From Cytophagaceae bacterium (GTDB lineage: Bacteria > Bacteroidota > Bacteroidia > Cytophagales > Spirosomataceae), in contig JAIXOL010000024.1 in assembly GCA_027486845.1 (NCBI GenBank), forward strand, positions 1-64,000: 64,000 nt of DNA, given 5' to 3'. Shown here piece after piece: positions 1 to 64,000 of this stretch; position 1 is the first letter of the stretch; the number at the start of each line of letters is the position of its first letter. The translations under genes and the position numbers were made by a program. Below the pieces are notes generated by a model. That model did not search any database, was not told the DNA's origin, and saw nothing but the letters and a program-made list of their open reading frames with translations.

Positions 1-806
1 ATGGTAGGAACGCCAGTTGATGTTGTATTTTTTAATATCCCTGTTGGCAATGCTGCCAAGGATGTACCATTTATTTTAACAACCGTTGCAGCATTACCAT
101 TGGAGGTGACATCACCTGTTAAATTTGCATTGGTAGTTACGGTAGCTGCATTTCCTGTTACATTACCAGTTAAATCGCCTGTAAAGGTTCCTGCTATCGC
201 ACCTGTTCCTGTAATAGTTGGCGATGTTAGTGTTTTGTTTGTTAATGTTTGTGTTGATGTTAATTGGACAATATCGGAATTTGTAATACTTGTTATCTTA
301 GTAGCAGCATCTGCATTACCAGTCACATTTCCTATTACGTTTCCTGTTACATTACCAATAATACCATTACTAAAAGTTTTTACCCCAGCTATTGTTTGGG
401 CTCCAATTGTAACAATTCCTGGATTGTCTCCATCGGCTGGTGCCAAATTTAAGACCCCATTAGTAATGGTTGCTCCGTTTTCACTAGCACTTGCACCCAC
501 AGGCCCAACGGTGGCGGAAACAGAAACTGTTGTAGAACCCAAAGCGACCCATGCCGTACCTTTGTAAAAATAGTAATCACCATTAGTACCACAATCTGTA
601 CAAAAAGCAAGAAGACCTTGTGCAGGGTTTGGAATAGCCCTCATTTGTGCATTGGTCATCCGTGGTAACAAAAAACCTTTCGTGGTTGATTTTAAATCTA
701 AAATGGCTGAAGAATTGGTACTACCTCCATTTGGACTTATTTCTATTGATTGGGCAGATGCCACAAAAGAGGTTAAAATTGCAAGTAAAATAAGCGTCTT
801 TTTCAT
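1..806 (-). CDS. Repetitive secreted surface/tail-fibre-like protein, 3' end off the left edge
   Basis: The minus strand is open from an ATG at 806 to the window edge (268 codons, no stop). It starts with a clear signal peptide (MKKTLILLAILTSFVASAQ). Residues of about 40-90 hold the Bacteroidota module GFLLPRMTNAQ...PAQGLLAFCTD...YYFYKGTAWV, which is common at the N-terminus of large adhesin or tail-fibre-like proteins. Further on come Gly/Asn/Thr repeats (IIGNVTGNVIGNVTGN, LTGDVTSNGNA) and the phrase LTSTQTLTNKTLTSPT, typical of phage-fibre-like and collagen-like sequences. The function is unknown; surface display or adhesion is an inference. An open frame on the opposite strand at 1-567 is only the mirror image of these low-complexity repeats. 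Confidence 0.8.
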   Translation of the reverse strand, partial: MKKTLILLAILTSFVASAQSIEISPNGGSTNSSAILDLKSTTKGFLLPRMTNAQMRAIPNPAQGLLAFCTDCGTNGDYYFYKGTAWVALGSTTVSVSATVGPVGASASENGATITNGVLNLAPADGDNPGIVTIGAQTIAGVKTFSNGIIGNVTGNVIGNVTGNADAATKITSITNSDIVQLTSTQTLTNKTLTSPTITGTGAIAGTFTGDLTGNVTGNAATVTTNANLTGDVTSNGNAATVVKINGTSLAALPTGILKNTTSTGVPT

Positions 807-1101
807 TACAGCGGGTTTTTTAATATTTTTAGGTTTATTGTCTTGTCCTAAAATAGCTTGACACCAAGAGGTTAAAACTATGAATATCAAACAGGACTTG
901 GAATGCTAAAAAGTAGTAGGGAAGAGAGAGGCGGGAGGGTAATATTTTCGAAAAATAGGAGAAAAGGTTTAAAAATCATATTTTTTCATTCGTATTTTCA
1001 CATATTTTTATACAAATGATCAAATAGTCATAAAAAAAGGGTGTGTTATAAGATAACACGAGTGTGCTATAAGATATCGAAGAGCGAATTTTGATGAATA
1101 A

Positions 1102-1398
1102 ATCAAAGGAGAATATGCGGAAGGCTTTTCTGAACCTAAAAAATCCCTTTTGCCTTGCATATATAATTTGGATATCCGTCCCGATAATCATGGTTCAGAA
1201 AGAGCTATTCGTAATGTTAAAGTTAAGCAGAAGGTTACTGGACAATTCATGACAGGTCAATGTGCTTTTTGTATCATTCGCTTCGATATTAATACACTTC
1301 ACAAAAGAAAACTTGAGGTCTTGCCATATCTTACTCAAATCATTAAAGTACAACCTGTGTTTAACACATTTTCAATTGATGGAAAATTAATTATGTAA
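1102..1398 (+). pseudogene. IS66-family transposase C-terminal relic
   Basis: This frame reads YNLDIRPDNHGSERAIRNVK followed by VKQKVTGQF and IIRFDINTLHKRKLEVLPYL. It matches the end of the IS66 transposase catalytic domain, where the conserved form is PDNNxSERAIRxxKVKQKxSGxF and a later IDT segment. No ATG precedes it in frame, and a stop lies at 1099-1101. The rest of the roughly 500-residue transposase and any inverted repeats are missing, so it is a dead fragment. The bases around it (807-1101 and 1399-1469) show nothing else recognisable. Confidence 0.6.
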
Positions 1399-1469
1399 TC
1401 CATTTAAAATAGTAAATCTTTATTTGGAAACCCTTGCATAAAGGAAATTAGTAACTAATTTGTAATTAT

Positions 1470-2171
1470 CTAGCATAGGCTGCCTTCAAAACTATACAGA
1501 AACGGTGCTTTATTTGCCGCACCTGAAAAATGTTTTTCGTGGCGTTTCAAAATCCCCATACTTAATACTTTTCGTTGAAAAGTTCCTCGATGGAGTTTTT
1601 CTCCCAAAATCGCTTCATAAACCTGCTGTAATTCTTTCATCGTAAATAGTGTTGGTAAGAGATTGATTCCTACTAATTTACGCTCCAGATTATCTCGAAG
1701 AGTTTGTAAAGCTTTTGTCACAATTATTGAATGATCGAGCATCAGATTGGGCAATTCGTCGAGGGCATACCAATCACATGAATCCGACAAAGCATCGGGG
1801 GTAGGCACAACCTCTTCATAATTTATCAAGGCATAATAAGCCACCGAAATAAACCTATCTAGAAGCCAAGAATATCCATCCAGCGTTTGGTTATTGGCTT
1901 TCATAATAGCTTCCATAACTTCGGGCTTGTAGCGAGCTACACTCCCGAAAGCATAAAACTGCTCTAAATAAATATCGTCTAAACCCGTTCGCTCTTTTAA
2001 ACCTCTTCTTACGGCATCGTTTAGGTCTTCGTCATATTTCACAAAACCACCAGGTAGGGCAAAAAGTCCAGTATTATGATATTTCATTATAAGTATTTTA
2101 AGTTTTTCACCAGAAAAACCAAAAATCACAGAATCGTAAGCAATATGTTTTAGATAGCCTTTTGAATCCAC
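1470..2171 (-). CDS. Nudix-domain transcriptional regulator (NrtR/AraR-like)
   Basis: This 233-residue protein has an N-terminal Nudix fold followed by a C-terminal winged-helix region (about 165-230; TFQRKVLSMGILKRHEKH then KAPFLYSFE), the architecture of NrtR-type regulators. The Nudix box around residues 40-66 reads GGFVKYDEDLNDAVRRGLKE then RTGL. The catalytic REUxEE motif has become RGLKER, with key glutamates lost, so it is probably a ligand sensor and not a hydrolase. In Bacteroidota such proteins often sense sugars or ADP-ribose derivatives. It diverges from a hydrolase cluster and is separated from it by 108 bases that contain a perfect inverted repeat, which suggests control of that cluster and of itself. 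The ligand is not known. Confidence 0.8.
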   Translation of the reverse strand: MDSKGYLKHIAYDSVIFGFSGEKLKILIMKYHNTGLFALPGGFVKYDEDLNDAVRRGLKERTGLDDIYLEQFYAFGSVARYKPEVMEAIMKANNQTLDGYSWLLDRFISVAYYALINYEEVVPTPDALSDSCDWYALDELPNLMLDHSIIVTKALQTLRDNLERKLVGINLLPTLFTMKELQQVYEAILGEKLHRGTFQRKVLSMGILKRHEKHFSGAANKAPFLYSFEGSLC

Positions 2172-2232
2172 TTTTGTTTATTGTTATATTATAATTTTTT
2201 CAAAAATAAATAGGATTATTTTAAAACACTAA

Positions 2233-2263
2233 TTAATATTGTCGCAGATTGAGACAATATTAA
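2233..2263. promoter_or_regulatory. Putative operator: perfect 11-bp inverted repeat
   Basis: Arms TTAATATTGTC (2233-2243) and GACAATATTAA (2253-2263) are perfectly complementary with a 9-base spacer. The site lies between the divergent regulator (start 2171) and the esterase gene (start 2280), about 17 bases before the latter. Its position and symmetry fit a dimeric regulator such as the adjacent Nudix-HTH protein. The assignment is inferred. Confidence 0.55.
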
Positions 2264-2279
2264 AATTCCCTTCCTACAA

Positions 2280-3911
2280 ATGAAAAAAGTAATCTGTTTA
2301 TTTAGCCTAATTATTTTAGCAGCAGCTTTAACACACGCTCAAAGCATAAATACCTTTGCGGTTCAAACTACCATAGAAAATGGCGTTATTGAAGGCAACT
2401 ATGACACCAAAACTAGTATTCAAACCTATTTTGGAATTCCTTTTGCGAAGCCACCTGTCGGTGATTTACGTTGGAAAGCACCACAAGCTCTCGAAAATTG
2501 GAAAGGCGTGAAAGAAACCAAAAAATTTAGTGCCAGACCAATGCAAAAAATTGTTTTTGGTGATATGGCATCTCGTTCGAATGGTTTGAGTGAAGATTGT
2601 CTCTACCTCAACGTTTGGACACCAGCCAAGCGAAATACCAAAGATTTACCGGTATTACTTTATTTTTATGGTGGTGGTAACTCGGCAGGTGATGCATCTG
2701 AGCCACGCTATGATGGCGAAACGATGGCAAAGAAGGGCATCGTTGTAATCACTTGTAATTATCGCTTAAATGTATTTGGCTTTTTGGCACACCCTGAGTT
2801 AAGTGCCGAAACATCCTATAAAGCATCAGGAAACTTCGGAATGCTCGACCAAGTGGCTGCCATGAAATGGGTGAATAAAAACATTGCCGCTTTTGGTGGA
2901 GACCCTAAAAAAGTAACAATTGCGGGCGAATCGGCTGGTTCGATTGGTGTAAGTATGCAGATGTCATCGCCACTGGGTAGAAGCCTAATTGCTGGTGCAA
3001 TCGGTGAAAGTGGTGCGGGAATTAACCCAACAATGGCACCTGTTACCTTAGCAGAAGCTGAAAAAACAGGCGTTGAATTTGCAAAAAAAGCAGGTAATTT
3101 AAGCATTAAACAACTACGTTCTTTATCAGCGAGAGATATTTATGAGATTTTCGACGAATCAAAAATGTTTGGTTTTCCGATTGTAATTGATAATTATTTT
3201 CTACCCAAAACAATCCCTCAGATTTTTGCGGCTAAAGAACAAGCCCAAGTACCATTACTTTTGGGTTGGAATTCGGCCGAAATACCTGGCGGTGCATTTA
3301 TGTACGGAATGCCAAACACAACCGAAAACTTTATTATGAGAGTTAAAAAAGAATATCCTGATAATGCTGAGGAGGTTTTGAAATTATATCCTCATGGCAA
3401 CGATGCAGAAGTTTTACTTTCGGCAACTGCCTTAGCTTCCGATAGATTTATCTCCTACTCTACTTGGAAATGGTTCGATTTACACCGAAACAACTCCTCA
3501 CAACCAGTTTATCGTTATTTATATAGCAAAATTCGCCCCGAATTAGTAGATAAAACACTAGGCTCGGGCTTGGCAGGTGGAACAGTAAAAGCCGATGCAG
3601 CAGCACCACGACCAAAACCGCTTGGAGCTCCGCACGCTTGTGAAATTGAATATTGCATGGGAAATCTTCATTTAATAAAAGATTATGCTTGGACAGCCGA
3701 CGACTTCAAAGTTTCGGAAACGATGAATAATTATTTTGCAAATTTTATTAAAACAGGCAATCCAAACGGTGCAAAATTACCAGAATGGACAGTTGCAAAA
3801 GCAGGCGATGCTACTCCGCCAGTGATGATAATTGATGTAGAATCTCGTACCGAAAAAGCAAAAGACGATGCTCGTTATGAGTTTTTGGATAAAGCGTATA
3901 AGAATAAATAA
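2280..3911 (+). CDS. Secreted type-B carboxylesterase
   Basis: This is a 543-residue exported alpha/beta hydrolase of the carboxylesterase type B (para-nitrobenzyl esterase) family, with a signal peptide over residues 1-20 (cleavage near THAQS). Visible motifs are the oxyanion-hole region FYGGG (129-133), the EDCLYLNVW signature (105-113), the nucleophile elbow GESAG with Ser218, and the C-terminal catalytic histidine in GAPHACE. The acidic residue is probably the Glu in LLLGWNSAE. The length is normal for the family. It hydrolyses carboxylic esters, probably in the periplasm or outside; the natural substrate cannot be read from sequence. It is the first gene downstream of the operator and the first of three related esterases in this cluster. 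Confidence 0.88.
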   Translation: MKKVICLFSLIILAAALTHAQSINTFAVQTTIENGVIEGNYDTKTSIQTYFGIPFAKPPVGDLRWKAPQALENWKGVKETKKFSARPMQKIVFGDMASRSNGLSEDCLYLNVWTPAKRNTKDLPVLLYFYGGGNSAGDASEPRYDGETMAKKGIVVITCNYRLNVFGFLAHPELSAETSYKASGNFGMLDQVAAMKWVNKNIAAFGGDPKKVTIAGESAGSIGVSMQMSSPLGRSLIAGAIGESGAGINPTMAPVTLAEAEKTGVEFAKKAGNLSIKQLRSLSARDIYEIFDESKMFGFPIVIDNYFLPKTIPQIFAAKEQAQVPLLLGWNSAEIPGGAFMYGMPNTTENFIMRVKKEYPDNAEEVLKLYPHGNDAEVLLSATALASDRFISYSTWKWFDLHRNNSSQPVYRYLYSKIRPELVDKTLGSGLAGGTVKADAAAPRPKPLGAPHACEIEYCMGNLHLIKDYAWTADDFKVSETMNNYFANFIKTGNPNGAKLPEWTVAKAGDATPPVMIIDVESRTEKAKDDARYEFLDKAYKNK

Positions 3912-3984
3912 AGCCTCAACTTCGCTCGGCTACCGAATTTATCGCTTGCTGAGCGAAATCGAAGCACAATCGTAAATTAAAAAT

Positions 3985-4947
3985 ATGACAACAAGAAGAG
4001 AATTTCTTAAAAACACTTCACTTTTGGCAACTGCGGCTGCCGTAACGCCATTTTCGGAAGTAATGGCCAGTTTAATGAAAGAAAACAAATTGGGCATCCA
4101 ACTTTTTTCGATTCCAAAAATGCTTTCTGAGGATTTTATGGGTGGAATTATGATGCTGCAATCGCAAGGCTATAAAGAACTCGAACTCTTCGGGCCATTT
4201 CCTTTTAGTGCCGAAAAAGCAAAAAAAGGCTGGGAAGCAGCAGGAAAAATGCTTGGCTTTTCGGGAAGTGGTTATTTTGGCAAATCAGCCAAAGAAGTGA
4301 AAAAAATTCTTGACGACCACGGCATGAGTAGTCCAGGCACGCACACCGACCTTGATACTTTGGAGCAAAACATGGGAGCTTTAGGCGAAGCCTCAAGTAT
4401 TTTGGGTCATAAATACGTTACGCTTCCTGCCATTCCTGACGACCGCCGTAAAACGCTCGACGACTATAAGCGAATTGCCGAATCATTCAATAAAATTGGA
4501 GCAGAAGCTAAGAAAAACGGCATCCGTTTTGGCTACCACAACCATGGCTATGGCATCAAACCAATGAATGGGCAAATTCCGCTACAAATCATTTTAGATA
4601 ATACTGACCCCAATTTAGTATTTTTTGAAATGGATATTTTTTGGACAACTTGTGGCGGTGCCGACCCCATTGAGTATTTATCAAAATACCCGAATCGTTA
4701 TAAAATGCTGCACATCAAAGACATGAAAGAGAAAAAGCAGTTTGCGGGCGATGGCGGCGGTATGGGCGATTGGATGCCAATGTTTTCATTAATGGCTTCG
4801 GCTGGCGACGGAGTACTTGATTTACAAGGAATCGTAAAAAAAGCTAAAGAAGTTGGTGTTGAACATTTCTTTGTTGAGCAAGATTTAGTGGCAAATCCAC
4901 AAATAGCATTGAAACGCAGCTCAGAGTTTTTGACAAGCAAAATCTAA
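3985..4947 (+). CDS. Tat-exported sugar phosphate isomerase/epimerase-like TIM-barrel protein
   Basis: This 320-residue protein begins with a twin-arginine signal (TRREFLK, then a hydrophobic run ending EVMA). It then shows the xylose-isomerase-like TIM barrel (AP endonuclease family 2 fold): GIQLFSIPKML, GYHNHGYGI, VFFEMDIFW, MLHIKDM and a late FFVEQD, which carry the usual His/Glu/Asp metal ligands. Relatives act on ketoses or inositol-like sugars, but many secreted Bacteroidota members are uncharacterised. It lies 73 bases after the first esterase and before a second hydrolase, so it probably belongs to the same secreted catabolic cluster. The family is clear; the reaction is not. Confidence 0.83.
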   Translation: MTTRREFLKNTSLLATAAAVTPFSEVMASLMKENKLGIQLFSIPKMLSEDFMGGIMMLQSQGYKELELFGPFPFSAEKAKKGWEAAGKMLGFSGSGYFGKSAKEVKKILDDHGMSSPGTHTDLDTLEQNMGALGEASSILGHKYVTLPAIPDDRRKTLDDYKRIAESFNKIGAEAKKNGIRFGYHNHGYGIKPMNGQIPLQIILDNTDPNLVFFEMDIFWTTCGGADPIEYLSKYPNRYKMLHIKDMKEKKQFAGDGGGMGDWMPMFSLMASAGDGVLDLQGIVKKAKEVGVEHFFVEQDLVANPQIALKRSSEFLTSKI

Positions 4948-4949
4948 TT

Positions 4950-5040
4950 TTAATTAGGAATTAAAAATTGAGAATTATTGAAGATAATATTTCCCATAAA
5001 CCTCATTCTTAATTCCTAATTTTTAATTCTCAATTCCTCC
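4950..5040. repeat. Degenerate A/T-rich intergenic hairpin
   Basis: The intergenic stretch contains AATTAGGAATTAAAAATTGA near 4957-4976 and a near-complementary block AATTCCTAATTTTTAATTCT near 5013-5032. Together they form a long imperfect stem between two co-directional genes. It is built of repeated short words (GGAATTAAGAATT-like) and resembles other hairpins in this window. Confidence 0.5.
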
Positions 5041-5041
5041 A

Positions 5042-5908
5042 ATGAAAACCCTCTTATCAACCCTTACTCTTCTTTGCATTTTATTATCAGCAAATGCACA
5101 AAAACAAATATTTCTCTATGAAGGAAAACCTGCAGGTTCAGAAAACTGGACTTGGGAGGAAGCCATTTCAGTGAAAAACATCTTCAATACTAAAGTGGTT
5201 TATAATGTTTCTCGCCCTTCGATTACAGCTTATGTTCCTGAGAAACCGAATGGAACTGCCATTGTAATTGCCCCTGGAGGTGCATTTCATACCCTTTCGA
5301 TTGATAGTGAAGGCATTGATGTGGCCAAATGGCTGAATGCCAAAGGCGTAACTGCTTTTGTACTAAAATATAGAGTTGCTCGAAGTTTTACTGACGACCC
5401 AGTGAAAGAAATCATGGGTAAAATGAGCAATTTTAAAACCCTTGATGAAGAAAATAATGCAGTAGTTCCGCTTGCTACACAAGATGGAATGAAAGCCGTA
5501 AAATATATCCGTGAACATGCAGCTGAATATAAAATCGACCCAAAAAGAGTTGGTTTCATGGGTTTTTCGGCAGGTGGAACACTCACAATGTCAGTAGTTT
5601 ATAGTGCAGATGACGCCAGTCGACCGAATTTTGTAGCACCGATTTATGCCTATGAAAACGCCATCATTGGCTCAAATATGCCCAAAGAAAAAACGCCAAT
5701 TTTTGTAGCCGTTGCGGGCGACGACCAACTGGGTTTTATGCCGCACAGCATCAATATTTACAAAAAATGGTTTGATGCTAAACAACCAGCCGAATTGCAT
5801 ATTTATGAAAAAGGCGGACATGGTTTTGGCATGAGAAAAACTAATACTTCGAGCGAAGGCTGGATTGAAAACTTTGGCAACTGGCTCAGAATGCAAGGAT
5901 ATTTATAG
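5042..5908 (+). CDS. Secreted alpha/beta hydrolase, BD-FAE/acetyl-xylan-esterase-like
   Basis: This 288-residue protein has a signal peptide (1-19, ending ANA) and an alpha/beta hydrolase domain. The oxyanion-hole segment is APGGAFHTL (78-86), the nucleophile elbow is GFSAGG with Ser176, and the C-terminal Asp and His lie in VAGDDQLGF and KGGHGFGM. This pattern matches the esterase/lipase subfamily often annotated as acetyl-xylan esterase or feruloyl-esterase-like enzymes of Bacteroidota. It probably removes acyl groups from carbohydrate or small esters in the periplasm. The substrate is inferred only from context, next to other secreted esterases. Confidence 0.82.
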   Translation: MKTLLSTLTLLCILLSANAQKQIFLYEGKPAGSENWTWEEAISVKNIFNTKVVYNVSRPSITAYVPEKPNGTAIVIAPGGAFHTLSIDSEGIDVAKWLNAKGVTAFVLKYRVARSFTDDPVKEIMGKMSNFKTLDEENNAVVPLATQDGMKAVKYIREHAAEYKIDPKRVGFMGFSAGGTLTMSVVYSADDASRPNFVAPIYAYENAIIGSNMPKEKTPIFVAVAGDDQLGFMPHSINIYKKWFDAKQPAELHIYEKGGHGFGMRKTNTSSEGWIENFGNWLRMQGYL

Positions 5909-6003
5909 AATTTACGAATAACACAAATATTCATAATCAACACTTTAAAATATTTTTTAGGTATTTAGCCAACTTACCATGAAAAACTAATACCCTTTCA
6001 ACC

Positions 6004-7518
6004 ATGAAAAAACTACTACTTCTATTTCTCCTCATAAAATCCTCACTTTGGGGGCAAGGGGGCTTCATCGTTCAAACAGCAAATGGCAAAGTTGAAGGTT
6101 ATGTAAAAGAAAATCTTAGGATTTTTAAAGGAATCCCGTTTGCGGCTCCACCTATTGACGAATTCCGCTGGAAAGCTCCACAACCAGTTCAAAATTGGAC
6201 TGGTGTAAAAAAATGCACTGAGTTTTCGGCAAGTCCGATTCAGAACAAACCTCAGCCTTTTTCATGCTGGACAGAGGAATTTATTGCTAAACCTGAGCCT
6301 TTAAGCGAAGATTGTCTTTACCTAAACGTTTGGACTTCAAGCAAAAATAAAGAAAAACACCCAGTTTTAGTTTGGATATATGGAGGTGGACTGAACAGCG
6401 GTTCGGCCAATTGCGATATTTATGATGGTGAAGAAATCGCAAAGAAAGGTGTAGTTTTCGTAAGTATAAATTATAGAGTTGGTGTGATGGGGTTCATGGC
6501 CCACCCCGAATTAAGCAAAGAATCAGGTTATAACTCTTCGGGAAATTATGGTTTTCTCGACCAAATTGCTGCCTTGAAATGGGTTCAAAAAAACATTTCC
6601 GCCTTTGGTGGAGACCCAAATAATGTTACTATTGCAGGTCAATCGGCAGGGGCATTCAGTGTAAATGCCATGATTGCTTCACCTTTGGCAAAAGGTTTAT
6701 TCCATAAAGCTATTCCCCAAAGCGGTGGACTTTTATCCAACAGATTTAATCAAAACTTGGCAGAATCGGAGCAGCAAGGCTTGAAATTTATGGAAAAAGC
6801 AAATTGCAATTCGATTGCAGACCTAAGAAAAAAATCAGCCGATGAGATTCAAAAAGCAAGCAATTTGCAAGGTTTTGGCCGATTCGGAACAACAATGGAC
6901 GGCTATGTATTACCAACAAATATTTTTGAACACTTTAAAAACGGCAAGCACAACCAAGTACCAATCATGACGGGTTGGGTTACGGGAGATGGTAGCTTGA
7001 TGGGCGTTCCAAATACAAGTTTAGATAATTACAAAAAGGAAGTTCAAACTAAGTACGGAACAAAAGCAGATGAGTTTCTTACTATTTTCCCTGCCTCTAC
7101 TGATGATGAAGCCAAAGCAGCAAAATTGAAACAAGGTTTGCTTGGCTTTGCAGGAATGCCATCGCATTTATTGGCAACTTTCACCAATAAACCTTCTTAT
7201 TTATATCATTTTAGCCACGTTCCGCCCGATAAGCCTAATTTCCCAAATTATGGTGCTTTTCATACTTCCGAAGTACCTTATGCTTTGCATACGCTTCATA
7301 CTTGGAAACGAAATTGGCAACAATTGGACAAAGATTTAGAAAATACTATGACTTCGTATTGGGTAAATTTTGCCAAAATTGGCAATCCAAACGGTGCAGG
7401 TCTGCCCGAATGGAAAACTTATGACAAACAAGCAGGAAACATCATGGTTTTTGGTGATAAAATTTATATTGAAAAAGGTCTGTTTAAAAAGGAATTTGAT
7501 TTTTTAGAAAATAATTAG
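6004..7518 (+). CDS. Secreted type-B carboxylesterase
   Basis: This is a second carboxylesterase type B paralogue of 504 residues with an N-terminal signal (1-17, LLIKSSLWGQ). Motifs are EDCLYLNVW (102-110), IYGGG (125-129) and GQSAG with catalytic Ser214; the late His in NYGAFHTSEVPY corresponds to the catalytic histidine. It is clearly related to the gene at 2280 but diverged enough that recent duplication is unlikely. It is followed after two bases by the next esterase gene, so the two are almost certainly cotranscribed. The substrate is unknown. Confidence 0.87.
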   Translation: MKKLLLLFLLIKSSLWGQGGFIVQTANGKVEGYVKENLRIFKGIPFAAPPIDEFRWKAPQPVQNWTGVKKCTEFSASPIQNKPQPFSCWTEEFIAKPEPLSEDCLYLNVWTSSKNKEKHPVLVWIYGGGLNSGSANCDIYDGEEIAKKGVVFVSINYRVGVMGFMAHPELSKESGYNSSGNYGFLDQIAALKWVQKNISAFGGDPNNVTIAGQSAGAFSVNAMIASPLAKGLFHKAIPQSGGLLSNRFNQNLAESEQQGLKFMEKANCNSIADLRKKSADEIQKASNLQGFGRFGTTMDGYVLPTNIFEHFKNGKHNQVPIMTGWVTGDGSLMGVPNTSLDNYKKEVQTKYGTKADEFLTIFPASTDDEAKAAKLKQGLLGFAGMPSHLLATFTNKPSYLYHFSHVPPDKPNFPNYGAFHTSEVPYALHTLHTWKRNWQQLDKDLENTMTSYWVNFAKIGNPNGAGLPEWKTYDKQAGNIMVFGDKIYIEKGLFKKEFDFLENN

Positions 7519-7520
7519 AC

Positions 7521-8537
7521 ATGAAAAAACTACTTACGCTCATTATTTTTCACTTATCACTCATTACTTTCGCCCAAACTAGCAAAGTGGTAAGTTTCGT
7601 AATCAATTCAAAAGCCCTTCAAAATACAGGAGGCGAAGACCCAAACCGTAAAGTTTCTGTTTACCTTCCACCTAATTATGATGCTTCAACGCAGCGTTAT
7701 CCTGTCATTTATTACTTACATGGTTTCATGGGAAAAGACAATATTTTTCCACAAATGCAAAAAATTTTAGATGAAGGCATTGTTCGTCAAAAAATCAAAC
7801 CTTTCATTTTCGTTCAAGCCGACCAATATACGCTTTTTGAAGGAAGTTTTTATTCAAATTCCTCACTCACAGGCAATTGGGACGAATTTGAGAGCAAAGA
7901 ATTAGTAGAATATTTAGACAAAAACTACCGAACACTCCCCAATCGGGAAAGTCGAGGCATTGCGGGGCACTCGATGGGCGGTTATGGTGCTTTCAAAATC
8001 GGCATGCTTCACCCTGAAGTTTTCAGCAGTATTTATGCCCTTAGTCCAGGCTTGTTGGCAATGGTAAAGGAATTTGGCCCAAATAGTACTTCTTTCAAGG
8101 ATGTTCAAAACGTAAAAACAATCGAAGATTTAAAGAAAACCTATTACCCAAAAGTATTGGTAGCTGTTGGGCGTGCGTGGTCGCCAAACCCCAACAAACC
8201 ACCATTTTACTGTGATTTTCCGTTTAGTTACGAAGGAGATAAAATGATTGTAAATCAGACAGTTTTAGAGAAATGGGAAGTAAATATGCCACTTTATATG
8301 GTCGATAAATATGCTGATAATCTACGAAAAATTACCGCAATTAAATTGGATTGGGGCAGAAATGATTCGCCACGATTTCCTGTTCAAATCGGAATGTTGA
8401 GTCAGCGTTTAGAGAATTTGGGCATCAATCATTTTTCCGAAGAATACATCGGCGACCATGGCAATAAAATCTGGACAATGGATGGTCGTGTTTTGAATGA
8501 TTTATTGCCATTTTTTAATGATTATTTGAAATTTTGA
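7521..8537 (+). CDS. Secreted esterase of the esterase D / feruloyl esterase family
   Basis: This 338-residue alpha/beta hydrolase (putative esterase family, Pfam PF00756 type) has a signal peptide ending near ITFAQ. It shows VSVYLPPNYD, the YYLHGFMG oxyanion segment (64-71), the elbow GHSMGGYGAF with Ser151, and a C-terminal GDHGNKIW that supplies the histidine. Relatives include S-formylglutathione hydrolase, feruloyl esterases and antigen-85-like enzymes. Its export and its two-base gap from the upstream carboxylesterase suggest a joint role in cleaving esters outside the cytoplasm. Confidence 0.82.
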   Translation: MKKLLTLIIFHLSLITFAQTSKVVSFVINSKALQNTGGEDPNRKVSVYLPPNYDASTQRYPVIYYLHGFMGKDNIFPQMQKILDEGIVRQKIKPFIFVQADQYTLFEGSFYSNSSLTGNWDEFESKELVEYLDKNYRTLPNRESRGIAGHSMGGYGAFKIGMLHPEVFSSIYALSPGLLAMVKEFGPNSTSFKDVQNVKTIEDLKKTYYPKVLVAVGRAWSPNPNKPPFYCDFPFSYEGDKMIVNQTVLEKWEVNMPLYMVDKYADNLRKITAIKLDWGRNDSPRFPVQIGMLSQRLENLGINHFSEEYIGDHGNKIWTMDGRVLNDLLPFFNDYLKF

Positions 8538-8557
8538 TTACCATTCTTTCTACCCGC

Positions 8558-8583
8558 TGGTCGAGATTTATAATCTTCGACCA
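8558..8583. repeat. Intergenic hairpin after the esterase pair
   Basis: TGGTCGAGATT is followed within a few bases by AATCTTCGACCA, giving an imperfect stem-loop 21 bases after the stop at 8537. It may help 3'-end formation. The remaining intergenic region to 8821 holds short words (CTTCGCTCGGC, CTACCGAATTTAT) also found at 3920-3942, but no gene. Confidence 0.4.
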
Positions 8584-8821
8584 ATGAGCAGTAGATTTGT
8601 AATCCAAGTATTACATGAATTCTTCAACAAAAATAATAAATCAAGAAAACAATTGAGGTATTTATCCTCTACCGAATTTATAAATAAATTTCTCGAATAA
8701 CAAAGTTATATTTGTCAATTGAATCTTGACTTTGTGGAGAAATAGCAAGCTTCGCTCGGCAAGAAATTTCACTACCTAAACATCTATCAAGAACTAAAAT
8801 TATGTAACCTTTTAAATTTTT

Positions 8822-10477
8822 ATGAAAAAAATCATCTATTCCTTCCTTTTACTCAGTATCATATCTTTAGCCTTCTTTGCTTTCAAACCAAAAAAGACAA
8901 AGCTTCATGCGATGAACCGCCATGCGATGGTGCGACCCAACATTGTTTTTATCATGTCTGACGACCATGCTTATCAGGCAATTTCGGCTTATGATACAAG
9001 GCTTACTCAAACGCCAAATATCGACCGAATTGCCAAAGAGGGTATGTTATTTACGAATGCCTGTGTAACAAACTCTATTTGTGCACCATCACGAGCCGTA
9101 ATTTTAACAGGAAAACATAGCCATTTGAACGGTAAAATTGATAATTATTTTCCGTTTGATACGACCAATGTTACTTTTCCTCAAATTTTGCAAAAAGCTG
9201 GTTATCAGACCGCTATGTTTGGAAAACTCCATTTCGGAAATAACCCTAAAGGTTTTGATGAATTTCAGATTTTACCTGACCAAGGCAATTACTACAACCC
9301 CGATTTTATCACCAAAAAAGAAGGTAAAAAGAAACTAACAGGCTATGTAACCGACCTCATTACCGATATTACTTTAAATTGGTTGAAAAATGAACGTGAT
9401 GAAGAAAAGCCCTTTTTTCTCGCCTATTTACATAAAGCTCCGCACCGAGAATGGCTACCCGCCGAACGTCATTTTAAGGAATATTTGAAAAAAACTTTTC
9501 CTGAGCCTACAACACTTTTTGATAATTACGAAGGTCGTGGACGAGCTTCAAAAGAAGCAGAAATGAACCTGCTCACGCACATGAACTGGGCCGGAGATTC
9601 AAAAATTTTTCCCGAAAATATGGATAAATTGGGCATCAAAGAATCGCATCCTTATGATAAACAAAATTATAATTATACCGTAAACCGAATGAACGCCCAA
9701 CAACGCAAAGCTTGGGATGAAGCCTACGGAAAAATGAACGAAGAATTCGTTAAACGCTACCCAAGCATGACCGAAAAAGAAAAAATGCAGTGGCGTTATC
9801 AACGCTATATGCAAGATTATCTGGGAAGTATTGCAGCGGTTGATGAGGGAGTCGGACAAGTATTAGATTTCTTAAAAAAGAACAATTTAGAAGAAAATAC
9901 AATAGTAGTTTATACCTCTGACCAAGGGTTTTATTTAGGCGAACACGGTTGGTTTGATAAACGTTTTATTTTCGATGAATCTTTCAAAACTCCGTTGTTA
10001 GTGAAATGGCCGAATGTCATAAAACCAAGCACAAAAAACTCTCAAATGGTTCAAAATCTCGATTTTGCTCAAACTTTTTTGGAAGCAGCAGGCATCAAAC
10101 CTCCATCAGATATGCAAGGCGAGAGTTTGATTCCGATTTTTAAAGGACAAGGTAAAAACTTCAGAGATGCGGCATATTATCATTATTATGAATATCCAAG
10201 TGTCCACATGGTGAAGCGTCATTATGGAATCGTCACGGAAAAATACAAATTAGTTCACTTCTATTATGACATTGATGAATGGGAACTTTACGACCGTCTG
10301 AATGATAAAAATGAAATGAAAAACGTTTATAATGACCCCAAATACGCTTCCGTAAAAGCCGATTTACACAAAAAGCTAGCGGCACTTCGAGTAAAATATA
10401 AAGATTCCGAAACTTTAGACAAAATGTATATCGATAAGTATAAGGAATTAGAGAAAGGTGCAAAAAAAACTAAATAA
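8822..10477 (+). CDS. Secreted sulfatase (formylglycine-dependent)
   Basis: This 551-residue sulfatase has an N-terminal hydrophobic export segment (1-21). The metal-binding start NIVFIMSDDHA has Asp47 and Asp48. The activation motif CAPSR at residues 87-91 has the Cys that an anaerobic or aerobic maturase converts to formylglycine, followed by the usual LTGKHSH. Later LAYLHKAPHREW, VVYTSDQGFYLGEHGW and DKRFIFDES fit the iduronate-2-sulfatase/arylsulfatase branch, with a short C-terminal DUF4976-like region. It removes sulfate from a sulfated glycan or small ester. No sulfatase maturase gene is seen in this window. It sits between esterases in the cluster. Confidence 0.88.
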   Translation: MKKIIYSFLLLSIISLAFFAFKPKKTKLHAMNRHAMVRPNIVFIMSDDHAYQAISAYDTRLTQTPNIDRIAKEGMLFTNACVTNSICAPSRAVILTGKHSHLNGKIDNYFPFDTTNVTFPQILQKAGYQTAMFGKLHFGNNPKGFDEFQILPDQGNYYNPDFITKKEGKKKLTGYVTDLITDITLNWLKNERDEEKPFFLAYLHKAPHREWLPAERHFKEYLKKTFPEPTTLFDNYEGRGRASKEAEMNLLTHMNWAGDSKIFPENMDKLGIKESHPYDKQNYNYTVNRMNAQQRKAWDEAYGKMNEEFVKRYPSMTEKEKMQWRYQRYMQDYLGSIAAVDEGVGQVLDFLKKNNLEENTIVVYTSDQGFYLGEHGWFDKRFIFDESFKTPLLVKWPNVIKPSTKNSQMVQNLDFAQTFLEAAGIKPPSDMQGESLIPIFKGQGKNFRDAAYYHYYEYPSVHMVKRHYGIVTEKYKLVHFYYDIDEWELYDRLNDKNEMKNVYNDPKYASVKADLHKKLAALRVKYKDSETLDKMYIDKYKELEKGAKKTK

Positions 10478-10518
10478 ACTTAAACAAAAATGCACAGCAG
10501 CGGCGGTACAGTCAATGC

Positions 10519-10560
10519 GGCGAACCATCGCAGTGGCGAACCATCGCAGTGGCGAACCAT
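10519..10560. repeat. 16-bp tandem repeat, 2.6 copies
   Basis: The unit GGCGAACCATCGCAGT occurs at 10519-10534 and 10535-10550, then a partial copy at 10551-10560. It is noticeably richer in GC than its surroundings and is followed by word-like sequence (CTCGTATCCCGTATCTCG). It lies between the sulfatase and the next esterase. No function is evident. Confidence 0.75.
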
Positions 10561-10665
10561 CTCGTATCCCGTATCTCGTTTCTTGTGTCTCATTACTTAC
10601 TTAAATCAAATTCGTCTATTAATTTTTCTCAATTTATATTTTAGTACTGAACTCCTTTTTAAACA

Positions 10666-12267
10666 ATGAAAAAAACAATTCTTTCTCTTTTTGCTTCATG
10701 TTGTTTGTTTTTTCAAACAGCCGATGCACAACTTCAAACAGGTGAAAATGTAGGAGTTACATCAACCGATGCGGGCAAAGTTCGTGGTTATATCAATAAC
10801 GGAATCGTTACTTACAAAGGTATTCCGTATGCCGAAGCCAAGCGTTTTGAATCTCCACAAAAACCAAAGCCATGGACGAATGTCCGTAGTTCATTTAGCT
10901 ACGGGCCAGTTGCACCTTTGATGGATCCAACAACTAGCATTATGGATGAAAGCGAATTCGTTTTTGACCATAGTTGGGGCTTTACTAACGAAGATTGTAT
11001 GCGTATAAACGTCTGGACACCTGGCATCAACGACGGCAAAAAACGACCTGTAATGTTTTGGATTCATGGTGGTGGTTTCACTGCTGGTTCGTCACAAGAA
11101 TTACCTTCTTATGATGGTGAAAATTTAGCTAAAAAAGGTGATGTTGTGGTAGTTTCTATCAATCACCGCTTGAATATTTTAGGTTATCTTGACCTTTCGG
11201 CTTATGGTGAAAAATATAAGCAATCGGCAAATTTGAGTGTTTTGGATATGAAATCAGCTTTGGAATGGGTAAAAACGAATATCTCAAACTTTGGTGGAGA
11301 CCCAAATAATGTCACAATTTTTGGACAATCTGGCGGCGGTGCAAAGGTAAATACCTTAATGGCGATGCCTTCGGCAAAAGGACTTTTCCATAAAGCAATT
11401 AATCAAAGTGGAGCTTTCCGCACTGCCATGCTTGATAAAGCAACAACGCAAGCAATCGGTGCTGAAGTCATGAAAGAATTAGGCATTTCAGCAGAAAAAG
11501 TTGATGATATCCAAAAAGTTCCTTACCAAACTTTGAGCGATGCTGGTAAAAAAGCACTTAAAACAATTGCTGATAAGATGAAAGCTGAAGGCAAACCAGT
11601 TATTGGCTTCGGTCTGAGTTGGGGACCAAGTGCAGATGGCGAAGTTTTACCATACGAATTATTCTCAAATGAAGCATTTGAACTATCAAAAAACATCCCT
11701 TTGATGATTGGTACAACTATTAACGAATTTTCTGTTTTTAGAGGTGGAATGCCAAGTAATTCAACAAATGAACAAGCAACGGAAGCTATAAAAAAAGTAT
11801 ATGGCGATAAAAGTGATGCCTATATTGCTGCCGTAAAGAAAGCATATCCAAACGGCAAAATGACTGATATGCTCAGTTATGATACGATGTTCCGTCCAGG
11901 GGCGGTGGTTCAAGCAAACCAAAAATCGGCAGTAGATGGTTCAGCTCCAGTTTATATGTATTTATTCGATTGGCAATCGCCAGTAATGGATGGTAAATAC
12001 AAAGCAGTACACTGTATGGAAATTGCCTTTTGTTTTGATAATATTCAACGTACAAAAAATATGACAGGTGGCACAAAAGAAGCTCAAGCATTGGCCGATA
12101 AAATGAGTCAATCTTGGATTAATTTTGCAAAAGTGGGCAATCCAAACCACAAAGGTTTACCGAATTGGCCAACATATAATTCAACTAATACGGCTACGAT
12201 GCACTTTGATAATACTTGCGTAGTTAAACCTCAGATGGACAAAGAATTATTTGATTTGTTGAAGTAA
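10666..12267 (+). CDS. Secreted type-B carboxylesterase
   Basis: This third carboxylesterase type B protein has 533 residues and a signal peptide ending TADAQ. It shows EDCMRINVW (109-117), WIHGGGFTAGS (132-142) and GQSGGG with Ser222. The elbow is Gly-rich (GQSGG, not GxSAG), seen in a subset of the family. A late VHCMEIAFCF supplies the probable catalytic His. The gene ends 20 bases before a strong terminator, so the hydrolase cluster stops here. The presence of three diverged paralogues suggests several ester substrates, not gene dosage. Confidence 0.86.
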   Translation: MKKTILSLFASCCLFFQTADAQLQTGENVGVTSTDAGKVRGYINNGIVTYKGIPYAEAKRFESPQKPKPWTNVRSSFSYGPVAPLMDPTTSIMDESEFVFDHSWGFTNEDCMRINVWTPGINDGKKRPVMFWIHGGGFTAGSSQELPSYDGENLAKKGDVVVVSINHRLNILGYLDLSAYGEKYKQSANLSVLDMKSALEWVKTNISNFGGDPNNVTIFGQSGGGAKVNTLMAMPSAKGLFHKAINQSGAFRTAMLDKATTQAIGAEVMKELGISAEKVDDIQKVPYQTLSDAGKKALKTIADKMKAEGKPVIGFGLSWGPSADGEVLPYELFSNEAFELSKNIPLMIGTTINEFSVFRGGMPSNSTNEQATEAIKKVYGDKSDAYIAAVKKAYPNGKMTDMLSYDTMFRPGAVVQANQKSAVDGSAPVYMYLFDWQSPVMDGKYKAVHCMEIAFCFDNIQRTKNMTGGTKEAQALADKMSQSWINFAKVGNPNHKGLPNWPTYNSTNTATMHFDNTCVVKPQMDKELFDLLK

Positions 12268-12287
12268 TAGACTTTCATTCTACATAA

Positions 12288-12340
12288 AAAACATCCTGTT
12301 ACTTGTAATACAAATACATTTACAAGTAACAGGATGTTTT
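12288..12340. terminator. Bidirectional terminator between convergent genes
   Basis: Perfect 21-bp arms, 12288-12308 and 12320-12340, surround an 11-base loop. The stem reads AAAACATCCTGTTACTTGTAA and ends in a T-run on each strand. It lies between the stop of the esterase (12267) and the stop of the convergent dehydrogenase (12355). Confidence 0.92.
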
Positions 12341-12354
12341 CACTTTACAAAATA

Positions 12355-13380
12355 TCAAAGCACCGCCATCGCCTTAATCACTTGTGATTTTGGGTCGAGC
12401 CAAGTTTCAAAAACAGTGGGCAAATCAACAAAAGCCGCTTCGTGTGTCAGCCAAGCTTTTGTGTTAATTTGTCCACTTTCCATTTTTGAGATAATATGCT
12501 GAAAATCAGTGGGAAGAGCATTTCTGCTTGCCAAAAGTGTAATTTCTCGGCGATGAAAATCAGGGTCAAAAAAAGTCACATCGCCTTGAAAAAGTCCAAC
12601 AAAAACCAATTTTCCACCAAAAGCTACATACGAAAACGCCTTCATCATTGATTGTGCATTGCCCGTGGCATCAAATACCACCGTTGGCATATTTCCTTTT
12701 AAGATTTTTCGTAAATCATCAGCCGAAAAATCTTCTTTGGCAATGATACTTTCATCTATTCCGATAGCTTCGTTAGCAAAATCGAGACGTTGTTTGCTAA
12801 AATCCATAACTATTATTTTTGCCCCATTAATTTTTGCAAACTGAATGACCGACAAACCAATCGGACCCGCTCCTATCACCAGCACAAAATCATTTTCAGT
12901 TACATTGGCACGTTGAACGGCATGCGAGCCAATCCCCAAAGTTTCTACCAAAGCCAGTTGCTCATAGCCCAAAAGATCTGACTTATGTAGCTTATTTACA
13001 GGCACTTTCAAATATTCTGTCATGCCTCCATCAATATGAACACCTAAAACTTTTAGACTTTCACAACAATTTGTCTTACCATTTTGGCAAGGCTGACACT
13101 CACCACAATTAAGATACGGCTCAACCGAAACTTTATCTCCGATTTTGATTCCGTTCGCCCCTACTCCACTTCCTAAAGCTATTACCTCAGCCCCGAGTTC
13201 ATGCCCGAGTACTCGTGGATACGAAAAAAAGGGCTGACGACCTCGATAAGCATGATAATCGGTACCACAAATTCCTATTCTATGTATTTTCAATAAAGCC
13301 TCATTTTTGGACAAAGTGTCATCAAAATCTCGACTAATTAGCTGCAACTCTTGTGGTTTATTTAAAATGATTGTTTTCAA
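12355..13380 (-). CDS. Zinc-dependent alcohol/polyol dehydrogenase (MDR family)
   Basis: This 341-residue medium-chain dehydrogenase has catalytic zinc ligands Cys38 and His60-Glu61 (GICGTDYHAY and GHE). The structural zinc cysteines are at 92, 95, 98 and 106 (CGECQPCQNGKTNCC). The nucleotide-binding Rossmann motif is VLVIGAGPIGLSV near 165-178. Family members such as L-galactonate/threonine/sorbitol dehydrogenases oxidise a secondary alcohol with NAD(P). It is cytoplasmic, with no signal. It ends against the terminator at the border of the hydrolase cluster; whether it metabolises a product of that cluster is a guess. The start ATG is unambiguous. Confidence 0.87.
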   Translation of the reverse strand: MKTIILNKPQELQLISRDFDDTLSKNEALLKIHRIGICGTDYHAYRGRQPFFSYPRVLGHELGAEVIALGSGVGANGIKIGDKVSVEPYLNCGECQPCQNGKTNCCESLKVLGVHIDGGMTEYLKVPVNKLHKSDLLGYEQLALVETLGIGSHAVQRANVTENDFVLVIGAGPIGLSVIQFAKINGAKIIVMDFSKQRLDFANEAIGIDESIIAKEDFSADDLRKILKGNMPTVVFDATGNAQSMMKAFSYVAFGGKLVFVGLFQGDVTFFDPDFHRREITLLASRNALPTDFQHIISKMESGQINTKAWLTHEAAFVDLPTVFETWLDPKSQVIKAMAVL

Positions 13381-13405
13381 AATTAAGGTATTTTAGGTTA
13401 AATTT

Positions 13406-14173
13406 TTATTCAATTACAAACGAAACTTCTTTAAAATTAAACATTTTTACTTCTTCGCCTACTTCCATTATTAAATGACCAGTTTCGGCTACATCAATTA
13501 TTTTTCCGAAAAATCGTTCTCCATTTTGTTCATATTGATGTAATTCTCCAAACCTAAATATTCGCTCTAAGTACTTTTTTTTCTGAACTTCGGTATGTCC
13601 GTTTTTCAATTGTAAATAATATTTTTCGATACATTCACAAAGTTGCTCAATTAGTTTTTCAATCTCAAAGTCTTCTAATTTCTGCGAAGCCAATCTTAAC
13701 GAAATTGCTTTATCGTTTAAAAAAATTAACTGATTGATATTCAAGCCAATACCTATAACTGAATAAGCAATTCGACTACCAGAAAGGGTATTTTCAATCA
13801 AGACACCACCCATTTTACGATTACCAACATAAATATCATTTGGCCATTTAATTGCGAGTCCTTCTGATAAATACTTGCACAAAAACTCGTATATACCTAA
13901 CGAAACAGCCATATTAAGCCTAAATTGTTGAGAAATATTCAAGAAATCAGGTTTCAAAATCATCGAAACTGTAATATTTTGATTGGGCATAGCCTCCCAA
14001 GTATTTCCACGTTGCCCACGACCCGCCGTTTGGTCGGACGTAATGACAATTGTTCCATCAAATACTCGCTTTGTTTGAATTATTTCAGCCGCAATATCGT
14101 TAGTTGAATGACAACTTGGCAGATAAATGCTATTTTTGCCGAGAAATAAAGTTTTGGGTTGAAAATTGTGCAA
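13406..14173 (-). CDS. birA: Biotin--[acetyl-CoA-carboxylase] ligase
   Basis: This 255-residue biotin protein ligase makes biotinyl-AMP and transfers biotin to the carboxyl carrier protein. Motifs are the substrate-binding loop GRGQRG (51-56), KWPNDIY (109-115) with the catalytic Lys120 in NRKMGGVLIE, and GIGLNIN further on. It lacks the N-terminal DNA-binding helix-turn-helix of E. coli BirA, so it is a monofunctional ligase. It starts 25 bases upstream of the dehydrogenase and diverges from rsfS, a common Cytophagales arrangement. Confidence 0.92.
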   Translation of the reverse strand: MHNFQPKTLFLGKNSIYLPSCHSTNDIAAEIIQTKRVFDGTIVITSDQTAGRGQRGNTWEAMPNQNITVSMILKPDFLNISQQFRLNMAVSLGIYEFLCKYLSEGLAIKWPNDIYVGNRKMGGVLIENTLSGSRIAYSVIGIGLNINQLIFLNDKAISLRLASQKLEDFEIEKLIEQLCECIEKYYLQLKNGHTEVQKKKYLERIFRFGELHQYEQNGERFFGKIIDVAETGHLIMEVGEEVKMFNFKEVSFVIE

Positions 14174-14365
14174 TTTTATAGTAATTTAGCATTTTAAGAA
14201 ACACACGTAATAAATATTTTTCGTGAAGTTCGTACGCTTTTAAAAGAAAGGTGCTTTTTTTGAACTATTAATGATAAACAAAAAGTTTTACATCAAACAT
14301 TTATCATTATCACTTCACCATTATTAAAACGAACCGCTCACAAAATTAAATGAAGATAAGATTGA

Positions 14366-14773
14366 ATGAAAGAAATTAAAGAATTTTCTGGTGAGGAGTT
14401 AAGTCGCTTAGTAGTACACGGAATGTTAGAAAAAAAAGCGGCAAATATTGTAGTCATGGACTTACGCAAGGTTAACAATTCCATCACTGACTTTTTTGTA
14501 ATCTGTTCGGGTAATACCGACACTCAAATCGCTGCCATCGCCGATTCGGTAGATGAAGAAGTTTTCAAAGCCTCCAAAATTAACCCTTGGCACCAAGAAG
14601 GAAGACAAAACCGAGAATGGATTTTGCTCGACTACGTTGATGTAGTTGTGCACGTTTTCAGAAAAGACCGTCGTAAGTTTTATGATTTAGAATCACTTTG
14701 GGGCGATGCCGAAACCACACTAATCGAAGAAAGCTTTGAGAAAGAAGCACCAAAACAAATGGTCTTCGAATAA
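14366..14773 (+). CDS. rsfS: Ribosomal silencing factor RsfS
   Basis: This 135-residue protein of the RsfS/Iojap family binds L14 on the 50S subunit and blocks subunit joining under starvation. The core IVVMDLRKVNNSITDFFVIC with SGNTDTQIAAIAD and WILLDYVDVVVHVF plus RKFYDLESLWGDA is highly characteristic. It has full family length and is cytoplasmic. It is transcribed divergently from birA and precedes ftsH, from which it is separated by a hairpin. Confidence 0.93.
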   Translation: MKEIKEFSGEELSRLVVHGMLEKKAANIVVMDLRKVNNSITDFFVICSGNTDTQIAAIADSVDEEVFKASKINPWHQEGRQNREWILLDYVDVVVHVFRKDRRKFYDLESLWGDAETTLIEESFEKEAPKQMVFE

Positions 14774-14788
14774 TGTTAAGAATATTTG

Positions 14789-14821
14789 AACCTTTACATA
14801 GTTCAAAACCATGTAAAGGTT
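14789..14821 (+). terminator. Intrinsic terminator after rsfS
   Basis: AACCTTTACAT (14789-14799) and ATGTAAAGGTT (14811-14821) form a perfect 11-bp stem with an 11-base loop, followed by ATTTTATTT. It lies between the rsfS stop and ftsH. Confidence 0.75.
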
Positions 14822-14871
14822 ATTTTATTTATATGAATAACTATTGCATTAAATCTTGAAAAATTAGAAAA

Positions 14872-16875
14872 ATGTCAGACAACAACAGTAATGAATTTCC
14901 GAAAAGAAAGCCAGCCAACAATGGAGGCGGTTTGCAGGGATGGATTGTGGCGGCGATAATCATGGGTATTATAGGTTTTTTACTTTTTTCGAGGTCAGCT
15001 TCTTTGGCACCGATCAAGTACAAGCAGCTTGAACAAATGATTTTGCAGAAAGACGTAGAAAAAGTGGCCGTAGTAGAAGGCATTAAAAGTGTGGAAGTAA
15101 GCCTCACCCGTGATGCCCTTCAAAAACCACAATACAAAAAAGATTTAGGCAATAATCGCTATAATGCAGGTGGCCCGCACCTAAAAGTTGATTTGGTTTC
15201 GGTAGAATCATTTATGAGTGACTACCGTGAGTTTTTGAAAACTGCTCAAATTGACGAAGCTTACCGACAAACATTATATCCTGAAAGCATCGAAAGACAA
15301 GACATGACTAATTGGATTGTAAATTTGCTGCCATTCATCGTGGTTCTTGGATTAATGTACTTCTTGATGAGCCGCATGACTGGCGGTGGTGGCCCAGGCG
15401 GGCAGATTTTCAATATTGGAAAATCAAGAGCTGCTTTATTCGATGCCGATAGTAAAGTAAAGATTACTTTTGATAATGTGGCTGGTTTGGAAGAAGCCAA
15501 AGAAGAATTGCAGGAAATTGTTGATTTCTTGAAAACTCCTAAAAAATATACCGAACTCGGTGGTAAAATACCTAAAGGTGCATTGCTCGTAGGCCCTCCT
15601 GGAACTGGTAAAACCTTGTTGGCTAAAGCAGTGGCTGGCGAAGCAAGTGTACCGTTTTTCTCACTTTCAGGTTCAGATTTCGTAGAAATGTTTGTGGGTG
15701 TTGGTGCAGCTCGTGTGCGTGACCTCTTCAAACAAGCCAAAGAAAAAGCTCCTTGTATTATTTTTATTGATGAAATTGATGCGGTTGGTCGCTCACGTGG
15801 ACGTGGCTCAATGCCAGGTGCAAACGACGAGCGTGAAAACACCCTCAATTCATTATTGGTAGAAATGGATGGATTTGGCTCAGATGCAGGAATTATCATT
15901 TTGGCAGCAACCAACCGTCCCGACGTTTTGGATGCCGCTCTGATGCGTCCAGGTCGTTTTGACCGCCAAATTAGTGTTGATACGCCCGATATAGTTGGTC
16001 GTGAAGCTATCTTTAAGGTTCACATGAAACTTTTGAAACTTGACAATAACATTGATGTTAAGAAATTAGCAACCAATACACCAGGTTTTGCAGGAGCTGA
16101 AATTGCAAATGTATGTAATGAAGCTGCACTTTTGGCCGCTCGTAGAGGTAAACCTGCTATCGAAATGATTGATTTTTATGATGCAATTGACCGTGAAATT
16201 GGTGGATTGGAGAAGAAAAACAAATTAATTTCGCCAGAAGAGAAAGAAATAGTTGCGTATCACGAAGCAGGTCATGCTGTGGCTGGCTGGTTTTTAGAAC
16301 ACGCCAATCCATTAGTAAAAGTAAGTATCGTACCTCGTGGAATTGCTGCACTGGGCTACGCACAATATTTGCCAAAAGAGCAATATTTGTATAGAACTGA
16401 GCAACTAATCGACGAAATGTGTATGACGCTTGGCGGTCGTGCGGCCGAAGAAGTTGTTTTTGGAAAAATCACAACTGGTGCACTGAGCGACTTAGAACGC
16501 ATCACGAAAAGTGCTTATGGTATGATTAGTATATATGGCATGAACGATAAAATTGGAAATGTTTCATTCTATGACTCAAAAGGACAAGGCGAAATGTCTT
16601 TCACGAAACCATATTCTGAAGATACTGCCAAAACTATTGATGAGGAAGTTAAAAAACTGATTGAAGGTGCATATCTCAGAACAAAAGAATTATTGATAGA
16701 GAAACGTGAAGAATTAGAGAAAGTGGCACAAGAATTACTCAAAAAAGAGATTCTTCACCAATCTGATTTAGTAGAATTGATTGGCAAACGTCCATTTGAA
16801 AAACTAACTAATTATCAAGAATTTATGGATAAAATTGATACTCCTGCTGAAGTAACAACTCCAGTAGTAGAATAA
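14872..16875 (+). CDS. ftsH: ATP-dependent zinc metalloprotease FtsH
   Basis: This 667-residue inner-membrane AAA+ protease degrades misassembled membrane proteins and short-lived regulators. There are two transmembrane helices (about 23-41 and 146-166) around a periplasmic domain. The Walker A motif is GPPGTGKT (241-248), the Walker B region is [13 protein letters not shown], the second region of homology is [19 protein letters not shown], and the zinc site is HEAGH at 464-468 with a downstream Asp in TTGALSDLE. The length and order of domains are normal. It is followed by a strong terminator and preceded by another, so it is probably its own transcription unit. Confidence 0.97.
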
Positions 16876-16897
16876 GCGATAATTTTTGATAATTGAT

Positions 16898-16933
16898 AAA
16901 GGCAGTGGTAAATCAAATTTTACCACTGCCTTT
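16898..16933 (+). terminator. Intrinsic terminator after ftsH
   Basis: The 15-bp arms AAAGGCAGTGGTAAA (16898-16912) and TTTACCACTGCCTTT (16919-16933) have a 6-base loop and run into a T-tract. From here to about 17255 nothing further can be recognised. Confidence 0.92.
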
Positions 16934-17259
16934 TTTTGTCGAGTTCTACAAACGTTTTTTTATACTCCTTATGTAAGCAGTCAATAGTCGACAAGTTCGC
17001 TTAAGATAATAAGTTTATAGACAGACATTTAGCTGTTTGCAAATTTGTCGATTAATAATATCCTATTACTTAAGTTGATAGTCTCGAAAAGTACATTTTC
17101 TCATTACTGTGGACTTTTAAGTAATAATAACAAAAGACATGAGACAGTTCACGAAGCGAATAAATACTAAAAATCGTAGTGATAAAATACTAAAATCAAT
17201 AAGTTTCTTTAATAAAAGTAGTTTTCTTTATCCTCAATAATTAAATCCTGAAACACAAC

Positions 17260-17307
17260 AAAAAAGAGAGAGTTTTCCCTAATAAAAGGACAGACTCTCT
17301 CTTTTTT
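17260..17307. terminator. Terminator of the downstream minus-strand gene
   Basis: AAAAAAGAGAGAGT (17260-17273) pairs perfectly with ACTCTCTCTTTTTT (17294-17307), with A- and T-tracts on both sides. It lies 18 bases beyond the stop of the coiled-coil protein gene (17325) and would terminate minus-strand transcription. Confidence 0.88.
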
Positions 17308-17324
17308 AATCAGAAGAACAAGAA

Positions 17325-18278
17325 TTACTTTACTTCAAAAATACCACGACCGATGCTAAATCCTTCAGAATATAGTTCGATGTTGTATTTTCCTTTTGTA
17401 TAATTTGCACCACGAGCATAGATAAAATCAACATTCTGACCAGAGTTATCATACATCACCGATTGTTTGGCAGTATAAACCATTTCTTTTCCACCAAAAT
17501 TAAACGCACCAGAACCAGTCGCCATATCCGAAATACAGTTACCTTGTGGATCAAGCATACGCATATATACTACTTTATTTTCTCGCTTAGTTAAAGGGTT
17601 TTCAACTAATTTGAATGAGATTTTTACTTTTTCTACACGCTTTGCTTTGTATTCACCACCTTCACGCTCTTTACCACGTGAATTGATTGCATTTACCGAA
17701 ACATTCATGGCTTTCAAAGCAGCAGCAAGCGTTACTTTTTCAGCTAATTCTTTATTCTTAACTGCGGTTGCATAAACTGAGTCAGCAAGGGCTTGTTTAT
17801 CAGTTTTTAATGTCGAAACATCAGTTTTTAAATTTGAGTTTTCACTTCCCAGCGTTTTTACTTCGGTGGTCAACTGAGCATTTTCTTCTCTTAACTTTGC
17901 AATTTCAACATCTTTTGCACTTAAGGCAGCCTCATAACCCCTAATTTTGCTTTCAAAATCACGAATCGACACACTCTTTGAGTTCACTAAATTTTTCTTG
18001 TCTTTTTCGAGTTGAGCCTTCAACGCTTCAAGGTCAGTTACTTGTCCACCAAGCGAAGTAACTTCAGCAATTTTTTTATCTAATTCTGCTGAAATTGAGT
18101 CAAGTTTTGTATTTGTCAACAATAACTCTTTGGTTTTGGTAGAAATGTCAACGTTTTTAGAATCAATATCCTGACGAGCGTTGAAGTAAAGAAATCCAAA
18201 AAGAGCGGCCAATGCACAAGCCAAAACGAGGCCAGCTGTCATAGCTGTATTACTTTTTCTTTCTTGCATGTTTTCCAT
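17325..18278 (-). CDS. Membrane-anchored coiled-coil protein of unknown function
   Basis: This 317-residue protein has a short cytoplasmic start and one transmembrane helix (about 13-33, TAGLVLACALAALFGFLYF). A long heptad-rich coiled coil follows (about 37-190; repeated blocks such as EIAKLREENAQLTTEVKTLG). The C-terminal 110 residues are beta-rich and end in GFSIGRGIFEVK. Such proteins are common in Cytophagales and may bridge membrane and periplasm, but no function is established. It has its own terminator and no close operon partner. Confidence 0.7.
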   Translation of the reverse strand: MENMQERKSNTAMTAGLVLACALAALFGFLYFNARQDIDSKNVDISTKTKELLLTNTKLDSISAELDKKIAEVTSLGGQVTDLEALKAQLEKDKKNLVNSKSVSIRDFESKIRGYEAALSAKDVEIAKLREENAQLTTEVKTLGSENSNLKTDVSTLKTDKQALADSVYATAVKNKELAEKVTLAAALKAMNVSVNAINSRGKEREGGEYKAKRVEKVKISFKLVENPLTKRENKVVYMRMLDPQGNCISDMATGSGAFNFGGKEMVYTAKQSVMYDNSGQNVDFIYARGANYTKGKYNIELYSEGFSIGRGIFEVK

Positions 18279-18460
18279 AGAAATCGAATGTTAAGTATTT
18301 TGAGTTACAGGTTTATTAACGACAAAGTTATATTTTTATTGAAACTATTTATCTTTTAAAGGGAAAATTTGTTGTTTTTTTAACTAAATGACGATTGATT
18401 CTGTATTTTGCGAATAATTAAATTGAATATTTGCATTTAATCTTATTAAGAAAAGTATTT

Positions 18461-19483
18461 ATGGCACTCATAACCAAAAAGAAAGTACCATTTAAAATAT
18501 CACAAAAGTTACGAAAATACCTCACAAAGTATGGTCGTGAAAAAGAGTTACCGATTAAATATACAGATTTATTGCGTTTCGACAATGCTTTCCCGCTATA
18601 TGATAAAAAGGGGAAAGACACGCTTTGGGAAACGGTAATGTACTCTCAAAATGACCTCGAAGAAATCTATGAGGCATTAAAAAACATTTATGCTGATTTA
18701 AAAACCGATGGAGATGATGCCGTAATCAAACATTTGGTGGTTGATAGAGTCGATACCTGCACCTATGCCAATACAAGACCGTTCAGAATCCGAATTGTGA
18801 ATAAAATTAATGATAACCACGACTATTTTTATATAAAATTGGCTGATGCTTCTCGTATTTACGGCCTTGAACTAGAGCATTTACTTTCGCCCAATGTAAT
18901 AGGCTACTGCACACACGAAGATACATTGGTTGAAGAGCACATTGCCGGAATTCCTGCCGATCAGTTTATGAATAACCACCTCAACGATGCCAATTTTAAT
19001 CCGATTCGTTTGAGTAAGGAGTTTATCAAGTTTAATGAGCGTTGTTTTGTAAGACTTTTAGGTGATATGCACTCATCAAATTTTGTAATTATCGTCACAC
19101 CTGATTTTGAGGATTTTCACTATAGGCTCCGAGCTATTGACTTCGACCAACAATCTTACGAAGCATCTAAATCAGTCTATATGCCACAATATTTTAAGCA
19201 AAACTACGCAATGATTCAGATGGGCATGAAATATTTAACGGCAGAGTCGGTAAAACAATACCAAGCCGAAGAACGCACGCTCATTGCGAATCGATTAAGA
19301 GAAGAAAAAAGCAGAATGCACGATTTAATAGACACCATGAAAAAAGATATAATTTCAATACACGAAAATCTCGAGTCACTCAAGCAAGACCTTGCCATAC
19401 ATTATAAAAACGCTAATTTTTTGAATTGCAAAAGTATGGGAGAAGTTGTGGAGTTGAGTTTAAAACAAGTCTTAGTTCATTAA
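18461..19483 (+). CDS. Predicted kinase-fold (APH-like) conserved protein
   Basis: This 340-residue protein is not identified by name, but it carries features of the protein-kinase/aminoglycoside-phosphotransferase fold. There is a lysine strand DYFYIKLAD near 125, a hinge-like VEEHIAGIPADQF, a catalytic-loop-like GDMHSSNF (201-208, His204 and Asn207), and a metal-loop-like IDFDQQ (226-231). A helical tail follows. It may phosphorylate a small molecule or a protein; this is an inference from motif order only. The ATG at 18461 is preferred to one 30 bases upstream because the extra residues look non-coding. It is cytoplasmic and stands alone. Confidence 0.6.
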   Translation: MALITKKKVPFKISQKLRKYLTKYGREKELPIKYTDLLRFDNAFPLYDKKGKDTLWETVMYSQNDLEEIYEALKNIYADLKTDGDDAVIKHLVVDRVDTCTYANTRPFRIRIVNKINDNHDYFYIKLADASRIYGLELEHLLSPNVIGYCTHEDTLVEEHIAGIPADQFMNNHLNDANFNPIRLSKEFIKFNERCFVRLLGDMHSSNFVIIVTPDFEDFHYRLRAIDFDQQSYEASKSVYMPQYFKQNYAMIQMGMKYLTAESVKQYQAEERTLIANRLREEKSRMHDLIDTMKKDIISIHENLESLKQDLAIHYKNANFLNCKSMGEVVELSLKQVLVH

Positions 19484-19532
19484 AAATTCGATTGGAAATC
19501 AAGATAATTTTCCAATCGAATCATTGATTTAT

Positions 19533-19904
19533 TTAATCTTTCGTGACTGCCCAAAATAGCAATAACCAGCCTACCACCAAGAAAGTACCACCGATTGGAG
19601 CAACAGCCCCGAATACATTAAGGCCAGTAAAACAAATGGTATATAAAGCTCCGCTGAAAACCAACACTCCAGCCAAAATGCAATAGCCGCTGTAAATAAG
19701 AGTTTTGCTTGAAATATGCTTCGAGATAATCCCTATCAAAATCAATGCAATAGCATGATAAAATTGGTAGCGAACTCCGGTCTCAAAAGTTTCGAATCGG
19801 CCGCTTGCTGTAAGCATGGGCTTAAGAGCATGGGCACCAAAAGCACCAATCATTACTCCTACCGCTCCCAAAAGTGAGCCTGCTTTCAAAAAAAGTTTAT
19901 TCAT
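19533..19904 (-). CDS. DUF423 family small membrane protein
   Basis: This protein has about 123 residues from the ATG at 19904, the start that gives the conserved LGAVGVMIGAFGAHALKPML. It has four hydrophobic helices (roughly 6-25, 48-64, 68-86 and 94-118) and the conserved FETGVRYQFYHAIALILIG. DUF423 (YgdD-like) proteins are inner-membrane proteins of unknown function. The next gene upstream on the same strand ends only 39 bases before this start, so they may be cotranscribed. Confidence 0.85.
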   Translation of the reverse strand: MNKLFLKAGSLLGAVGVMIGAFGAHALKPMLTASGRFETFETGVRYQFYHAIALILIGIISKHISSKTLIYSGYCILAGVLVFSGALYTICFTGLNVFGAVAPIGGTFLVVGWLLLFWAVTKD

Positions 19905-19942
19905 AAATATTTGTTTTAAACTAATCAAAAAGAGTTTTAATA

Positions 19943-21235
19943 CTAAGGCAATTTTGAAAAATCAATCGAAGGCGTTTTACCTTTGAGTGGTCTTACAAAC
20001 TTCTGATTGAGGGTAGTATTATCATTGAAGAATCCACAATTTCTCAAATAAAACTGGCCATTTTTCATACCACCATCATAATCTACTCGATATCCCTTGC
20101 GAGCAGTATTATCAGCAGTAAGGGTAATTTGATTCAATTCCGCCCAACCATTTTTGGAAGTATAAACCCATTGATTATCAAAATTCCCCAAACGTTCTTG
20201 ATTACCAGTTTCGGGAACAAAGTTTTCAAGAAAAGAATACAAACTTTTCAAATAAGTTGATGTTTTCGGCCTATTGAAACTTGCTATTAGTCGCCATTGG
20301 TTTTCTTCTGGAGCAAAAAAATAAGCTGTATAAATAGTATAACCATCGGTGGTTGGCTTTCCTTGCAACAAAAACTGATAAGTGTTTCCAGCTTTCCAAT
20401 TATACTTCAAATAGCTTTGTCCACCCGAACCTTCGTTGCCAAACTCACCCGTATAAACGCCATTACCTTTTTTCAAAAGTAAAATCTTTTGGTCTTGTGG
20501 AATTGCGGCAGGGTTATCAGTTGTAAACGGACTCCAAACCGAAAACAAAATTCTTCGCTCAGTTTCCGAATTTACCTGCATTCCAAAATAACCTTCGCCA
20601 AAACCATTTGCCATAAAATAGGAGCCAATCACATCATTCCCTTTCGGAATCGTTACTTCATTATAAAACCATTCTATATTTTCTAAGCCATCAGTCGGAT
20701 AACGCAAATGAACCGAAGGTCCTCTTCTACCCCAATAAAAGTAATTACCTTCGTTATTTTTCACAAAAGTAAGCTCAGAAGTGACCGAAGTTCCACTCAC
20801 AACCAAACTCGAAATTGTGCCAAAGTTAGCATTTGTTTTAGTCATGCCTTTTATATCGACCGAAACATAACCCGCCTGTGGTAAATCCCATTCTCCCACA
20901 TAAAATTCTTTTTCGTAATCGCCTTCCGCCATAAACTCAATGTTTTTCCCTAGAATGCTAATATTAATTTTACTTTTATTGCCCTTCGGATTCATCAAGA
21001 CTGATAATTTCAGTGAACCTTTTTGGCCAACTTTAAAATAAGTCCGGCAAACTGTCAAATCTGAGTTCCAGTTTACTAAGCCCTCTTCCTTAATAGATGC
21101 TCCATTTGTCGTCCATGCATTTCCTCCGAGAGGAATCGTTTGTTTGTTAATATCATGCTCATTATCAAGCACTTTATCGGCTTTACATTGCAAAAAAGTT
21201 ATTAGAAAAACTAGAATTAAAAATTGGATATTCAT
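19943..21235 (-). CDS. DUF5077/DUF3472 lipoprotein
   Basis: This 430-residue protein starts with a lipoprotein signal (LITFLQC, lipid-modified Cys17). The N-terminal half (about 30-150) looks like DUF5077, a beta-sandwich; the C-terminal part is DUF3472 (NYFYWGRRGPSVHLRYPTDG, MANGFGEGYFGMQVN, WKAGNTYQFLLQGKP). Proteins with this pair are exported in Bacteroidota and are suspected to bind or modify carbohydrate, without proof. No dedicated glycan-uptake genes lie beside it. Confidence 0.78.
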   Translation of the reverse strand: MNIQFLILVFLITFLQCKADKVLDNEHDINKQTIPLGGNAWTTNGASIKEEGLVNWNSDLTVCRTYFKVGQKGSLKLSVLMNPKGNKSKINISILGKNIEFMAEGDYEKEFYVGEWDLPQAGYVSVDIKGMTKTNANFGTISSLVVSGTSVTSELTFVKNNEGNYFYWGRRGPSVHLRYPTDGLENIEWFYNEVTIPKGNDVIGSYFMANGFGEGYFGMQVNSETERRILFSVWSPFTTDNPAAIPQDQKILLLKKGNGVYTGEFGNEGSGGQSYLKYNWKAGNTYQFLLQGKPTTDGYTIYTAYFFAPEENQWRLIASFNRPKTSTYLKSLYSFLENFVPETGNQERLGNFDNQWVYTSKNGWAELNQITLTADNTARKGYRVDYDGGMKNGQFYLRNCGFFNDNTTLNQKFVRPLKGKTPSIDFSKLP

Positions 21236-21468
21236 TTTTTTAAAGAAGGTTAATAGAAATTGTTTAGTATTTTTTATGAAGTTAATTAAAAAACAAAGGC
21301 TATTCGAACTTTGAAATAATAAATGGGTCTATACTTATACATTATATCTTTTGGTAATGAGACAAAAGGCATGAAATGTTTTTAGGTAGGATAAAACTTT
21401 TCAAAAATCAAGCTAAAAACTTGATTTATAAAGTGTTACAATTTACAAACAGGCAACAACCATAAGTT

Positions 21469-22143
21469 TTATTTCTGATAAATTCTTCCTCCAAAAATCT
21501 TGCTACCAACTCTAATCATGGTGCTACCTTCATCGATTGCAATGGCATAATCGCCGCTCATACCCATTGAGAGAGTTGAAAATTCTGAACGGTCAGCCTT
21601 TTGAGGTCTGAGTTCTTTAAAAAATTCACACAATTTTTTAAACTCTTTTCTGATTTGAGCTTCATCATCGGTGAGGGTTGTCATGCCCATTAGACCTACG
21701 ATTCTCACGTTTGGTAGTTTTTCAAGTGTTTCGGTTTTCAAAATCTCCAAACATTCCTCTTCACTCATACCGCTTTTGGTATCTTCTTCGGCAATGTAAA
21801 TCTGCAATAAACAATCAATCACTCGGTTGTTTTTGGTCGCTTGTTTATTGATTTCCTGCAAAAGTTTCAAGCTATCTACCGAGTGAATTAAACTTACAAA
21901 CGGAGCAATATATTTTACCTTATTCGATTGTAAATGACCAATAAAATGCCATTCAATGTCCTTCGGCATTGCTTCATGTTTATCAACCAATTCTTGCACA
22001 TAGTTTTCGCCAAAACGCATAAAACCAGCATTATAGGCCTCCATTAGCATTTCTACAGGCTTGGTTTTCGATACCGCTACCAACGTTACGCCTTTCCCTT
22101 CAATTTCTTTTTCTATGAACCGAATATTTTCTACAATTGCCAT
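21469..22143 (-). CDS. YggS-type PLP homeostasis protein
   Basis: This 224-residue member of the YggS/PROSC family binds pyridoxal 5'-phosphate and buffers it in the cytoplasm. The PLP lysine is Lys26 in VAVSKTKP. Further motifs are RFGENYVQEL, WHFIGHLQSNKVKYI, HSVDSLKL and LSMGMSGDYAIAIDEGSTMIRVGSKIFG at the end, all typical. The length is normal. It is downstream of an aldo/keto reductase on the same strand, separated by a hairpin-rich spacer. Confidence 0.93.
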   Translation of the reverse strand: MAIVENIRFIEKEIEGKGVTLVAVSKTKPVEMLMEAYNAGFMRFGENYVQELVDKHEAMPKDIEWHFIGHLQSNKVKYIAPFVSLIHSVDSLKLLQEINKQATKNNRVIDCLLQIYIAEEDTKSGMSEEECLEILKTETLEKLPNVRIVGLMGMTTLTDDEAQIRKEFKKLCEFFKELRPQKADRSEFSTLSMGMSGDYAIAIDEGSTMIRVGSKIFGGRIYQK

Positions 22144-22147
22144 GTTT

Positions 22148-22244
22148 AGAGTTCTGACGGGGTCGCCCGTGCGATTTTGAGTTTTGAGTTCTGAGTTCTT
22201 AAACTGAGTTGTAACTCAGAATTCTAAACTCAGAACTCAGAACT
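22148..22244. repeat. Hairpin with GACGGGGTCGC core and GAGTTCTGAGTT words
   Basis: The spacer between the YggS-type gene and the reductase is a long imperfect inverted repeat. Words such as GAGTTTTGAGTTCTGAGTTC (about 22180-22199) are answered by AACTCAGAACTCAGAACTTT (about 22224-22243). The block GACGGGGTCGC (22156-22166) occurs again in a hairpin at 35747-35757. Confidence 0.55.
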
Positions 22245-22246
22245 TT

Positions 22247-23116
22247 TTAAGATGCCACCGAAGTTTGGTAAATATCGTACCAATCTTCACGGCTTAATTT
22301 AATATCTGAGGCACTAGCAGCATTGCGAATTCGAGCTTCTGACAATGAGCCAATGATTGGTAAAGTACCCAATTGCATTAACCATGCAACGGCCGTTTGC
22401 TCTACATTGGCATCGTATTTTTTACCGATTGCTTCCAATTTTGTTTTCAAAACTGCCGATTTTCCTTCTTTTCCATCTAATATTTCACCACCAGCGAGCG
22501 GAGCCCAAGCCAAAGGTTTGCTGAAACTTTGCTTGATAAAATCCAAACGACCATCCTCGATAGCCGAAATATTCATTAAATTTAATTCAATATGATTAGT
22601 TACGATTGGAATCGTGAGGTAAGAAGCCAATAATTGGTGTTGGAATGCAGTAAAATTAGCTACTCCGATATGTTTTACTTTTCCTGAATTAACGATTTCG
22701 GCCAAAGTCATAGCGGTTTGCTCTGGGTCGGCCAAGAAATCACTTTGGTTCAGTAAGAAAATATCTAAATAGTCTGTTTTTAGATTTTTCAGTGAATTAT
22801 CAACACTATCTAAAATATAATTTCTTGAATTATCAAAATAACTTACTTTTCCATTCTTGCGAATACCACATTTACTAAAAAGTACGATGTCTTCACGCTT
22901 GAAAGACTTATTGGCGATGATTTTTCCGAATTGCTCTTCGATGGTCGAATCGCCGTAAATATCGGCGTGGTCAAAGGTATTAATGCCCAATTCTAAGCAT
23001 AAATTAATGATTTGCTCCATTTTGGCTGGAGTGTTTTCTAAATTTTCCCAACGCCAAAATCCATAAATGGCTTCCGATACTTTCGGTCCCGAATCACTGA
23101 GATATACTTTTTTCAT
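22247..23116 (-). CDS. Aldo/keto reductase, YdhF-like
   Basis: This 289-residue aldo/keto reductase has GINTFDHADIYG near 44-55 (Asp49, Tyr54 of the catalytic tetrad), a lysine in LFSKCGIRK, and the NAD(P)H-binding late segment GSLSEARIRNA. The GYxTxWRW-like start (AIYGFWRWEN) fits the YdhF subgroup. It reduces carbonyls with NADPH; the substrate is not known. It is cytoplasmic. It lies downstream of an Rrf2 gene but is separated by a hairpin terminator. Confidence 0.87.
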   Translation of the reverse strand: MKKVYLSDSGPKVSEAIYGFWRWENLENTPAKMEQIINLCLELGINTFDHADIYGDSTIEEQFGKIIANKSFKREDIVLFSKCGIRKNGKVSYFDNSRNYILDSVDNSLKNLKTDYLDIFLLNQSDFLADPEQTAMTLAEIVNSGKVKHIGVANFTAFQHQLLASYLTIPIVTNHIELNLMNISAIEDGRLDFIKQSFSKPLAWAPLAGGEILDGKEGKSAVLKTKLEAIGKKYDANVEQTAVAWLMQLGTLPIIGSLSEARIRNAASASDIKLSREDWYDIYQTSVAS

Positions 23117-23172
23117 GTTGTACAGTTTTTTATTAAAGTGCGTAAAGATAATAGATTTCGCATAAAAATTAG

Positions 23173-23203
23173 TCTGAGTAGATAAATGATATATCTACTC
23201 AGA
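23173..23203 (-). terminator. Hairpin terminator after the Rrf2 gene
   Basis: TCTGAGTAGATA (23173-23184) and TATCTACTCAGA (23192-23203) form a perfect 12-bp stem with a 7-base loop. On the minus strand it is followed by CTAATTTTTATG. It separates the Rrf2 gene from the reductase. Confidence 0.7.
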
Positions 23204-23220
23204 GCAAAAATACAACAAAA

Positions 23221-23631
23221 TCACCAAACAAATGGCTCAGTTGTCGTGGGTGGGTTCGAACCACCTATCAAGGGCACTTTCATCATCAACGGGCGAATTT
23301 TACAGGCTTCTTCGCTTACACAATCATCGCATTTTCCATAAAAATGCAATGAAACACAAAGCGTTGGTGCAATTGGGCCATCAATTAACCGAATCAAGCG
23401 AGCCAATGGAATTTGATTAGGCGATTCTTTCAAGAAATATCCACCGTTTTTGCCTTGCGAACTTTGCAAAATCCCCCCTCGACGTAAATCAAGTAGAATT
23501 GACTCTAAAAATCGGCGTGGCAAACTTTCTTCGGCAATAATATCAGGCACGGTCATTGGGGAGTTTTCGCCAAAATGTTTTGCCAAAATTCGGAGTGCTT
23601 TTAGGGCGTATTTTGTCTTTTTAGAAATCAT
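23221..23631 (-). CDS. Rrf2 family transcriptional regulator with unusual C-terminus
   Basis: This protein has 136 residues from the ATG at 23631 (MISKKTKYALKAL, the conserved Rrf2 start). The winged helix (about 1-75) has the typical SLPRRFLESILLDLRRGGIL and GKNGGYFL. A Cys-rich segment CVSLHFYGKCDDCVSEEAC has the spacing of Fe-S ligands in IscR/NsrR-like proteins. The last residues after MMKV (PLIGGSNPPTTTEPFVW) do not look like an Rrf2 tail; that DNA resembles a tRNA T-arm read through, so the native C-terminus may have been replaced. It begins 4 bases after the upstream DUF2490 gene and is probably cotranscribed with it. Confidence 0.83.
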   Translation of the reverse strand: MISKKTKYALKALRILAKHFGENSPMTVPDIIAEESLPRRFLESILLDLRRGGILQSSQGKNGGYFLKESPNQIPLARLIRLIDGPIAPTLCVSLHFYGKCDDCVSEEACKIRPLMMKVPLIGGSNPPTTTEPFVW

Positions 23632-23635
23632 AACC

Positions 23636-24385
23636 TTATTTCTTTTTCTTTCTAAAATCAAGATTTTGAAAATAGAAAAGCCTGATACTATTGATGTTTC
23701 TGAATTTATTTCCCGCAGCCAATTGTTGGTAAACATTCATATAACCGAATTGGAAATTTGAGTGAGAATCAATGTTATAGGCCAGTCCAACAAAAAAACG
23801 ATTTTGGTCGAAAACATTATAAACATTGTTTTTTGATAGATTCACCATGATTTCATCATTCAGAATAGCCGAAAAGGTCTTTGGTGCAATACCTTTTTTG
23901 CTCAACGGAATATTGATAAGCATATTTGCTCTTATTCGCTCATCGAATCTATAGCCATCGGCCAACTCATTATCATTTTTTATCTTTCTTCTGAAACGCT
24001 CTTCCAATCGAATCCACTGCATAGTTCGGACTTTTCCATACTTCGTATGCAACTGCAACTGATGCCAAATTCGATGTTCGGGTTGAGAAATATTGGCATG
24101 ACCTTCTTCGGGAAAATGGTGGGCATAATTATACGCATTTGTAAACTTCAAATCATCGTTTATGTAATACATCACCCCCAAACGACCTAAAAACTTTGAT
24201 GGTTCTTTGATGAAATGCTCAGTTGTACGAAAATGTGTATCAAACCAAATTCCCCATTTATCAGTTAGGCGGGTTTGATTGAAATATCCGAGCCAAAGTT
24301 GTTCTTCATCTTGCACAACTCTTGTTGTTTGAGCAAAAATTGAGCATGAGCATAGCATCAAAGCGAGTAAAATTCTGCTTTTCAT
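23636..24385 (-). CDS. DUF2490 outer-membrane beta-barrel protein
   Basis: This 249-residue protein has a signal peptide ending SIFAQ. Alternating strands follow, beginning EEQLWLGYFNQTRLTDKWGIWFD, which is the DUF2490 signature, and it ends in repeated aromatic strands (FQFGYMNVYQQ and IRLFYFQNLDF). It is predicted to form an outer-membrane barrel of unknown function. A DUF1684 gene precedes it by 33 bases and an Rrf2 regulator follows by 4, suggesting one transcript. Confidence 0.82.
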   Translation of the reverse strand: MKSRILLALMLCSCSIFAQTTRVVQDEEQLWLGYFNQTRLTDKWGIWFDTHFRTTEHFIKEPSKFLGRLGVMYYINDDLKFTNAYNYAHHFPEEGHANISQPEHRIWHQLQLHTKYGKVRTMQWIRLEERFRRKIKNDNELADGYRFDERIRANMLINIPLSKKGIAPKTFSAILNDEIMVNLSKNNVYNVFDQNRFFVGLAYNIDSHSNFQFGYMNVYQQLAAGNKFRNINSIRLFYFQNLDFRKKKK

Positions 24386-24418
24386 AGGATTTTATTAGTT
24401 TTAGAAGATTAATCTATC

Positions 24419-25312
24419 TCAATGATGTCCGTAGTTTTTCTCACCAGCTCTAATCTCAATGGGTAAGAGGTTTTGCTTTGGCGGCAGCGGACAAGTGGCA
24501 TAAGGTGTAAAAGCACACGGCGGATTATACGCTTTGTTGAAGTCGAGATAAGTGAAGCCATCAGCATCGGGTTTTGCTGCATATACAAATCTTCCCGCTC
24601 CGTAGGTTTCTTTTTTATTGGTTTTATCGCCGAAGATGATAAAAAACTCTTCGCCCTCCGCCAAAGCATCTAATTTATATTCTTTTCCTGCAATAGTAAA
24701 GACCAAAACCCCAGGCGAATCTTGTTGTGAAGCTTGTCCAGTTACGTCCAAAATGGCAATTTTCTTGCCTTCAGTTGGTACAAATTTAGCTTTTAACTTC
24801 CATTTTGGGTCAATTTTAAACGTTTCAATTCCGTGAAATGCTTTCAAAAATGGGCTTTCTAAATCTCGCAATCTGATGGCGTAGCGTTCGCCACGTTTTA
24901 TCACAAACCAACGTAAAGAATTGTGTTTCAGCACAATAGGTTTTTCAGCAGGAAAAACTTTTAATTTTTCAACTTTATCATTTTCATTAAAAACTTCGGC
25001 ATCGGCTTTGGTTTCAACAAAAACTTCTCCTTTCGATAAAATAATATTACCCAAAAAGTCTTTGCTTCTATCTTTAGGGAAAATAATTTTATTATCAGTA
25101 TTTCCACCAAAAGAATTTCGACCTTCTTCGAGCCAAAACAAACCCGCCAGATTGAGCCAACCATTTTCTTTTTTTAGTCCTTCTATACGATTTTGATGCC
25201 ACGCTTTTATTTCTTTTTCGTAGTCAGAATCATCGGTTTTGATGCTAAACGAAAATAAGATTATCGAGGTTAAAACTCCTAAAATGCTAAATTGGGTTTG
25301 ATTCTTTTTCAT
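24419..25312 (-). CDS. DUF1684 family exported protein
   Basis: This 297-residue protein has an N-terminal hydrophobic segment (about 8-24). It matches the DUF1684 family: WHQNRIEGLKKENGWLNLAG near 35-54, ERYAIRLRDLESPFLKAFHG in the middle, and the strongly conserved tail FNKAYNPPCAFTPYATCPLPP with NLLPIEIRAGEK. The family is widespread and has no agreed biochemical role. It follows a TonB receptor gene by 120 bases and precedes the DUF2490 gene. Confidence 0.86.
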   Translation of the reverse strand: MKKNQTQFSILGVLTSIILFSFSIKTDDSDYEKEIKAWHQNRIEGLKKENGWLNLAGLFWLEEGRNSFGGNTDNKIIFPKDRSKDFLGNIILSKGEVFVETKADAEVFNENDKVEKLKVFPAEKPIVLKHNSLRWFVIKRGERYAIRLRDLESPFLKAFHGIETFKIDPKWKLKAKFVPTEGKKIAILDVTGQASQQDSPGVLVFTIAGKEYKLDALAEGEEFFIIFGDKTNKKETYGAGRFVYAAKPDADGFTYLDFNKAYNPPCAFTPYATCPLPPKQNLLPIEIRAGEKNYGHH

Positions 25313-25432
25313 GAATATTTTTAACTTTAAAAGCCTAAATTAATAAAAAACTAAATCTTTTGGGCAAAAAACTATCAATTTTTAATCATGTCATACTCTA
25401 TTTTCAAGAAATAAAGCGTGACACAAAACTAA

Positions 25433-28000
25433 TTAAAACGAATATCTAAGCGTTGTTCCGTAAGTACGAGGGTCGCCTAAAATACCTGCATATTGCCCTG
25501 CACTGCCAGGAGCAGCCAATAATTGCTCAAAATAGTTTTTATTGGCAAGGTTTCTACCCCAAACAAAAAGCGAAATACCATTTGATGCTCTGAAACCAAT
25601 TCGACCATTGAGCAGAGAATATCCATCAATATTTAAGAACTGCGAAGGCGATGGACTTGATGAAAATTCCGAACGAAAATAAACATCAACAGCTGCAAAA
25701 TAATTACCTTTCAAACCTAACAGATTTCCTTTAGTACTTGCTTCTGCCCCAAACGAACCCGACCATTTTGAAATACCGGGTAAACGTCCGCCCGAAACAT
25801 CTTTGAAAGCCTGCGTTCCACCGACTTCTTCTAATGGTACTGGTGCGTTGGTGAATGAAACATATTTTCCATCTGTGTAAGCAATTGCCGCATTGAAAGT
25901 AAAATGATTATTTATTCTAATATTTCCATCAACCTCCACTCCTCTTACTCGTACTTTTTCGGCGTTTGCTAAATAGCCTCTATTTACCCCAGGTTCGGGC
26001 GTTTGTACTTGCGTTTGGTAATCTTTTATTTCATCGTTAAAGATCACAACATTTAGAACAGAATTAGCCGATGGCTTTGTTTTTAGTCCAAATTCGATGT
26101 GTTTCACAAATTCAGGCTTTACCTCTGCGAGTTCAACCAATACTCGTCCGCTGGTGGTTGGCAAACCACCAATATTTACACCAACTGGCTTATAACTAAC
26201 CGAATACGTTCCAAAGCTATTGATATTTTTATTGACTTTATACTGCAAAGTCAACTGCCCAGAAAAATTACCCTCTGTTGCTTCGGTATCGAATGCTTGA
26301 TTGGTATAAACTGCGTTTTTAAGAGCAATCAGTGTGGCATCAGTTGTTTGAAGTCCACCGTAGGTTTCTCTTTTATAATTAGCGGTTTTCTTATCATAAT
26401 TATATCTGATACCCGGCAAAACATGTAGTTTTTCAGTGATTGACCAATCTGCTTGGCTGAAAGCTGCTACACTTGTGCTTTGAATTCGGTTAGTTGTACG
26501 AATACCAAAGTTATCAAATAAACCTGCGGTTTTCCATAAAGCACTTGTCGAACTTTGAGCAAAACGCCACTGTGCAGAACCAGCTTCTTCGGTCTGAACG
26601 GGGTCTGAATTCAAATCTTGCCACAAGCCAAATACACCCACAACTCCACTCAATTTTGAAGAGATTTTACCAGAATAACGAATTTCTTGCGATATTTGCT
26701 CATGCACAGAATTACCAGAAGAAATCGTAAAAATAGGTAAGCCCGTGTAGTCACGGTCATTCAACGGAACCCATTTCCAATATCGCCACGCCGAAGTTGA
26801 GGTTAAAGTGCCATTACCAATTTTAATATCAGCATTCAACGAAGCCCCACCCAGTTGATTATCGGCCTTTGATGGCGTATCAAGGTCAACAATTCTCTCA
26901 AATGGACTGCTATAGGGTAATTTATAATTTAGGTCTTTAATAATGGCATCAAACTGACGATAAGCGGCACGTTTGGTTGTTACAACACCCGCCACTGGCC
27001 AACCATATCCAGTTGGTTTTTGGTTCGTAAGATCAGCAATGAAAGTGATTTTAATTTTATCGGTTGGCGTATATAACAACTGACCTCTAATGCCGAGATT
27101 ATTAATATCGTTCATGTTTTGCTGGGTCTTCACGTTATAGAGTAAACCGTCACGTTGCGTACCCGAAAAAGAGATTCTTGCTGCCATTTTTTTGTTTAAT
27201 GGCCCCGAAAGTGAGCCTTTTGCTTGAATATAGCCATAGTTTCCATAACTCAATTCAAAACTGGCAGTTGGGTCGAAACTTGCTTCACGAGTAGTAATAT
27301 TGAAAGCACCAGCAGTTGTGTTTTTGCCAAAAAGTGTTCCTTGTGGCCCACGCAACACCTCAACACGGTCGATGTCAACAAAGTCGAGAGCCGTGGCGGC
27401 TGGGCGAGCGTAATATACGCCATCGACATAAAAACCTACCCCTGGGTCGATACCATCATTGGTTAAACCAAAGGTTGAACCTAAACCTCGTATATTTAAA
27501 GTTGTATTACGTGCGTTTGAAGCATAAAGCTGAACCGTCGGAACGAGTTCTTTCAAACGATTTACGTTGAAAGCACCTGCATCTTCGGCCGCAGCCCCAC
27601 GAATAACCGAAATTGGAATCGGAATATCCTGCACTGCCTCCTGACGGCGACGTGATGAGACCACCACATCAGCCAATTTATTTACATCTTGATTAAGTTT
27701 GATAGTTACTTTGCTTTCATTAATTACGATTTCTCTTTTTATATATCCAACATAAGAAATAATAAGCGTAAAAGGCAATTTTTGACCAGTAATCAGAGCA
27801 AAATCTCCGTTTGCGTCAGTCGTAGCACCATTGGTTGTACCTTTAATTGAAACCGTTGCTCCAATGAGTGCTTCGTTTGTAATCTCATCAATTATTTTGC
27901 CCGAAACCGTAGCATTGATAACTGGCTTATCTTGAGCCGAAACGTAGAAGGGCGAAAGAATTGCCCCTAAAATTAGTATTGAATTTAAAAGTTTTTTCAT
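25433..28000 (-). CDS. TonB-dependent outer-membrane receptor
   Basis: This 855-residue receptor has a signal peptide (1-22, ending VSAQ), then a carboxypeptidase-D regulatory-like beta domain (about 27-113, ATVSGKIIDEITNEALIGA). The plug (about 118-240) contains VEVLRGPQGTLFGKNTTAGA, and a beta-barrel runs to a C-terminal YGTTLRYSF. The sequence is of the siderophore/vitamin-type class (NIRGLGSTFGLTNDGIDPGVGF), and no SusD partner is adjacent, so a glycan receptor is less likely. The ligand cannot be named. It heads a minus-strand run of DUF1684, DUF2490 and Rrf2 genes. Confidence 0.9.
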   Translation of the reverse strand: MKKLLNSILILGAILSPFYVSAQDKPVINATVSGKIIDEITNEALIGATVSIKGTTNGATTDANGDFALITGQKLPFTLIISYVGYIKREIVINESKVTIKLNQDVNKLADVVVSSRRRQEAVQDIPIPISVIRGAAAEDAGAFNVNRLKELVPTVQLYASNARNTTLNIRGLGSTFGLTNDGIDPGVGFYVDGVYYARPAATALDFVDIDRVEVLRGPQGTLFGKNTTAGAFNITTREASFDPTASFELSYGNYGYIQAKGSLSGPLNKKMAARISFSGTQRDGLLYNVKTQQNMNDINNLGIRGQLLYTPTDKIKITFIADLTNQKPTGYGWPVAGVVTTKRAAYRQFDAIIKDLNYKLPYSSPFERIVDLDTPSKADNQLGGASLNADIKIGNGTLTSTSAWRYWKWVPLNDRDYTGLPIFTISSGNSVHEQISQEIRYSGKISSKLSGVVGVFGLWQDLNSDPVQTEEAGSAQWRFAQSSTSALWKTAGLFDNFGIRTTNRIQSTSVAAFSQADWSITEKLHVLPGIRYNYDKKTANYKRETYGGLQTTDATLIALKNAVYTNQAFDTEATEGNFSGQLTLQYKVNKNINSFGTYSVSYKPVGVNIGGLPTTSGRVLVELAEVKPEFVKHIEFGLKTKPSANSVLNVVIFNDEIKDYQTQVQTPEPGVNRGYLANAEKVRVRGVEVDGNIRINNHFTFNAAIAYTDGKYVSFTNAPVPLEEVGGTQAFKDVSGGRLPGISKWSGSFGAEASTKGNLLGLKGNYFAAVDVYFRSEFSSSPSPSQFLNIDGYSLLNGRIGFRASNGISLFVWGRNLANKNYFEQLLAAPGSAGQYAGILGDPRTYGTTLRYSF

Positions 28001-28034
28001 TAATTTGTATTCGTTTAATGCAAAATAAGACCTT

Positions 28035-28124
28035 GGCAGCCAATCTTCAGATTGCTGTCGGGAGTCATTTAGCGGTGATATTATTTTTGTTAAACTCGAC
28101 CAGTTTGGTGGCAGCCAAACTGGT
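28035..28124. repeat. Paired hairpins sharing GGCAGCCA upstream of the TonB receptor gene
   Basis: Two stem-loops lie 34-125 bases upstream of the receptor start. One (about 28035-28058) folds around AATCTTCAGATT. The other has perfect arms ACCAGTTTGG (28099-28108) and CCAAACTGGT (28115-28124), followed on the plus strand by TTTTTTATT like an intrinsic terminator. Both contain GGCAGCCA. No plus-strand gene ends here. They could be a 5' leader element, a small RNA terminator, or a repeat. The rest of 28125-28362 shows nothing recognisable. Confidence 0.45.
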
Positions 28125-28362
28125 TTTTTATTACATAATTATTAGTTTTTACAAATAATTTTCAGATTCATTGTTGAATGTTTTTATGTTTGATGAAACA
28201 AAATTAAAAATCTATATTTAATCTACCAAATAAGTAGAGTAATAAATTTTAAGAATTTTGAAAAACTGTGAAAAAAGTAAATGAAATGTTAGAATGATAC
28301 TATTTTCATACTAATATTTCATTTAAAATATCAGTTGAATGTAGTTTTACTTCAATAAAAAA

Positions 28363-28872
28363 TTACCTTATTTTACTGATATGAACTTGCTCATGAAGAG
28401 CATCTTCAAAGAAATGATGAATTGTGAAAGTCTGCTCCGCTCCTACTTTTTGGCCTGTTTGACCTAATATCCATTCGATAATTGCTCCAATCGCTAAAAT
28501 TGGTACTATCCATAAAATTGTCACATCCATCTTTAGACTCATCCTGACTAGCCCAATCATTGTGATAAAAAATATTCCAAGTCCGAAGAAAACATAGCCC
28601 ATCAGAAATATCGCCCAAACACTCGGATGCGGGCCGTACATTCCTCTAATTATCGTTTTTTTGTCTTCGGATTCTTCAAAACTAATGCTCAATTGAGGCG
28701 ACCAATAATGTTGTTGTTCGGGTTTAATGCGAAGCAAACCATGCGTATTGAAAATTTTTCCTTCAACGGGCAGCGATGTTTTTTCCAGTCCGTCAATAAG
28801 TAGTTTTACAATCTCGTTGGTGCTTTTTTCGGAAGTAATCTTAAATTTTGGACGAGTACGAAATGAAGTCAT
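28363..28872 (-). CDS. Conserved membrane protein of unknown function
   Basis: This 169-residue protein has a soluble N-terminal half (about 1-85, with FKITSEKSTNEIVKLLIDGL and GLLRIKPEQQHYWSPQLSIS). Two transmembrane helices follow (about 86-110 and 116-138), then a charged tail. The family is not recognised. It is divergent from the ModE-like gene and may share its promoter region; no functional link is shown. Confidence 0.65.
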   Translation of the reverse strand: MTSFRTRPKFKITSEKSTNEIVKLLIDGLEKTSLPVEGKIFNTHGLLRIKPEQQHYWSPQLSISFEESEDKKTIIRGMYGPHPSVWAIFLMGYVFFGLGIFFITMIGLVRMSLKMDVTILWIVPILAIGAIIEWILGQTGQKVGAEQTFTIHHFFEDALHEQVHISKIR

Positions 28873-29037
28873 TGTATCAAGGGTTTAGAATAGATAATGA
28901 CCAAAACTATCAAATGATTTTTTATCTTAAAATGAGAAAAATCATATTTTAGCGTGAAGATTTGGTGGATTTTAGCAACTTGAGAAGTTTTCATCCGTAG
29001 AATTTTTATCTTTACCGCACCAAAATTGCCAAAACCA

Positions 29038-29406
29038 ATGCCAATCAAAGATTTATTGAAACCCGAAAAGACTTTTCGTATTACTGGGATGCTCAGAATT
29101 GAGAGCGAAAACGACCGTTTTCTTGGTCCTGGTCGACTGGAACTACTAGAAAATATCATTGAAACTGGTTCGATTAGTCAAGCTGCCAAACAAATGGGAA
29201 TGTCGTATAAAAAAGCTTGGGATTTAGTAAATTCAATGAATCAGCATACAATAAAGCCCATCGTCAGCACCCAAACTGGTGGCGAAAAAGGTGGCGGAAC
29301 GATTGTTACCAAAGAAGGAAAACAGCTTATTACAGCATTCAGAAAGCTACACGAAGAATTTCAGCAGTCGTTTGATGAAAAAATAAAAATCTTTTTACAA
29401 TCATAA
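29038..29406 (+). CDS. ModE-like regulator, HTH domain only
   Basis: This 122-residue protein matches the N-terminal winged-helix domain of ModE: RIESENDRFLGPGRLELLEN, then TGSISQAAKQMGMSYKKAWDLV with NSMNQ, and GGEKGGGTIVTKEGKQLITAF. It has no C-terminal MOP/TOBE molybdate-binding domain, so any metal sensing must occur elsewhere or differently. The ATG at 29038 is chosen; an in-frame TTG 12 bases upstream is weaker. It sits next to a TauE/SafE permease and a TonB receptor whose shared promoter holds ModE-like boxes, so control of these genes is the natural inference. Confidence 0.85.
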   Translation: MPIKDLLKPEKTFRITGMLRIESENDRFLGPGRLELLENIIETGSISQAAKQMGMSYKKAWDLVNSMNQHTIKPIVSTQTGGEKGGGTIVTKEGKQLITAFRKLHEEFQQSFDEKIKIFLQS

Positions 29407-29452
29407 AATTTTGCCCATTTGAACGTCCAAATTGGACGTTCAAACAAAATTC
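29406..29452. repeat. Nested palindromic element, copy 1
   Basis: Inner arms TTTGAACGTCCAA (29418-29430) and TTGGACGTTCAAA (29432-29444) surround one base. Outer arms AATTTTG (29407-29413) and CAAAATT (29445-29451) also pair. It lies between convergent genes and may act as a terminator. A second copy with the same flanks but a different, still complementary, stem is at 61630-61675. Confidence 0.8.
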
Positions 29453-29476
29453 GTTAGAATCGGCATTATCCGAAAA

Positions 29477-30208
29477 CTACGTAAAAATCAACTTCAAACA
29501 AGCAATGACCAATCCCACCGCCAAAAGTCTCTTTAAGGTCGGCACATTGAATTTTTGACTACCAAAATAAGAACCAGCCAAGCCACCAATAATTGTAGCC
29601 AAAACCGCCCATTGCATATTTTCGGGGAGACTGATACCTCCTTTTTGTAGCTGACCATAAAGACCTGAAAGTGAGTTAACAAAGATAAAAAGTGCCGAAA
29701 CTGCTGCCGTTTCTTTCAAATTTGCCCATCGCATTAGCAGCATCAAGGGACTAAGAATAATTCCTCCGCCAATGCCAATCATTCCAGAAAGCAAGCCAAT
29801 AAAACCGCCCGAAAGAACCCCCACCAATATTGGAATGGGTCTACTTTTTTCGTCGCTATCAAATTTATAGATTAATCGAACAATTGAAAATAAGATACAT
29901 ACGGCAAGAGTTTTCTTATAAATGGAATCCGAAAGCGTCATTGTTCCTCCCAAAAATGCCATTGGAATACTGGCTAATGCAAATGGTAAAAAGAGCTTTA
30001 AACGAAAATGTCCTGCTCGATAAAAGCCAATAAACGAAAATAAAGAAACAGCCAAATTCATGACCAATGCCGATGATTTCATCATTGCAGGAGCTACGCC
30101 CATAATTGCCATAATGGCCAAATATCCACTTGCTCCACCATGCCCGACCGAAGAGTATAAAAAAGCAACCAAACTTAACAATAATAGAAGTAATAATAGT
30201 GATGTCAT
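29477..30208 (-). CDS. TauE/SafE family inner-membrane permease
   Basis: This 243-residue polytopic protein of the sulfite-exporter TauE/SafE (UPF0721) family has about eight hydrophobic helices. The duplicated family signature is visible as SSVGHGGASGYLAIMAIMG (19-37) and GMIGIGGGIILSPLMLL near 141-157. Members move sulfur-containing and other small oxyanions, in or out. The gene is divergent from a TonB receptor and its promoter overlaps a ModE-like palindrome (30299-30324), which raises the possibility of molybdate or tungstate traffic. Substrate and direction are unproven. Confidence 0.87.
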   Translation of the reverse strand: MTSLLLLLLLLSLVAFLYSSVGHGGASGYLAIMAIMGVAPAMMKSSALVMNLAVSLFSFIGFYRAGHFRLKLFLPFALASIPMAFLGGTMTLSDSIYKKTLAVCILFSIVRLIYKFDSDEKSRPIPILVGVLSGGFIGLLSGMIGIGGGIILSPLMLLMRWANLKETAAVSALFIFVNSLSGLYGQLQKGGISLPENMQWAVLATIIGGLAGSYFGSQKFNVPTLKRLLAVGLVIACLKLIFT

Positions 30209-30298
30209 AGGGTATTTTTAGGATTATTTAGTATTTCTTTTGGTTGTTTAGGCTGATGATTATCTAAAAACTCATTATTTTTTTCATTAACAATTCAT

Positions 30299-30324
30299 TC
30301 GTTATATATTTGCAAATATAACGA
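30299..30324. promoter_or_regulatory. ModE-like box with back-to-back -7 elements
   Basis: Arms TCGTTATAT (30299-30307) and ATATAACGA (30316-30324) are perfectly inverted with an 8-base spacer. This closely resembles the classical ModE operator (CGTTATAT, spacer, ATAACG). Within it, TATATTTG (30305-30312, plus) and its mirror CAAATATA (30313-30320, i.e. TATATTTG on minus) both match the Bacteroidota -7 element TAnnTTTG. A bound regulator would therefore cover the promoters of both the permease and the receptor. The -33 elements are weak. Confidence 0.75.
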
Positions 30325-30359
30325 ACTGTTTTCGTAAAATCCTTAAAAAATCACCGATA

Positions 30360-32936
30360 ATGCCAAAAAAAATACTTTTTTATGCCTATCGTTATATTTT
30401 ATTATATATAACGATTTTTGAAACAGTATTTCCACAAATAAGCCAAGCTCAGGAAGCTGATACACTAAAATCACAAATCTTGAATGAAGTTGTAATTTCA
30501 GCTTCAAGGGTCAAAGAAAATTATCTTAAATCGGCAACAAGTATTGAATTGTTGACATTGAAACAAATGCAGCAAAGTGCAGCATTGAGTTATTTTGATG
30601 CCATCGAAAACCTAAAAGGTGTGCAATTAATTACGCCGAGTTTGGGATTTAGGGTCTATAATGCTCGTGGATTTACGAACACAACCAATGTGCGGTTTGT
30701 ACAACTCGTTGACGGCATTGATAACCAAGCCCCGCATATTGGTTCTCCGATTGCTTCGGGAATAGGGCCAACTGACCTTGATATTCGCCAAGTTGAGATG
30801 ATTCCAGGAGTTGCTTCGGCACTATACGGAATGAATTCTTTGAATGGCTTGGTAAATTTACTTACACTCAATCCATTTGAATCGGAAGGCTTTAGATTTC
30901 AGCAAAAAACTGGCGTAAATCACTTATCGAGTCCAACAATTGACCCAAAAATATTCTCAGAAACGAGTTTACGTTATGCCAAGAAACTCAGTAAAAAATG
31001 GGCATTTAAGGTCAATTTTGGGTATCAGAAAGGTTATGATTGGATTGCTAACTCAACGCTTGACCTTAATCCTATGGCTAATACTTCGGTGAATTTACTC
31101 GGAAAAGATAATATCGGAGCTGACTATGTAAACTCTTACGGCAATGAATCATCGAACCGAAGAACGCTTACTTTCGGTGGAAAAAAGTATGTAGTTGCTC
31201 GAACTGGCTATTTTGAAGAAGAAGTAACCTACTATTCTATCAATAATCTCAAAGCTGATTTTTCTTTAAACTATCGCTTCAAGCCTCAGCATGAAATTAC
31301 TTATAGTTTCAAAATAGCTCAGCTCGATAATGTTTATCAACGCACCAACCGTTTTCGCCTGAATGATTATCGTTTATCTCAAAATGCGATAACTTACCAA
31401 AGTCCAAGTACGCAAATTAGGGCGTATTTGACAACCGAAAATACAGGAAAATCTTATAATATTCGTTCTATGGCCGAAAATATCGACCGCAGTTTTAAGT
31501 CGGATAATATTTGGTTTACTGATTTTACAAATGAATATAATGCCCAAAATAAAGCTGGCAAAAGCGTGCTTGATGCCCTAAATTTGGCCAGAACGCAAGC
31601 AGATAAAAGTCGTCCACAACCAAATACGCCAACTTTTGATGACTTGCTTACAAAATTAGGTGACATCAATAATTGGGATATTGGGGCGGCTTTACGAGTG
31701 CAATCTTATATGCTTCATACCGAAGGCCTCACTGATTTGAGTAAAAAGCTTTCAACCACACTTCAAAAGACAGGTTTTGGTTTATTGGCGGGTTTCGATT
31801 ACCGAAATTATATTGTAGTGCCCGATGGAAATTATTTCATCAATCCAAAAGAGAGCGGCAAAAATATCAATTATTGGAAAGCGGGTGGTTTTGTGCAAGG
31901 AAGTAAAACTTTTTTCGATGAAAAACTTAAATTTTTACTAACGCTTAGAGCTGACAAAAACCAATATTTCGATTTACGTTTTAATCCACGAACGTCGTTA
32001 GTTTATTCACACAACGAAAACAATCATTTCCGACTTTCTTATCAAAATGGCTATCGTTTTCCGAGTTTGTTTGAGGCTTTTTCAAACATTAATAGTGGTG
32101 GAGTAAAGCGGGTGGGTGGCTTACCGATAATGTCGCAAGGTATTTTTGAAAATTCATACCTACGAAAAACCATTGATGATTTCACAGCGGCAGTGAACCA
32201 AGATATAAATATCAATAAACTCACTCAAAACGAAGCCATCATAAAAAACAAAAATCTTCTCCGCAAAAACGATTATACTTACTTGAAACCAGAGTATGTT
32301 AATAGTTTTGAGATTGGCTACAAAGGTTATCCTGTGGGCAAAAAACTTTTTGTCGATGCTGATTTCTATTATAATGTTTACCGAAATTTCATGGCTCAAA
32401 TTGAGGCCAATGTACCACTCGGTACGAATGCCGATTCGCTGGAATTTTACATGTATGACCGCAACAAACAAGCTCGTTATCGTCTTTGGACAAACTCCAA
32501 AACTATTGTAAGAAACTATGGTGCAAGTATAGAATTGAACTATAATTTCTATAAAAATTTCTCGCTTAACGTAAATACTTCTTTCGCAAAACTCCGAAAT
32601 ACCGCCAATAATGATGATTTTGAAGAAGCATTCAATACTCCACGATGGATTATGAATATCGGTCTTGGCAATGCAAAACTTACAAAAAACATTGGTTTTG
32701 GCATAAACTATAAATATCAAGAAGGATTTCTGTGGCAGTCGGCACTGGCAACGGGCAATGTGCCAGCCATTCATAATATTGATGCACAATTTACATATTA
32801 TGCCCGAAAACAAGGTTTACAATTCAAAATGGCAGGAACAAATATTTTGAATCGCCCTTACGTAAGTTTCATTGCTGGGCCAACGGTCGGAGCATTTTAT
32901 TATTTGACGATTACGGCAGATTTGGGGAAGAAATGA
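30360..32936 (+). CDS. TonB-dependent receptor under a ModE-like box
   Basis: This 858-residue outer-membrane receptor has an N-terminal export signal (about 1-30, ending ISQAQ). A TonB-box-like segment follows (LNEVVISASRV, 41-51), then the plug domain (VQLVDGIDNQAPHIG and VEMIPGVASALYGMNSLNGL) and a large barrel. Unlike the other receptors here it has no carboxypeptidase-like N-terminal domain. Two ModE-like palindromes lie at 30299-30324 and 30389-30414; the second falls inside its signal-peptide codons. This suggests uptake of a molybdenum- or tungsten-containing ligand, but homologues for other substrates exist and the ligand is unproven. Confidence 0.88.
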   Translation: MPKKILFYAYRYILLYITIFETVFPQISQAQEADTLKSQILNEVVISASRVKENYLKSATSIELLTLKQMQQSAALSYFDAIENLKGVQLITPSLGFRVYNARGFTNTTNVRFVQLVDGIDNQAPHIGSPIASGIGPTDLDIRQVEMIPGVASALYGMNSLNGLVNLLTLNPFESEGFRFQQKTGVNHLSSPTIDPKIFSETSLRYAKKLSKKWAFKVNFGYQKGYDWIANSTLDLNPMANTSVNLLGKDNIGADYVNSYGNESSNRRTLTFGGKKYVVARTGYFEEEVTYYSINNLKADFSLNYRFKPQHEITYSFKIAQLDNVYQRTNRFRLNDYRLSQNAITYQSPSTQIRAYLTTENTGKSYNIRSMAENIDRSFKSDNIWFTDFTNEYNAQNKAGKSVLDALNLARTQADKSRPQPNTPTFDDLLTKLGDINNWDIGAALRVQSYMLHTEGLTDLSKKLSTTLQKTGFGLLAGFDYRNYIVVPDGNYFINPKESGKNINYWKAGGFVQGSKTFFDEKLKFLLTLRADKNQYFDLRFNPRTSLVYSHNENNHFRLSYQNGYRFPSLFEAFSNINSGGVKRVGGLPIMSQGIFENSYLRKTIDDFTAAVNQDININKLTQNEAIIKNKNLLRKNDYTYLKPEYVNSFEIGYKGYPVGKKLFVDADFYYNVYRNFMAQIEANVPLGTNADSLEFYMYDRNKQARYRLWTNSKTIVRNYGASIELNYNFYKNFSLNVNTSFAKLRNTANNDDFEEAFNTPRWIMNIGLGNAKLTKNIGFGINYKYQEGFLWQSALATGNVPAIHNIDAQFTYYARKQGLQFKMAGTNILNRPYVSFIAGPTVGAFYYLTITADLGKK
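30389..30414. promoter_or_regulatory. Second ModE-like box, inside the receptor coding region
   Basis: TCGTTATAT (30389-30397) and ATATAACGA (30406-30414) have exactly the same arms and 8-base spacing as the upstream box, 90 bases away. They encode residues of the signal peptide (YRYILLYITIF). Two identical operators about 8.5 helical turns apart could support cooperative binding or looping. Confidence 0.7.
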
Positions 32937-32981
32937 TTTTTATTGGATTGTAGGAGTATTTCATATAAATTACCTAATTTC

Positions 32982-33019
32982 GTTCATAGCAACGGGTTTG
33001 CAAACCCGTTGCTATGAAC
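32982..33019. repeat. REP-type palindrome, upstream of the RAYT gene
   Basis: A perfect 38-bp palindrome (19-bp arms, no loop) has the central core CGGGTTTGCAAACCCG. The arms carry CATAGCAA on the left. It pairs as a set with the palindrome at 33471-33516. Confidence 0.9.
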
Positions 33020-33036
33020 AAAAATTATTTATAAAA

Positions 33037-33482
33037 ATGGCATCGCAATCTTACCTTTCTTTATGGTATCATTTGGTTTGGAGTACCAAAAATCGTGAAC
33101 CATTTATTGATAAAAGTTGGAAATGGCAACTATACGACTACATCAGAGAATTCTGTAAACAAAAAAATATCATCTTGATTTTATTAATGGCACAGAAGAC
33201 CATATACATCTCTTGATTAGTCCTAAGCCAGTTTTTTCGTTGAGTAATGTAGTAAGAAATATCAAACGAGATAGTTATTATTGGGTAAAGGAACAAAATC
33301 TTTGTTCAACACACTTTAGTTGGCAAAATGGTTACGGTGCTTTTAATGTAAGTAATTCTATGCTTACTCAAGTAAGAAATTATATGAAAAATCAAGAAGA
33401 ACATCAAAGAAAAATGAATTTTGAAGAGGAAATGTTATTTTTTGAAAAACAAATATTTTCTCCAAATCATATTAATCCATAG
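33037..33482 (+). pseudogene. REP-associated Y1 transposase (RAYT, IS200/IS605-like), frameshifted
   Basis: The first part (MASQSYLSLWYHLVWSTKNR) and the second part (GTEDHIHLLISPKPVFSLSNV, FSWQNGYGAFNVSNSML, NQEEHQRKMNFEEEM) together make a complete Y1 transposase. The HIH metal-binding motif is split off by a -1 shift near 33180-33190: a run of four T's where five would restore one frame. Residues after the shift in the first frame are spurious. The gene lies between two perfect palindromes and its stop codon is inside the second one. This arrangement is typical of RAYT genes, which nick REP hairpins. As read, the gene is broken unless ribosomes slip or the base call is wrong. Confidence 0.85.
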
Positions 33483-33516
33483 CGTCGGGTTTGCAAACCC
33501 GACGCTATGGATTAAT
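33471..33516. repeat. REP-type palindrome overlapping the transposase stop
   Basis: A perfect 46-bp palindrome (23-bp arms) has the same core CGGGTTTGCAAACCCG as the copy at 32982, but with GTC/GAC in place of AAC/GTT next to it, changed on both arms so pairing is kept. The TAG of the transposase (33480-33482) is within it. Confidence 0.9.
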
Positions 33517-33573
33517 ATATTTCCAACATTTTCACTATTTTTACGCTCAATTATAATCTTCAAACTATTAAAC

Positions 33574-35727
33574 ATGAAAAAAACTCTATTGCTTCTCTGC
33601 ATTGCCAGTACAGCAGTTTTTGCTCAAAAGAAGGATTTTGACGAAAAAGAATTAATGATAGGCAAAACTCCCAAAAATTTCACCCAAACCTTACCAATTA
33701 TTCAACGTTGGCTTGATGATGAGCGAGTATTAGTTACTCAGAAACTTTCGCCAGAAGCAGAAGCCAAATCAATGGTTTTGGAAGTAAGCAGCGGAAAAAT
33801 GACCGAAGCGAGCGAAGAAATCCTCCGCCCAAAAGCAAAACCTGTAAAGACAATTATCAGCAAAAACAATGACCTATTCTTGAAAAGCGGTGATACAGAA
33901 ACGCAAGTAACCAACGACCCAGCCGAAGAAAAAAATGCGATGTTTTCACCTGATAGCAGCTACATTGCTTATACGAAAGAAAACAACCTTTATACCTACA
34001 ATTTCAAAGCGAAGAAAGAAATAAAACTCACAACCGATGGCACTAAAACTACTTTAAATGGCTACGCAACGTGGGTTTATTGGGAAGAAATTTTCGGTCG
34101 TCCAACTCGTTTCCGTGCGTTTTGGTGGAGTCCCGATAGTAAGAAAATTGCTTATATGCGTTTTGATGAGTCAAAAACGATGATGTTTCCACTTTATAGT
34201 AGTGAAGGACAACACGGTTTTATAGAAGAAACTCGCTATCCAAAAAGTGGTGACCCAAATCCCGAAGCCAAAGTTGGTTTTGTTTCGCCTGCGGGTGGAA
34301 AAACAACTTGGGCCGCTTTTAATGAAAAAGACGAACAATATTTTGGTTGGCCAAAATGGTTGCCCGATGGTAGCGGCTTGATGTTGCAATGGATAAATCG
34401 TGGCAATGATAATCTAAAACTCTATAATGTTTCGCCAAAAGATGGTAGCAAAAAAGAGATTTATAACGAAACTCAAAAATCTTGGATTGGTATTGATGAA
34501 GCCGACGAACGCCTAACGATTATGGATGGAGGCAAAGAAATGATGATAATCAGCGATAAAACAGGTTGGAAACAATTGTATTTGTATGACATCAACGGCA
34601 AATTCATCAATAATATCACTGAAGGTAAATATACCGTAAAAAACGTTGAAGGCATCGACCAAAAGAATCGTGTAGTTTATTTCTACGCTCGTGGTATCGA
34701 AAGCACGGCTCGCTTCGACCTCTACAAAGTTGGTTTTGATGGAAAAGGCTTGAAACGCCTCACATTTGGTGCATTTAATAACCGCAACATCAATGCTTCA
34801 CCAAATCTAAAACATTTTATTACAACTTACTCAAATATCAATACGCCTACAAGCATGGCAATTGTTGACAATGAAGGTAAAATAATTCGTGAATTGGGCA
34901 GCATTAAAGGTAGAGAAATGGAGAATTACAATTTGGCCAAAACCGAACTTTTAAGAGTAAAAAGTGATGATGGAATTTACGATTTACCGATGACTATCAC
35001 TTACCCACAGAATATGGTGGCTGGCAAAAAATATCCGGTTTTGGTAAGTATCTATGGTGGACCAGACGCAGGTACGGTTTATGACCAATGGACGTGGTCG
35101 GCTCGCCAACAATGGTATGCCAAAGAGGGAATCATTCAGGTGGCACTCGACCACCGTGCTAGTGGCCATTTTGGTAAAGAAGGCGTGGCGTATATGCACC
35201 GAAATTTAGGTTACTGGGAAATGCAAGATTATAAAACACTTGTTAAATCATTGATAGACAAAGGAGTAGCTGATCCAACAAAAATTTGCATTACAGGTTT
35301 TAGTTACGGTGGATATATGAGTTGCTATGCTTTGACTTACGGAAGTGATGTATTTACACACGGAATGGCAGGCGGAAGCGTAGTAGATTGGAGTTTGTAC
35401 GATAGTGCTTATACTGAAAGATATATGGATACGCCAGCCGAAAATCCAGCAGGTTATAAATCGGCAAATGTATTGACGCATACAAACAAACTAAAAGGAG
35501 TTTTGCAGATTGTTCACGGCACAATGGATGATAATGTTCACATGCAAAATAGCATTCAGTTAATCAGTAAATTACAAGATGAAAAGAAGAATTTTGAATT
35601 TATGCTTTACCCGAATGGTCGTCACGGTTGGGGTGGGAATAAAGGCGTTCATTTCGATAATCTAAAAACACAGTTTATTTATAAGCATTTATTAGAAAAA
35701 CCAATACCAGAGGGGCTTTTAAGATAA
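33574..35727 (+). CDS. Dipeptidyl peptidase IV (S9B prolyl oligopeptidase family)
   Basis: This 717-residue exported serine peptidase starts at the ATG at 33574, which gives a clean signal peptide (MKKTLLLLCIASTAVFAQ); a longer upstream frame overlaps the REP palindrome and is rejected. The N-terminal beta-propeller (about 40-480, with WVYWEEIFGR containing the Glu motif of DPP-IV) precedes the hydrolase domain with GFSYGGYMS (Ser577), Asp in HGTMDDNVH and His in NGRHGWGG. It removes Xaa-Pro dipeptides from peptides in the periplasm and is typical of asaccharolytic peptide use in Bacteroidota. Confidence 0.93.
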   Translation: MKKTLLLLCIASTAVFAQKKDFDEKELMIGKTPKNFTQTLPIIQRWLDDERVLVTQKLSPEAEAKSMVLEVSSGKMTEASEEILRPKAKPVKTIISKNNDLFLKSGDTETQVTNDPAEEKNAMFSPDSSYIAYTKENNLYTYNFKAKKEIKLTTDGTKTTLNGYATWVYWEEIFGRPTRFRAFWWSPDSKKIAYMRFDESKTMMFPLYSSEGQHGFIEETRYPKSGDPNPEAKVGFVSPAGGKTTWAAFNEKDEQYFGWPKWLPDGSGLMLQWINRGNDNLKLYNVSPKDGSKKEIYNETQKSWIGIDEADERLTIMDGGKEMMIISDKTGWKQLYLYDINGKFINNITEGKYTVKNVEGIDQKNRVVYFYARGIESTARFDLYKVGFDGKGLKRLTFGAFNNRNINASPNLKHFITTYSNINTPTSMAIVDNEGKIIRELGSIKGREMENYNLAKTELLRVKSDDGIYDLPMTITYPQNMVAGKKYPVLVSIYGGPDAGTVYDQWTWSARQQWYAKEGIIQVALDHRASGHFGKEGVAYMHRNLGYWEMQDYKTLVKSLIDKGVADPTKICITGFSYGGYMSCYALTYGSDVFTHGMAGGSVVDWSLYDSAYTERYMDTPAENPAGYKSANVLTHTNKLKGVLQIVHGTMDDNVHMQNSIQLISKLQDEKKNFEFMLYPNGRHGWGGNKGVHFDNLKTQFIYKHLLEKPIPEGLLR

Positions 35728-35733
35728 ATGAAG

Positions 35734-35795
35734 AATGTAGAGTTAAGACGGGGTCGCGAGCGATAAAGAATGAAATGAACTCTTAACTCTACATT
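35734..35795. terminator. Hairpin between convergent genes, GACGGGGTCGC in the loop
   Basis: AATGTAGAGTTAAG (35734-35747) pairs perfectly with CTTAACTCTACATT (35782-35795). The 34-base loop carries the block GACGGGGTCGC (35747-35757 including the last stem base), also seen at 22156-22166. It lies between the stops of the DPP-IV gene and the acyl-CoA ligase gene and probably ends both transcripts. Confidence 0.65.
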
Positions 35796-35816
35796 TTTAA
35801 CTCTACACTAAAAAAC

Positions 35817-37478
35817 TTACTCCCAAAACACTGCTTCCGATTTGTTGTACCATGCATCAACTTTTGGGGCAAATTCTTTTTCTATAATATTCCGCTTAAT
35901 TTTGAGTGTTGGCGTCATTTTATTATTTTCTATCGTCCAAGGTTCACGTAAAATTACCAATTTTTGTACACGTTCGTAGCTTTTTAGTTTTGGATTTACC
36001 TCTTTTAGTGTTGTTTCCAAACTTTCTCTAACTACCTGCTTATCAGTCGCTTTACCCAAATCAGACAAGACTAACAGCCCGATTGGTTGTGGTAAATGAT
36101 TACCTACTACACATATTTGTTCGATAAAACTATTATCGGCAAAACTAAATTCGATTTGTGCGGGAGCAACGTATTCTCCTTTCGAGGTCTTATACATTTC
36201 CTTTACCCTTCCCGTAATTTTTAAATAATTTTCAGCATCTAATTCTCCAACATCACCAGTATGAATCCAATTATCAGAATCAATTGTTTCGGCGGTTAGG
36301 GCCGGTTCTTTATAGTAGCCATTCATATTCCAATTTGAGCGTGTCAAAATTTCGCCAGAACCTTCGACAATTTTCACCTCCATTCCTGGATAAATCTTTC
36401 CGACTGTTCCATCTTTAACTTGCCCTTTTGGCATCATACAAACCGCACCTACATTTTCGGTCATTCCGTAAGCTTCTTGAATAATTATACCCAATTTTCT
36501 AAACCAAACAATCAAACTATTAGGCATGGGTGCTGCACCAGTCAAAACTACAATTGCTTTATCTAAACCTAGACCTTTTCTGATTTTCTTCTTTACTATG
36601 CTATTCAAAATTGGAATTTTCAACAAAGTATTAAGTTTCTTTTCCGGCATTTTCCCCAAAATTCCCATCTGAAACTTTGTCCAAATGCGAGGAACGGCCA
36701 TGAAATGCGTTGGTTCGGCTGCGGACAAGTTTTTCGCAAAACTATCGAGGGTTTCGGCAAAATAAATCGTCGCACCCATCGTAATCGCTGCTGCTTCAAT
36801 GATATTTCGTTCGGCAATATGACAAAGTGGTAAATATGAGAAAAAACAAGCGTTTTCGGTTTCTAATTTCGCCACATCTTTAGTATGATGGATCACACTT
36901 GCCATAGCACCATATTTCAACATTACACCTTTTGGGTTGCCCGTTGTCCCAGAAGTATAAATTATTGTAAAAACATCTTCCAAATTTGGCACATAATTCT
37001 CAGTCATTGGTGTTTGATTTGCCAAAATATCATTCCATTGCACGTGCGAGGCATCAGGATTATAAGTAGGAAACGAAATGCACTTTACATTGACTGGAAT
37101 ACCCGATTTCATGCCTGCCCAATCATCCAATTTTCCGACAAAAAGCACTTCGCAACCGCTATGCATAAGCACTTGATTAATTTGATTATCAGTTAAAGTA
37201 GCATAAAATGGCACTGAAATATGACCCGCCATCATAATTGCAAAGTCAGCGATAAGCCATTCAGCACAGTTTTTCGATACTAAACCTACATTACTTTTTG
37301 GTGGAAGATTCAACGATTTCAGATAAGCGGCCAAACTACGTGCTTGTCGACCAGTTTCTTTGAAAGTATAATCAATAAAATCATCGCCAAAAGGTTGATG
37401 TAAGTAAATTTTATCCGGAGTTGTTGCCTCCCAATGATAAAAATAGTCTAAAAGGGTTTTATCAGGTGAAATTTTCAT
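35817..37478 (-). CDS. AMP-dependent long-chain fatty acid--CoA ligase
   Basis: This 553-residue acyl-CoA synthetase starts at the ATG at 37478, giving MKISPDKTLLDYFYHWE. The ATP/AMP-binding P-loop IIYTSGTTGNPKGVML (about 175-190), the motif EAYGMTENVGAV, the hinge IHTGDVGELDAENYLKITGRVKEMY and the C-terminal NNKMTPTLKIKR are all present. It activates fatty acids for beta-oxidation or lipid synthesis in the cytoplasm. It diverges from an alpha/beta hydrolase gene and converges with DPP-IV. Confidence 0.92.
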   Translation of the reverse strand: MKISPDKTLLDYFYHWEATTPDKIYLHQPFGDDFIDYTFKETGRQARSLAAYLKSLNLPPKSNVGLVSKNCAEWLIADFAIMMAGHISVPFYATLTDNQINQVLMHSGCEVLFVGKLDDWAGMKSGIPVNVKCISFPTYNPDASHVQWNDILANQTPMTENYVPNLEDVFTIIYTSGTTGNPKGVMLKYGAMASVIHHTKDVAKLETENACFFSYLPLCHIAERNIIEAAAITMGATIYFAETLDSFAKNLSAAEPTHFMAVPRIWTKFQMGILGKMPEKKLNTLLKIPILNSIVKKKIRKGLGLDKAIVVLTGAAPMPNSLIVWFRKLGIIIQEAYGMTENVGAVCMMPKGQVKDGTVGKIYPGMEVKIVEGSGEILTRSNWNMNGYYKEPALTAETIDSDNWIHTGDVGELDAENYLKITGRVKEMYKTSKGEYVAPAQIEFSFADNSFIEQICVVGNHLPQPIGLLVLSDLGKATDKQVVRESLETTLKEVNPKLKSYERVQKLVILREPWTIENNKMTPTLKIKRNIIEKEFAPKVDAWYNKSEAVFWE

Positions 37479-37597
37479 AGTTATATTAACAGGTTTTATT
37501 CTATTCACAAATTTGCACAAATTAATGAATTAACTTAAAATTTTAAAGAAAAAGATATTAGATTTGGCTTATAAAAACTAAAAAAAACATTCATCAA

Positions 37598-38557
37598 ATG
37601 AAACTACTTATTAAAGCCTTAAAATACCTTTTCATATTTATTCTAACAATAATTGTAGGGCTGTCGGCTTTATATTGGAAAAGTGATATTCCACTCGAAA
37701 CCCTCAAAGAAAAATACGCTAATTCTGACTCAAAATTTATCGAAGTTGATGGTATGTCGGTACATTATCGTGTCGAAGGTTTAGCTCAAGACAGCATTCC
37801 TCTTGTACTCTTGCACGGAACAGGTGCGAGCCTCCACACATGGGATGGTTGGGTAAATGCTCTAAAATCTGAACGGAAAATTATCCGACTAGATTTACCC
37901 GCGTATGGTCTAACTGGTCCAAACCCAACAAGCGATTACACCCAAGAATTTTATGCAACCTTCATAAATAATTTTCTAACAAAACTTGGAGTAAGGCAGT
38001 GTATTATTTCAGGAAACTCTCTCGGTGGCTCAATAGCATGGAATTTTGCGGTAAAATACCCAAAAAAAGTTTCAAAAATGATTTTGGTCGATGCGGGCGG
38101 CTACGCTATGAAGTCAAAATCTGTGCCGATTGCCTTTCAGGTAGCAGGTTGGCCATTGATTAAGAATTTATTCAAATACGTTACACCTCGGTCGATTGTT
38201 CAAAAAAGTGTGGAAAATGTATATGTTGATAAAAGCAAAGTAAATGAAATTTTAGTTGACCGTTATTTTGAATTATCGCTCCGAGAAGGCAATCGCCAAG
38301 CATTTATTGATAGAATGTCGGAGTTTAGAAACAAAGGCATTACAAATATCAAAACCTCCCAAATAAAATATTTATCAATGCCAACACTCATTATTTGGGG
38401 CGATAAAGACTTATTGATTCCGCTTGAAGTAGGCGAAAAATTTCATACAGATTTACCGAACGATACTTTAGTAGTTTTTAAAAATTTAGGGCATACGCCA
38501 ATGGAAGAGGATGCTGAAAATACTGTGGCAACAGTGAAAGAGTTTTTGAAGAAATAA
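37598..38557 (+). CDS. Membrane-anchored alpha/beta hydrolase
   Basis: This 319-residue hydrolase has one N-terminal transmembrane helix (about 7-27). The hydrolase core has the oxyanion segment LLHGTGASLHTWDGW (71-85), GNSLGGS with Ser141, Asp in IWGDKDLLIPL and His in NLGHTPMEED. It resembles the 2-hydroxymuconic-semialdehyde hydrolase/haloperoxidase-like group. The substrate is unknown. It diverges from the fatty acid-CoA ligase gene, which fits but does not prove a lipid-related role. Confidence 0.84.
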   Translation: MKLLIKALKYLFIFILTIIVGLSALYWKSDIPLETLKEKYANSDSKFIEVDGMSVHYRVEGLAQDSIPLVLLHGTGASLHTWDGWVNALKSERKIIRLDLPAYGLTGPNPTSDYTQEFYATFINNFLTKLGVRQCIISGNSLGGSIAWNFAVKYPKKVSKMILVDAGGYAMKSKSVPIAFQVAGWPLIKNLFKYVTPRSIVQKSVENVYVDKSKVNEILVDRYFELSLREGNRQAFIDRMSEFRNKGITNIKTSQIKYLSMPTLIIWGDKDLLIPLEVGEKFHTDLPNDTLVVFKNLGHTPMEEDAENTVATVKEFLKK

Positions 38558-38604
38558 GATTCTTTATTAATATGGTGGAGTATAAATAAATCGCGATTAT
38601 CATA

Positions 38605-38634
38605 TGCAGAGACAAGACACGCCTTGTCTCTGCA
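38605..38634. repeat. Intergenic hairpin repeat (GAGACAAG type)
   Basis: TGCAGAGACAAG (38605-38616) and CTTGTCTCTGCA (38623-38634) form a perfect 12-bp stem with loop ACACGC. It is 48 bases after the hydrolase stop. Its GC content and form resemble REP-like elements and it is not followed by a T-run. Confidence 0.7.
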
Positions 38635-38737
38635 ACACAATATCATTGTAATATCTAATAATTGTCAAATATCCATAAATAAAAAACATCTAATACTGAT
38701 TTCTTATTTAGGCCAGCGTGACACTGAGTTTTATGAC

Positions 38738-40003
38738 TTACGAACTTTGTTCCCAAATTTGCACTAAGTTAATAATTACTTGGGTAGCTTTATCCATATC
38801 TTGCACCGATACCCACTCTAGTTTTGAATGAAAAGCGTGTTCGCCCGCAAAAATATTAGGACAAGGCAAACCCATGAATGATAACCGCGAACCATCGGTT
38901 CCACCTCTGATACTGCGTTTTTCTGCTTTCAAGCCGGCTTGTTCGATAGCTTCCAAAGCAAATTCTACCACCTGCGGATGATTCACCAAAACTTCTTTCA
39001 TATTACGATACTGCTCAACTACCTTAAAATCTACTGTTGAGTTAGGATAATTGACAAGGACTTGATCTACAACATTTTGTAAATAAGCCTCTTTTTCATG
39101 AAGCCCAACCACCGTAAAATCGCGAATAATAAAATCAAGTTTTACTGATTCTTGAATGCCTGAAATTTGGGTCGGATGAATGAATCCTTCCATTCCCTCA
39201 GTTGTTTCAGGAGAAAGCGAGTCTTTTGGTAAAGCGGACAAAATATCACCAGCAATTTTCAAAGCATTTTCGAGCTTATCTTTCGCAAAACCTGGGTGTG
39301 TACTTACTCCATGAATCGTCAAGACCACCGCATCAGCAGAAAAAGTTTCATCTTCGAGTGTTCCAAGACTTTCACCATCTATAGTATAGCCAAAATCTGC
39401 ACCGAGTTTCACCATATCAACTTTTTCAGTTCCACGTCCTACTTCCTCATCGGGAGTAAATAATATTTTTATTGTTCCGTGCTTTAACTCTGTGTTTTGC
39501 ATCAAATACTCCATCGCTGCCATTATTTCGGCAACTCCTGCTTTATTATCTGCACCCAAAAGCGTAGTACCACTTGCGGTAATAATATCATTATTGATTT
39601 GCTTCATCAAATCAGGATGTTCCAAAACCTTAATTATCTGCGTAGGGTCATCGGGTAAAACTATATCTGAACCATCCCAATTAAAATGAATAATCGGCTT
39701 CACTCCTGCTCCATTACAATCAGGCGAGGTATCAACGTGTGAGCAGAAACAAATTGTTGGCACATTCTTATCTGAATTACTCGAAATTGTAGCATAAACA
39801 TATCCCCATTCATCAAGATGGGCATCCGCAATACCCAAATCCAATAATTCTTTTACCAATAAACGGCTCAAATCCTTCTGTTTTTCAGTCGATGGATTCG
39901 ATTTTGAGTTTGGATCAGACTGTGTATCGATTTTAACATATTTGAGGAAACGTGCCGCTGCAACGCCCTCAGCCCCTAAAGGGGAGTTTAGGTCTATTTT
40001 CAT
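38738..40003 (-). CDS. pepT: Peptidase T (tripeptide aminopeptidase)
   Basis: This 421-residue zinc aminopeptidase of the M20B family has RFLKYVKIDTQSD at the start and metal ligands His89 and Asp91 in CSHVDTSPD. It also has TLLGADNKAGVAEIMAA and TPDEEVGRGTEKV, whose EE pair contains the catalytic and metal glutamates. IRGGTDGSRLSFMGLPCPNIFAGEHAFHSKLEW at the end is highly characteristic. It removes N-terminal residues from tripeptides in the cytoplasm and would act downstream of secreted peptidases such as DPP-IV and the M14 enzyme. Confidence 0.95.
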   Translation of the reverse strand: MKIDLNSPLGAEGVAAARFLKYVKIDTQSDPNSKSNPSTEKQKDLSRLLVKELLDLGIADAHLDEWGYVYATISSNSDKNVPTICFCSHVDTSPDCNGAGVKPIIHFNWDGSDIVLPDDPTQIIKVLEHPDLMKQINNDIITASGTTLLGADNKAGVAEIMAAMEYLMQNTELKHGTIKILFTPDEEVGRGTEKVDMVKLGADFGYTIDGESLGTLEDETFSADAVVLTIHGVSTHPGFAKDKLENALKIAGDILSALPKDSLSPETTEGMEGFIHPTQISGIQESVKLDFIIRDFTVVGLHEKEAYLQNVVDQVLVNYPNSTVDFKVVEQYRNMKEVLVNHPQVVEFALEAIEQAGLKAEKRSIRGGTDGSRLSFMGLPCPNIFAGEHAFHSKLEWVSVQDMDKATQVIINLVQIWEQSS

Positions 40004-40052
40004 TTATAATCTTTTCCCTTAATTATTTATTAGATGATACTAAACATCCATA

Positions 40053-40526
40053 TCATGGGTGGTCAGCTATAATACTTTTTAAATCGGCTGGCGAATAATT
40101 GATATTTTTCAAGGTCTTATCATCACCCTTTCTGTAAACCAAAAATTTCCCTTTAATTTCTTTATAATAAGACTCCGTTCCTTTCTCGGCGTAATGCTTC
40201 ATTGTAGCTTCTGCTTCTTCTACTGAATTACAAGCCTTACTCATATTTGAGCGTTGAACTTCATCGAATATAGTTCGGAACTTTTCTCCCAAGCCAAATT
40301 CCAAAATCGCACCTGCCAAAACATACTGAATATCGGCCAAAGCATCGGCTACTTCAACAATATTATTATCATCGATTGCTTCTTGGAGTTCTTTTAATTC
40401 TTCAGCAATTAAAGACACACGAAGGTCGCAGCGTTGCTTCGATGGAATCTGCGGAATATCTAAAATTGGGTGCTTAAAGGTGCGGTGAAACTCCGCGACT
40501 TGATTGAGACAATCTAAATTTTGCAT
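40053..40526 (-). CDS. MazG-like/HisE-like all-alpha NTP pyrophosphohydrolase
   Basis: This 157-residue protein carries the all-alpha NTP-PPase metal motif: EELKELQEAID (42-52; Glu42, Glu43, Glu46) followed by EVADALADIQYVLAG (58-72; Glu58, Asp61, Asp65). This is the EExxE...ExxD pattern of MazG and phosphoribosyl-ATP pyrophosphatase relatives. It probably hydrolyses a non-canonical nucleotide to the monophosphate. It lies 49 bases upstream of pepT on the same strand. Confidence 0.8.
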   Translation of the reverse strand: MQNLDCLNQVAEFHRTFKHPILDIPQIPSKQRCDLRVSLIAEELKELQEAIDDNNIVEVADALADIQYVLAGAILEFGLGEKFRTIFDEVQRSNMSKACNSVEEAEATMKHYAEKGTESYYKEIKGKFLVYRKGDDKTLKNINYSPADLKSIIADHP

Positions 40527-40754
40527 AATCTTAATATATCTGATATTTGAGTTTTATTTGTATTTTTTGATAGAATTTTGATAAAATAAGTATATTTTTA
40601 AACAAAAATGAAAGTTAAAGCCTATAAAATTGTTTTTTTTGTAAAAAAATTTTTGCCGTAAAATAAATAAAGCGATATTTGTGTTTGCAAAGTTGAACAA
40701 ATTTCAATAATATTGCTACGTAACTGAAGCCAAAAAATCAAAACCCATCAAATC

Positions 40755-41354
40755 ATGAACAAATTTTATAGAGTTCTTTCAGTAGTTTCATTAACATTAT
40801 CTGTTGCTTTATGGTCATGCAGAGGTGACCAAGGCCCTCAAGGTCCAGCTGGTGCTCAAGGACCTAACGGAACTGCTGGTACAAATGGTACAAACGGTAC
40901 AAACGGTACAAACGGTAACGCCAATGTAAAAGGTGCAGAAGTAGTAGTAAAAGTAGCTGACTGGAAAACAGTTGACGCTGCTGGTATTGGTACAGGTGCT
41001 ACTGGTAAAACAGGTGCATTTTCAGTTACTGACGCTAACGTAAAAGCAACAATGTTTGTAATTGCTTACGTTAAGGTTGGTACTCAATTTGTCGCACTAC
41101 CACGTGTAATTATCAAAGAAACTGACGGTGCAACTGAGCAAGTAAACTTTGGCTATGAAGCTGGCAAAGTAACGTTCTATTACAGTTCTCAAACTGCGGC
41201 TATCGGCGGAATCAAAACTTACGCTCCGCAAACTGACCTTACTTTCTCTTACGTAACAGTTGAGAAAACAGTTGGTCAAGCGATGCAAAACGAAGGTGTA
41301 AACCTTAGAAGTCGTGATGCTGTAATAACTTACTTAAAAGAACACAAGTATTAA
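40755..41354 (+). CDS. Collagen-like lipoprotein
   Basis: This 199-residue protein has a lipoprotein signal (lipobox LWSC, Cys22). A short collagen-type Gly-X-Y region follows (about 25-55: GDQGPQGPAGAQGPNG, then GTN repeats) and a beta-rich C-terminal domain (about 58-190) without a recognised family. The GTN part is encoded by a perfect 9-bp tandem repeat (GGTACAAAC, about 40878-40918), so its length can change by slippage. It is probably exposed in the periplasm or at the cell surface; no enzymatic role is evident. A terminator follows. Confidence 0.8.
   Translation: MNKFYRVLSVVSLTLSVALWSCRGDQGPQGPAGAQGPNGTAGTNGTNGTNGTNGNANVKGAEVVVKVADWKTVDAAGIGTGATGKTGAFSVTDANVKATMFVIAYVKVGTQFVALPRVIIKETDGATEQVNFGYEAGKVTFYYSSQTAAIGGIKTYAPQTDLTFSYVTVEKTVGQAMQNEGVNLRSRDAVITYLKEHKY
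40878..40918. repeat. 9-bp tandem repeat encoding Gly-Thr-Asn
   Basis: GGTACAAAT and three GGTACAAAC units follow each other and then degenerate. The unit is in frame, so slippage would add or remove GTN triplets in the collagen-like lipoprotein without breaking the gene. Confidence 0.85.
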
Positions 41355-41389
41355 TCGTTAACTACACACTAATAGTAAGTTACGAAGCA

Positions 41390-41419
41390 AAAAAAGCCTC
41401 CCATTTAGGAGGCTTTTTT
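41390..41419 (+). terminator. Intrinsic terminator after the collagen-like gene
   Basis: AAAAAAGCCTCC (41390-41401) pairs with GGAGGCTTTTTT (41408-41419), with loop CATTTA and a T-tract. Confidence 0.93.
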
Positions 41420-41459
41420 GCATTTTATTCGTTATTAAAAAAAATACTACTTCTATTTT

Positions 41460-42569
41460 ATGAAACAACTTTTTGGGATTTTACTTTTTTTGTGCTTTTC
41501 AGCCTCATCATTTGCACAACTTTTGAACGATAGCGACTCTAAACAATTAATTATCAAAGGTTTAGACAAACTCTATAATTACGAGTTCAAAGAAGCAGAT
41601 ACTTACTTCCAAAATGTAAAAATTAAGTACCCCAAACATCCAGTCACTCCTTTACTAAGTGCGTTACAGGTTCAGTGGCAAAATCTGCCCGTTGAGCAAA
41701 ACCCTAAAGCTTTAGCTCAATATCTTTCATTACTCGAAAAATGTATCTTATCTGCTGAAACCTTACTGCAAGATCCAAGCAAAAAAGCCGAAGCTGTTTT
41801 CTTTCTTACAGCATCTCACGGCTATGTAGCCTTGGTACTTAATTATAAAAAAGAACAGGTAAAAGCCGCTAATGAAGCACGAAAAGCCTACGGTTATCTC
41901 AAAGATGGCAAACTATTGACCGAAAAGAATCCAGAATTTTTGTTTACATCGGGTTTGTATAATTTTTATCGCATTCAATACCCAGAAACCCACCCTATAG
42001 TTAAACCTATAATGCTATTCTTCGAAAATGGCAATAAAAAACTTGGTATCCAACAACTGGAGCAAGCCGTGCAAAAATCGGTTTTTTCACGTAGTGAAGC
42101 AGCATTCTATTTGATGGGCGTTTGTCTAAAGTATGAATCAAATTATCCTAAAGCCTTAGTCTATTCAAATTGGCTACACGAGCGATACCCCAATAATCTA
42201 ATTTATACGATGCGACATGCAGAAAGTTTGATATCGAATGGAAAAATTGATGATGCTCTGCCAATTATTCAACAATTAAAACGTACTAATGATAAAGTTT
42301 ATCTTTTGGCGGGAAATTTATTTGAAGGATTAGTCAATGAAAAATTTAAAAAAAATGACAAAACCGCAATAGAACAATACGTAAATGTTTTAAAAATGCA
42401 GCCTAACGACCGTTATACAAATGATTATTTCGCAATGGCATACGCCGGTTTGGCACGAATTGCGATACGCTCTGGCAATAAAAAACGTGCCGAAGAACTT
42501 TACCGTAGATGCTTAGAGTATGCCGAATATAAATCAACTGTCAATGAAGCAAATAATTTTTTAAAATAG
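41460..42569 (+). CDS. Exported tetratricopeptide-repeat protein
   Basis: This 369-residue protein has a signal peptide (1-19, ending SSFAQ). Helical repeats with TPR spacing run through most of the length (for example FKEADTYFQNVKIKYPKH near 38-55, KNDKTAIEQYVNVLKMQPND near 300-319, KKRAEELYRRCLEYAEY near 342-358). It is probably a periplasmic protein-interaction scaffold. The function is unknown. It precedes a T9SS-exported protein by about 90 bases on the same strand, and the two may be linked. Confidence 0.75.
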   Translation: MKQLFGILLFLCFSASSFAQLLNDSDSKQLIIKGLDKLYNYEFKEADTYFQNVKIKYPKHPVTPLLSALQVQWQNLPVEQNPKALAQYLSLLEKCILSAETLLQDPSKKAEAVFFLTASHGYVALVLNYKKEQVKAANEARKAYGYLKDGKLLTEKNPEFLFTSGLYNFYRIQYPETHPIVKPIMLFFENGNKKLGIQQLEQAVQKSVFSRSEAAFYLMGVCLKYESNYPKALVYSNWLHERYPNNLIYTMRHAESLISNGKIDDALPIIQQLKRTNDKVYLLAGNLFEGLVNEKFKKNDKTAIEQYVNVLKMQPNDRYTNDYFAMAYAGLARIAIRSGNKKRAEELYRRCLEYAEYKSTVNEANNFLK

Positions 42570-42658
42570 ATTTCTCGACTTAAATTTACTGATTATAAGT
42601 ACCTTATGCTTACATAAAGTTAAGCCTTTGACTGATGAATCCTTAATTTTTCTTTTAT

Positions 42659-45298
42659 ATGAAAAGAACCACTACCTTATTTTTGTTAGTATGTAGTTTT
42701 GTTGTAGGGGCACAATCCATTTCCGAAAGTATCCCGACATTAAACGAATCGAAGAATTTATTTCAACATGAACAAAAATTCAGAGATTGGCTCTTCCAAC
42801 AACCCAAAGAAACTCGTGGGTGGAAATGGATGGCTCGATACGAACATGAACTTCTCCGCAGAATAGATACTTCTGGTACTATGCCTTCAAGTGAGTTTTT
42901 ACTTTCCACCAATAAGAACATTGAAAATCTTAGAAAAAATAGCGAAAATACACGTCAAAACGCCTCAGCATGGGTTCCAGTTGGCCCTTATGGAAGTGCT
43001 GATTTATTTGGTATTGGTAGAGTAAACTGCATAGCCTTTCACCCTAAAGACAGCTTAACTTTTTATTTAGGTTTTGGACAAGGAGGCATTTGGAAAACTA
43101 CAAATGGTGGAGAATCATACAGCCCAATTGGAGATAATCTACCTATATTAAGAATAAGCGGCATCACACTAGACCCCAATAATCCTGAAATCATATATAT
43201 TTCATTGGCCGACTTTGCTTATATCGGCTATGACCTCTACACAGCAGATCGTAAACGAAATACTTATTACGGAATCGGGGTTTGGAAAAGTAACAATGGG
43301 GGTAAAACTTGGCAACAAACAGGCCTTAAAAATCAACTTTCAGAAGGAATTACCTCTATAACTCGTACGATTTGGGTAAACCCAAAAAACTCCAAAGAAG
43401 TCGTTGTTGTAGGTACAAAAGGTATTTTTAAATCATTTGATGGTGGAGATACTTGGTCGAATAAAGTTTTAGATAAAATGACCTCAGCTCTAATTCAGCA
43501 TCCTACCAATGCTAATATTCTTTTTGCGGCTTCAGTTTATGTGGCCACTACAAAGCAAGGAGAAGCAGGAATTTGGAAATCAGAAGATGCAGGTAATACG
43601 TGGAGATATTTGATAACAGGTATCGGAAAAACGACTGTGCAACGCGTAGAAATGGCGATTTCTCTAAGTAATCCAAACTTAATTTATGCAGTTAGTTGCG
43701 ATAATAACAATGGTTTTGAAGGCTTCTACAAAAGTGCTGATAATGGCGAAACTTGGCAAAAATCAGCCTTCAGAGGTAATTTATTATCAACCACATATTC
43801 GGCTACAGGTGGACAAGGCTTTTATGATTTATGTATTTTAGTTCATCCAACCAAACCTCAGACGGTCTATGTTGGAGGCTTGGTTTTGAATGAAACAACC
43901 GATGGTGGGGCTTCGTGGCGACAAGCGACTGGCTATACAACAATTCATCCCGACCAACATTCCTTTGGGTATAATCCACTCAATAAGACAATTTATTTAT
44001 GTAACGATGGTGGCGTTTATACTACCAAAGAAATTATTGCAAGTACGATTACTAATCTTTCGTGGAAATTCATCTCAAAAGGCGTAAATGCAACTTCATG
44101 TTATCGTTTAGGTCTTTCTCAAGATGGCTCAAAGATTCTGACTGGAGCTCAGGATAATAATATGTTTTTAACACTGGATAACAAGCCTTGGTCGAATGAG
44201 TTTGGCGGCGATGGAATGGAAGGTGCTTTGAGTAAAAACTATGTCTATGGTTCTTCACAATACGGCTTTATATCTTTTTTCAGCCTAAATGATGCAAAAA
44301 AACAACAAATACCCGTTTTTCCTCCTTCTAACAATAATGATACAGGCGAGTGGACTACCCCATTTGTTATTAATGAAAAGAGTAATCAAATAATTATTGC
44401 TGGAGGGAATATACATAAAATGGAGGTAGCACAAGATAGAAGTAAACTCAATACTATCTCAAACTTTAAGGTTTACGGCACTACTCGGTATCCGCAAGTA
44501 TCAACAGCTTTGGCAGTTCCGAAATCTGATGCAAATACCATTTACATTGCAAAGAAATCTACTCCATTGCTCAAACAATCATCTGAGCTATGGCGTACAG
44601 TCAATAATGGTAAATTTTGGGAAAATATTACAAATGATATTTATAAAGATTCTTACGTAACCTATCTCACAGTTGACGATAATTTTCCAGACCGTGTTTG
44701 GGCAACTTTGAGTAATTTTGATGAAGGCAAAAAAGTATTTTATTCAAGTAATGGTGGAAAAAATTGGGAAAATATCAGTTATAATCTACCCAATCTTCCT
44801 GCAAATACTATTGTATATCAGTCTGATAACGAAACCGATATTTTATATATAGGTATGGATATTGGCGTATATTATCTAGTGGAAGGCACAAAAGAATGGA
44901 AACCGCTCATAACCAATCTTCCAAATGTAATTATTCATGAACTTGAAATAAATCAGACCACTAAGAAACTTTACGCAGCCACTTTTGGTAGAGGAATTTG
45001 GATGGCCGACTTACTTTCAGAAAAATCTCCACAATCAGATGACTTCTATGGAATGGAGGCCTCTTTGTATCCAAACCCTATAAATGGTACATCATTTAAT
45101 CTAAAAACCAATTATAATAATATCGAAAAGATTCAAGTAATTGATATTTTGGGAAGAGTACGCTTCGAAGAATTGCTACAAACAAAAGCCTTAAAATTTG
45201 GAAAACAGTTTGAAGTAAATAAACTCAATTCAGGGCTTTATTTTATTAGATTAGTATCTGGTAATTTAAGCAAAATTATGAAGATGGTGGTTAACTAA
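42659..45298 (+). CDS. T9SS-exported beta-propeller (BNR/VPS10-like) protein
   Basis: This 879-residue protein has a signal peptide ending VVGAQ. Many BNR/Asp-box motifs (S-x-D/N-x-G-x-T-W: KSNNGGKTWQ, KSFDGGDTWS, KSEDAGNTWR, KSADNGETWQ, YSSNGGKNWE) form one or more sortilin-like propellers. The C-terminal domain (about 800-879: LYPNPINGTSFNL, IQVIDILGRVRFE, LNSGLYFIRLVSG) is a type A sorting signal of the type IX secretion system. It is therefore predicted to cross the outer membrane and be released or anchored. The function outside the cell is unknown. Confidence 0.88.
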   Translation: MKRTTTLFLLVCSFVVGAQSISESIPTLNESKNLFQHEQKFRDWLFQQPKETRGWKWMARYEHELLRRIDTSGTMPSSEFLLSTNKNIENLRKNSENTRQNASAWVPVGPYGSADLFGIGRVNCIAFHPKDSLTFYLGFGQGGIWKTTNGGESYSPIGDNLPILRISGITLDPNNPEIIYISLADFAYIGYDLYTADRKRNTYYGIGVWKSNNGGKTWQQTGLKNQLSEGITSITRTIWVNPKNSKEVVVVGTKGIFKSFDGGDTWSNKVLDKMTSALIQHPTNANILFAASVYVATTKQGEAGIWKSEDAGNTWRYLITGIGKTTVQRVEMAISLSNPNLIYAVSCDNNNGFEGFYKSADNGETWQKSAFRGNLLSTTYSATGGQGFYDLCILVHPTKPQTVYVGGLVLNETTDGGASWRQATGYTTIHPDQHSFGYNPLNKTIYLCNDGGVYTTKEIIASTITNLSWKFISKGVNATSCYRLGLSQDGSKILTGAQDNNMFLTLDNKPWSNEFGGDGMEGALSKNYVYGSSQYGFISFFSLNDAKKQQIPVFPPSNNNDTGEWTTPFVINEKSNQIIIAGGNIHKMEVAQDRSKLNTISNFKVYGTTRYPQVSTALAVPKSDANTIYIAKKSTPLLKQSSELWRTVNNGKFWENITNDIYKDSYVTYLTVDDNFPDRVWATLSNFDEGKKVFYSSNGGKNWENISYNLPNLPANTIVYQSDNETDILYIGMDIGVYYLVEGTKEWKPLITNLPNVIIHELEINQTTKKLYAATFGRGIWMADLLSEKSPQSDDFYGMEASLYPNPINGTSFNLKTNYNNIEKIQVIDILGRVRFEELLQTKALKFGKQFEVNKLNSGLYFIRLVSGNLSKIMKMVVN

Positions 45299-45394
45299 AA
45301 CACAAATAGCTGCTTTCGTTAATATAAATACTATATTTCTCAATTTGGCATTGATATTGTAGTTTGATTGCAAAACTTTTTAAACTACAAAATT

Positions 45395-45579
45395 ATGCAA
45401 GAATTCATTCAAATTTCGACCGAATACATCGAACAAGTACTTGAAAAAACCTCAGGTGTAAGACCTAATGTTCAAGATGAATGTTTTATCTTCGCACATC
45501 ATTAAGCTATCTCAGAGAAGGTATGAGTGTAGAAGAAGCAACTGATTTAGCCACGATTGATTATCTTATGGCATGTTAA
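45395..45579 (+). other. Two overlapping tiny reading frames, possible relic
   Basis: An ATG at 45395 opens 36 codons (MQEFIQISTEYIEQVLEKTS...) to 45505. A second frame starts with ATG at 45481 (right after a TGA in that frame) and gives MFYLRTSLSYLREGMSVEEA... for 32 codons to 45579. They could be a small operon or one gene broken by a frameshift. Neither is recognised. The rest of this intergenic region (45580-45783) holds an imperfect hairpin around TTATATCCAA/TTGGATATAA (45650-45705) and nothing else. Confidence 0.3.
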
Positions 45580-45783
45580 TTTTATAAAATACGATTCGTA
45601 TTATGCTTTCAAGGAGTAAAAACTGAGAGGTAGCATTAGAAAGGAAGGATTATATCCAACACAAAAATTCAAAATAAATCTTGATTTGTTGTATTGGATA
45701 TAACACTAAATTTACCATTCAAACATTGATTTCAGAGTAATTAGAAATTAACATTTACCTTCAAAGAATTTTTATAGAATAAT

Positions 45784-46272
45784 TTATAAAAGTTCTTTAC
45801 GTTTCAAAATTGACTCAAATAACTTCAAATCATGCTCGCTATTGAAAACAGAAAATGGAAAACGTAGAAATTGGCCTTTACCAATAATTAGCAAAAAAGC
45901 ATCGGTCATGCGTTCGGCTGACTGAATACTCTCCCATTTCATGACTCCACCTTCTTTCTGATTGATTTTAACCAGAATCTGGCGGCTATCAATTTCGTAC
46001 ATAAACTTATCAAACATCTGCTTGTTTTGATCCATCTGCGAGGCTGCATAAAACTGTACATACCAAAATAACACATAAAGCCCACCACCAACTACAGACA
46101 CCACCGGAATCCACCAGTTTTTGTATGTTCCAGTAAAATGAAGAACTAAGCCCAATAAAAAAACTGCGGCTGGAATCAACAACCATTTCCATTCAGCAGT
46201 CATATGACGCTTAAAAGAGATACTAACATATTGTTTGGGGTCTAATGCAAATTTTTTAGTTTTTACTATCAT
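45784..46272 (-). CDS. YcxB-like membrane protein
   Basis: This 162-residue protein has two adjacent transmembrane helices (about 29-47 and 53-72) and a C-terminal soluble part (about 95-158). The pattern fits the YcxB-like C-terminal domain: ILVKINQKEGGVMKWESIQS, DAFLLIIGKGQFLRFPFSVF. The function of the family is unknown. The gene stands alone. Confidence 0.72.
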   Translation of the reverse strand: MIVKTKKFALDPKQYVSISFKRHMTAEWKWLLIPAAVFLLGLVLHFTGTYKNWWIPVVSVVGGGLYVLFWYVQFYAASQMDQNKQMFDKFMYEIDSRQILVKINQKEGGVMKWESIQSAERMTDAFLLIIGKGQFLRFPFSVFNSEHDLKLFESILKRKELL

Positions 46273-46393
46273 CTTATTATGTTGTCATTAAGTTTCTAAT
46301 CGTTGCGTCAAAATCGGTCTAGTTTTCGACTCTTACCTTACTATCTCACATGCGATTAGATATTATTTTTCATATGAAAGCACAAAAATAGAA

Positions 46394-46420
46394 AAAGGCT
46401 CTGACAATTATAGAGCCTTT
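46394..46420 (-). terminator. Terminator downstream of the DUF4783 gene
   Basis: AAAGGCTCT (46394-46402) pairs with AGAGCCTTT (46412-46420). On the minus strand it is followed by TTCTATTTTT, which fits the end of the gene whose stop is at 46470. Confidence 0.7.
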
Positions 46421-46469
46421 CCTATTATTTTGTTATAAGCTATGAATAAAATTCGAGAGTAGAGCAATT

Positions 46470-46910
46470 TCATCCCTCTCTGAACTGTATAGTATCAATC
46501 ACATATTTGTTGGCATCAGCACGACGAACCAAGATATAAACCAAAAAATCTTTGTTTCGACTACGATATGTACCTACACTATACCGCAGGTCGGCGTTTG
46601 ATGCTCCCTGATAAACATATTGAAATGCCAAGGGAGGGTTTTTTTGAAAGAAAGTCTTAAAAATCTGCTCTGCCTGCTGAGAAGAAATTTTTCGAAAATC
46701 AATTTTTTCTGAATCTATCACCAATTCAACTTGCTGGTTTAGACAACTTGCTAGCATTCGAGGATTTCCCCCTCTAAACGACATCCTGATTCTATCGGCC
46801 AATTCTTTATCTTCTTTACTTATCTTTGTATCATCATCCTTATTTGGACGAGTAGCACTTATGAGAAAAATAAAAATGATTGCCGACATTAAGTATTTCA
46901 TGGACTTCAT
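46470..46910 (-). CDS. DUF4783 exported protein
   Basis: This protein has about 146 residues from the ATG at 46910 (MKSMKYLMSAIIFIFLISA, a good signal peptide). The mature part RIRMSFRGGNPRMLASCLNQ with VELVIDSEKIDFRKISSQQA and FLVYILVRRADANKYVIDTI matches DUF4783, a cystatin/NTF2-like small domain restricted to Bacteroidota. The function is unknown. It diverges from the phosphoribosyltransferase-gldD pair. Confidence 0.82.
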   Translation of the reverse strand: MKSMKYLMSAIIFIFLISATRPNKDDDTKISKEDKELADRIRMSFRGGNPRMLASCLNQQVELVIDSEKIDFRKISSQQAEQIFKTFFQKNPPLAFQYVYQGASNADLRYSVGTYRSRNKDFLVYILVRRADANKYVIDTIQFREG

Positions 46911-47116
46911 AATCATTAAGTTTTGAGTATCTTTGTTCATTATTAATATTTATAAAAGTCATTCGCATAAACTATGCCAAAAAGCGATTAAACGAATACG
47001 TTTTTTATTTAAATTACTATCTCTGTTAATCGCACTAAAATCTTAAGCAGTAAATTTCTAACCAAACATTTTATATTCACGCTTTGGCTCAAAAGTCACT
47101 GACAAAAGTTTATTTT

Positions 47117-47617
47117 ATGTCGAACCAATTATTGAATAAAACCCAAACTCTTCAAAAAATCCGTAGAATTGCTTATCAAGTATATGAGCAAAATTTTGAG
47201 GAATCTTCTATAATTATAGCAGGCATTAACGGAGAAGGTTATACTTTCGCTGAAATTCTTGTACATGAACTCCGACAAATCTCAGAAATCGATGTGTATA
47301 TCGCAAGAGTATCTTTTGATAAAAAAGCCATCGAACAACCAGAGATAAATATTGAAAGTGAAGTAGATACTTTTCGCAATAAAAACATCGTTCTATGTGA
47401 TGACGTACTGAATACAGGAAAAACTTTGGCCTTTAGTTTACGTCCGTTTCTAAATATTCCTATTAAGAAATTACAGGTTGCGGTAATCGTTGACCGTAAT
47501 CATCCAAATTTCCCAATGGCTGCCGATTACGTTGGATATTCCTTGTCGACAACGCTCAATGAGCATATTCAAGTAGTTTTGAGCGATAAAGAAAAAACAG
47601 GAGTTTACATTTATTAA
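47117..47617 (+). CDS. Phosphoribosyltransferase (PyrR-like)
   Basis: This 166-residue type I phosphoribosyltransferase starts at the ATG at 47117. The PRPP-binding motif IVLCDDVLNTGKTL contains the acidic pair Asp95-Asp96. The N-terminal flexible-loop region (AGINGEGYTFAEILVHEL) and VAVIVDRNHPNFPMAADYVG resemble PyrR/uracil or hypoxanthine transferases. The base substrate cannot be named. The stop is 10 bases from gldD, so the two are cotranscribed, an arrangement seen in other gliding Bacteroidota. Confidence 0.83.
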   Translation: MSNQLLNKTQTLQKIRRIAYQVYEQNFEESSIIIAGINGEGYTFAEILVHELRQISEIDVYIARVSFDKKAIEQPEINIESEVDTFRNKNIVLCDDVLNTGKTLAFSLRPFLNIPIKKLQVAVIVDRNHPNFPMAADYVGYSLSTTLNEHIQVVLSDKEKTGVYIY

Positions 47618-47627
47618 GGACTATTCT

Positions 47628-48224
47628 ATGCATCAAATAAAGGTTGTAAAAGCATTAACGTTAATTATCTTGGGCATTTGGCTCGGAGCTTGCAAAAGTT
47701 CAAATCAAGAATATTCGCCAAAACCTCGTGGCTTCAATCGCATAGATTTGCCTCAACACAGCTATCAAACTTTACCTAACGAACATCCATATTCTTTTGA
47801 ATATTCTAAAGAAGCCATTATACAACTTGATTCTTTCAAAAATGCTGAACCACATTGGATAATTGTTTATTATCCAAAGCTAAACACTCGCATTCAGTTT
47901 ACTTACAAAATAGTAAATAATGACCTAAGTAGACTACAAAATATGATGGGTGATGCAGCAAAATTAGCATTTAACCACGATAAAAAAGCGTACTCCATAA
48001 CTGATAAAATATTAATAACAAAGAGCGGTAAAAAAGCAGTAATCTTTGAATTAGAGGGAGAGGTGCCAAGTCCATATCAGTTTTTTGTAACGGATAGCAC
48101 AAAGCATTATCTTAGAGGTGCAGTATATTTAATGACAGCGACTAAAAACGATTCGCTCAAACCCATAATTGATTATATGAAAATCGATTCTAGACATATT
48201 CTTGAATCGCTTAAATGGCAATAA
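47628..48224 (+). CDS. gldD: Gliding motility lipoprotein GldD
   Basis: This 198-residue lipoprotein has lipobox LGAC (Cys22). The mature start PKPRGFNRIDLPQHSYQTL is the GldD hallmark, followed by CPYSFEY-like (HPYSFEYSKEA) and a long beta/alpha domain ending LKPIIDYMKIDSRHILESLK. GldD is required for gliding and for function of the type IX secretion machinery in Flavobacterium-type species. Here it agrees with the T9SS sorting domain on the protein at 42659. Confidence 0.92.
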   Translation: MHQIKVVKALTLIILGIWLGACKSSNQEYSPKPRGFNRIDLPQHSYQTLPNEHPYSFEYSKEAIIQLDSFKNAEPHWIIVYYPKLNTRIQFTYKIVNNDLSRLQNMMGDAAKLAFNHDKKAYSITDKILITKSGKKAVIFELEGEVPSPYQFFVTDSTKHYLRGAVYLMTATKNDSLKPIIDYMKIDSRHILESLKWQ

Positions 48225-48384
48225 ATTACAATTTGAATCTAATTTTAAATATAAAATTCATGAAATTATCGGTCTTCATGCCGAACAATATGGTAGTTGA
48301 TTGATGCGTACAAGCCTTTAATAATGCTACAAAAACGACTTTAGCATTTGCTATGATTATTCCGTTTACGTAAGCAAACTCACC

Positions 48385-48560
48385 TTAAGTTTTCAATTTC
48401 GAAAAATTAGCATTCGTTATATCAATTGTACCAGATGTGCTTTTAGTGATCCTTGAAGACACGCCACTTGTTTCTCCGCCATTTGTTACTCCACTTGTAT
48501 TTCCAATAATTGGAGCAGTTTTGGAATCCTATTTTGAACAATACGTTAGCCCTGTACCCA
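48385..48560 (-). pseudogene. Decayed 3' end of a repetitive protein gene
   Basis: On the minus strand 48550-48385 reads KTAPIIGNTSGVTNGGETSG then VSSRITKSTSGTIDITNANF ending in TAA. It is Gly/Thr/Ser-rich and resembles the tail-fibre-like protein at the left edge. Upstream codons are interrupted by stops, so only the last ~60 residues survive. The remaining bases of 48225-48839 hold no recognisable feature. Confidence 0.35.
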
Positions 48561-48839
48561 AACACTAAAATGATATCAAAGCTGCACTGCTCAATCCAAG
48601 TTGCTTTAAGAACCATCCTCAATTTAATTGTGATGTTTCCATAATATAAAGATGATTTTAGGGTAAAATATAAACTTGGGTAGAACAATAGATTTATATT
48701 CCGAAATGTTCATTATGAACAGTTTTTCTTTGTTTATTTTGAGTTACTAGAATAAATCAAGAAAATTGAAGTGTACAGAAAAAATAGTCTAAGGTTTGTT
48801 TGTAATGCAGTATACAAGAAAGTATCTCATATAAAAACA

Positions 48840-48872
48840 AAACGCCCGATAGTAAATTACTAACGGGCGTTT
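48840..48872 (-). terminator. Terminator of the first tRNA-Glu gene
   Basis: AAACGCCCG (48840-48848) and CGGGCGTTT (48864-48872) pair perfectly. On the minus strand they are followed by TGTTTTTATATG, just downstream of the tRNA. Confidence 0.85.
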
Positions 48873-48898
48873 ATGATTTTTTAATCGCAGCGACTTCG

Positions 48899-48970
48899 TG
48901 ACCCTACGGGGAATCGAACCCCGGTTTAATCCGTGAAAGGGACTTGTCCTAACCGCTAGACGATAGGGCC
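48899..48970 (-). tRNA. tRNA-Glu (anticodon TTC), copy 1
   Basis: The 72-base sequence on the minus strand folds as a tRNA. Its acceptor stem is GGCCCTA/TAGGGTC, the D-arm contains GTCTAGCGGTTAGGAC, the anticodon loop is CTTTCAC with anticodon TTC, and the T-arm is CCGGGGTTCGATTCCCCG. CCA is not encoded. The sequence is identical to copy 2. Confidence 0.97.
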
Positions 48971-49010
48971 GACTGGTTCCATTTATCGTCTGCGATTTAA
49001 AATCGTAGTG

Positions 49011-49041
49011 CAAAAGTACAATAAAAATTTCAAACTACAAT
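49011..49041 (-). promoter_or_regulatory. Promoter of tRNA-Glu copy 1
   Basis: On the minus strand ATTG, 19 bases, then TACTTTTG (CAAAAGTA at 49011-49018 on the plus strand) matches the Bacteroidota primary-sigma promoter. The same arrangement precedes copy 2. Confidence 0.8.
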
Positions 49042-49076
49042 AGCTTAAAATACTATACCCCTGCATAAAAAGCAAA

Positions 49077-49105
49077 ATGCCTAATAATCGGTGATTATTA
49101 GGCAT
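49077..49105 (-). terminator. Terminator of the second tRNA-Glu gene
   Basis: ATGCCTAATAATC (49077-49089) pairs with GATTATTAGGCAT (49093-49105). On the minus strand it is followed by TTTTGCTTTTTATG. Confidence 0.85.
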
Positions 49106-49132
49106 AAAATTCATCAAATCGCAGCGATTTCG

Positions 49133-49204
49133 TGACCCTACGGGGAATCGAACCCCGGTTTAATCCGTGAAAGGGACTTGTCCTAACCGCTAGACGATAG
49201 GGCC
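49133..49204 (-). tRNA. tRNA-Glu (anticodon TTC), copy 2
   Basis: This is a 72-base cloverleaf identical to copy 1 over its full length, with anticodon TTC in the loop CTTTCAC and acceptor GGCCCTA/TAGGGTC. It is separated from copy 1 by its own terminator and by the promoter of copy 1. Confidence 0.97.
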
Positions 49205-49244
49205 GGCTGGTTCCATTTATCGTCTGCGTAAGCGAATTGTGGTG

Positions 49245-49275
49245 CAAAAGTACTGCAAAAAATTTAATGCACAAT
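49245..49275 (-). promoter_or_regulatory. Promoter of tRNA-Glu copy 2
   Basis: On the minus strand ATTG (49275-49272), 19 bases, then TACTTTTG (49252-49245). This exact spacing equals that before copy 1 and fits the Bacteroidota consensus. Confidence 0.8.
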
Positions 49276-49468
49276 AGTCCATTCCAAAAAAAAAACAAAA
49301 TACCAAAAGTTCTTACTTACATTATATCAAAAATAAGAAATATTACATTTTAAGACAAAAAAAGAAAATATTTTCAATTTTACCGAAATACTTTGTCTGA
49401 GTTTCGTAAATCCCCCTTCTCTTATCTATCTTTGAAAAAACTTAACACTTCAAAACATTCAGCGTCAA

Positions 49469-51964
49469 ATGAGAAAGATTTCTTATTGTTTTTTCTTTAT
49501 CTTCAGTTTTTTAAATTTATCGGCTCAAACCACAAAAACTCCCGACGAATTTCTGGGGTATAAGCTCGGTACAAAATTTAGCTTCCATCATAGGATAGTT
49601 GATTATGTGCGTCATGTAGCTGCACAAAACCCAAACCAAGTAAAAACTATTGATTATGGCATGACCTTTGAAGGTCGCCCACTTATGGTTGCTATCATTG
49701 CTTCTCCCGAAAATTTGGCTAAAATTGAAGAGATTCGCACTAACAACTTAAAAAGTATCGGCCTCATGGAAGGTAAGCCAACAGGCAAAGTACCTGCAAT
49801 TGCATGGTTAAGCTATAATGTGCATGGCAACGAAGCTGTTAGTTCAGAAGCCGTTCTAAAAGTTTTGTATGAACTTCTCAATAAAAATAATGCAACCACA
49901 CAAAATGTATTAAAAAATACGGTAGTAATCCTCGACCCGTGTATCAATCCTGATGGACGTGACCGTTATGCTCAATGGTACAACCGTGTAGCTAATCAAG
50001 GCGGAAACGCTGCTCCATTTGCCATCGAACATAATGAACCTTGGCCAGGAGGGCGTTTTTCTCATTATATATTCGACCCAAATCGTGATTGGGCTTGGCA
50101 AACGCAAGAAATTACGCAACAACGTGTAAAGCTTTACAACCAATGGATGCCACACCTTCACGCCGATTTCCACGAAATGGGATATAATACACCCTACTAT
50201 TTTCCACCATCAGCTAAACCTTATCATGAAGATTTGAGCAAATGGCAGCGTGAGTTTCAACAAACTTTAGGTGAATTCAATAAAAAATATTTTGATAAAA
50301 ATTACTGGCTATATTTCTCTAAAGAAAATTACGATTTACTTTATCCAAGCTATGGCGATACTTATCCTTCCTACAATGGTGCTATCGGTATGACTTATGA
50401 GCAAGGTGGCGGCGGTCGTGCTGGTTTGGCAATAGCCAAAGACGACGGTGATACGCTTACACTTACACAACGTATTTCACATCATTTTGCCACAAGTATG
50501 GGTTCGTTAGAGGCAATTTCAAGCCGTGCTGATAAAACTGTTGAGGAATTTACAAAGTTTTTTACTGATAAAACTGCTAATGGCTATGGCACTTACAAAT
50601 CATTTGTGATGAAAACAAAAGGCGATGAAGCCAAGATTCAAGCCCTAACGAGCCTTTTAGATAAACTACAAATCAATTATGGTTTTGCGGCAAAAGAATC
50701 TACATTAACAGGTTTTGGTTATCAAAGTTTAAAGGATGAAAGTTTCAAAGTAGAAGCTAACGACCTAATTATTAGCACTTTTCAACCAAAAGGAACGTTT
50801 GTAAAGATTTTATTTGAACCAAAAACAGCTTTAGAAGATTCAGTAACTTATGACCTTACCTCTTGGTCATTGGCCTATGCTTATGGATTAAAAGCGTTCG
50901 CAGCCAAAGAAAAGTTGGCAATGGGCAAACCACAATTGACAACTACAAAAACTGCCATTATCGACGGGAAGCCTTATGCTTATGTAGCTACCTGGAAATC
51001 ATTTGAAGATGTGAAATTTTTATCAAAAATTTTGGCTGCTGGAATTAAAGTAAGATTTAATGAAAATCCGTTTGAAACTGATGGTAGAAAATTTGATGCA
51101 GGCTCATTGATTATTACTCGAACCAACAACGAACGTATGGGCGATAAATTTGACAAGACAATTCAAGCCGCCGCTCAGGAATTCAACATCAATCTTTTAG
51201 GAACAGCATCTGGAATGGTTTTGAGTGGAAATGATTTCGGTTCAGGTTCGGTCAATGTACTAAAAAATCCAAGAGTTGCTTTGATTGCTGGTGAAGGTGT
51301 AGTTTCTACGGCCTTTGGCGAGGTTTGGCATTTCTTTGAGCAGCAAATAAAATATCCGATTACGGTAATTGAAGGAAGTTCATTTTCAAAAGTTCCGCTT
51401 GACCAACTTGATGTTATTGTTTTGGCTGATGGCAGTTATGAAAAAATATTTGGTAATGGTGATGCACTAAAAAAATGGATTCAAGGTGGAGGAAAAGTGA
51501 TAGCCCTCGAAGGAGCAACTACTTATTTTGCCGATAAAGATGGTTTTGCATTGAAACATAAAAAAGATACCACGGCAAGCGATAAAGCTGAACTTAAAAC
51601 TTATGGTACACGTGAGCGTGAAGGTATCATGGAGCAAATTCCAGGGGCAATTTTCAAGGTAGAGATTGATAAAACGCATCCGCTTGGCTATGGCACTGAA
51701 GGGATTTATTACTCATTGGTGCGTGATGTTTATGCTTATGATTATTTGAAAGATGGCTGGAATGTAGGTTATATTAAAGAAAATAATCATGTGACTGGTT
51801 TTGCGGGAAAAATTGCGAAAGAAAAAATGAAAAATACACTAACTTTAGGTGTGCAAGAAATTGGACGTGGAAAAATTGTTTATATGGCTGACTCTCCTCT
51901 ATTCAGAGGTTTTTGGTATGCTGGTAAATTGATTTTTGGAAATGCACTTTTTACTGTAAATTAG
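49469..51964 (+). CDS. Secreted M14 zinc carboxypeptidase
   Basis: This 831-residue exported peptidase has a signal peptide ending LNLSAQ. The M14 domain (about 30-370) has the zinc motif NVHGNE (His119, Glu122), the LDPCINPDGRDRY segment typical of the family, and a second His in HLHADFHEMGYNTPYYFPP. The remaining 450 residues contain a Rossmann-like domain (VALIAGEGVVSTAFGEVWHF, VIVLADGSYEKIF, GGGKVIALEG) common in large Bacteroidota M14 proteins. It trims peptides in the periplasm. Confidence 0.9.
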   Translation: MRKISYCFFFIFSFLNLSAQTTKTPDEFLGYKLGTKFSFHHRIVDYVRHVAAQNPNQVKTIDYGMTFEGRPLMVAIIASPENLAKIEEIRTNNLKSIGLMEGKPTGKVPAIAWLSYNVHGNEAVSSEAVLKVLYELLNKNNATTQNVLKNTVVILDPCINPDGRDRYAQWYNRVANQGGNAAPFAIEHNEPWPGGRFSHYIFDPNRDWAWQTQEITQQRVKLYNQWMPHLHADFHEMGYNTPYYFPPSAKPYHEDLSKWQREFQQTLGEFNKKYFDKNYWLYFSKENYDLLYPSYGDTYPSYNGAIGMTYEQGGGGRAGLAIAKDDGDTLTLTQRISHHFATSMGSLEAISSRADKTVEEFTKFFTDKTANGYGTYKSFVMKTKGDEAKIQALTSLLDKLQINYGFAAKESTLTGFGYQSLKDESFKVEANDLIISTFQPKGTFVKILFEPKTALEDSVTYDLTSWSLAYAYGLKAFAAKEKLAMGKPQLTTTKTAIIDGKPYAYVATWKSFEDVKFLSKILAAGIKVRFNENPFETDGRKFDAGSLIITRTNNERMGDKFDKTIQAAAQEFNINLLGTASGMVLSGNDFGSGSVNVLKNPRVALIAGEGVVSTAFGEVWHFFEQQIKYPITVIEGSSFSKVPLDQLDVIVLADGSYEKIFGNGDALKKWIQGGGKVIALEGATTYFADKDGFALKHKKDTTASDKAELKTYGTREREGIMEQIPGAIFKVEIDKTHPLGYGTEGIYYSLVRDVYAYDYLKDGWNVGYIKENNHVTGFAGKIAKEKMKNTLTLGVQEIGRGKIVYMADSPLFRGFWYAGKLIFGNALFTVN

Positions 51965-52040
51965 ATACGGGATTCGAGATACGAGATGAAAAAACTCATT
52001 TCTTGTATCTTGAATCTCCTATCTCACTTCTCAAATCTAT
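51965..52040. repeat. Imperfect hairpin built of GAGATACGAG-like words
   Basis: GGGATTCGAGATACGAGATGA (about 51969-51989) is answered by TCATTTCTTGTATCTTGAAT and ATCTC (about 51995-52020). It is an imperfect stem directly after the M14 stop, of the same word-like style as the elements at 4950, 22148 and 35734. Confidence 0.5.
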
Positions 52041-52046
52041 AAAACT

Positions 52047-52977
52047 ATGAACAATACTAGACGCTCATTTCTGAAAACAGCTCCATTGGCAGGTGCAGCA
52101 GCTTTCGCAAGTCCTGTTTTTGCGGAAACCCCACAACCAATTATTAAAACAGCAAGCCGAATAAAACTCAGTGTATCTAGTTATTCGTATTGGCATTTTA
52201 AAGGCGATAAATTTCCGATTGAAAGAGTAATCGACGAAGCCGCAAAATTGGGACTTGATGGCATTGATGTTCTACATCGTCAAATGGCTGGAGAAGACAA
52301 TGCTTATTTACAAAAACTGAAAAAGCATGCCTTTGTGAATGGAATTGCTATGACTTGTTTGTCGATTCATCAAGGTTTTGTTTCTCCTGATAAAGCAGTT
52401 TTGAAAGAACACATTGACCATACCATACATTGCATCGAATTGGCCTACAAAATGGGCATTCCGTGTATGCGTTTGAATACGGGTCGTTGGGGAACTATCA
52501 AATCCTTCGATGATTTTATGGCAAAACGTGGTATAGAACCTGCCATTTCAGGCTATACCGAAGATGAAGCATTCAAGTGGTGCATTGATAGTATTCAGCA
52601 ATGCATGAAAAAAGCTGAAGAATGTGGAGTTTTGTTGGCTCTTGAAAACCATTGGGGACTTGGCTCCACACCCGAAGGAATGCTTCGAATAAAAAATGCC
52701 ATTGATTCCGTGGTTAGGGCTATTGATGGATACGGGAAATTTCTTGGAAAATCCTTATGATAAACTAGAGAAAATTGCTCCGCAAACTAGTTTCGTTCAA
52801 GCCAAAACCTATTATGGTGGAGGAGAATGGTACTCGCTTGATTTAGATTACAAACGTATTGTTGATATTCTGAAAAAGGTAAATTATCAAGGCTATATTT
52901 CAATTGAATTTGAAGGAAAAGAAGATCCAAAAACCGGCGTTAAGAAAAGCGTTGATTTGTTGAGAAGTGTCTTATAA
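52047..52977 (+). pseudogene. Tat-exported sugar isomerase/epimerase-like gene with a frameshift
   Basis: The first frame (237 residues) starts with a Tat signal (TRRSFLK) and the second (52696-52977) supplies the last ~90 residues. Joined at about 52707-52710, they give the normal barrel end IDSPWLGLLMDTGNF ... YYGGGEWYSLDLDYKRIV ... GYISIEFEGKED. A single missing C in the run at GATTCCGTGG explains the shift. It is a paralogue of the intact gene at 3985. It is either a sequencing error or a real lesion; as read, the product lacks its C-terminal third. Confidence 0.82.
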
Positions 52978-53016
52978 AATACTTACTACTAATATTATAC
53001 AAAAAACACTGTGAAT

Positions 53017-53045
53017 AGTGGCGTACAAAATACGCCACTTTTTTA
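53017..53045 (+). terminator. Intrinsic terminator after the isomerase-like gene
   Basis: AGTGGCGTA (53017-53025) pairs with TACGCCACT (53031-53039), followed by TTTTTT. An in-frame ATG at 53018 falls inside this stem, which argues for the later start of the next gene. Confidence 0.9.
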
Positions 53046-53056
53046 CGTCAACAAAA

Positions 53057-55456
53057 ATGAAAAAAGCTTTAAACTTTACTATATTATTTTTTATTTCAAT
53101 TTTTACTTTTTCTCAAACAATTCCTGTAAACATTCGATTTATAGACATCAATAAAAATCCAATTATCGGTGCAAGTGTAAAACTTATCAACAGAAATGAC
53201 AGCACAAAAATTTTGTATAATCTTACGGATACTTCGGGGATTGTGAGGTTCTATCCAAAATTGGGTCAATATACAATCAAATCAACTTCAATTGGCTACA
53301 AATATTTTGAAAAAGGCATTACAATAAATAACAAAAACATTTCTTTTGAATTTATAATGCAAGATGATGCCAATGCTTTAGCAACCGTAACGGTTGTTGC
53401 ACAAAAGCCTTTGGTGAGCCAAGAAGACGACATAACGATTATCGACCCAGAACCTATCGCCAATTCAAGTACAAGTGCTTACGAAATCATTGAGAAAACT
53501 CCTGGCCTTTTTCTTGACCAAGATGGCAACATTTATATCAGTAGTACATCGCCCGCTACAGTATATATCAATGGTCGTGAGCAAAAAATGAGTTCAAGCG
53601 ATATTGCTACAATTTTGAAGACTTTACCACCCAATAGTATTCAAAAAATTGAAATATTACGCACACCATCAGCCAAATTTGATGCCAGTAGTTCAGGTGG
53701 AATTGTGAATGTAATTTTGAAAAAAGGGGTAAAAATTGGCAGAAATGGTAGCCTTAATACGGGTATGAATCAAGGGCGTTTCGGCAATCAACTTGTGGGT
53801 TTGAATCTTACAAATAATGATGGCAACAGAAGTTCGTATTTTAATGTAAATTATACCAATCGAAATTCTTATGACCAAATCGAAACCACTCGAAAACTGT
53901 CAAGTGAGAATGTTTTAGACCAGCAATCATATTCTACTACTCCAGCTCAAATTTTTTATAGTGGCTATGGTCTTAGTTTTGATGTAAATAAAAAATGGAA
54001 TTTGAGCCTTGATGGAAGAGGCACTTATAATGGCAATAAATCCGATTCGGAAAATGAAAATATTATCAAGAATTTAGGCACAAATAATGTGTTTTCTAAT
54101 AATTTGAATACTGTCCAAAATAATTCAAGTGGCTTAATTTTGAATCAAGGTTTATCAACCAAGTATAAAATTGATACAATTGGCTCAGAATTAACGAGCG
54201 ATTTTTCGTATAATTATTTTTCAAATGGTACTACACAAAATTTCAATACGAAATTTATAATTCCTGCTCAAGATGCTTTGGGCGGCAATGGCGATATAGA
54301 AACCCAAAGACAATCATTTATTGGCCAAATTGACTTGAAATACAAGACATTCCAGCAAATTATCTTAGAAACAGGCATAAAAAGCTCTAATTTGTTTTTT
54401 GGCAATGTAACTAAATATTTTACAAATGTTGGTAGTCAACAAAGCATTGATTTGTCACGAACTAACACTTTTGATTATCAAGAAATGATACATGCGGGGT
54501 ATGTTCAAGGCTCAAAATCATTCAATAAAGTTTTAATAAAATTGGGTACACGCATTGAAAATACAAATATGTATGGGCATCAACGAATTCCGAGAGATAC
54601 GACTTTCAAAATTAATCGAACTGATTTCTTTCCATACGTTTATGTTAGTAGAACACTTGCTAAAATTGCGGGTTATGACCTTACGAGTTATCTGATTTAT
54701 CGTCGGTCAATTACACGCCCTGTATATGATTACCTTAATCCATCGCCTAGATACATTGACCAATATTTGTATGAAGCAGGAAATCCAACATTAAAACCAC
54801 AATTTACGCAAAACTTTGAAGCAAATATTAGTGTAGATAATCGACCAATTTTTGCTTTTGGGCGAAATTATACACAAGATATTTTCACAAATGTGATTTA
54901 TCAAAACCCTTCAAATCCGAGTGTTGCGTATAGAACTTATGATAATTTGGGTAAAAATCAAGAAACCTATTTTAGAATATTGGGGGCAATTCCACCAGGA
55001 AAAACCTACTTTTTTGTTGTTGGAACGCAATATAATCGCAATAAATACGAGGGTTTTTATCAAAACAAACCTTTGACATTCGACAAAGCAAGTTGGACAG
55101 TTTTTACGTTTCACCAACTAAAAATTAATAAAAATTCTTCGCTTACCATGAATGGTTTTCTTCGTCTGAAAGGTCAATTACAGTTTTATGAATTAAGTAA
55201 TTTTGGCAGTTTGAATTTAAGTTTCAATCGCTCATTTATGGACAAAAAATTACTATTTACTTTATCAGCTAATGATGTTTTTTTTACCAACAATAATCAA
55301 TTTCTAATCAATCAAGGCTCTATATCGGCCAACGGTTTCCGAAAATCGGATACACGTCGATTGGGTTTCAATATTCGTTATAATTTTGGAATAAAGAAGA
55401 AAGAAAATCAAAATAATATGATGAATTTTGAAAATTTAGAAAACAATTCGAAGTAG
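53057..55456 (+). CDS. Large outer-membrane beta-barrel protein (TonB-receptor-like, PF14905 type)
   Basis: This 799-residue protein starts at the ATG at 53057, giving MKKALNFTILFFISIFTFSQ. An N-terminal carboxypeptidase-regulatory-like domain (about 22-110) is followed by a plug-like region (TPSAKFDASSSGGIVNVILK, which is typical) and a long barrel ending RRLGFNIRYNFGIKKK. This class lacks a clear TonB box and its substrates are unknown. It has a poly-Asn-rich C-terminal tail. A small gene follows 24 bases downstream. Confidence 0.85.
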   Translation: MKKALNFTILFFISIFTFSQTIPVNIRFIDINKNPIIGASVKLINRNDSTKILYNLTDTSGIVRFYPKLGQYTIKSTSIGYKYFEKGITINNKNISFEFIMQDDANALATVTVVAQKPLVSQEDDITIIDPEPIANSSTSAYEIIEKTPGLFLDQDGNIYISSTSPATVYINGREQKMSSSDIATILKTLPPNSIQKIEILRTPSAKFDASSSGGIVNVILKKGVKIGRNGSLNTGMNQGRFGNQLVGLNLTNNDGNRSSYFNVNYTNRNSYDQIETTRKLSSENVLDQQSYSTTPAQIFYSGYGLSFDVNKKWNLSLDGRGTYNGNKSDSENENIIKNLGTNNVFSNNLNTVQNNSSGLILNQGLSTKYKIDTIGSELTSDFSYNYFSNGTTQNFNTKFIIPAQDALGGNGDIETQRQSFIGQIDLKYKTFQQIILETGIKSSNLFFGNVTKYFTNVGSQQSIDLSRTNTFDYQEMIHAGYVQGSKSFNKVLIKLGTRIENTNMYGHQRIPRDTTFKINRTDFFPYVYVSRTLAKIAGYDLTSYLIYRRSITRPVYDYLNPSPRYIDQYLYEAGNPTLKPQFTQNFEANISVDNRPIFAFGRNYTQDIFTNVIYQNPSNPSVAYRTYDNLGKNQETYFRILGAIPPGKTYFFVVGTQYNRNKYEGFYQNKPLTFDKASWTVFTFHQLKINKNSSLTMNGFLRLKGQLQFYELSNFGSLNLSFNRSFMDKKLLFTLSANDVFFTNNNQFLINQGSISANGFRKSDTRRLGFNIRYNFGIKKKENQNNMMNFENLENNSK

Positions 55457-55480
55457 TTAATAATCAAAATATAACCAACA

Positions 55481-55843
55481 ATGAGCTACAACATTCAAGT
55501 GTATACAGTACAAACGATGATGGCTGAAATAGAAGCCGAATCGGAAGATTTTTTTGATAATGACAAAAACTTAATTCCGTTTACTGAAAAACAACTTATC
55601 AAATTAAGAGAAAATATTTTAAAGCATAACTTTGAAATTGCGAAAGAAGATAAAAAAGGAGTTACCTTTAAAAACGACCAATTTGAAGGCATGAAGGCAA
55701 TTCTGACTTCAAATGCTCTTTACTTGCGTTCGAGTTATGATGATTCTTTTGAAATCGGAATGATTGCTTCTGAATTGACCGATTCCGACGAATTTGCTAA
55801 ATATGACCCTCAAGCTGATGGCTGGGAAGTGCTGGGAGAGTAG
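55481..55843 (+). CDS. Small conserved protein of unknown function
   Basis: This 120-residue acidic protein has no signal peptide. It begins SYNIQVYTVQTMMAEIEAES and contains FTEKQLIKLRENILKHNFEI and a C-terminal DSDEFAKYDPQADGWEVLGE. The family is not recognised. Its codon use resembles that of its neighbours and it follows the barrel gene by 24 bases, so it is likely cotranscribed. The function is unknown. Confidence 0.65.
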   Translation: MSYNIQVYTVQTMMAEIEAESEDFFDNDKNLIPFTEKQLIKLRENILKHNFEIAKEDKKGVTFKNDQFEGMKAILTSNALYLRSSYDDSFEIGMIASELTDSDEFAKYDPQADGWEVLGE

Positions 55844-55912
55844 TGTAAATCGTCTGTGGTTCAAAAAGGTTTAATAAAAATGAAAGCATATTATGAAAAT
55901 ATTTATCTCATT

Positions 55913-56195
55913 TTATGTCATCACCAAACTAATTAGCCTATGCTGGTGAGTACTCCAAGTATTCATCCACGCAATTCTATCTAAGTTTGGATATCTTTTT
56001 GTATTGATTTTTAAATTATCAATCGATAATGCCTTCGCTTTTATCCTGACAGTCAAGGTTTTATGATAAGAATTCATCAGGTTCATCTTGAAAAACTAAT
56101 AGCGAGGCACTCAGACCCAACAGGAGCATAAATACTCCTGTGATGAGTCCGAATCAACTGTGAATACCAAAAAGTAAGCGTTTGAATTTGTTCAT
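55913..56195 (-). pseudogene. PepSY-associated TM protein relic
   Basis: On the minus strand an ATG at 56195 reads MNKFKRLLFGIHS, then a TGA in place of the usual Trp, then FGLITGVFMLLLGLSASLLVFQDEPDE. This is the start of PepSY-TM iron-regulated membrane proteins. Further on, in another frame, KALSIDNLKINTKRYPNLDR and IAWMNTWSTHQHRL match the following region. Stops, shifts and loss of the remaining 300 or more residues show decay. It lies directly downstream of a TonB receptor and propeller operon, where such genes usually sit. Confidence 0.72.
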
Positions 56196-56237
56196 TAGAA
56201 CTTATTCATCCATTTATTTCTTTATACAAATTTGGGT

Positions 56238-57404
56238 TCAAAATTCAACTTTCTTCCAAGTAATTATTGAATTTTGCTCACCAATTTTTCTTTCATAGGC
56301 AATTATTAAATCGTTTTCAAATGAAATAATGCTTGGATAACTACAATCTTCAAGATTTTTACTTAGATAGGTGGTTTGGGTATTTCCACTTAATTTACGA
56401 AGTGCAATAATTTTGAAATAATCATCACCGTGGTTTTTGATTTCGGCGTATGTTAAAAAAGTTGTACCCGCTTTCGTAGTAATGATTTGCGGTGTACGCA
56501 CTTTAGTAGAAATTTCGGAATTAATTATTTTTCCAGTTGCTACATCACATACTTTAATTCCTGCTGCATTTTCTTTGCCTGTAAACCAAGTCATCCAAAT
56601 ACCTTTAGGGGTTGCAGTCGCCGAAGGCCCAGCATGTGGACAAGCATTTACTTGCCATTTGTCGGAATAAGCATTTCGAGATTCTGAAAAACTTGTTCCA
56701 TTGTCATTGGAAAAAACATAACTCATGTCTCTTGAGCCATCATCGTATATATCTCGATAAAAAACATGTAACATGCCTTTCGAATCGGTAATTGCTTCAA
56801 TTCTACAACATTCACAAGCTTGATTATCAATTACTTTTGGTTCACCAAAGCCTTTTTCTGCCGAAGTTTTGGCAAATTTTACACTTCTACCCTTTGAAGT
56901 CAGTTTTTCGTCAAGCCAAACAACACCTATTTCACCATCGGCCAATCTAACGGTTCGACTAAATGAATGACTTTTACTTGGATTTCTATCCGACTGTACA
57001 TAATCTGGAGTTGACCAATTTTTGCCATCTTTTGAATAAACGTACAATAAATCAGAGCCAAAGCGAGACGTTCGATTATCTTTTTTTAATTCAAAAGTTA
57101 CAATCATACTTCCATCTTTTTTTATCGCTAATCGTGGCATTCCTTCGGCATGTGTAGAGGCTGAATCTACAATAGGAACTTTGATTTTCTCACCAAACGT
57201 ATAACCATCAAAAATGCTGTAAAAAAATGACACTTTTTTACTTATCTTTTCAGTTTCAACCCAACTTAAAATAATTTTTCCATCTGGCGTAGTAGTAAAC
57301 GATGGTACTGCGGCATTATTTGCCGAGTTTGAAATAAAACCCTCTTCTATACTTTTAAAAAATGATAAAAATGGGATAAGCAAAATAATTAAGAAAATTT
57401 TCAT
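56238..57404 (-). CDS. Exported sialidase-fold (BNR) protein with CxCC motif
   Basis: This 388-residue protein has a signal peptide (1-15). Repeated beta-propeller blades follow (FTTTPDGKIILSWVE, YSKDGKNWSTP, FSNDNGTSFSES), as in exo-alpha-sialidase-like proteins. The unusual cysteine motif QACECCRIEA (about 195) and a later VNACPHAGPS suggest a metal or disulfide site. Sialidase catalytic arginines are not obvious, so true sialidase activity is doubtful. It begins 50 bases after the TonB receptor gene and precedes a PepSY relic. Confidence 0.75.
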   Translation of the reverse strand: MKIFLIILLIPFLSFFKSIEEGFISNSANNAAVPSFTTTPDGKIILSWVETEKISKKVSFFYSIFDGYTFGEKIKVPIVDSASTHAEGMPRLAIKKDGSMIVTFELKKDNRTSRFGSDLLYVYSKDGKNWSTPDYVQSDRNPSKSHSFSRTVRLADGEIGVVWLDEKLTSKGRSVKFAKTSAEKGFGEPKVIDNQACECCRIEAITDSKGMLHVFYRDIYDDGSRDMSYVFSNDNGTSFSESRNAYSDKWQVNACPHAGPSATATPKGIWMTWFTGKENAAGIKVCDVATGKIINSEISTKVRTPQIITTKAGTTFLTYAEIKNHGDDYFKIIALRKLSGNTQTTYLSKNLEDCSYPSIISFENDLIIAYERKIGEQNSIITWKKVEF

Positions 57405-57454
57405 ATTTTAAATAGGTTTATGCACTTACTGAAATTCAGTAAGTGCTTTGGTGA

Positions 57455-59833
57455 TTATTTTTTTGATACAAAACTATACTGTAAGCCCAAAACAAAAGTA
57501 CGAGGAGCTGCTGGCGTAAATGTAGTACGGTCAGTTACTGCATTTCCACGAGAGGCATTGGTTGCATAAAGAGCATCGGTCAAGTTCATTAAATTCGTAA
57601 ATAACTCAATACCTTTCCATTGGTAGCTCGCTCTGAAATTCAATAATTCATAACCTTTGTACTCAACTGTATTTACTTGGTTTTGATACCATTTACTCAC
57701 GTGTTGCCACTCAATTGATGTACGAAAACCTTTTGCCCATTTAGGATAATAGCTAATTTCTGAATTCCAAATCCAACGTGGTGCCGATGGCATATCTTTG
57801 CCATTTACATCTTTTAAAGCATCAGAAGCTCTCTGACTTAATGTAAATTCAACAAATCGGTGAATAGAATATGCTCCACCAAAACGGAAGAAAACTTCTT
57901 TCGATGGTTTATAAGTGATTCCATATTCTAAACCTTTGTGAAGTGTTTTTCCTGCGGCTTGATAATCAGTCGAATTATCTGGTTGGCGAATATTCAATAA
58001 TTCGTTCGTACCAGTCATTTGATAATAGGTAGCATCTATATAAATTTGGGCGGCACCCAGCTTGTTTTTCAAGAGCGATGCCCAACCACCAATTTCGGCA
58101 TTATTGAAAGTTGCAGGAATCAAATTGTAGTAAAACAAATCGCCATTGGCAGCCGGAGTTGGTCTTTTGCGGAAAATAGCAGTCAAACCGGAGGGAGCAA
58201 AACCTTTTGAATAGTTTGCATAAATGCCTTTTCCTTTACCCAAATCATAGGTAATACCAATCTTAGGAGTAGTTTTAGTATAAGTTTTTGAGCCAACAAT
58301 ACCTAGGCCTGTTGTTTTGTCGATTTCAAGATTATTAACAAAATTAAACGACATATTATCATAACGAAGACCTGCTGAAACTCTCAAATTTTTGATTGGT
58401 TCAAAATCGTACTGTATATAAGCGGCTGCATTACGAATATCAGCATTGTAGTTAGCAATCTGAATATCTGGACGTTCTTTAGTAATTGTATATTTTTCAA
58501 CCGATTTTTTATCAGCACGTAACTGAGCGGCTAAATCAATTTGATATGACCAATAATCATTTGGCGAGAAATCAACCGTTGTACCAATTGTAGCTTTTGA
58601 GTTTAAGAACTTGAATCTTTGCGAATGTTGAGCAATTACGCCCAAACTTTTAAAGTCATTTGAGTTAATTTCACCTCTTGCAGTGGCAGCTCCAGCAGTC
58701 CATCGAATACCATAACTTGGATTTTGTCCGTGTTTATTATCACGAGCAAAAACTGTTACAAACGACTGCGAACCATTTGCCCAATTTTTTTCAAAAGTTA
58801 AACGAGTACGTAGTGAATATGCTTTTCTATAAGTAAAATCAGTTGTACTTATATACTGACGATTATAAAAAGCTACACTGTCAACACTTCCGCTGGTTTG
58901 AGAGTTATATTTTGCATAAGACATAGTATAAATCAAACGGCTACTTGGTGTTAGTTGATACTCCAAACGTGCATATTGAGCATTTTTAATATAATCCGAA
59001 CTCGTCATCCAAGCATCTTTTTGTTCTGCTACCAAACCACCTAAATATATTCCAAACTTCCCGATTGTTGCACCTGCACCATACTGAACTCTGCGAAAAC
59101 CCCATTGGTCGGCTTGCACACCTATACGAGCGGTTGGAACTGCGGTCGGACGTTGTGAAATAAAATTGATTGCTCCGCCTACTGCTTCTGGGCCATAGAT
59201 TGAAGAAACTGGTCCTTTAACAACCTCTACCGAACTAACCGTAAACTGATTCATTTCGAGCAAAGAGTTATGATTGAAAACTCCCATCGGACGAATCGGC
59301 ACACCATCTTCCATATATAGATAATACGCATTGGTTGTCATTGGTTGGCGAATCGACATTGAATGCTGTTCGTTATTTAAGTTTACCATCAAAACACCTG
59401 GCGTTTTATTGATTACTTCATAAACAGATGAAACCTTTGCTTCATCAATCATTTTTGGTGTAATTTTAGAAATAGCTATTGGCGTTTCGGTACGCAAAGC
59501 AGCCTCACGATTACCTGTAACCACGATTTGTTGCAAATTTTCAACTGAAGGTTCAAGCGAAATTCTGATTTCTTGTTTATCACTAATTGCAAATTCTTGT
59601 GTTTGAAAACCAATTGAACTCACTGAAATTCTATCAGTCTTTTTTGCATTTTTCAATTCAAATATTCCTGTTGAATTCGTAATTGCACCTTCGCTTGTTC
59701 CTAAAACTTTTATACTTGCCCCAACAACTGGCTCTTTGGTAGTGGCATCAAAGATTTTACCTTTGATATTTTGTGCAAAAACAGCACTACTGCATAGCAA
59801 AAATGCAGCTATTAAACTATAAAATGTCTTCAT
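57455..59833 (-). CDS. TonB-dependent receptor, possibly metal or siderophore
   Basis: This 792-residue receptor starts at the ATG at 59833 (MKTFYSLIAAFLLCSSAVFAQ). The carboxypeptidase-regulatory-like domain (about 22-105) is followed by the plug (VEVVKGPVSSIYGPEAVGGAINF) and barrel, ending RTFVLGLQYSFVSKK. The neighbours are a sialidase-fold CxCC protein, a PepSY-TM relic and a small Cys-rich protein upstream. This gene set is reminiscent of iron or copper uptake, but the ligand is not proven. A longer in-frame start upstream adds non-signal-like residues and is rejected. Confidence 0.88.
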   Translation of the reverse strand: MKTFYSLIAAFLLCSSAVFAQNIKGKIFDATTKEPVVGASIKVLGTSEGAITNSTGIFELKNAKKTDRISVSSIGFQTQEFAISDKQEIRISLEPSVENLQQIVVTGNREAALRTETPIAISKITPKMIDEAKVSSVYEVINKTPGVLMVNLNNEQHSMSIRQPMTTNAYYLYMEDGVPIRPMGVFNHNSLLEMNQFTVSSVEVVKGPVSSIYGPEAVGGAINFISQRPTAVPTARIGVQADQWGFRRVQYGAGATIGKFGIYLGGLVAEQKDAWMTSSDYIKNAQYARLEYQLTPSSRLIYTMSYAKYNSQTSGSVDSVAFYNRQYISTTDFTYRKAYSLRTRLTFEKNWANGSQSFVTVFARDNKHGQNPSYGIRWTAGAATARGEINSNDFKSLGVIAQHSQRFKFLNSKATIGTTVDFSPNDYWSYQIDLAAQLRADKKSVEKYTITKERPDIQIANYNADIRNAAAYIQYDFEPIKNLRVSAGLRYDNMSFNFVNNLEIDKTTGLGIVGSKTYTKTTPKIGITYDLGKGKGIYANYSKGFAPSGLTAIFRKRPTPAANGDLFYYNLIPATFNNAEIGGWASLLKNKLGAAQIYIDATYYQMTGTNELLNIRQPDNSTDYQAAGKTLHKGLEYGITYKPSKEVFFRFGGAYSIHRFVEFTLSQRASDALKDVNGKDMPSAPRWIWNSEISYYPKWAKGFRTSIEWQHVSKWYQNQVNTVEYKGYELLNFRASYQWKGIELFTNLMNLTDALYATNASRGNAVTDRTTFTPAAPRTFVLGLQYSFVSKK

Positions 59834-60125
59834 AAGAATATTGTTAAGTCGAGAAACAATCAAATAATGATGCTTTCGACTTATTACATAATATGAGAAT
59901 CCGTTGGAATCTGATATTACTTTTTTGAATAAATAAGTGAGAATAGAGCGAACACAGAACTTAATTAGTGCCAGCAAATAATAGCACCAAATAAGTAGAT
60001 TCGTTCAAATAAGTAGTCTTGAGTAAAGAACCGACGGTGCACAGCTATATAGAACATTTCTTATCAATGTTTTATACAAAACCGGTTGTCGATTTTTTCA
60101 AATCAGGAACTTAATAAGAAAGAAA

Positions 60126-60533
60126 TCAGCCCAAACAGGGAGGATGAAAAAGAGAAGAAGTGAGCGTAGAATAGTGGCTCGTCTTGTAAGAAAAATTGTT
60201 TTGAACGGTGAGAATCACACTTTCAAAAGTCTGTGAAAACACAAAGTTTTCGTGGTGGAAGGTTTCTTCGAGAAGCTTCTTGAAACTTTGTTCTTGACGT
60301 TCAGCTTCTTTAGTGGCTTTGTCTTCGGCTACTTTGTGGAGTTGCTTGACTAAATAACACTGACCATTACAATTAAGCTCTGGTTTGAAGCGGTTTTCGC
60401 AGAGGTTTTGGATGATATACTCTTTGTTCAATTCAAAATCAAGATAAACCACAGGCACAACCAGTATTCTGATACTGGTAAGCAATAGCAGAAAAACTGC
60501 TAAACTGCGTTTACTGTTTGATATTAAATTCAT
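60126..60533 (-). CDS. Small membrane-anchored Cys-rich protein near a TonB receptor
   Basis: This 135-residue protein has an N-terminal hydrophobic segment (about 9-31) and the motif LCENRFKPELNCNGQCYLVKQL (44-65) with three cysteines. It is a recurrent short protein found beside metal-type TonB receptors in Bacteroidota. A charged coiled region follows (about 67-90). The function is unknown; metal binding is an inference from the cysteines and context. It is 292 bases upstream of the receptor start on the same strand; that gap shows no other gene. Confidence 0.68.
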   Translation of the reverse strand: MNLISNSKRSLAVFLLLLTSIRILVVPVVYLDFELNKEYIIQNLCENRFKPELNCNGQCYLVKQLHKVAEDKATKEAERQEQSFKKLLEETFHHENFVFSQTFESVILTVQNNFSYKTSHYSTLTSSLFHPPCLG

Positions 60534-60577
60534 GTTGCAAAGCTAAATCACGATTTTGGATGAACCAATGATTATCG

Positions 60578-61615
60578 TCATTTTTTTAATGTACAAAGCA
60601 ACACTTTATTTCCAAACACTGTGCCTATCAGTAGTTTATCTCCAAAAACTGCCCCAACACTTGAGCCAGAAACAGGTTTTCCATCATTGAGATAAATGCT
60701 TTCGAGAGTATAATATTCTTTCGATTGATAATTGATTTTAATAATTTCCGAAGGCGAAGGTTTTGTACGGTCTTTTGAATGAGCCAAATAAGAAAGCAAT
60801 TTTGGGTGACAGCCAACCCAAAGATTTCCGTATTCGTCAAGTTCGATATTATCGGCACCATTGATGGTTATTTCATCTGATTCGGTGAGTTTTCCTGTGG
60901 TCAAATCTCGGTCAAAAACCCTGATTTTTCGACCAGAAGTGGCCGCTGCAAAAAGCTTTTTACCATCAATACTCACGTTTATTCCGTTAGCATATAAAAA
61001 TCCATCCGCTACAATTTTTGCTCGTTGTCCATCATAATAACATACATTTCCCATCGGTATTTGCAACAAATCTTTTTTGCTTCGCCAACTCGACAGTTCT
61101 TCGTTGTGGTCGTTAGTCAGATAGAATGTATTTTCGCTTACTGCTACAATATCATTCGGACTCACAAACAGCGAACTTTTGATACTTTCAAGATGCACGA
61201 GCGTAGAATCAGTAAATTGAAAAACTTCAACATAATCAGCATTTTTTCGGTGATTAATAACAAATAACCTTTTTGATCCATCAAGCGAGCGATATAAACT
61301 GATACCGTGCGGATGAAAATCGAAAGCGAGTTTTTCAGTCAGTTCAACTGGTTTTGGAGCAGTTTCATTGATATTTAATAGATAAATTGCTCCGTTTTGC
61401 GAAGCATCACTAAAACTATTTGATGAAATAAGTGCAAAGCCTTTGGCTTTATCAATGGTAATATCTTCCGCTCCTGTAAAGCCACCAATTTCGGTTACGC
61501 TACCATTGAAATGCGGCTTGATTGTCGTGAAAACACCTGCATTGTAGAGCGTTTTACCCACAAACACAATAATGACCGCAAGGATTCCGAGCGATATTTT
61601 TTTCCAAATTTTCAT
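60578..61615 (-). CDS. Serum paraoxonase/arylesterase-like six-blade propeller protein
   Basis: This 345-residue protein has one N-terminal transmembrane or signal segment (about 8-24). The propeller contains GAEDITIDKAKGFALISS, FHPHGISLYRS, SPNDIVAVSENTFYLTNDH and ADNIELDEYGNLWVGCHPK, closely resembling the calcium-binding blades of paraoxonases and strictosidine-synthase-like enzymes. It probably hydrolyses lactones or aryl esters in the periplasm; the substrate is not known. Confidence 0.85.
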   Translation of the reverse strand: MKIWKKISLGILAVIIVFVGKTLYNAGVFTTIKPHFNGSVTEIGGFTGAEDITIDKAKGFALISSNSFSDASQNGAIYLLNINETAPKPVELTEKLAFDFHPHGISLYRSLDGSKRLFVINHRKNADYVEVFQFTDSTLVHLESIKSSLFVSPNDIVAVSENTFYLTNDHNEELSSWRSKKDLLQIPMGNVCYYDGQRAKIVADGFLYANGINVSIDGKKLFAAATSGRKIRVFDRDLTTGKLTESDEITINGADNIELDEYGNLWVGCHPKLLSYLAHSKDRTKPSPSEIIKINYQSKEYYTLESIYLNDGKPVSGSSVGAVFGDKLLIGTVFGNKVLLCTLKK

Positions 61616-61629
61616 AATTTAAGCTGTTA

Positions 61630-61675
61630 AATTTTGCCCGTAGGAATGTCCAATTTGGACATTCCTACAAAATTC
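61630..61675. repeat. Nested palindromic element, copy 2
   Basis: Inner arms GTAGGAATGTCCAA (61640-61653) and TTGGACATTCCTAC (61655-61668) surround one base. Outer AATTTTG (61630-61636) and CAAAATT (61668-61674) repeat the flanks of the copy at 29406. The stem differs at several positions but stays complementary. Confidence 0.8.
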
Positions 61676-61682
61676 ATTAAAA

Positions 61683-62549
61683 TCAAATATCACAAATATT
61701 TACGCCCTGTTTCAATGAAGCTAATTTATCGGCTCGAATAGGAATAAACTCTTGGGCAACAAAGCCTTTGAAACCAGTTTCGGCAATGGCACTCATAATG
61801 GCTGGATAATAAATTTCTTGCGTTTCGTCAATTTCATGTCGGCCTGGAACTCCACCTGTATGATAATGAGCAATATAGGCATGATTTTCACGGATTCGGC
61901 GAATAATGTCGCCCTCCATGATTTGCATGTGATAAATATCGTATAGCAACTTAAAATTATCCGAATCAATGCTTTTGCAAAGTTCAACGCCCCAATCGGT
62001 GTGGTCGCACATATAATCGGCGTGGTCAACTCGGCTATTGAGCAATTCCATCACGATTGTCACCTTTTTCTTTTCGGCATAGTTCATGATTTTCTTCAAG
62101 CCTTTTGCTGAATTTTTTAGGCCATCTTCATCGCTTAGGTTTTTCTCACGATTTCCTGAAAAACATATCAAATTCTTGAATCCTGCCTTCGATGTTTCAT
62201 CAATCAAATATTTATACCATTCTTCCAAACCATCGTGGTTTTCTTTTTTATTCCAGCCATTTGTTATGCCATAATCTTTGCCGATTCCCGAAACCATCGC
62301 ACAAGTAAGGTCATATTTTTTTACGGTCTCAAACTCATCAACATTCAATAATTCTACTGATTGCAAACCAATATTTTTGGCAGCTCGACAAAGAGAATCA
62401 AGGTCGATAGAGTCGTAGCACCAACGACAAACCGAGTGATTGATGCGTCCTTTGAGTACATCTCCCATGATATTATCGGCAGCCTCAAGGCGAGAAGCGA
62501 CTACTCCTGTCCACACTGAGGCAGTTGTTCCTTCTACAATGTTTTTCAT
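61683..62549 (-). CDS. Hydroxypyruvate-isomerase-like TIM-barrel protein
   Basis: This 288-residue member of the xylose-isomerase-like barrel family lacks a clear signal peptide. Motifs include HSVCRWCYDSIDLDSLC, MELLNSRVDHADYMCDHTDW, LLYDIYHMQIMEGDIIRRI and YIAHYHTGGVPGRHEIDETQ, typical of hydroxypyruvate isomerase and its relatives; His, Glu and Asp metal ligands are present. The real substrate may be another ketose. It is upstream of the paraoxonase-like gene on the same strand, separated by a palindrome. Confidence 0.85.
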   Translation of the reverse strand: MKNIVEGTTASVWTGVVASRLEAADNIMGDVLKGRINHSVCRWCYDSIDLDSLCRAAKNIGLQSVELLNVDEFETVKKYDLTCAMVSGIGKDYGITNGWNKKENHDGLEEWYKYLIDETSKAGFKNLICFSGNREKNLSDEDGLKNSAKGLKKIMNYAEKKKVTIVMELLNSRVDHADYMCDHTDWGVELCKSIDSDNFKLLYDIYHMQIMEGDIIRRIRENHAYIAHYHTGGVPGRHEIDETQEIYYPAIMSAIAETGFKGFVAQEFIPIRADKLASLKQGVNICDI

Positions 62550-62748
62550 AATATTTCGGTTAGAATTGTTGTTTTATATTAGTATATTTTTTCTTCCTAA
62601 AAGAGGGCTTATTGTGCAAATTGGTTTATTTAAATGTATGAGCAATTTAAGGCAAAAATATTAATAATGAATAAACTACACTCAAAATAGCTACAAAAAA
62701 TTACAAAAAAAATGGTTTTATTTACATTGATATGCATTTTTAAAAATA

Positions 62749-64000
62749 TTATTTGACAGTAAAAACCACTCTTTGATAACGAGTCAGAGAAGGTATACCA
62801 TCGTCACTTACTTCTATAATCAAATGCAATTTATCTCCAACTTTAGCACTATTTGGTATCTTTACACTGATTTGGTTTTTAATAAAATCAGTGTTTATTG
62901 TTTCAAGAAAAGATGTACTTACATCCATATAGCACCAACCAAAATATTTTACTTTATTTCCATCGGGGTCGCTTATTTTAATTTTTAATTTGATTTCTTG
63001 ACCAGCTTTTACAATAATAAAATTACCTTTTTTTACCGAAACCTTCGGAGCATGATTGGCATTTTTGAAATCTTTAATACACCAATCTGCACGGGCAGCA
63101 AAATCATTTTGAATAGCAGGAATCCAACGTGCTTGAGCAAAAGCCTCATCCTTTTTTTTTGTAAAAGGATTAAAATCAGCAGCAGCCTTGCCATCTTCCC
63201 AACGGCTTGGAGTCATGGTAGATTGTACCAAACGACCACCCCAGCCACCATCTTGAGGATTATCAAGATTATTCAAACCAACATCAACTAAGTGTAAGAA
63301 AGCAGGAGAATCGCCTTCTGAAATGAAATCATATTGCCCGAAACTTCCCCATTGGTTCTTTTTAGCTTTTTCCATACTGCTGTATATATCATCAATTTCG
63401 CCCTTCGGAGGATTTCCATCGCCATAGCTATAATACATTTTTAGGAGTGGTCCATGATTATTTATTACTTCTCCCATAAATTTACCTTCTAAATAAGGGT
63501 GAAGTTCTGTTGGAACAGACCTTTTCCAAAAATAGGCAAAGCACCAAAACTGATTAGAATTATAATAAACTTTGATATCTTTCCAGCTTGGCTCTATGTA
63601 TTTTTTATAGGTAGCATCTTGGTCAAGTATGGCATAAATAATTGCTTTTTGACAAACTTTTTTATAAATTTTGTTCCATTGAGGAGTATTTTTGTATTCA
63701 TCTTCAATAGATTTCAATGCACGGGCAATCGTATTTGTTCCACCCCAAACCTGTAAATAGAGTGGTGTCATATCCTCGTCAAGCAATTTGGCTTTTATAA
63801 AATCTGAGCCCTCGGTATCTTTTGTCATTTCACCTTCAAAATCTATATTTCCGATACGAATTTGATTTTTTAAATCCATTGGTTTTGGAAAATCGGCTGA
63901 ATGCCTAACTAAATTCGTATATACTTTTCCGTAGGCATCAACCAAATCGTAAATCCATTGTTCGCCCGGCCAACGCAGTTCTATTCGTTCGCCATACATT
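62749..64000 (-). CDS. DUF1593 (nucleoside-hydrolase-like) exported protein, 5' end off the right edge
   Basis: At least 416 residues are present; the frame is open to the edge and the Met at 63999 need not be the start. The N-terminal part (YLQVWGGTNTIARALKSIED, GDSPAFLHLVDVGLNN, DGGWGGRLVQ) matches DUF1593, a domain with the nucleoside-hydrolase fold. The C-terminal ~110 residues (PKVSVKKGNFIIVKAGQEIK, LHLIIEVSDDGIPSLTRYQR) form a cadherin-like beta domain often paired with it. It probably acts on a sugar or glycoside outside the cytoplasm; the substrate is unknown. Confidence 0.82.
   Translation of the reverse strand, partial: MYGERIELRWPGEQWIYDLVDAYGKVYTNLVRHSADFPKPMDLKNQIRIGNIDFEGEMTKDTEGSDFIKAKLLDEDMTPLYLQVWGGTNTIARALKSIEDEYKNTPQWNKIYKKVCQKAIIYAILDQDATYKKYIEPSWKDIKVYYNSNQFWCFAYFWKRSVPTELHPYLEGKFMGEVINNHGPLLKMYYSYGDGNPPKGEIDDIYSSMEKAKKNQWGSFGQYDFISEGDSPAFLHLVDVGLNNLDNPQDGGWGGRLVQSTMTPSRWEDGKAAADFNPFTKKKDEAFAQARWIPAIQNDFAARADWCIKDFKNANHAPKVSVKKGNFIIVKAGQEIKLKIKISDPDGNKVKYFGWCYMDVSTSFLETINTDFIKNQISVKIPNSAKVGDKLHLIIEVSDDGIPSLTRYQRVVFTVK

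Follow-up and report, generated by a model that had tools for sequence, protein, structure and literature searches.

The locus described here raises the question of how a bacterium that carries molybdoenzyme-family genes, and in which no ModB-like gene is found, may acquire its molybdenum. Within the window (the whole stretch of 64,000 nucleotides that was analysed), genes for a ModE-type DNA-binding protein, a TauE/SafE permease of the TSUP family and a TonB-dependent receptor lie together. We consider it likely that they form a module for molybdenum acquisition controlled by a ModE-type repressor, in which the TSUP carrier replaces ModABC and the TonB receptor serves the outer membrane. The host is a relative of Emticicia, and the cluster probably brings molybdenum through both of its membranes.

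Genes and boxes of the locus

The adjacency of the three genes had been proposed in a preliminary description of this DNA, and family matches confirmed each of them (Table 1). The same description had located a palindrome in the region from which the permease and receptor genes diverge, which is correct for box 1 but not for box 2, found inside the receptor ORF. Both are exact copies of TCGTTATAT-N8-ATATAACGA, the only two in the window and in the whole genome, where the next best match has 2 mismatches. When the window was shuffled 100 times, the mean number of matches, with 3 mismatches allowed, was 0.02. The likeness of the palindrome to the established ModE operator was borne out, since, compared with ATCGNTATATA-N6-TATATANCGAT, the consensus for E. 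coli ModE as quoted in PMC545781, box 1 differs at 3 and box 2 at 1 of 20 positions. An E. coli-type operator is found near the ModE gene and near its putative targets, and both boxes are kept with 0-1 mismatch in loci L007-L010. The two candidate promoter elements inside box 1 follow TAnnTTTG, which we take to be a -7 promoter motif. A scan for sigma-70-type promoters yielded 10 weak sites where 4.7 would be expected, and none was telling; riboswitch control was set aside, with no Rfam match at the gathering score in 28800-33500.

Table 1. Features of the locus, with positions in the window
Feature	Position	Strand	Remarks
ModE-type DNA-binding protein, 126 aa from TTG start	29026..29406	+	Alternative ATG start at 29038
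TauE/SafE (TSUP) permease, 243 aa	29477..30208	-	PF01925, E 2.5e-32, residues 8-240
ModE-type box 1, exact palindrome	30299..30324		Intergenic; permease and receptor genes diverge from here
Candidate -7 element (TAnnTTTG) for the receptor	30305..30312	+	Inside box 1
Candidate -7 element (TAnnTTTG) for the permease gene	30313..30320	-	Inside box 1
TonB-dependent receptor, 858 aa	30360..32936	+	Plug and barrel, PF07715/PF00593
ModE-type box 2, exact palindrome	30389..30414		In the receptor ORF, first 20 codons (signal peptide region)

The box and ModE across genomes

Of 395 genomes of the phylum, 16 contain an exact box, the reversed control giving 0 among the matches listed. ModE is present in all 16 exact-box genomes against 104/395 overall (E <= 0.001; Fisher 2e-10), and in 6/6 box genomes against 27/309 when family f18 is excluded (3e-7), although within f18 alone the link is not significant (0.31), and these p-values overstate independence because the genomes are related and the 57 considered below were chosen. 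Two large proteins beside boxes (L032, L039) were excluded from the TonB receptor count because they have no Pfam match.

Conservation of the box upstream of orthologues, which the preliminary description had offered as a check, was observed: when up to 4 mismatches in 18 positions are allowed, a box stands near the start in 33 of the 49 receptor-orthologue loci, against 2/49 for the reversed control and 0/20 for paralogues, and in six further orthologue loci a box with 1-3 mismatches lies between ModE and the receptor operon. Counted by genome within the order, the box accompanies the receptor orthologue in 34 of 37 ModE-bearing genomes at up to 4 mismatches and in 37/37 at up to 5, against none (up to 4 mismatches) of the four genomes that retain the receptor without ModE. 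ModE itself (E <= 1e-12) is found in 37/41 receptor-orthologue genomes as compared to 17/200 others, a count that leaves out three weak matches above this threshold (G421, G578, G612); a receptor fragment at a contig end (G513:C35, 56 percent identity) was dropped before counting. Exceptions were also found. Four ModE-adjacent receptor orthologues of genus g15 (L078, L083, L086, L089) have no such box, the second receptor copies L131, L156 and L157 have none either, and the box of G398 does not outscore its reversed control. Conserved clustering, as had been suggested, holds in part: ModE lies within the fetched stretch in 29/49 orthologue and 0/20 paralogue loci, but the three genes adjoin each other only in the window and in three Emticicia records, and in other genomes TauE and the receptor are usually encoded at separate loci.

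The receptor and its cargo

The protein combines the plug and beta-barrel of TonB-dependent receptors, and its predicted model is a plug-and-barrel with helical insertions (mean pLDDT 83.1). The closest solved folds are Cir, BtuB and PfeA, metal-chelate and cobalamin receptors that share the plug and barrel and are the best structural matches, at 12-14 percent identity; unlike them, the receptor belongs to a clade of its own, in which the helical insertions contain invariant residues. Fold matches of this kind, with siderophore, colicin and cobalamin receptors nearest, do not settle the ligand. MoaA, MoeB-type, MoaE or xanthine-dehydrogenase-type genes adjoin some of the orthologues. A small secreted protein of Oxidored_molyb fold is also found alongside some of them.

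It is conceivable, though unlikely, that the receptor is under ModE control and yet imports a different cargo; examples would be a pterin or cofactor precursor, an iron siderophore, or some sulfur compound on which molybdoenzymes depend. Porins let free molybdate through, which makes the need for a TonB receptor less than evident, and the nearest solved folds and the small secreted protein would both fit such a cargo. Nevertheless, the receptor has box and neighbourhood in common with ModE, and partly with genes of the molybdenum cofactor, and to our knowledge a link with ModE is unusual for iron receptors. Molybdenum as the cargo, the reading that we favour, might find a precedent in the catechol siderophores of Azotobacter, which bind molybdate and would illustrate how a molybdenum chelate could be offered to a TonB receptor.

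The permease as a proposed counterpart of ModABC

The permease matches PF01925 over its full length, and its predicted model is all-helical (mean pLDDT 86.7). Its fold did not serve to name a substrate: there is no solved relative by sequence and no fold match at E <= 0.001, the best overall similarity among the matches listed being to BacA (5oon, TM 0.66 on the query). Most of the 24 TauE sequences of its subfamily carry SVGHGGASGY near the N-terminus.

The strongest point of the case is the mutual exclusion of this permease and ModB, the channel of ModABC. In 57 chosen genomes, a set that leaves out four ModE genomes of other classes, all f18 genomes and the 17 ModE genomes of the order without receptor, TauE was found in 24, ModB above the cut-off in 21, both in 0 and neither in 12. 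The twelve all belong to genus g6 and possess the receptor and ModE, while outside this genus exactly one of the two carriers is present in 38/38 searched genomes; genera g3 and g15 each contain genomes of both types. A 571-aa neighbour of ModE (c51), considered as a third permease in three genomes that have neither carrier, is a DnaB helicase instead. TauE and ModABC belong to unrelated families, TauE being a single carrier with neither ATPase nor binding protein, and the step proposed for it is the same inner-membrane step. In the genome that holds the window, ModB gave 0 matches (E <= 0.001; the importer search covered ModB only), which accords with the earlier remark that the window has no ModABC genes.

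The genomic context of TauE points in the same direction. The gene lies in or beside molybdenum-cofactor clusters in 12/24 genomes; seven TauE genes have no visible molybdenum context, and one is a fragment at a contig end. Speaking against the proposal, a box with up to 4 mismatches accompanies only 7/24 TauE genes (or the heads of their operons) and only 4/20 fetched modABC loci, as compared to a reversed control that at this threshold matches somewhere in 2/19 TauE and 2/20 ModB stretches. TauE has its own box directly upstream in three g2 genomes, and in genus g3 boxes stand at the modABC operons of three of the four genomes with ModABC.

A different reading, which seems rather improbable to us, is that the permease carries sulfite or another sulfur oxyanion and that molybdate enters by another route. 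The Pfam family name TauE/SafE speaks for it, as does the presence of two Oxidored_molyb (SUOX-fold) genes in the same genome; since some molybdoenzymes make or use such ions, a sulfur carrier could also travel with molybdenum-cofactor genes. The permease matches the TSUP family, whose named members transport sulfite or sulfonates, over nearly its whole length, but its subfamily adjoins cofactor biosynthesis genes in half of its genomes, and a sulfite exporter would leave unexplained why exactly one of TauE and ModB occurs in every searched genome outside g6.

The regulator and the metal

A winged helix is the sole domain found in the ModE-type protein, and it corresponds to the N-terminal ModE winged helix. 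The match to TIGR00637 (E 6.3e-27) reaches 93.6 bits, slightly below the curated cut-off of 98.5, and the ModE structures 2ijl, 1b9m and 1o7l of the PDB are matched at E 1e-19 to 3e-18. No MOP/TOBE molybdate-binding domain was found (Pfam, E <= 0.001); with a length of 126 aa, the protein is therefore regarded as a ModE-type DNA-binding domain only and not as a full ModE. In E. coli, Mo-ModE represses modABC. The winged helix is shared with that regulon and the recognition helix is similar, whereas the regulator of the window has no molybdate-binding domain, a TonB receptor and a TauE permease are its predicted targets, and ModB was not found. We infer that this protein binds the box and represses rather than activates, and, because it has no molybdate-binding domain, the sensing step is likewise taken as inferred. 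Lone ModE DNA-binding domains have been described in two Desulfovibrio species and in D. psychrophila, with metal sensing called unclear (PMC545781); the protein of the window is likewise a DNA-binding domain only, but its box is unlike the Desulfovibrio one, given there as CGGTCACG-N14-CGTGACCG before modABC.

The unclear sensing by such lone domains leaves some room for tungsten instead of, or besides, molybdenum. Discrimination between molybdate and tungstate is often lacking in ModE proteins and in molybdate carriers. We nevertheless judge this improbable, since the genome, which has MoaA and molybdoenzyme-family matches, holds cofactor enzymes that match the xanthine dehydrogenase and SUOX families, which we take to be typically molybdenum enzymes. 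The AT-rich region and the simple box core might suggest palindromes that arose by chance, or sites to which a different regulator binds, but this is hardly credible given the expectation from shuffling, the reversed and paralogue controls and the lack of a box where ModE is absent.

Proposed function and relation to previous work

The molybdenum link, first derived from the operator and the regulator, now extends to the co-occurrence of box and ModE, the neighbourhood of receptor and ModE, the cofactor context of the permease and its exclusion with ModB. We hypothesize that, with an ample supply of molybdenum, the small ModE protein would occupy the box, which overlaps candidate promoter elements of the two divergent genes, and would shut off receptor and permease; when the metal is scarce, repression would be lifted. 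The receptor, energized by TonB, could then import molybdate or, more likely, a molybdenum chelate across the outer membrane, and the TauE/SafE protein, taking the role of ModABC, may move molybdate across the inner membrane and so supply cofactor synthesis. As a more tentative proposal, about which we are rather evenly divided and lean slightly to doubt, many Bacteroidota might own a dedicated two-membrane route for molybdenum, made of a chelate-binding TonB receptor (joined in some lineages by the small secreted molybdopterin-fold protein) and a TSUP carrier swapped several times with ModABC, and run by a ModE that has no metal-sensing domain and would learn the molybdenum status from another molecule. 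If true, the module would add an outer-membrane step to bacterial molybdenum uptake, give a molybdate function to one branch of the TauE/SafE family and explain the molybdenum source of Bacteroidota that have molybdoenzymes and no ModABC.

A recent study of the molybdenum-cofactor operon of Flavobacterium IR1 (eLife 2026) enumerates the cofactor genes; the terms TauE, sulfite exporter and permease are absent from its main text (0 occurrences), and the ModE protein is named only in a reference title (PMC12758843). Among the open papers listed in literature searches, none could be recognised from its title and the opening of its abstract as describing a TonB receptor controlled by ModE or a molybdate carrier of the TauE type. 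Studholme and Pau reportedly described in 2003 the ModE element in Proteobacteria, green sulphur bacteria and Archaea, and their work may already cover some of the sites. Molybdenum-cofactor clusters with a TauE gene occur in several genomes of family f7, perhaps Flavobacteriaceae, and in three of these loci (L028, L029, L080) ModE is found as well.

The modE-tauE-receptor locus and its boxes

It is known that molybdate uptake is controlled by ModE. We hold with good confidence, slightly lowered because of the limited number of independent genomes behind the box-ModE association, that the locus described here is a ModE-repressed molybdenum-acquisition module, in which a TauE/SafE permease replaces ModABC and a TonB receptor acts at the outer membrane. 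The molybdenum link of the module is well supported, and its substrate is only proposed. In the literature searched, we found neither a ModE regulon with a TonB receptor among its members nor a TauE/SafE carrier replacing ModABC.

The adjacency of the three genes, proposed in the preliminary description, was borne out (positions 29026-32936). The palindrome reported between the divergent permease and receptor genes was found there as box 1; this placement does not extend to box 2, which lies inside the receptor ORF. The claimed likeness to the ModE operator also stands, with 3 (box 1) and 1 (box 2) mismatches in 20 positions to the E. coli consensus as quoted in PMC545781. Shuffling of the window yielded on average 0.02 box matches at up to 3 mismatches, and boxes 1 and 2 are the only exact core boxes in the 5.36 Mb genome, the next best having 2 mismatches. 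Four records of Emticicia (Cytophagales, Bacteroidota) have the receptor gene at 89-94 percent identity, and both boxes are kept in all four with 0-1 mismatch; the same ModE and TauE arrangement occurs in three of them, the fourth (locus L008) being a short record.

Genes and ModE-type boxes of the module in the window
Feature	Position	Strand	Remark
ModE-type DNA-binding protein, 126 aa	29026-29406	+	profile match
TauE/SafE permease, 243 aa	29477-30208	-	profile match
TonB receptor, 858 aa	30360-32936	+	profile match
Box 1, exact TCGTTATAT-N8-ATATAACGA	30299-30324		between divergent permease and receptor genes
Box 2, exact TCGTTATAT-N8-ATATAACGA	30389-30414		within first 20 codons of receptor ORF

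On the minus strand at 25433-28000 lies another TonB receptor, this one carrying a carboxypeptidase-regulatory domain; no box at up to 3 mismatches was found near it. At 32985-33500, the palindrome CAACGGGTTTGCAAACCCGTTG is followed by an ORF that is probably a transposase remnant, since only the second part of the IS200-like transposase domain is there (Y1_Tnp positions 56-121).

Conservation of the box at receptor orthologues

When 241 genomes of the order were searched (E <= 1e-60, up to 3 candidates scored per genome), at least 43 further orthologue loci came up at 49-61 percent identity, and paralogues among the matches listed reached at most 44 percent. One contig-end fragment (G513:C35) was excluded. 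These 43, together with the window and five relatives, made up 49 loci, and the expected conservation of the box was confirmed in 33 of them (near the start, up to 4/18 mismatches). The reversed pattern, searched as a measure of chance, reached this level in two (L128 and L149), and the box of L149 (genome G398) is no better than its own reversed control. None of 20 paralogues had such a box, the best showing 5 mismatches. In six further loci (L143, L150, L152, L154, L158, L159) a 1-3-mismatch box was found ahead of the receptor operon, in the stretch that separates it from ModE. A separate count, with a narrower search span and 49 orthologues that were not quite the same ones, found the box at 28/49 orthologues vs 4/304 of the remaining ORFs at these loci; in three of these four the box is that of the receptor, shared from the opposite side, and the fourth has a box before moaA (L160).

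ModE (E <= 1e-12) was present in 37 of the 41 genomes of the order with an orthologue, vs 17/200 without. When ModE-bearing and ModE-less genomes were given the same wider look (values entered by hand), the box was found in 34 of the 37 at up to 4 mismatches (33 without G398), in 37/37 at up to 5, and in none of the four orthologue genomes without ModE (G456, G482, G536, G613). The clustering of ModE with the receptor, anticipated for relatives, held in part: ModE lay in the fetched stretch at 29 of the 49 orthologues. Near paralogues it was found in 0/20, in shorter stretches (3 kb flanks vs about 6.5 kb for orthologues). G371, G415 and G428 each carry a second receptor copy, which lacks the box. 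In genus g15, orthologues adjoin ModE without this box (L078, L083, L086, L089), and their operator may have diverged. A weaker second box (4-5 mismatches) was seen at the receptor promoters of L123, L125, L126, L127 and L151, the spacing to the first box being 26-27 bases in four of these loci; the two boxes of the window are 90 bases apart.

Among 45 clustered orthologue loci, genes for MoaA (6), MoeB-type (5) and MoaE (3) proteins were found nearby, and xanthine-dehydrogenase-type genes at four. Boxes with 4-5 mismatches also occur upstream of MoaA-labelled ORFs near orthologues (L160:3474-4493, L158:10504-11523, L152:11283-12338); these could be coincidental or mark additional regulon members.

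Box and ModE across the phylum

In a sample of 395 phylum genomes, the exact core box was found in 16, and the reversed control in none among the matches listed. ModE (TIGR00637, E <= 0.001) was present in 104/395 genomes and in all 16 with the box (Fisher 2e-10). Family f18 contributes 10 of the 16, and taken alone it is uninformative (p 0.31) because ModE is already in 77/86 of its genomes (counted by eye); with f18 left out, ModE occurs in 6/6 box genomes vs 27/309 (3e-7). In two family f7 genomes (L028, L029) the box precedes moeA-modE-tauE-mobA, followed by moeB-type, moaE, moaC and moaA genes, and their TauE is 47-51 percent identical to that of the window. Among the 11 exact-box loci of f18 and genome G005, the box is followed immediately by a TonB receptor from another clade in L034, L040 and L041; a small ORF stands between the two in L037 and a tetrapyrrole methylase in L036, and some of these five loci have mod or nif-like genes nearby. 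In L035 the box is followed by a quinolinate-phosphoribosyltransferase-type gene and ModA, ModB and ATPase-type genes, and L038 appears similar; neither pattern is clear in the remaining four. Because the receptors behind these boxes belong to a different clade, ModE and TonB receptors may have become linked on more than one occasion.

TauE as a proposed replacement for ModB

In line with the absence of ModABC genes described for the window, ModB, the channel of this transporter, had no match at E 0.001 in the whole genome. The genome carries MoaA and two SUOX-fold genes. Xanthine-dehydrogenase-type matches, eight in number and all partial, fall in four frames, and there are two matches to PF00384, which is found in non-molybdenum proteins too. 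Judging from MoaA, the molybdoenzyme-type matches and the lack of ModB, this organism very likely needs molybdenum and does without the standard importer.

We surveyed 57 genomes (23 of the 27 non-f18 ModE genomes and 34 more with an orthologue), counting ModB over its own cut-off and window-type TauE at E <= 1e-20; any of these genomes may have weaker TauE-family genes below this level. TauE was found in 24, ModB in 21, both in none and neither in 12. Outside genus g6, 38/38 genomes had exactly one of these two. The 12 with neither are all of g6 (G072, G166, G387, G458, G496, G508, G532, G597, G601, G604, G611, G614), and all have ModE and the orthologue. The split is not a single old event, since both states occur within g3 (2 TauE, 4 ModB) and g15 (5 TauE, 2 ModB) and differ between genera of family f59. 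The TauE of G513 is a fragment and that of G182 just 39 percent identical.

In 12 of the 24 genomes, of families f2, f7 and f59, TauE lies in or adjoins a molybdenum-cofactor cluster (L028, L029, L080, L148, L191-L198); seven TauE genes have no visible molybdenum context. Boxes were found at TauE genes or operon heads in only 7/24, among them lone TauE genes of g2 with a 3-mismatch box immediately upstream (L186, L187, L189), and at 4/20 fetched ModB loci, including L218 with 4 mismatches. Three of four g3 genomes with ModABC (L201, L203, L206; not L202) have a 2-3-mismatch box where modA, or an operon of a secreted-protein gene and modABC, begins.

Proposed control and ligand

The recognition helix region of the ModE-type protein resembles that of E. 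coli ModE (GSISQAAKQMGMSYKKAWDLVNSMNQ vs GSISQGAKDAGISYKSAWDAINEMNQ). Box 1 contains on both strands TAnnTTTG, which we take to be the -7 element of Bacteroidota promoters. At the 34 orthologue loci with a best box of up to 4 mismatches, 16 boxes contain this motif on the strand of the receptor gene, vs an expectation of 1.2 from shuffling the spacer letters, and three contain it on the opposite strand; in f18 boxes it was found in 0/10 on either strand. A repressor bound to a box of this kind would lie over the gene's start region, from which we infer the direction of control, plentiful molybdenum leading to repression. The window protein has no molybdate-binding domain, a gap shared with the lone ModE domains whose sensing step PMC545781 describes as unclear.

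The receptor is modeled as a plug-and-barrel; its helical insertions (residues ~368-434 and ~602-633) contain positions that are invariant. Its nearest structures are Cir, BtuB and PfeA, and these matches name no ligand. Being TonB-type, the receptor suggests a chelate as ligand, or capture at very low concentration.

In several genomes, a small secreted protein of the Oxidored_molyb fold lies beside receptors or modABC, whereas the two PF00174 matches of the window's genome lie in an open frame of 410 aa and an ORF of 230 aa. This small PF00174 protein, which recurs next to the receptor, ModE or ModABC, is a candidate periplasmic partner. It has ~160-200 aa and a signal-peptide-like start (L154:9224-9757, L034:5300-5881, L078:13056-13643 and relatives).
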